Source: Bacteriovoracaceae bacterium (GTDB lineage: Bacteria > Bdellovibrionota > UBA1018). Taken from it: a stretch of DNA of 20,602 bases. The stretch spans positions 1-20,602 of the forward strand of contig JAHFAC010000005.1 in the NCBI GenBank assembly GCA_023250755.1, written 5' to 3'. Shown here piece after piece: positions 1 to 20,602 of this stretch. Positions within the stretch are counted from its first letter, which is position 1, and every line of letters begins with the position of its first letter. The position numbers and the translations under genes were made by a program. Under the pieces are notes generated by a model, which saw nothing but the letters and a program-made list of their open reading frames with translations, searched no databases and had not been told where the DNA came from.

Positions 1-2
1 TT

Positions 3-620
3 TCTCAGCATTCGATTTTTGCCCATTGCGTGCACTTAAGCGATGAGGACATGGAACTCATGGCTAAAACCGGTACTTCTGCAATTTACAATCCCGAGTC
101 CAATATGAAATTAAGCTCATGATCGGCCCCTGTACATCTGCTTCTTAAAAATGGGGTGCGGGTCGGGATTGGGACGGACGGTGCGGCCAGCAATAACGAT
201 TTGAGTATTTTTAGGGAGATGGATACGGGTGCTAAGCTTCAAAAACTGATGTTGCAGGATAATGCCGCGATTTCAGCCCATCAAATGTTGAAGATGGCGA
301 CGCAGGGGGGAGCAGCGGCTCTGGGATTAGGGGATGAGACCGGCAGTCTCGAAGAAGGAAAAGCTGCAGATTTTATTTGCGTCGATTTAACGGAGCCTCA
401 TATGCGTCCTATCCACAATCTTGAAAGCCTTCTTGTCTATTCGACAACGGGTTTGGAAGTGAAGACGGTCGTTTGTCACGGAAAAATTTTGATGGACGAC
501 GGAGAATTCAAAGTGCTGGATCCTGAAGAAGTCTATTCGCAGGTGGATCGATTCAAAAATAAAATTCAGGAGAATTTACCCAGGAGTCATGTCAGAAGTG
601 CTGCCAGGAGAGGTCAATGA
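3..620 (+). pseudogene. mtaD: MTA/SAH deaminase-like amidohydrolase, 3' part, interrupted by an in-frame TGA
   Basis: This is the C-terminal part of a metal-dependent amidohydrolase of the 5-methylthioadenosine/S-adenosylhomocysteine deaminase (MtaD) type; the N-terminal part lies off the left edge. Family members deaminate the adenine of MTA, SAH or 5'-deoxyadenosine. Reading from base 3 gives a metal-site-like HCVH, then NPESNMKL, then the very typical GTDGAASNND with its metal Asp, and a closing GSLEEGKAADF beta-strand region. Between SNMKLSS and SAPVHLL the frame reads TGA at 120-122, where the family normally has Gly; one G-to-T change of GGA explains it. Everything on both sides stays in frame, so decay is recent or the base is an error. 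A GTG at 156 could restart translation, but that product would lack the N-terminal metal ligands. The end overlaps the next gene by 4 bases (ATGA), which implies a coupled operon. Family assignment is firm; functional status is uncertain. Confidence 0.85.
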
Positions 621-1267
621 CGGACTTCAAGGTAGCTCATGAGATTCTTGAGATTTGCCAGCGCCTTCATTCTAGGAACATGCTTGCTGCGGCTGATGGA
701 AACATTAGCTACCGAGTTTCAGATCAGCAGATCCTGATCACACCGACCGGACTAAACAAGGCTTTTATGAAGCCTTCTGACGTTGCGGTCATTACGCTCG
801 ACAATCAGATTTTGAGTGGAAAACCCTCGAGCGAACGTCTCATGCATTTGGAGGTTTATCGCCAATGTCCTCAGGCCAAAAGCGTGGTCCATGCTCATCC
901 GCCAGCGGCAGTAGCGTGGAGCGTAGCTTACCCTGATTTGAAGGAGCTCCCGTCGGAGTGTCTTTCTGAGGTTATTTTAGCGGTCGGACGAATCCCGATT
1001 GTTCAGTATGCTCGGCCGTCCACACAGGAAATGGGGGATCATCTCAGGCCTTTTCTCCCAGATTGCCGAGTGATGGTTTTGGCTCGGCACGGTGCCCTGA
1101 GTTGGGGAGAGTCGCTTCATGAGGCTTACAATGGAATGGAGCGATTGGAGCATTCTGCACAGATTCTCATGTACGCATGTACTTTGGGAGGATTGACGTC
1201 GTTACCAGCGCAAGAGCTGGATGCTTTGCGAAGCATGAGGGCAAAGCTTGGAGCTAAAACGCTATGA
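617..1267 (+). CDS. Class II (FucA/AraD-type) sugar-phosphate aldolase, probable MTA/5'-deoxyadenosine salvage enzyme
   Basis: A 216-residue zinc aldolase of the FucA/adducin fold, close in length to E. coli L-fuculose-phosphate aldolase. By eye the residue numbering matches FucA: Glu73 in SSERLMH, His92 and His94 in HAHP, and a third zinc His at 158 in ARHGA. DGNIS (27-31) and ITPTG (41-45) form the phosphate-binding part. Known relatives cleave 5-methylthioribulose-1-phosphate or 5-deoxyribulose-1-phosphate to DHAP and an aldehyde (the DHAP shunt); MtnB dehydratases share the same fold. The MTA-deaminase-like gene upstream and the MtnA isomerase downstream favour the shunt aldolase or MtnB over fuculose metabolism, but I cannot separate those two from sequence. 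The start ATG overlaps the upstream stop by 4 bases and has an AGGAGAGG ribosome site just before it. The end overlaps the mtnA start by 4 bases. Confidence 0.85.
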   Translation: MTDFKVAHEILEICQRLHSRNMLAAADGNISYRVSDQQILITPTGLNKAFMKPSDVAVITLDNQILSGKPSSERLMHLEVYRQCPQAKSVVHAHPPAAVAWSVAYPDLKELPSECLSEVILAVGRIPIVQYARPSTQEMGDHLRPFLPDCRVMVLARHGALSWGESLHEAYNGMERLEHSAQILMYACTLGGLTSLPAQELDALRSMRAKLGAKTL

Positions 1268-2274
1268 AAAACATGAAATCTCTTGGACTTCTCTTTCAAG
1301 ACGGAAAGTTGCTAGTCTTGGATCAGCAAAAACTTCCTCATGAAGAAGTCTGGCTGACCTGTGAGTCACCTGAGCAGATGATCCAATTGATTCAGGCGCT
1401 CAAGATTCGAGGTGCTCCGCTGATTGGCGTCGGTGCTGCGCTGGCTTTAGCGGCTTACGCAGAAAAAGGAGCGAGTCGTGCTAAGATTTTAGACGCAGCT
1501 TTAGCTCTCAGGATTGCACGCCCGACTGCAGTGAATCTCATGGCTGCTGTGGACCGTGTTGTTTTGAATTGCGTCAAGGGTGACTTGACGGTTTCAGGGA
1601 TTTTGAGCCGTGCTGAGGCGATCTTTGATGAGGATGTGGTCCTTTGTGATACGATTGCCTGCCATGGCGAGTTACTCATTGAGGATGGCGACGGTGTATT
1701 AACTCATTGCAATGCCGGAGGGCTTGCCACGGCCGGGATTGGGACAGCTCTTGGAATTATTCGGCGCGCACATGAAAAGGGTCGAAAATTTCATGTTTTT
1801 GTCGATGAAACTCGGCCGCTTTTACAAGGCGCTCGCCTGACCGCTTGGGAGTTAAGTCAGTTCGGGATCCCTTACACTCTGATTTGCGACTCCATGTCAG
1901 CGATGTTGATGCGTCAGGGGCGGATTCAGAAGGTTTTTGTCGGTGCCGACCGGATCGCGCGCAATGGCGATTTTGCGAATAAGATCGGTACTTATACAGT
2001 TGCGCTGGCGGCGCGGTATCACCAAGTTTCCTTTTACGTGGCGGCTCCCTACACGACGGTGGACCTGGCCTGTCCTGATGGTTCAGCGATTCCGATCGAA
2101 GAGAGAACACCGGATGAAGTCAGGGCGGGCAATAGCCCTGCTGGATGTTCGGTTTATAATCCTGCGTTCGATGTGACTCCTGCAGAACTGGTGAGTGCCC
2201 ATGTTTTGGATCGAGGGGTGGTACGGTTGAGGGATGGGGCAAAGCTTGAGGATTTTAGCTCACGATGTACTTAA
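1264..2274 (+). CDS. mtnA: S-methyl-5-thioribose-1-phosphate isomerase family (MtnA)
   Basis: A 336-residue member of the eIF2B-like/MtnA isomerase family, which converts 5-methylthioribose-1-phosphate (or 5-deoxyribose-1-phosphate) to the ribulose-1-phosphate form. Diagnostic motifs are RGAPLIGV (49-56), RPTAVNL (86-92), THCNAGG (147-153) with the catalytic-type Cys149, FVDETRP (179-185), and VGADRI (226-231) with Asp229, followed by NGDFANKIGTY (234-244). Length and motif spacing are normal, so the gene looks intact. The chosen ATG lies in a 4-base ATGA overlap with the aldolase stop, implying translational coupling. It supplies the substrate for the aldolase next door. Its 3' end overlaps the 3' end of the oppositely oriented amidotransferase gene by 20 bases, with no terminator between them. 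Confidence 0.93.
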   Translation: MKNMKSLGLLFQDGKLLVLDQQKLPHEEVWLTCESPEQMIQLIQALKIRGAPLIGVGAALALAAYAEKGASRAKILDAALALRIARPTAVNLMAAVDRVVLNCVKGDLTVSGILSRAEAIFDEDVVLCDTIACHGELLIEDGDGVLTHCNAGGLATAGIGTALGIIRRAHEKGRKFHVFVDETRPLLQGARLTAWELSQFGIPYTLICDSMSAMLMRQGRIQKVFVGADRIARNGDFANKIGTYTVALAARYHQVSFYVAAPYTTVDLACPDGSAIPIEERTPDEVRAGNSPAGCSVYNPAFDVTPAELVSAHVLDRGVVRLRDGAKLEDFSSRCT

Positions 2275-3448
2275 GCTTCCACTTGCCATATTCTTTTTCC
2301 CAGACGTTGGATTTTTCTCGGTAAAAATCCATCACCTCCCAGAAAAAATCCTCTGTGATGCCGAGATAGCTCAAGAACCATTTGAAGTGCCGCTCCGGAA
2401 ATTCACCATCGAATCTTCTCACCAAGGCAACGCCTTCTTCTCGGGTGATATGGTTTCTGCGGATGTCTTGCTGCGCATCCCGTGATGCGCGACCCAAACC
2501 GAATTTCATGTGGGACAAGTAGAAGTGAAAGCCATCGGCCTTGTCGTCAAGGCTCGCGTACTTGGTATAGGTCCCCTCGGAGCGCCCCTCGTCGTTGGTC
2601 TCGAATCCCGTATGCTTGATGGCATAATAGAAATTTTCTTGGGGGGTCCACTTGCTGTAATAAGAGAACCAATGCATTTCGAGTCCATTTTTGGCGATCA
2701 CATCAGGAGGTGGAGCCTTATACCATTGGAGTGAGCGCGGCAGGATTTCATCAGATTTGAGCAGGTTTCTTTCAACGCCCACTTGAACCAGGTGATCCAC
2801 TGACGCGCCCTTGTAATAAGCTTTCTCCCACTCCTCAGGCCCTTCTTTCGGGAGATTTTTGTATTTGGTCATTCCACCGTATTCGAGCTCGCCGTTCTCG
2901 CCGTAAAAAATCAATTTAACATTAAATTTTTCGGCAATATGAAATGCGAAGGCTTTTTGTCCATAAGCGAATGGCTCCCAAGCGTCACCTTTAAGCTCAA
3001 AGGCCAATCGTGAGAGTTTTCGGTGGACAACGCCATCTGGTTGACCGATCAAATTTGTAAAACCGCTAGAAACAAAAGCCTGGAGGTTGCGCCAACCGAT
3101 TTCGGTCCAGTCAAAGGGCGCCCAAGTGACGCAGAGCGGGTTCATTCCGTAACGATGCTTGAGCTGATGAGCGACGACGGCACTATCCTTGCCGCCGCTG
3201 CCAGGAACAACGACGTCAAAGGAGCCATCCGTACGACGAAATCGATCGCAGAGCTCTTTCAATTCTTTTTCACGCGTAACCCAGTCCACAAGGTGGTCTT
3301 TCTCGTGCGCCCATTGACAGGCTGAGCAGACCCCTTGCTCATTGAGCAGGGTTCGAGGACGTTGATTCGAGACGACGCAGTTTTTGCAGAAAGCAATCTC
3401 CTTCGGAAGATCGTCGAACTGCTTATCGAGTGTGAGATTCAATGCCAT
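2255..3448 (-). CDS. N-acetyl sugar amidotransferase (WbpG/PseA type), last gene of the legionaminate operon
   Basis: A 397-residue ATP-PPi-loop enzyme that converts an N-acetyl group of a sugar into an acetamidino group using ammonia. The PP-loop SGGKDS is at residues 84-89. Two Cys pairs, C21/C24 and C41/C44, form a probable zinc knuckle ahead of it, as in WbpG of Pseudomonas aeruginosa and PseA of Campylobacter. In Pseudomonas the partners are HisH2 and HisF2; here the upstream neighbour is a single HisF-HisH fusion, 7 bases away, which would deliver the ammonia. The operon makes legionaminic acid, so the likely product is a 5- or 7-acetamidino legionaminate or a precursor of it; which position is modified is inference. 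I chose ATG 3448, with AGAGG just upstream, over a GTG at 3466 that overlaps the fusion gene. The gene ends tail-to-tail over mtnA. Confidence 0.88.
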   Translation of the reverse strand: MALNLTLDKQFDDLPKEIAFCKNCVVSNQRPRTLLNEQGVCSACQWAHEKDHLVDWVTREKELKELCDRFRRTDGSFDVVVPGSGGKDSAVVAHQLKHRYGMNPLCVTWAPFDWTEIGWRNLQAFVSSGFTNLIGQPDGVVHRKLSRLAFELKGDAWEPFAYGQKAFAFHIAEKFNVKLIFYGENGELEYGGMTKYKNLPKEGPEEWEKAYYKGASVDHLVQVGVERNLLKSDEILPRSLQWYKAPPPDVIAKNGLEMHWFSYYSKWTPQENFYYAIKHTGFETNDEGRSEGTYTKYASLDDKADGFHFYLSHMKFGLGRASRDAQQDIRRNHITREEGVALVRRFDGEFPERHFKWFLSYLGITEDFFWEVMDFYREKSNVWEKEYGKWKLKYIVS

Positions 3449-3455
3449 AAAACCT

Positions 3456-4955
3456 CTACAAATCACCTTTCAAGAAATTATCCAAAAGTTTGAGTCCGAA
3501 GGTCCCGCTTCGCTCGGGATGGAATTGCACTCCGATCACGTTTTTTTTGCGAATCACAGAATGAAATGAGTTGAGGCCGTATTCAGTTTTCGCAAGGCAA
3601 TCATCAGGGCTGTTTACTTGGACTTTATAAGAATGAACAAAGTACATTGGAGCTCCTGCTGGAATGTCACGCAGCAGGGTCGATCGCCAGCTCTTGATGC
3701 TTTCGACTGGATCAATTCCGTTCCACGTCATATGCGGAACTTTAACTTTTGATTCACCGCTCCCGGGTTGAATCGGCGTTACTTGTCCGTCGATCAGACC
3801 CAAGCCTTCCCATTCGCCATTCTCATAGGAAACAGAGGTCAAAAGCTGCATGCCAAGACAAATCCCCAACAAAGGGCGGCCGCGTGCCGAGTAATCTTTT
3901 AATGCTTGAATGAGGCCCCGTTCACGAAGATTTTTTATCCCGTGCTCAAATGCGCCTACACCCGGCAAAATCAGCTGATTTGCGGCAAGAACGTCATTTG
4001 CAGAATGTACGGTTTTGACTTTGGTGTCGAGAGACTCGAGTGCCATGCGAAGATTAAAAAGATTGCCTAGTCCATAATCCAGGAGAGTGACGGCAGTTTT
4101 TGCTTCTTGGATCGAAAATGGACCGACCGGAATCGCCCGTTGGCCACAGTAGACGAAGCTAAGAAAATCCCAATTGCCGAGAACTAGGTGCCGACCCATG
4201 CGCAGCGCTTTGCTCGCACTAAACTGGTCATACGACGGGTAGGCATCCATATATTTATAGTGAAATGCAGACGCCACAGAAACCGCGTCGGCTTTGCCTT
4301 CTCTTATCGCCTGGATGAGATGCGCTGGCTGCCCAGCGCCTCCACAGGCAATGACCGGGATAGGGACTGATTCAGAAATTTTTTGGATGAGCTCAAGATC
4401 GAACCCGCGACCTGTTCCCTCTTGATTGATGGAGGTCAGGATAATTTCGCCCGCGCCTAAGTCCACCACTTGCTTGGCCCAATCCATCGCATTGAGGTGG
4501 GTAGGCTGTCTACCGTAGTCAACCCAAACCCGATACTCGCCATTGGATTTACGATAAGTCTCAATTGAGCTGACGATGCATTGCGATCCGAACACACGGG
4601 CGGCTTCTTGGATCAGTTTCGGGTTCTCAACAGCTGCCGTATTGATGGCCACTTTGTCAGCTCCTGCACGTAAAACTGCTCGAATGTCCTCTACCGAACA
4701 AAGGCCTCCCGCAACGGTAATTGGAATAAAAACTTTAGACGCTGTCTTTGAGATGATTTCTAGCAGGCTATTTCTTCGGTAAAGGCTGGCCACCGTATCT
4801 TGAAAAAACAGCTCGTCAGCACCTTCATGGTAATAGAGGTTGGCGAAATACTCTGGGGTGCCTACCACGCGATAGCCGTCAAACTGAATCCCTTTGATGA
4901 GATTAGGTCCCTTGACATCTAATCGGGGAATGATTCGAACTATACCCTTCTTCAT
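3456..4955 (-). CDS. HisF-HisH fusion, putative ammonia-supplying partner for sugar amidination
   Basis: A single 499-residue frame with two enzymes of the imidazole-glycerol-phosphate synthase pair. Residues 1 to about 258 are a HisF-type (beta-alpha)8 barrel (RIIPRLDVK at 8-16, INTAAVENP at 104-112, CGGAG at 204-208). Residues from about 288 to 499 are a HisH glutamine amidotransferase with an intact triad: Cys366 in GICLGMQ, His479 and Glu481 in QFHPE. A linker of about 30 residues joins them. Eukaryotic HIS7 has HisH first; here the order is reversed. In the barrel, the second catalytic Asp of HisF (Asp130 in Thermotoga) aligns by eye with Glu132, and the residue before LDVK is Arg rather than Cys. 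No other his genes are present, and the gene lies between ptmA and a WbpG/PseA amidotransferase. I infer that glutamine-derived ammonia passes from the HisH half to that enzyme. ATG 4955 has an AGAG ribosome site. Confidence 0.9.
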   Translation of the reverse strand: MKKGIVRIIPRLDVKGPNLIKGIQFDGYRVVGTPEYFANLYYHEGADELFFQDTVASLYRRNSLLEIISKTASKVFIPITVAGGLCSVEDIRAVLRAGADKVAINTAAVENPKLIQEAARVFGSQCIVSSIETYRKSNGEYRVWVDYGRQPTHLNAMDWAKQVVDLGAGEIILTSINQEGTGRGFDLELIQKISESVPIPVIACGGAGQPAHLIQAIREGKADAVSVASAFHYKYMDAYPSYDQFSASKALRMGRHLVLGNWDFLSFVYCGQRAIPVGPFSIQEAKTAVTLLDYGLGNLFNLRMALESLDTKVKTVHSANDVLAANQLILPGVGAFEHGIKNLRERGLIQALKDYSARGRPLLGICLGMQLLTSVSYENGEWEGLGLIDGQVTPIQPGSGESKVKVPHMTWNGIDPVESIKSWRSTLLRDIPAGAPMYFVHSYKVQVNSPDDCLAKTEYGLNSFHSVIRKKNVIGVQFHPERSGTFGLKLLDNFLKGDL

Positions 4956-4992
4956 TTGATCTCTTCATAGCGGAACGTGAATCGAGAAACAA

Positions 4993-5817
4993 CTACCATG
5001 CACTCAATCCCCCATCGACTACCAGGGCCTGACCGGTGATATAGCTGGATGCGTCGGAAGCCAAGAAGATCAGAGCACCGACCATCTCTTCGGGGTCAGC
5101 CATTCGAGCCATCGGAATTCTAGCAGAATATTTTTCAGTAAAAACTGAGTTTTGTCCGCTCTGCACGCCACCGGGGATTAACGTATTGACTCGGATGCCT
5201 CGAGCGCCCCAGAGGGTTGCTAAGTAGCGAGTCATCCCGACCACAGCGGCTTTAGATGCGCAATAAACAGCAGGAGTGTTAATCTGCGTGCCAAGATAGT
5301 GGGATCCTTCATAGATGCGCGTATCGGGAGCCAGGATCCCATAAATCGAGCTTGTTTGAATGACACTTCCCTTGATTTCATTTTTCAGCATATGAGCGCC
5401 GACGGCTCGTGCGACTAAAAACATCCCATCCACATTAACGGACATCACTTCTCGCCAATCGTCCATGCTGAAGCGTTCCGTCTCAGCAAAGAATCTTTTT
5501 ACATCCTTAGTTTTACTGGCGGCATTGTTGTGGAGAACGTGGATTTTTCCAAATTTTGCGACTGCTTTTGCGAGCATTGCAGTGACCGAGGATTCATTAG
5601 AAACATCACATTGGATTCCTAATGCTTGGACGTCGTATTGCCGAGAGATCTCAGATGCGAACTGATCCACCTGAGCTTGATCTAAGTCGACGATGATGAG
5701 ATTTGCGCCAAATTCCGCAAGACCTTGGCAGAAGTGTCTGCCTAAAATCCCCACTCCTCCGGTAACGATTGCGGTTTTTCCATCGAGCCTGAAGCGATTC
5801 ATGTATTTACCAGACAT
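4993..5817 (-). CDS. ptmA: Short-chain dehydrogenase/reductase, PtmA-like
   Basis: A 274-residue classical SDR. The nucleotide-binding TGGVGILG is at 19-26, NNAA at 97-100, a catalytic Ser around 156-157 (QTSSIYG) and the YCASK pair Tyr185/Lys189. The C-terminal ITGQALVVDGG is typical of the family. In Campylobacter legionaminate loci, PtmA is an SDR of this kind acting with PtmF; both are thought to feed the amino-sugar precursor, but their exact reaction is not firmly established. The symbol rests on operon context as much as on sequence. I chose ATG 5817 because it has an AAGAGA-like ribosome site and overlaps legF by 11 bases; a longer frame runs to 5910 and a shorter ATG sits at 5802. 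The next gene starts 37 bases downstream. Confidence 0.82.
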   Translation of the reverse strand: MSGKYMNRFRLDGKTAIVTGGVGILGRHFCQGLAEFGANLIIVDLDQAQVDQFASEISRQYDVQALGIQCDVSNESSVTAMLAKAVAKFGKIHVLHNNAASKTKDVKRFFAETERFSMDDWREVMSVNVDGMFLVARAVGAHMLKNEIKGSVIQTSSIYGILAPDTRIYEGSHYLGTQINTPAVYCASKAAVVGMTRYLATLWGARGIRVNTLIPGGVQSGQNSVFTEKYSARIPMARMADPEEMVGALIFLASDASSYITGQALVVDGGLSAW

Positions 5818-6520
5818 CTTGAAATCTCTTTCTGTGGATGGCGATGAATTTGACCCACTCGAAATCCAATTCTGAATCAATATCAATTGAGCGTTCTTCA
5901 GGCATTTCAAAAAGTCGGGTGCCTGTCTGAAAGACTCCTTCGCAGTCCATAAGGGTTTGCCGTTTCCAGGCGTAAATGGATGCGTTCATATCAAAGCAGC
6001 GAGGCGCATCTTGGCGCCGAAGAATGGGATTTGAGAGAGTTTTTGCGAGTTTGACCGACCCATCCGATAGCTCTTCAGCAAGATTGAAATAAGGGGAGCG
6101 ACGCGCAGGTGCTCCTGTGATGACGTTGGGAGCGTCGCTTGATTCGAGGAGTTGGACGGCACCTTGGATATCCGAGACGAGTCGGAGCGGAGAAGTCGCG
6201 TCCAGATCCACAATAATATCAAAGCGCCGGTCGAGAGTGGTCTCAGCGCTCAGCACACAGTGACGGATGGCGGGTAATTTTCCGGCAGTATCGGTGGCCA
6301 TCTCAGCCGGACGGACGATGGCAAGCTCGACTCCGTATTCTCGAGCGACTGATAGAATTTGCTCGGAGTCGCTACTTACTGCGATCGAATCAAAAAGACC
6401 TGATTTCTGGGCCTGTAAAATGGAATAAGCCAGGAGGGGTTTACCGGCAAGCTCTCTCAGGTTCTTGCCCTTGACTCCCTTGGATCCACCGCGTGCGCAA
6501 AGGGTGCAAAGTCTTTTCAT
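5807..6520 (-). CDS. legF: CMP-legionaminic acid synthetase (CMP-NeuA family)
   Basis: A 237-residue cytidylyltransferase of the NeuA/LegF/PtmB family, which activates a nonulosonic acid with CTP to give the CMP-sugar used by transferases. It has the N-terminal CTP-binding ARGGSKGVKGKNL (9-21), VSSDSE (48-53) and the DLDATSPLR stretch (105-113), which corresponds to the family's DxQxTSPLR signature and contacts the sugar. The C-terminal DIDSELDFEW is the metal-binding end motif. Length is normal for single-domain members. The start is the ATG in a 4-base overlap with the ptmF stop; the reading frame extends further upstream, but only into ptmF. Neighbours ptmE, ptmF and ptmA, plus a legB-type dehydratase, point to legionaminate rather than sialate or pseudaminate as the substrate. 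That choice is inference. Confidence 0.9.
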   Translation of the reverse strand: MKRLCTLCARGGSKGVKGKNLRELAGKPLLAYSILQAQKSGLFDSIAVSSDSEQILSVAREYGVELAIVRPAEMATDTAGKLPAIRHCVLSAETTLDRRFDIIVDLDATSPLRLVSDIQGAVQLLESSDAPNVITGAPARRSPYFNLAEELSDGSVKLAKTLSNPILRRQDAPRCFDMNASIYAWKRQTLMDCEGVFQTGTRLFEMPEERSIDIDSELDFEWVKFIAIHRKRFQDVW

Positions 6521-7428
6521 GAATGAACCCAAATCCCCTCTCGATTTGATTTTTCTATGGCTTCGGCGAACAGAAGTGTTTTTAGTCCTTCTGAGAGCGA
6601 ACAAACGTCTTTTCCTGAATGATTTAGGATGGATTGATGCAGGGTTAAATAGGTGGAGTCGCGGTCATTTTCGAATTTTTCGGTTTGACCCTCTAAATTC
6701 AAAAATCCATTTACCAAATCTGCGTGGTAAGTGTGTTCAGCAGTATTTATGGTGAGGGTTCTTTGACTGATGCGGTCCAGGTAGTTGAGCTCGAGAGTGA
6801 TGACTGGACAGCGCGCAGTGCGCATCAGGATGGAGCAAGTGTCTTCAGCATCGATGTCTAGATCACTAAATTTTCCTGCAATCGCAGTCACCGAGTTCCA
6901 ATGTCCAAAAATCCAAGTCAAATAATCAAGCTCATGACTGAGATCCCTCAAAACTCCGCCGCCTTCTTTTTTTTGAGCGGAATAACTTTCTCGATAGTCT
7001 TGGTGAGGCCGCCAGGAGGGCAGGTATTGGCCAACATAAGCGTTGATTGAGCAGATCTTCTGGTCAGCCAGGATGTTTTTCAGGCGAGTAAGAATTGGAT
7101 GGAATCGCAGATTATATCCCACAAAAACCTGCATTTTACCCAGAGGGCCGATTTCTCTGAAATTCTCAAAGACTGGTTTTTCGATTAAAATCTTGCCCGA
7201 ATAGCCGGTGGCGTGAAGTTCTTGCAAGCTCGTAAAATGTTTTGCGGTTGAATTGGCGATGACCACGTAATCGGGCTTCATTTGTTTAACGGCTGTTTGA
7301 AGGTCGCTAAAGCGATTTTGACCTGGCTCCAGGTGTTGGCTGACGACCCCGACGTCGAGGCCCAGTCGAGTTAAAATCCCAGCGTGCCGTTGACCGATGG
7401 AGCCTTGACCGATGACCAGAGCGTTCAT
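6517..7428 (-). CDS. ptmF: Gfo/Idh/MocA-family oxidoreductase, PtmF-like
   Basis: A 303-residue NAD(P)-dependent oxidoreductase. The Rossmann signature GQGSIGQRHAG is at 7-17, and the family's EKP motif at 83-85 carries the conserved Lys next to the active site. The C-terminal half holds the substrate domain, with GGGVLRDLSHELDYL (roughly 156-170) matching the helix that carries catalytic residues in this family. It is slightly shorter than many Gfo/Idh/MocA enzymes. In Campylobacter the ptmF product is grouped with PtmA and PtmE in the early, GDP-linked part of legionaminate synthesis. The reaction here is not shown by the sequence, and the symbol is based on context. It overlaps ptmE and legF by 4 bases each. 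Confidence 0.82.
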   Translation of the reverse strand: MNALVIGQGSIGQRHAGILTRLGLDVGVVSQHLEPGQNRFSDLQTAVKQMKPDYVVIANSTAKHFTSLQELHATGYSGKILIEKPVFENFREIGPLGKMQVFVGYNLRFHPILTRLKNILADQKICSINAYVGQYLPSWRPHQDYRESYSAQKKEGGGVLRDLSHELDYLTWIFGHWNSVTAIAGKFSDLDIDAEDTCSILMRTARCPVITLELNYLDRISQRTLTINTAEHTYHADLVNGFLNLEGQTEKFENDRDSTYLTLHQSILNHSGKDVCSLSEGLKTLLFAEAIEKSNREGIWVHS

Positions 7429-8492
7429 TGAGTCATCTCTTGGTGAGTCGCATTCGCTTTTTCAAAATCATCCAATCTTCCGATATCCATCCAATATTCA
7501 CGGACAGGGAAGGCCCCAATGGGACTTTTGGTGTCAATCAGCTCTGCAAACAGCGAGGTCATGTCGAAGGTCTGCCCCTTAGGAATGCGATCTAAAACCA
7601 CGGGATTGAGTACGTAAATCCCACCATTGACAAAGAATTTATGAGTCGGTTTTTCATCGATGCTGTGAATATGGTGATTGCGTTGATCGAGCGAAACCAC
7701 TCCGTAAGGGACTTGAAACTCATATTCTTTCACGCACATGGTGGCTATGGCGCCCTGTTGAATATGGAATTCGAGCAGTTGATTGAAGTTTACTTTGGTC
7801 AGGAGATCGCCATTCATGACGATCACTGGATTTTTGGGTTTTACGGGGAGCAAAGAGAGTGCCCCGGCGGTTCCCAGTCTTGTTTCTTCTTCGACATATT
7901 GGATTTTTGCTCCAAACTGTGAGCCATCTTGAAAATAGTTTTTAACCATTTCAGCTTTATAGTTGACCGAAAAATAGAAAGAGCGAAACCCCTGTGAGAT
8001 AAAATTTTCGACAATGCTTTCTAGAATCGGTTTGGATCCGACCCTCAACATGGGTTTAGGAGTATCTCGGGTCAGGGGATAAAGCCGGTGCCCCATTCCG
8101 CCGGCCATAATGATGACGGGATTATCGTGAGTCTCTTTATTGAGAAAATCCTCAAGTGCCGCTAATCCCAAGATCCGACGACTTGTATCAAGGATGGGGA
8201 GTTGCCTCAGTATATGGCTTTTGAGGAGCGAAAAAATTTCGTCTTGTGTGGTAGATGGGCCCGCGACCAGGGGATTACAGTTCATGACTTCACCGACTGA
8301 GTGATCCAAGGGGATGCCTCGGAGGATGCCTCGTCGAATATCCCCATCCGAAACTGTTCCAATCAATCGTCCTTCTTCGTCGATGACCAGGGCTAGTTGC
8401 ATGCCGCCTGAATCAATGACCTTGATTGCCTGAACGATCGAGGTGCCTTGCTGGATCAAGAGATCTTTCCAATTAGAGATTTTTTTGACCAT
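7425..8492 (-). CDS. ptmE: CBS-domain nucleotidyltransferase, probable glucosamine-1-phosphate guanylyltransferase (PtmE)
   Basis: A 355-residue protein with two CBS motifs (about residues 15-115) followed by a sugar nucleotidyltransferase domain (about 126-350). The latter shows GGMGHRLYPLT (131-141), TPKPMLRVG (144-152), and MNGDLLT with the metal Asp. The C-terminal YWMDIGRLDDFEKA is standard for the family. The CBS-plus-transferase layout is that of Campylobacter PtmE, which makes GDP-glucosamine and so opens the GDP route to legionaminic acid. GTP rather than CTP or UTP specificity is inferred. The CBS pair may sense a nucleotide. The frame is open upstream to 8618, but the start at 8492 is fixed by a perfect AGGAGGT ribosome site 6 bases before the ATG. 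It is the only gene in the core of the operon separated from its upstream neighbour, by 40 bases, instead of overlapping it. Confidence 0.88.
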   Translation of the reverse strand: MVKKISNWKDLLIQQGTSIVQAIKVIDSGGMQLALVIDEEGRLIGTVSDGDIRRGILRGIPLDHSVGEVMNCNPLVAGPSTTQDEIFSLLKSHILRQLPILDTSRRILGLAALEDFLNKETHDNPVIIMAGGMGHRLYPLTRDTPKPMLRVGSKPILESIVENFISQGFRSFYFSVNYKAEMVKNYFQDGSQFGAKIQYVEEETRLGTAGALSLLPVKPKNPVIVMNGDLLTKVNFNQLLEFHIQQGAIATMCVKEYEFQVPYGVVSLDQRNHHIHSIDEKPTHKFFVNGGIYVLNPVVLDRIPKGQTFDMTSLFAELIDTKSPIGAFPVREYWMDIGRLDDFEKANATHQEMTQ

Positions 8493-8498
8493 GGTTTT

Positions 8499-8505
8499 AC
8501 CTCCT
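8499..8505 (-). promoter_or_regulatory. Strong ribosome binding site of ptmE
   Basis: On the minus strand the site reads AGGAGGT, followed by 6 bases and the ATG at 8492. It decides the ptmE start over the upstream extension of the frame, which would run into legI. It is the clearest independent initiation site inside an operon whose other core genes mostly use ATGA stop/start overlaps. Confidence 0.8.
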
Positions 8506-8532
8506 AATCCATTCAATCCTGTCAACACTGCT

Positions 8533-9627
8533 TCATTCAATAATGAGTTCGTCGGATCCATAATCACGGTGGGCCTTCTTTCCAAGTAACTCCCAATATC
8601 GAATCGGAGACATTCCACTCCCTGGGCGTTTGGTGGTCAAGTTTTCTATGGAAAACTTTTCGCCTTTTTTAATCGGGCGACCGGTGACTAAACTCTTCCG
8701 TGCAATCGGAATATTTTTCAACTCCGAGGGGGAAGGTCGCTTTTTTCCATCGCCCACTGCCGATTCTACGGCGCGAACTGCTTTGACGAGGGCGATCAGC
8801 TCATCGGGATCGATCGAGGCCGGGTGATCGGGGCCAGGGAGTGTTTTATCTAAAGTGAAGTGTTTTTCAATCACTACAGCGCCCCTGGCTGCTGCGGCGA
8901 TGGGGATGGTGATTCCCGGCGTATGATCAGAGTATCCGACAGGCAGGCCAAACTCACGAGCTAACGTATCCATGGCGTGAAGATTCACATCTTCAAAGGG
9001 GCAAGGGTACTCAGTCGTGCAGTGGAGGAGCGTTACTTTTGCTTTTAGGGCGGATTGTCCCGGCTTGGATGCAAAGGCTTGACGAAATGTTTTTTGGCCA
9101 GGTTGAATTCTTTTCTTGTTCTTTTGAGCCTCATCAATAAAGCCGAAGGCCAGAACCGAAAGAGCCTCTCTGACTTCTTTCAATGTACTCATTCCGGTTG
9201 AGAGGAGTACGGATTTATCTTTACGCGCGATTTCGAGCAAGAAAGGCGCATTGGTCAACTCGCCAGAAGGAATTTTGATCAAGGGAAGTCCATACCGGTC
9301 AGTCAATAAGTTCAAGCTATCTGAATCAAAGGGCGCCGACAAAAACCGGATCCGCTTCTTGCGACAGTGCTGAATCAGGATTTTATGCGCTGCTGGGCTG
9401 AGTTCGAGTTTCTTCAGCATTTCAAACTGAGACTCAGATGCACCCGTAAGCCGTTTTTGGTAGCTGGCTTTTTGAGCGGATTTTGTGCTGAGATTTTCTG
9501 TCTTAAAGGTCTGGAACTTCACGAAGTCAGCGCCTGCTGTAGCGGCAACGTCAATCAATTGCAGGGCCCGGTTGAGGTCCCCGTTATGGTTGACGCCCGC
9601 TTCTGCGATAAGGATGATTTTTTTCAT
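8533..9627 (-). CDS. legI: Legionaminic acid synthase (NeuB family)
   Basis: A 364-residue synthase that condenses phosphoenolpyruvate with a 6-carbon N-acetyl sugar to form a 9-carbon nonulosonic acid. The TIM barrel opens with IAEAGVNHNGD (7-17) and FVKFQTF (35-41), and continues through KIPSGE (118-123), LLSTGM (141-146), HCTTEYPCP (202-210) and GYSDHTPGI (231-239). An antifreeze-like SAF domain closes the protein at about 308-362 (ARKSLVTGRPIKKGE). Between LSTGM and HCTTEYP there is an insertion of roughly 30 residues relative to sialic acid synthases; I recall such an insertion in LegI-type enzymes, which supports legionaminate over sialate. The substrate would be the 2,4-diacetamido-2,4,6-trideoxymannose released by the LegG homologue two genes upstream. 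It overlaps the upstream acetyltransferase gene by 4 bases. Confidence 0.92.
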   Translation of the reverse strand: MKKIILIAEAGVNHNGDLNRALQLIDVAATAGADFVKFQTFKTENLSTKSAQKASYQKRLTGASESQFEMLKKLELSPAAHKILIQHCRKKRIRFLSAPFDSDSLNLLTDRYGLPLIKIPSGELTNAPFLLEIARKDKSVLLSTGMSTLKEVREALSVLAFGFIDEAQKNKKRIQPGQKTFRQAFASKPGQSALKAKVTLLHCTTEYPCPFEDVNLHAMDTLAREFGLPVGYSDHTPGITIPIAAAARGAVVIEKHFTLDKTLPGPDHPASIDPDELIALVKAVRAVESAVGDGKKRPSPSELKNIPIARKSLVTGRPIKKGEKFSIENLTTKRPGSGMSPIRYWELLGKKAHRDYGSDELIIE

Positions 9628-10277
9628 TTCGCCTCCCGAGCGGGTACGCCGAAGGCTTTGATTCCACCTGATTCAAAAGAGTGAATCACCAGTGAGCCTG
9701 CTCCGATCAAGGTCTCTGGGCCTAAAATTATTTTTTGAATGATCGTTGATCCGGCACCAATCAAGGATTTTTCGCCGATTTTGACAGAACCGCAAACAGT
9801 AACACCGGGGGCGATGTGAACGTGATCGCCGATCTCTGAATCATGATCAATGGTCGCACCTGTATTGATGATCGAGTTGCTTCTGATTTGGCAACCAGGC
9901 TGAATGCGCACTCCGGCCATGATTTGAACTCCTTCACCCAAGCTTACTTCAGATCCTACCCAAGCGGTGGGATGGATCAGGGTTAAGAATTCGTAGCCTC
10001 TTTCTCGAAACTTATTAAAAACGGTTCTTCGGGTTTGGGTGGATGAGACTCCCCCGAGTCCATTGACTAAATGAACTTCAGAAGGGGAATGCTTGAGGAC
10101 CCAGTCTTCACCCCCTAAGATGGGAACTCCGAGGATTTTCGTTCCGTGTTTCACTGGATCAGTATCGACCGCTCCCATCACAGAGTGATCCAGAGCCCGA
10201 AGAGTATCCAGTAAAACCTTGGCGTGACCTCCGCAGCCAAGAACAATAATAGGGCGAGCGTGTGGCTGTTTTTTCAT
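9624..10277 (-). CDS. legH: NeuD/PglD-family sugar N-acetyltransferase, probable LegH
   Basis: A 217-residue left-handed beta-helix acetyltransferase. The N-terminal UDP-sugar-binding half carries GCGGHAK (14-20). The hexapeptide-repeat half runs from about 105 to 200 and ends in AFGVPAR. His145 in NTGATIDHDSEIG is in the place of the catalytic His of PglD. In the pathway such an enzyme acetylates the 4-amino group made by LegC, using acetyl-CoA. Some family members instead O-acetylate the finished nonulosonate (NeuD/NeuO type), which I cannot exclude. As it is the only N-acetyltransferase in the operon, the LegH role is the simplest reading. It overlaps both neighbours by 4 bases. Confidence 0.87.
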   Translation of the reverse strand: MKKQPHARPIIVLGCGGHAKVLLDTLRALDHSVMGAVDTDPVKHGTKILGVPILGGEDWVLKHSPSEVHLVNGLGGVSSTQTRRTVFNKFRERGYEFLTLIHPTAWVGSEVSLGEGVQIMAGVRIQPGCQIRSNSIINTGATIDHDSEIGDHVHIAPGVTVCGSVKIGEKSLIGAGSTIIQKIILGPETLIGAGSLVIHSFESGGIKAFGVPAREAK

Positions 10278-11455
10278 GGCTGGGCGCCCCTGATTTCGGG
10301 AGAGTCAAAAAAAGGTTTTCTGGACAGGGTTGTCAGATCCACTTGAGCCAAAGTCTCCTTAATCCGTGTGGAGGCGGTGCCATCTCCGTAGGGGGATTGG
10401 GCTGTCTCTAGGGTTGCGCGGAACTCAGCCGACAGCGCTTTTCGAATGGCCTGGGCGATTTGCACCGAGTTTTCTGCGCAATCGATGACGGTGGGGCCCC
10501 GGAGGCGCCCCTTTTGACGATCTCCGATGTTGACGGTGGGTTTTTTTAATGCAGGCACTTCAATTAAGCCGCTCGATGAATTTCCGATGACTACATCTGC
10601 GATTCGCACAGCGCTGAAATATCCCCGTTGCCCCAGAGCGGTGGCGACTTGGATACGATGAGAGTCTTTAGCGGCATAGGTGTCAATCAACTGAGAAAGC
10701 GTACGGCCATCGGTGTCAGCGTTGGGGCGTGTAAAAAGAATGTGGGCTTCTGGAAATTGGTCCAGAGCCGCGAAAAGCTCACTCAAAGTGTCTTTGGGTG
10801 TCCGATGAGCCAAAGTAACGGGATGGTAGGTGACGAGAAAACCGAGTGAACCCCACTGGATACCAAATTTTTGCTCAAACTCCGCTCGGTCCAAAAATTT
10901 TGTCTTGTGGATTGCATCCAATCCCGGTGCTCCGAAATTGAAAACACACCCGGGATTTTCTCCCAGCTGAATTACGCGCCTTCGGTGTGGCTCCGCCGAG
11001 ACGAAGTGAAGGTGGGACATTTTGGTGATGGCGTGCCGGATGGACTCATCGATGGCACCTTCGGTGACTTCTCCCCCATGGAGGTGAGCGATGGGGAGCC
11101 TGGCGATCATTGCGGCCTGAGCCGCCGCTAAGATTTCAAATCGATCACCCAATATAACGACTAAATCGGGTTGAATTTGCGCAAAGGCATCGGCAAATCC
11201 AATCACGCCTAGGCCTATAGATTTGGAAACCCCGGTTGGCGTATCACTCGAAAGCAAACTCTCGACACGGTAAGTGACCTTAAATCCGTCCTCTTCAATA
11301 TTTTTCACAGTCAGACCGAACTCGGGTGAAAGGTGCATCCCCGTAACTACGAGAGTGAGCTCGAGGGTGGGATCGGATTGGATTTCTTTCATCAGACCAC
11401 GCAAAATCCCGTAATCTGCCCGAGAACCCGTGACTACGCAGATTTTTCGACTCAT
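10274..11455 (-). CDS. legG: NDP-sugar 2-epimerase, hydrolysing (NeuC/LegG family)
   Basis: A 393-residue enzyme of the hydrolysing UDP-GlcNAc 2-epimerase family. Its start VTGSRADYGILRG (8-20) and HLHGGEVTEGAIDESIRH (124-141) are close to NeuC-type signatures. GDRFEILAAA (103-112) and the late IGNSSSGLIEVP and NIGDRQKGR stretches form the nucleotide-binding C-terminal lobe. In legionaminate synthesis this enzyme removes the nucleotide from the NDP-diacetamido sugar and inverts C2, giving the 6-deoxy-ManNAc derivative used by LegI. A GDP-sugar substrate is inferred from ptmE in the same operon. It overlaps legC and legH by 4 bases each. Length is normal for the family. Confidence 0.9.
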   Translation of the reverse strand: MSRKICVVTGSRADYGILRGLMKEIQSDPTLELTLVVTGMHLSPEFGLTVKNIEEDGFKVTYRVESLLSSDTPTGVSKSIGLGVIGFADAFAQIQPDLVVILGDRFEILAAAQAAMIARLPIAHLHGGEVTEGAIDESIRHAITKMSHLHFVSAEPHRRRVIQLGENPGCVFNFGAPGLDAIHKTKFLDRAEFEQKFGIQWGSLGFLVTYHPVTLAHRTPKDTLSELFAALDQFPEAHILFTRPNADTDGRTLSQLIDTYAAKDSHRIQVATALGQRGYFSAVRIADVVIGNSSSGLIEVPALKKPTVNIGDRQKGRLRGPTVIDCAENSVQIAQAIRKALSAEFRATLETAQSPYGDGTASTRIKETLAQVDLTTLSRKPFFDSPEIRGAQP

Positions 11456-12642
11456 ACGTCCCCTCCCAACTGACTGCTGCTCGGAAGATTGATCAGCCTC
11501 TTCTCAAGGTCTTCAGAGACTGAGAGATCTGCTCTCGGACAGGATTGATACATGGGCAATCGATGCATCAGGATCCATGCTGGTCGCATCATGAGTCCGT
11601 ACTGATGGGCAAACTCTAAAAAAGCATCTCTTTGATGCGTATCGGGTGAGTCAAAGAGAAAGGCATTGAGCCAGTAATTGCTTTGGGCGAAACTGGGTTC
11701 TTTAAAAAATTTTACACCGGCTAGGCCACGAAAGGCGGACTCGTATCTTTGAGCCAGGGCGCGTTTTTTGGATACAAACTGGTCCATCTGCTCCAGTTGA
11801 GCACAGCCCAGGGCTGCATTGAGATTAGGCAGCCGAAAGTTGTATCCAATCTGGTCATGAAAAAACTTCCAAGGATGTTTTTTCTTGGCGGTGGTGGAGA
11901 GGTGCTTCGCCTGTTCACCCAGCTCTGGATCGTTGGTCAAAATCGCTCCACCTCCGCCGGTGGTGACAATTTTATTTCCGTTGAAGCTAAGAGAAGCGAC
12001 TTTTCCGTGGTTTCCGGTGTGGCGTCCCTTGTATTTGGATCCCAAGGATTCTGCGGCATCTTCAATCAGTTCTAAGCGGAAGTCTGAGCAAGTTTCTGCC
12101 AAGGCATCCAAATCCACCGGGTGGCCGTAGATATGGACCGCGATGAGAGCGCGGATTCGGCGCCCTGTTTTTTTGTTAAAGCAGCCTTCTCCACGCAGTT
12201 CTGCGATGTCTTTAAGATAGGCGCGAAGCGCTTCTGGATCGATTCCGAGAGTGATTTTATCACAATCTACGAAGTGAGGAATCCCGCCAGAGTGATGAAC
12301 AGCATTTGCCGTGGCAATAAACGTGAGAGCGGGTAAGAGCACCTCGTCTCCTGCTTCGACTCCCACCAGGCGGCAACAGACTTGGAGAGCGACTGTTCCA
12401 TTGACTGCGCTGATAGCGTGCTTAGCGCCGGTGTACTCTGCCAGGCGCTCTTCAAAAAGATCGACGAATTTACCGACCGAAGAGACCCAGCCGGTGTCCA
12501 GGCATTCTTTGACGTAGTCCCATTCTTTTCCACAAAAAGAAGGTTCGTGAAGCGCGACGGTTGCGGCGTCGGTTCGGATCGCGGTGCGAGTGGCCTCTAT
12601 GATTTGCTGAAAGAGGGGGGCGCCCTTCAATCCTGCGGTCAT
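11452..12642 (-). CDS. legC: PLP-dependent sugar aminotransferase (LegC)
   Basis: A 396-residue DegT/DnrJ/EryC1/StrS-type aminotransferase. The PLP Lys is Lys224 in SFNGNKIVTTGGGG, Asp195 in EDAAES holds the PLP ring nitrogen, and HIYGHP (170-175) is the conserved family stretch. A short insert carrying NKKTGRRI (156-163) before that stretch is something I associate with LegC-like members. It adds a 4-amino group, usually from glutamate, to the 4-keto-6-deoxy sugar nucleotide produced by LegB. Its position directly after legB, with a 4-base overlap, fits that order. The protein is full length with no visible defect. Confidence 0.92.
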   Translation of the reverse strand: MTAGLKGAPLFQQIIEATRTAIRTDAATVALHEPSFCGKEWDYVKECLDTGWVSSVGKFVDLFEERLAEYTGAKHAISAVNGTVALQVCCRLVGVEAGDEVLLPALTFIATANAVHHSGGIPHFVDCDKITLGIDPEALRAYLKDIAELRGEGCFNKKTGRRIRALIAVHIYGHPVDLDALAETCSDFRLELIEDAAESLGSKYKGRHTGNHGKVASLSFNGNKIVTTGGGGAILTNDPELGEQAKHLSTTAKKKHPWKFFHDQIGYNFRLPNLNAALGCAQLEQMDQFVSKKRALAQRYESAFRGLAGVKFFKEPSFAQSNYWLNAFLFDSPDTHQRDAFLEFAHQYGLMMRPAWILMHRLPMYQSCPRADLSVSEDLEKRLINLPSSSQLGGDV

Positions 12643-13658
12643 AGATTATAAATACCCGTTTTGTAGAGTTCGAGATTTTTATGGCTGGTGAACCATTCGA
12701 TCGTTTCAATCAGCCCTGTTTTGAGTCCGCTCAGACCTGGGTGCTCAGGCTTCCATCCCAGGAGTTTTTCAGCCTTGTGGTTATCACCCCAGAGTCGCTC
12801 GACTTCGCTTTTCTCGGGTCTAAAGCGAGCGCCATCGGCAATGATTTCGATTTTTCGGTTCATGAGTTCTGCAATGAGCTGTGCTGTTTCGCCAATTGAG
12901 ATTTCAAAGTTGCTGCTGATGTTGATTTCTTCGCCCACCGAGAGGGGACTTGCTGCTACCGCCATGAATCCCCGCGCTGTGTCCCTGACAAAGCTGAAGT
13001 CGCGAGTGGGGGAGAGCTTTCCGAGTAGAATTCGGCTCTGTCCCGAGGCGATCTGAGAGATGATCGTTGTGATAATGGCTCGTGCCGATTGGCGAGGCCC
13101 ATAGGTATTGAAGGGTCGGATGACGGCAACGGGCGTTCCAAAGGACCGGTAGAAAGAAAGTGCAAGCTGATCTGCCCCGATTTTGGTGGCTGAATAGGGG
13201 GATTGTCCCTGGAGTGGATGGTCTTCAGTGATCGGAGCAAAACGGGCTGTACCGTAAACTTCACTGGTCGAGGTATGAACGACTTTTGAAATTCCGAACT
13301 CACGGGCGGCCTGAAGAACATTGAGAGTGCCTTGGACATTGGTTTCGACGTAACTAGCAGGCGAATGATACGAATAAGGAATCGCAATCAGAGCCGCGAG
13401 ATGGAAGGCGACGTCACACGACTTCATCGCTTCTTTCACCCCAAAGGGATCACGGATATCGCCTGAAAAGACTTCAATCTCGGAGCGGATTTCTTTGGGA
13501 GAATGGTCGAGCCAACCCCAAGAATTAAAAGAATTGTAAAACACGAAGGCTTTGACGCGGCAGCCCTCCCGAACCAGCATTTCCGCCAGGTGGGAGCCGA
13601 TAAATCCGTCTGCGCCGGTGACAATGACCCTCTTTCCTTTGAGATTTTGAAGATTCAT
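12639..13658 (-). CDS. legB: NDP-sugar 4,6-dehydratase (LegB), first gene of the operon
   Basis: A 339-residue extended SDR. TGADGFIGSH (14-23) binds NAD, and GDIRD (66-70), the HTSTSEVYGT stretch (128-137) and the YSATK pair Tyr155/Lys159 form the active site. RPFNTYGPRQS is typical of the LegB dehydratase subgroup. It removes water from a nucleotide-linked N-acetylhexosamine to give the 4-keto-6-deoxy sugar, the first committed step of legionaminate synthesis. GDP-GlcNAc is the likely substrate given ptmE, but the nucleotide is not readable from sequence. It is the first gene of the minus-strand operon, and no clear Shine-Dalgarno site is visible before its ATG. The following gene overlaps it by 4 bases. 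Confidence 0.92.
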   Translation of the reverse strand: MNLQNLKGKRVIVTGADGFIGSHLAEMLVREGCRVKAFVFYNSFNSWGWLDHSPKEIRSEIEVFSGDIRDPFGVKEAMKSCDVAFHLAALIAIPYSYHSPASYVETNVQGTLNVLQAAREFGISKVVHTSTSEVYGTARFAPITEDHPLQGQSPYSATKIGADQLALSFYRSFGTPVAVIRPFNTYGPRQSARAIITTIISQIASGQSRILLGKLSPTRDFSFVRDTARGFMAVAASPLSVGEEINISSNFEISIGETAQLIAELMNRKIEIIADGARFRPEKSEVERLWGDNHKAEKLLGWKPEHPGLSGLKTGLIETIEWFTSHKNLELYKTGIYNL

Positions 13659-13743
13659 AGAGGCCGCTAATCTAAGCGGTTTTATTCAAAAAAGCCAGAG
13701 ATGAGTAACCCAGCCCTTGACGGATAGGCGGGAGAAGACTGAT
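13659..13743. promoter_or_regulatory. Divergent intergenic region, expected to hold both operon promoters
   Basis: These 85 bases separate the start of legB (minus) from the start of the glycosyltransferase operon (plus). By position they must hold the promoters for both, or these lie just inside the genes. I see no convincing -35/-10 pair on either strand. A small inverted repeat, CCGCT-6-AGCGG at 13664-13679, sits near the legB start, and GGAG at 13731-13734 is the ribosome site for the plus-strand gene. The regulatory role rests on gene arrangement only. Confidence 0.4.
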
Positions 13744-14910
13744 ATGTTTTCCATGAGGATTGTCTGGGTTTCTACTGAATCTCGAACTTGCGGGATTGCT
13801 GATTATTCCAAAGTACTTTGGTCGCCTGTTCAAGCGGCATTGAAGAGTGCTGGGGTTGAAGGGATTTTCGTTTCACTCGATCAATCTAGAGGCGACTTTA
13901 AGACGTACGAATCGCTCAAGCAGGAACTCCTCAGGTTATCGCCAGAGGGGATTCATTTTCAGCATGAATATGGAATTTGGGGCGGAAAAAACCCACCCTA
14001 TTACTGGTTTCCTCGGCTGATTCGCTCACTCAGAAAAAACCTCCCCCAAAGCCGTTTGACGGCAACCGCGCATACGGTTCTTTCAAGAGAGTATCGATTT
14101 CCGTTGAAAAGGAGGGGTTGGGAGGTTCCTTTTCGAGTCTTTGCTAATTGTTTTTTATTAAAAAGGCTTTGGAACTTATGGGGTGAAAGGACTTGGGGTG
14201 AATTGGATGGGGTGGTGGTCCACTCGTGTCTGCAAAAATCTCTCGTGGAGCAATCGGGCTGTAAATACGTAGAAGTCATCCCTCATTTTGTGGCTCAAGG
14301 AGAGTTTGGAAAGAGGATGAAAAGCACGGCAGCACGTGATTCGAGCCAGCCTAAAAAGACAGTGCTGGTTTTTGGTTTTTTCACGCCCGAAAAGGGACAA
14401 GATATCGCGATCGAGGCTTTGGCAAAACTCCCTGCCGATGTACGCATGATTTTAGCCGGAGGGATCAGGCGTAAAAAAGATGAGTCTTATTTTAATCAGT
14501 GCATGCTGCGTGCACGTGAGCTGGGTATTTCAGACCGATTAGAAATGACAGGTTTTGTCGATTCCAATCAAATCGACGATCTTTATATGCGTGCGAATCT
14601 GGTACTCGCCCCTTGTCGTGAGACCAGTGGATCTGGATCGTTGGCCCAGGCTCTTGCTCGGGGTGGACCGGTATTGGCTTCAGATTTATCCTTGAATCGA
14701 GAGATTGCTGAACGGGAGTCTGAGGCACTCACTTTTTTCAGAGCAGGGGATGCCTCAGATTGCGCAAAAAAGATGCTCGAAATTTTAGAAAATGAAGAAA
14801 TTTCTCTCAAGCTTCAAAAGGGAGCTCGTCGGTATGCTGAGGCTTGCTTGCCCGCATTGACTGCCGAAAAGCATTTGCGATTTTTCAGGTCAGTGGGGTT
14901 GTTGAAATGA
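13744..14910 (+). CDS. GT4-like (GT-B fold) glycosyltransferase
   Basis: A 388-residue glycosyltransferase with the two-lobe GT-B layout. The N-terminal lobe has CGIADYS (16-22) and IHFQHEYGIWGG (70-81), a stretch I know from GT4-like transferases of polysaccharide loci. The C-terminal lobe has VLVFGFFTPEKGQD (207-220) and RETSGSGSLAQALARGG (292-308), where the donor sugar nucleotide binds. The first Glu of the usual E-x7-E motif is present (Glu293), but the second is Ala301, a deviation seen in some active members. Donor and acceptor are unknown. I chose ATG 13744 because GGAG lies 9 bases upstream; the frame is open from a TTG at 13717, and a second ATG at 13753 lacks a ribosome site. Its end overlaps the next gene by 4 bases. 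Confidence 0.85.
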   Translation: MFSMRIVWVSTESRTCGIADYSKVLWSPVQAALKSAGVEGIFVSLDQSRGDFKTYESLKQELLRLSPEGIHFQHEYGIWGGKNPPYYWFPRLIRSLRKNLPQSRLTATAHTVLSREYRFPLKRRGWEVPFRVFANCFLLKRLWNLWGERTWGELDGVVVHSCLQKSLVEQSGCKYVEVIPHFVAQGEFGKRMKSTAARDSSQPKKTVLVFGFFTPEKGQDIAIEALAKLPADVRMILAGGIRRKKDESYFNQCMLRARELGISDRLEMTGFVDSNQIDDLYMRANLVLAPCRETSGSGSLAQALARGGPVLASDLSLNREIAERESEALTFFRAGDASDCAKKMLEILENEEISLKLQKGARRYAEACLPALTAEKHLRFFRSVGLLK

Positions 14911-16391
14911 AGTTCAAAAGTGCTTTTTTGGCTGCTCTTTTAGTGATTGGGTTACTTTCTCCGTTGGCGCTGTTGTTGCGTACTCAGCAGCCGTGGAACT
15001 GTTTTCAGCGAACTTACGATGAGTCGTATTTTCTTCAAGCTGTGACAAATTGGGCAGACGGAAAAGGATTTCGCACCCATGCACAGCTGAAGCCCTTTGA
15101 CCCCGGGATTACCATTGGGTTGCCGATGGCATGGGGGGCAACCCTCATCAAAAAACTAACTGGGCTAGAGTGGACTCAATCGGCTCGTTTTTGGGTCTAT
15201 CTTAATTTTTATTTTCTACTCGCTTTGGTGACATGGGCCGGCATTCGAAGGGGACGTACAGCCAGCTCAGGACTGATTGCACTTGCGCTTTTTGGTTATG
15301 CCGTGTGTAAGGCACCGGCCGCTCCTTATGCGACTTATGGGATTTTAGGTGAAATTCCGGCAGCTGTGTTTGCGATCTTGGCGCTGTTTGCCTTAGATGG
15401 TCGCCGTTTCGTAATAGCGGGATTACTAGGTGTGATCGCTTTTTTTATCAAACCGACGTTTTTATTTTTTATTCCAGCCTTGGCGCTGGCGGCTTTTATT
15501 GCGCAGGGGAGCCGAATAGGGTGCCGAATAGGATGGAGGATCGCGGTTACCGGGGCTGGAGCGATCCTATTGATCTGGTTTGCAATTGCATTTCAAAGGG
15601 GAGAGTCGCTCCTCGAGTATTGGCGTACATTTAGTTCAACGGCGGCGAGTATTTCTTTGGTGAATCGCCCTCCTGATCCGCTTCCCTTTTTAAATTATTT
15701 TAAGAGTGCAGGGTGGGTCACGACGCTATTTTCGATAGCGATTGTGCTGCTTGGAATTTCAGGTGGAATCAAAATAGGGCAGAAAGAGCCATCTCCTCTC
15801 AAAGCCAGCGAGTGGGCAGCATGGCTTTTTTTCGTATTAGGAGTGTTCTTTTATCTTTGTATGGGGGCTCAACCTGTTCCAAAACAGTGGTTTGTTTTTT
15901 ATCTCCCAGGTGCGGCTGTGATTGCCATTCGTGCTGGGACAGTGTTGGGACCTAAACTAGCAAGGCTGTTTCAGGGGGAGGTTGTCACTGGAGCGTTGAT
16001 TGCTTCCTGTCTCATCTGGATGATCAACGTGCCCTCGTTTGCAAAACGTGAGTTTGATCGTACTCCTGAAACCGCTTGTCCCGTCAAGGAGCAGGAGGCG
16101 GTCGACCGCATCCTTGTTGATTTGCAGCAGAAAAATGAGATTGCTCCCACCGACGTCGCGGTTGTGGCAGAAATGTCATGGTTTCAATTTCCTTACAAAA
16201 CGGGGTGGAATCTGGCTCATTATCGGTCATGGGGTGATCTCTTGGTTCCACCTCGTTTTGTGACCGGGGATCTTTCCACCGTGCTGCCTGCACCCGTAGG
16301 TTGTAAAGTAGTTTGGAAGGGGAGTGCTGTTGCGCTTCTCGAATGCGAATTGCCCGCCTCTCATGCTAATATTAAACTCCATGCCAAATAA
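14907..16391 (+). CDS. Multi-pass membrane protein, GT-C-like glycosyltransferase candidate
   Basis: A 494-residue integral membrane protein with perhaps ten hydrophobic segments (for example around 6-24, 99-113, 121-135, 150-163, 168-198 and 213-229), ending in a soluble C-terminal part of roughly 100 residues. After the first membrane segment an acidic pair, Asp38-Glu39 in TYDESYF, sits where GT-C enzymes (PMT/ArnT/PglB-like) have their catalytic acid in the first outer loop. That suggests a transferase using a polyprenyl-phosphate sugar at the outer face of the inner membrane. I do not recognise a specific family, so it could be an uncharacterised envelope protein. The true start is ATG 14907 in an ATGA overlap with the preceding gene. 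A 12-base tandem repeat lies in the coding sequence near 15511-15532. It overlaps the next gene by 11 bases. Confidence 0.7.
   Translation: MKFKSAFLAALLVIGLLSPLALLLRTQQPWNCFQRTYDESYFLQAVTNWADGKGFRTHAQLKPFDPGITIGLPMAWGATLIKKLTGLEWTQSARFWVYLNFYFLLALVTWAGIRRGRTASSGLIALALFGYAVCKAPAAPYATYGILGEIPAAVFAILALFALDGRRFVIAGLLGVIAFFIKPTFLFFIPALALAAFIAQGSRIGCRIGWRIAVTGAGAILLIWFAIAFQRGESLLEYWRTFSSTAASISLVNRPPDPLPFLNYFKSAGWVTTLFSIAIVLLGISGGIKIGQKEPSPLKASEWAAWLFFVLGVFFYLCMGAQPVPKQWFVFYLPGAAVIAIRAGTVLGPKLARLFQGEVVTGALIASCLIWMINVPSFAKREFDRTPETACPVKEQEAVDRILVDLQQKNEIAPTDVAVVAEMSWFQFPYKTGWNLAHYRSWGDLLVPPRFVTGDLSTVLPAPVGCKVVWKGSAVALLECELPASHANIKLHAK
15511..15532 (+). repeat. 12-bp in-frame tandem repeat within the membrane-protein gene
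   Basis: GCCGAATAGG occurs at 15511-15520 and again at 15523-15532, a 12-base period. It encodes a repeating Arg-Ile-Gly unit (SRIG, CRIG, then WRIA) in a basic stretch between two hydrophobic segments, probably a cytoplasmic loop. It is likely a small slippage duplication with no other evident role. Confidence 0.6.
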
Positions 16392-17322
16392 AATACCTGA
16401 AAAAATCCTTGTTACTGGAGGTTCGGGCTTCATTGGGACGCATCTGTGCCGGGTTTTGCTCAAGGCAGGATATGAGGTGCGGGTCTTGGACCTGGTTATT
16501 CCCGCAAAGCCGTTCGAAGACGTGCGATATATCCAGGGTGATGTACGGGACATGGCGACCGTGAGTGCCGCAGTCAGGGATGTCTGTGCAGTTTTTCATT
16601 TTGCAGCGCGGGTGAGTGTTCCTGTGTGCAGGGATGAGCCTGTTGAGAGCTATCACACGAATGTTTTAGGCACGGCACGGATTGCAGAGGCGATTAGGCA
16701 CGAAAGTCTTAGGCAAGATCGAAAAGTGCGCCTAATTTTTAGCAGTTCTGCTTCAGTTTATGGAAATTTGGGGAGGGAGGGGTTTCCTCTTTCTGAGGAA
16801 GGGCCGACTGCTCAGCCGCTGTCGCTCTATGCAGCACAAAAATTGGCGTCAGAGCAGATGCTTCGACTTTTTCACCAGGATTATGGTCTAGCGGCTTTAG
16901 TCTTTCGGTTTTTCAATGTTTATGGACCAGGACAAGATCCTCAGTCTCCTTACTCAGGAGTGATTTCGGTTTTTTCATCCGCCCTTCGGGATGCCAAACC
17001 CCTGCGTCTCAATGGGGGCGGATCTCAGACCCGAGATTTTGTTTCGGTTTACGATATTGTAACGGGTTGTATTCGGGCGCTGGAGGTTCACGAAAAACAG
17101 TGCGACGCGAGACCGATCAATATCGGTTTTGGTCGCAGTGTGAGTATCCGAACTTTGGCTGAAGAAATGATTCAACTATCGAAAAAAGAGGTCCCACTCG
17201 AAATTTCTCTGCCTTGGCCGGGCGATGTCCTTCACTCTCTTGCAGATATTCGATGCGCTCAGAAAATTTTGAATTGGAATCCCCAGTTTCACTTGAGCGA
17301 AGGATTGGCGGAGCTGCTTTGA
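16381..17322 (+). CDS. NAD-dependent sugar epimerase/dehydratase, GalE-like extended SDR
   Basis: A 313-residue extended SDR. The NAD site TGGSGFIG is at 12-19, GDVRD at 53-57, HFAARVSVP at 73-81, SSSASVYG at 121-128 and the catalytic Tyr150/Lys154 in YAAQK. FFNVYGPGQDP and TRDFVSVYDIV are typical of UDP-hexose 4-epimerases and related WbpP/Gne-type enzymes. It probably supplies an epimerised nucleotide sugar for the flanking glycosyltransferases; the substrate cannot be read from the sequence. The tyrosine motif is YAAQK instead of the usual YGxSK, but both catalytic residues are kept. I chose ATG 16381, which overlaps the upstream stop by 11 bases; an ATG at 16363 is the alternative, and neither has a clear ribosome site. 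The next gene starts at the last base of its stop codon. Confidence 0.87.
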   Translation: MPNKIPEKILVTGGSGFIGTHLCRVLLKAGYEVRVLDLVIPAKPFEDVRYIQGDVRDMATVSAAVRDVCAVFHFAARVSVPVCRDEPVESYHTNVLGTARIAEAIRHESLRQDRKVRLIFSSSASVYGNLGREGFPLSEEGPTAQPLSLYAAQKLASEQMLRLFHQDYGLAALVFRFFNVYGPGQDPQSPYSGVISVFSSALRDAKPLRLNGGGSQTRDFVSVYDIVTGCIRALEVHEKQCDARPINIGFGRSVSIRTLAEEMIQLSKKEVPLEISLPWPGDVLHSLADIRCAQKILNWNPQFHLSEGLAELL

Positions 17323-18278
17323 TGCGATGGTTGCAATGGAGCCCTCATGATTTGTCTTATGGACTAGGCGGGGTGGAGGTTCACGCGCGATCTGTTCATC
17401 GCGAGCTTTTGGGCTTTGGAGTAGATTCTCATCTCTCTTCGGATCCTCACCGGTTAGACGACTCTTGGGATGTGATTCAAACGCATGGGTGTGGCCCCCT
17501 TCCTGAATTTTCTAAACGCAAGGCGATCCGCGTTCATACGCTTCATGGAACGACTTTGGGCAGAGTCAGTGCTTGCAGGGAGTGGCTTTGGCCAGGGGGA
17601 TACCTGGCCTATGGCAAAGAAGGGTTGGGCGTTGTACGGGGTGACGTTATCCTCGGTGTACATCCCGGGATTCATTTATTGTCCCTTGCCCGCCTTTTGG
17701 GGAAAAAGACAGCAGTGTGTTGGAATGGTTGGGACAGTGGTCAAGCTGAGGCGGGGCTGCCTCTCGAGTTCAAATCGAAACTCGATCAGTTTGGATCTTT
17801 TTTCTGTTTTGTTGGGCGGGGCGACGATCCAGTCAAAAATACGCCCTGGATCGAAAAAATCTTGAAGTCAGCTCCTCAAATGAAGTTGGTGGCGATCCCT
17901 GGAGAAGGATTTAAGGCTTCTGAGCAAATTCTGACTTCAGGTTTGTTAAATCCTTCGCAGATTATTTCAGTGCTTCGTCGGAGTCTGGGTCTTTTGCTGT
18001 GTTCTCACTATGAAGGATTGCCTCTGGTCGTACTCGAAGCCTTGGGGTGGGGTATCCCTGTTTACACTACCGAGGTGGGAGGCTTGAGTTATTTGTCACG
18101 TGAACTCCAAGGGCTTCACTTGCTCCCCTTGGAGGAATCAGTGTGGAAAAGTGCTTTGTCCAGCGCAAAGGATTTACAAGGGAGCGTGGAGCGTCGGGAG
18201 TGGAATCGAAAGCTCATTCCGAGCTGGAAAGAGGTAGCCCGTACGGTGCTTGAGGGGGTGAGAGAAGTGAGTGGCTAA
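17322..18278 (+). CDS. GT4-like glycosyltransferase, short form
   Basis: A 318-residue GT-B-type glycosyltransferase, somewhat shorter than usual for GT4. The N-terminal GLGGVEVHARSVHREL (14-29) resembles the glycine-rich start of GT4 enzymes. VHTLHGTT (71-78) follows, and the donor-binding stretch HYEGLPLVVLEALGWG (229-244) carries both Glu231 and Glu239 of the E-x7-E motif, then TTEVGG. Donor and acceptor are unknown. ATG 17322 shares its first base with the upstream TGA stop and has GGAG 9 bases before it. It ends the four-gene plus-strand operon; a 77-base gap follows before the ATPase gene, with no terminator that I can recognise. Confidence 0.85.
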   Translation: MRWLQWSPHDLSYGLGGVEVHARSVHRELLGFGVDSHLSSDPHRLDDSWDVIQTHGCGPLPEFSKRKAIRVHTLHGTTLGRVSACREWLWPGGYLAYGKEGLGVVRGDVILGVHPGIHLLSLARLLGKKTAVCWNGWDSGQAEAGLPLEFKSKLDQFGSFFCFVGRGDDPVKNTPWIEKILKSAPQMKLVAIPGEGFKASEQILTSGLLNPSQIISVLRRSLGLLLCSHYEGLPLVVLEALGWGIPVYTTEVGGLSYLSRELQGLHLLPLEESVWKSALSSAKDLQGSVERREWNRKLIPSWKEVARTVLEGVREVSG

Positions 18279-18324
18279 GGTTTGTTCCTTCGTCATAGGA
18301 CCTCTTTCATATTATTTTCTTTTA

Positions 18325-18355
18325 TAAGACTAATATACCGTGTATATTAGTCTTA
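18325..18355. promoter_or_regulatory. 14+14 bp perfect inverted repeat abutting the ATPase start codon, probable operator
   Basis: The left arm TAAGACTAATATAC (18325-18338) and the right arm GTATATTAGTCTTA (18342-18355) are exact reverse complements around a 3-base centre CGT. The last base of the repeat is immediately before the ATG at 18356. There is no Shine-Dalgarno site. TATATT at 18343-18348 sits about where a -10 box would lie for a transcript starting at the ATG. The symmetry fits a dimeric regulator binding over the promoter and start, or a structured mRNA 5' end. The repeat is seen; its function is inferred. Confidence 0.65.
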
Positions 18356-19525
18356 ATGTACAAAAGAGTTTTAATTGACCATATCCCATTGAATTCATTC
18401 TTTTTATTTGGCCCCAGGCAGTCTGGAAAAAGTACTCTACTCAGTCAATTGGATCCGATTTGGGGCCTGGATTTATTGGATCCTGAAAAACAGCTAGAAT
18501 ACACGAAAGATCCCAAAGTCCTGTATCGTATTCTTACACAAGAGCAATTTGTGAATCGTTCAGGATGGATTGTATTAGACGAAATTCAACGTGCCCCATC
18601 CTTGCTCGATGTCGTACAGATCCTGATGCGGGAACGGCCGTCACTCAGGTTTGCACTTTCTGGATCCAGCGCACGAAAATTAAAACGCGATTCAGCAAAC
18701 CTTTTAGGTGGCCGCGCTGTCGTTCGCACTCTTCATCCACTTACTTATTTAGAATTGGGCAATGATTTTGCCTTGGACCGGATATTGGGGTTCGGATCTC
18801 TTCCAAAAATATATTCTTTGATTTCCTCGGGAGAGACGTCGACGGCGCAGGATCTGCTTAAGAGCTATGTCATTACCTATCTGAACGAAGAAATCAAAGC
18901 AGAAGCCCTCGTTAGAAATCTACAGGGATTTCAAAATTTTCTGGACTTGGCCGCGTTTCAATTTACTGAGCAAGTGAATTTCAGCAGAATGGAAAAAGAT
19001 TGCAGAGTGTCCTACTCTGCAATTCGTGATTACTATTCCATTTTGGAAGATACGTTGATTGGTTTTTTCCTGCAGCCCTATCTGCGCAGCAGGCGAAAGC
19101 GGATGAGTCATGCACCCAAATTTTATTTCTTCGACAATGGGGTTACGCGAGCCATTTTAGGGCTTCATCGTTCGGCCATTTCGCCCCTCGAAAGGGGGCG
19201 TCTTTGGGAGCAATGGTTTATCCAAGAGGTGATGCGAATGAATGCTTACTACCAAAAAGAATGGGTTCTCTCTTTTTGGAGAACAAGTCATGGTGCTGAA
19301 GTTGATCTTCTGATCGAGCGCGGCCGTGAGATTTTGTGCGCGATTGAGATGAAGTCAGGACGCATTATTTCGGATTCAGAGCTTACCGGGATCAAGTCGT
19401 TCCAAATGGATCATCCCAAGGTGCCATGCTTTGTAGCGGGGAGTTTTGAACAGCCTCAAAAATTTTCGGTTTGTGAGGTTTATCCGGCTCTTTTTTTATT
19501 AGACAAGCTGAAAAAAGAATTTTGA
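18356..19525 (+). CDS. AAA-type ATPase with DUF4143-like C-terminal domain
   Basis: A 389-residue protein of the COG1373-type ATPase family, whose role is unknown and which is common as scattered accessory genes in bacteria. The N-terminal ATPase has Walker A GPRQSGKST (19-27), Walker B WIVLDEIQ (71-78) with Asp75/Glu76, and a sensor-like LSGSSARKL (101-109). HPLTYLEL (127-134) and LNEEIKAEALVRN (176-188) are hallmark stretches. The C-terminal half has FYFFDNGV (256-263) and a restriction-nuclease-like arrangement of GAEVD (Asp317) and IEMKSG (Glu331, Lys333). Length is normal and no damage is seen. The start is the ATG directly after a perfect palindrome, with no ribosome site, so the gene may be leaderless and autoregulated. 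It interrupts a run of sugar genes and does not belong to them functionally, which suggests an insertion. Confidence 0.88.
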   Translation: MYKRVLIDHIPLNSFFLFGPRQSGKSTLLSQLDPIWGLDLLDPEKQLEYTKDPKVLYRILTQEQFVNRSGWIVLDEIQRAPSLLDVVQILMRERPSLRFALSGSSARKLKRDSANLLGGRAVVRTLHPLTYLELGNDFALDRILGFGSLPKIYSLISSGETSTAQDLLKSYVITYLNEEIKAEALVRNLQGFQNFLDLAAFQFTEQVNFSRMEKDCRVSYSAIRDYYSILEDTLIGFFLQPYLRSRRKRMSHAPKFYFFDNGVTRAILGLHRSAISPLERGRLWEQWFIQEVMRMNAYYQKEWVLSFWRTSHGAEVDLLIERGREILCAIEMKSGRIISDSELTGIKSFQMDHPKVPCFVAGSFEQPQKFSVCEVYPALFLLDKLKKEF

Positions 19526-19588
19526 GAGGACGGTTGAATGGGATTGCTGTGCTTCGAACCACTTTTAAGGCAGTGAAGGGAATAAGAA

Positions 19589-20602
19589 ATGGGCCCTAAA
19601 GTTGAAGTTTTTATCCTGAATTACAACGGTTCCGAAGCTCTTTTGCAAACCTTGGAATCCGTACTTGCTCAAACCTACTCACATAAAAAAATAATCTTAT
19701 CCGACAATGGATCGACTGACTCAAGTGTTGAAAATGCAAAACATCTTGAGGATCGCGGTCTTGAAATTCGAGTCCGAAATCCGGGCACCGGAGATTGTTA
19801 CAGCCATTACAACGTGTGCATTGCCGAAGCATGCGCACCCTATTTGGCTATTTTTCATGGTGATGATGTTTATGGGCCGACGATGGTTGAAAAGCAAATT
19901 GCCTTTCTTGAGGAAAACTCTGATGTAGACGCGGTCCTCACTTCTGCTATTGCGATTGGTCCTAAAAATGAAACGCTTTGGCCTTTGCGGATTCCACAAG
20001 GAATCAAGAATCCAATTCTGGACCGTTTTGAAGTTTTTGATCACACGCTCAAGAATGGCAGCTCTTTTCTGATTTGCCCTTCAGCACTTTTCAGGAGATC
20101 AGTCTTCGATCGGATCGGTCATTTTAGGGCAGAGCTTCCTTATTGCGCTGATCTCGAATTTTGGATGCGAATCCTGTTTAGAGGAAAAGGATTGGGATAT
20201 CTTGCTGAGCCACTCATGAGGTATCGACTCACTCTTTCGCAGGGAAGCAGCGTTTATGAGCAATCACGGGTTGACGCTTCAGAATTTTTTAGGATGATGG
20301 ATGGGTATCTCGATGAATTTTCTCGTCCCTTAGAAGTTAGGCTGGCTTATGAGGCTCTTCGCCATCTTGATTTATTTCAGGCGGGGTTGAATCGCTTGGC
20401 CAAATTGGGCGACGATGCTCTTTTGTTGCAAGAGTTGGGATGGTTCAAACAAAAAAAACATCGCGCTTGGATTAAAAACTTTGGAGTCGTGGACCGTCTT
20501 CGGATTTTAGGCGGGAGATTCATGACGCCTTGGGCCCAAACTCCAATGGGCCCGAAATTTGCGCGCTGGCTACTCAGGCAAACGGATCCACGCGTGAGTT
20601 TG
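19589..20602 (+). CDS. GT2 family (GT-A fold) glycosyltransferase, incomplete at right edge
   Basis: The frame is open from ATG 19589 to the window end (338 codons, no stop), so the C-terminus is missing. The start is typical of inverting GT2 enzymes: VEVFILNYNG (5-14), an LSDNGSTDSS nucleotide-binding stretch (37-46) and the metal-binding GDD at 91-93 in FHGDDVYGP. Further on, CADLEFWMRILFRGKGLGYL and MRYRLT are the usual acceptor-side and base region of polysaccharide and rhamnan-type GT2 proteins. No membrane segment is visible in the part present. Donor and acceptor are unknown. AAGGG 8 bases before the ATG is the likely ribosome site. The 63 bases between the ATPase stop and this start hold nothing else that I recognise. 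Confidence 0.88.
   Translation, partial: MGPKVEVFILNYNGSEALLQTLESVLAQTYSHKKIILSDNGSTDSSVENAKHLEDRGLEIRVRNPGTGDCYSHYNVCIAEACAPYLAIFHGDDVYGPTMVEKQIAFLEENSDVDAVLTSAIAIGPKNETLWPLRIPQGIKNPILDRFEVFDHTLKNGSSFLICPSALFRRSVFDRIGHFRAELPYCADLEFWMRILFRGKGLGYLAEPLMRYRLTLSQGSSVYEQSRVDASEFFRMMDGYLDEFSRPLEVRLAYEALRHLDLFQAGLNRLAKLGDDALLLQELGWFKQKKHRAWIKNFGVVDRLRILGGRFMTPWAQTPMGPKFARWLLRQTDPRVSL

Follow-up and report, generated by a model that had tools for sequence, protein, structure and literature searches.

A HisF-then-HisH fusion beside a WbuX-type amidotransferase gene in a legionaminate-type cluster of a Bacteriovoracaceae bacterium

Gene organization of the locus

The window, which is the whole stretch of 20,602 nucleotides analysed here from contig JAHFAC010000005.1 of a Bacteriovoracaceae bacterium, carried a hisF2-hisH2 fusion gene and its neighbours on the minus strand (Table 1). 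Upstream of the fusion, and on the same strand, the genes from the SDR oxidoreductase to LegB formed a legionaminate-type set. A previous sequence-only reading had placed the fusion in a legionaminate operon, which was borne out by LegB, LegC, NeuB, NeuC, and NeuD, all of them above curated cut-offs. The CBS-domain nucleotidyltransferase of the set is presumably PtmE-like.

Table 1. Features of the fusion gene and of the surrounding cluster in the window
Feature	Position	Strand	Remarks
WbuX/WbpG-type N-acetyl sugar amidotransferase	2255..3448	minus	PP-loop SGGKDS; CKNC/CSAC cysteine pairs
hisF2-hisH2 fusion gene	3456..4955	minus	499 aa, ATG ... TAG
HisH class-I glutaminase domain	3468..4091	minus	residues 289-496
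HisH triad codons	C366 3858-3860; H479 3519-3521; E481 3513-3515	minus	
C-terminal extension of the HisF2 subgroup	4098..4247	minus	residues 237-286; pLDDT < 50 in residues 239-281
HisF (beta-alpha)8 barrel domain	4248..4940	minus	residues 6-236; Glu132 (nt 4560-4562) replaces T. maritima Asp130
SDR oxidoreductase	4993..5910	minus	longest frame used as extent, start provisional
CMP-nonulosonate cytidylyltransferase-like	5807..6604	minus	TIGR03584, below cut-off
GFO/IDH/MocA oxidoreductase	6517..7428	minus	
CBS-domain nucleotidyltransferase	7425..8618	minus	
NeuB-family nonulosonate synthase	8533..9627	minus	above curated cut-off
NeuD-family acetyltransferase	9624..10277	minus	above curated cut-off
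NeuC-family UDP-sugar 2-epimerase	10274..11455	minus	above curated cut-off
LegC aminotransferase	11452..12642	minus	TIGR04181 534.7 bits, cut-off 420
LegB 4,6-dehydratase	12639..13658	minus	TIGR04180 516.8 bits, cut-off 475

Downstream of the fusion, seven bases separated its TAG stop from the ATG (position 3448) of the WbuX gene. The product of this gene scored 327.1 bits with TIGR03573 (cut-off 203.2) and possessed the SGGxDS PP-loop and the tetracysteine motif, and the earlier claim that a WbpG/PseA-type amidotransferase lies seven bases away was thus confirmed in both spacing and identity. The solved amidotransferase structure NASAT from Legionella pneumophila (PDB 8WEX) was a relative of this WbuX protein (E 2.5e-96). 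The terms "HisF" and "HisH" were absent from the main text of the 8WEX paper by term search (PMC10607449).

Two further regions of the window were on the plus strand. At 156-2274, the end of an amidohydrolase, a class II aldolase, and an MtnA-type isomerase (TIGR00512 382.7 bits, cut-off 279) stood in a row, resembling a methylthioadenosine/5-deoxypentose salvage cluster. At 18356-19525, on the edge of the sugar cluster, an ATPase with AAA_14 and DUF4143 matches was found.

Domain architecture of the fusion protein

The fusion gene was a single uninterrupted frame, starting with the ATG at 4955 and ending with the TAG at 3456-3458. The extent of the frame given in the previous reading stood, and the strand is corrected here to minus. 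The barrel was matched by the HisF model TIGR00735 at residues 6-236 with an E value of 4.5e-81, which was below the model cut-off. This was the top model for the barrel, slightly ahead of the WbuZ model TIGR03572 (E 2.1e-79; 266.2 bits, below the cut-off of 299.7), and the HisF2 model NF038364 gave 203.5 bits, also below its cut-off of 310. The HisH model TIGR01855 matched residues 289-496 with 196.4 bits (cut-off 105.4). The triad C366/H479/E481 was intact and did not vary across the 120 fused rows, a set that includes the window protein. The 499-aa frame, the two domain models, and the triad together upheld the original description of a one-frame HisF-then-HisH protein with an intact Cys366/His479/Glu481 triad.

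The predicted structure of the fusion had a mean pLDDT of 85.5 and a pTM of 0.86, with most of both domains modelled confidently. Apart from the inter-domain residues given in Table 1, pLDDT was below 50 at residues 57-60. The fold search compared single chains, and the pTM of 0.86 was the sole sign of how the HisF and HisH domains are placed relative to each other.

The HisF domains of the window protein, of the fused proteins P0094 and P0009, and of the unfused protein from locus L034 were all below the cut-offs of TIGR03572, TIGR00735, and NF038364. The L034 protein, which has a WbuX neighbour, gave 252.7 bits with TIGR03572 and 203.5 bits with NF038364, both below cut-off. The HisF branch of these four proteins is accordingly without a fitting curated model name.

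Inter-domain stretch and the junction

The two domains had been described as joined by a linker of about 30 residues. The stretch in fact comprised about 50 residues (about 237-286), and it aligned with the C-terminal tail of the unfused HisF relatives in L002, L004, L033, and L034. A purpose-made linker between the domains was rejected on this alignment. In the nearest relatives of the window protein, the HisF2 tail is followed by a stop and, close by, by the HisH start. As the alignment reads, the window fusion lacks roughly ten residues at the end of this tail, and the HisH start codon as well. Moreover, no in-frame ATG, GTG, or TTG was present between codons 256 and 303 of the fusion, so HisH has no separate start at the junction.

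The fusion would be a mere artefact if assembly or gene calling had joined two neighbouring frames. The host assembly is fragmented and 71.6% complete, and in three loci (L032, L065, L066) hisF and hisH lie in one frame with a single TAA between them. However, the window differs from its relatives by the missing tail residues and the missing start codon, not merely by a stop, and the same architecture was found in 119 of 119 other relatives among the best 120 of 6936 proteins, so chance read-through is unlikely. An artefact is regarded as extremely improbable.

Order of the HisF and HisH domains

In HIS7, HisH comes first (PMC1963479; PDB 1jvn), and HisHF fusions have been described in PMC1963479 and PMC11237513. 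The window fusion differs from these HIS7/HisHF IGP synthases, in which HisH is N-terminal, in having HisF (6-236) first and HisH (289-496) second and in its changed Asp130. This order had been taken as exceptional.

Gene order was counted in 40 WbuX-context loci, in which the best HisF and a WbuX match lie no more than 3.5 kb apart. HisH lay after HisF in 31 loci and before it in 8, and the remaining locus, L047, with a HisH fragment at its edge, was uncounted. In the loci with HisA beside HisF, HisH was ahead of HisF in 13 of 13. These counts were made without L003, L061-L064, L076, and L077, which are near copies or repeats, and without L022 and L030, where HisH-first fusion frames scored best as HisH. 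The "reversed" order of the fusion is thus accounted for, because free hisF-hisH pairs beside wbuX mostly lie in that same order, and the view that the HisF-first order needs a functional reason was not sustained. The HisF-then-HisH architecture was absent from the 13 loci with HisA beside HisF, a weak indication that it is not routine in true his operons.

HIS7-like HisH-first fusions were also observed in two bacterial loci, L022 from Thiohalocapsa (7983-9614, 544 aa) and L030 from Desulfobacterales (3676-5271, 532 aa).

Fused relatives in databases and genomes

The protein database search returned 6936 proteins at E values up to 1e-3, and the best 120, including the window protein, were examined. 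All 119 others possessed both domains in the HisF-then-HisH order, with lengths of 472-578 residues. At least 119 further proteins therefore share the architecture, which is neither unique nor exceptional in its order. The named hosts were Brocadiales, Omnitrophota, Desulfovibrio, Pseudodesulfovibrio, and Woesearchaeota, and several named members of the fused group were labelled as IGP synthase subunit HisF or HisH. A second database search gave 33 further proteins, namely 27 HisF-HisH, 4 WbuX-HisF, and 2 HisH-WbuX fusions. The identity of 47 database HisF-HisH fusions to the window protein was 44-52%.

In the sampled species genomes, true HisF-HisH fusions were rare at the thresholds used. 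The window protein was the only true fusion recognised among 59 matching of 290 genomes of its own phylum, and among 4 matching of 58 genomes of its own class. No true fusion was recognised among 11 matching (E 1e-75) of 395 genomes in the phylum of the Desulfobacterales locus, where two of the 11 matches had a TAA between the HisF and HisH domains, or among 4 matching (E 1e-70) of 200 genomes in the phylum of the Gemmatimonadota locus. These counts were based on listed frames and on the translations of 29, 11, and 4 loci from the three phyla, respectively; the thresholds would miss more diverged fusions, and frames that were cut short or overlapped, as in L052, were read only loosely. Listed open frames may cross stops, as in L040 (477 aa) and L076 (561 aa), each of which proved to be two frames on translation, and one 568-aa frame with an inner TAG (G131) was outside the translated loci. 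Among 30 of the 93 plasmid records obtained, HisF and HisH were separate genes wherever the match was annotated.

The occurrence of hisF2 and hisH2 as separate paired genes outside the his operon has been published (PMC8305728). For a HisF-first fusion, no description was recognised in the open-licence PMC literature searched.

Phylogeny of the HisF domains

The HisF tree comprised 105 rows and was obtained with a quick IQ-TREE run under the C20 model; 46 of the 120 fused rows were included, and L003 and L062 were left out. A clade of 79 rows (SH-aLRT 100) took in all 46 fused rows; its other members were 30 rows from WbuX-context loci and 3 of unknown context. All 11 rows from his operons fell elsewhere, in a group of 16 (support 86), and 9 further WbuX-context rows formed another group with 1 row of unknown context (support 96). 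Judged from this tree, the fused HisF domains belong to the HisF2 (sugar-amidination) branch, apart from his-operon HisF.

Within the large clade, the window HisF grouped (99) with those of L034, L033, L002, and L004, all of which are unfused pairs. WbuX was next to HisH in L034, L002, and L004, and the L033 stretch ended before any WbuX position. The other HisF-HisH fusions share the domain order and the intact triad with the window protein, yet its HisF is nearer to these unfused pairs. A single clade of the 46 fused rows was rejected on the quick tree by the AU test (p-AU 2.4e-5), and with it a single origin of the sampled fused rows; repeated fusion and repeated fission would look alike in this result.

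Catalytic residues and the histidine pathway

In HisF, D11 serves as the general acid and D130 as the general base (PMC11350729). The window protein kept the first of these as Asp13, but had Glu132 at the Asp130 position, and its IGP synthase catalytic pair was thus incomplete. At the Asp130 position, Asp was present in 11 of 11 his-operon HisF rows. The WbuX-context rows had Glu in 31 of 40 and Asp in 9 of 40, and the 120 fused rows had Glu in 90, Gln in 27, and Ala, Asp, and His in one each. Asp11 was kept in 115 of 120 fused rows and in 30 of 40 WbuX-context rows. The counts were made without L001, L061, L063, and HisF pieces shorter than 200 residues, and the 10 rows of unknown context were unused; among the 40 WbuX-context rows, L003 is a near copy and L059 is represented twice. 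Since 9 of 40 WbuX-context HisF keep Asp130, its loss is not required for the amidination role.

Residues R5, E46, K99, and E167 of T. maritima HisF are, we assume, the ammonia gate of the barrel. The corresponding R7, E48, K101, and E170 were kept in 116 (with 4 gaps), 120, 120, and 120 of the 120 fused rows, respectively. By term search, K99, E46, and R5 were absent from the searched text of PMC8115485, where only fD98 was found.

A search for HisD (PF00815) was positive in 1 of 35 host-family genomes, or 1 of 18 when only the near-complete ones are counted, and negative in the host genome. As a control, the same search found HisD in 13 of 14 known genomes; HisD was the sole histidine-pathway gene sought. 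Beyond the fusion itself, nothing in the host assembly, at 71.6% completeness, matched HisF or HisH at E 1e-3. The scarcity of HisD, the one gene examined, suggests a wide loss of histidine synthesis in the lineage.

These data bear on whether the fusion could be a working IGP synthase for histidine that stands in a sugar operon by chance. The equivalents of D11 and K19 were kept, as were the presumed channel residues and the triad of HisH, and HisF was the top model for the barrel, just above WbuZ. On the other side, Glu occupies the Asp130 position, the HisF domain does not group with his-operon HisF and scores under the TIGR00735 cut-off, and HisD was found in only one of the 35 family genomes and not in that of the host. 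A working IGP synthase is therefore considered very improbable, and a histidine role of the fusion was rejected on the HisD scarcity, the Glu at Asp130, and the position in the HisF tree. The dedicated amidination role proposed earlier gained support from the WbuX neighbour, the HisF2 clade, the changed Asp130, and the same HisD count.

Viral loci with HisF and WbuX

HisF-only patterns picked out 38 loci (L080-L117) in viral contigs, of which 32 had WbuX and 27 had NeuB. A scan with the P0094 protein found nothing in the viral contigs. None of the 38 loci matched the HisH profile; among cellular loci it matched 71 of 76, although many of these had been used to train it. A second profile found no HisH in 37 whole viral records (L091 left out) and matched both control genomes. 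L091 was the sole viral locus noted with HisA beside HisF. Among ten large frames from seven viral loci compared with PHROGs, the terminase large subunit was found in L090, L097, L101, and L105, and one large frame of L081 matched a tail fiber family. An annotated phage collection yielded 16 records; hisF was annotated in two, and the other 14 carried no annotation. These viral loci look like phage-borne sugar-amidination cassettes without a detected glutaminase.

Asp130 was kept in 32 of the 38 viral HisF, and Leu was at the Asp11 position in 23 of 38; viral HisF may thus work differently. Furthermore, the 32 loci with WbuX and without detected HisH imply that the barrel can be retained with no glutaminase of its own, and serving as a conduit for HisH ammonia may not be its whole role. 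The HisF2 barrel might then serve WbuX chiefly as a structural or activating subunit that takes ammonia from any source, with the glutaminase helpful but optional, and the existence of WbuX-HisF fusions without HisH fits this explanation. However, HisH was present in 39 of 40 cellular WbuX-context loci, the 40th (L047) having the HisH fragment at its edge, and the window fusion keeps an intact triad. In a Sphingomonas cluster, transposon hits in WbuX (12), HisF2 (10), and HisH (9) all belonged to mutants whose colony morphology was altered (PMC11340318). The viral records may also be fragments, and a host HisH may serve the virus. A mainly structural barrel is considered possible but less likely than not.

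Proposed coupling to WbuX and mechanism

To our knowledge, it is mostly from gene neighbourhood that HisF and HisH have been assigned a role in amidination clusters. WbuY and WbuZ may supply ammonium to WbuX. The fusions found elsewhere add to the coupling that had been proposed between the window protein and its WbuX neighbour. HisH-WbuX fusion proteins were represented by P0121 and P0122, with 4 and 9 member sequences, respectively. The WbuX-HisF fusion proteins (P0123-P0126) were few and each imperfect, with a gap in the HisF part of P0123, the first strand of the barrel missing in P0124, the start of WbuX missing in P0125, and an odd stretch in the WbuX part of P0126. Together with HisF-HisH, all three pairings of the trio thus occur in fused form. 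The HisH-WbuX and WbuX-HisF fusions are the strongest, albeit indirect, sign of physical coupling.

The window protein is best read as a fusion variant of the known WbuX/HisF2/HisH2 amidination type. It resembles the WbuX-WbuY-WbuZ or WbpG-HisH2-HisF2 trio in the shared families, the adjacent genes, and the surface-sugar context, and the Glu for Asp130 also agrees with most WbuX-context rows. That trio consists of three separate proteins, whereas in the window HisF2 and HisH2 are one polypeptide. With a probability of roughly 80%, the window protein is a HisF2-HisH2 fusion that serves as the accessory half of a sugar-amidination system and not as an IGP synthase.

In the mechanism proposed for this accessory role, the HisH part would hydrolyse glutamine, and the ammonia would enter the fused HisF barrel and be passed to the neighbouring WbuX-type PP-loop enzyme, on which the fusion would dock. 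With ATP, WbuX would activate an N-acetyl group of a legionaminic-type sugar and convert it into an acetamidino group. A reaction of this kind has been reported for the ptmG product, which converts CMP-Leg5Ac7Ac to CMP-Leg5Am7Ac (PMC3766260). The fusion probably came about when an adjacent hisF-hisH pair lost its junction, and it would hold the two parts together as a 1:1 pair.

A wider and more tentative picture, possible but less than even in our estimation, is a three-part HisF2/HisH2/WbuX machine in which a retired IGP-synthase barrel would act as the docking and gating hub. The HisF-first fusions would belong to this retired branch, and phages with the barrel and WbuX would borrow the host glutaminase or free ammonia.

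Significance

Because of the IGP synthase labels on members of the fused group, a histidine step could be attributed to genomes in error. As a reagent, the fused HisF2-HisH2 is a single chain with a fixed 1:1 stoichiometry. Moreover, the function of the barrel could be approached through the three kinds of fusion (HisF2-HisH2, HisH-WbuX, WbuX-HisF), through the changed Asp, and through viral loci in which no HisH was found.
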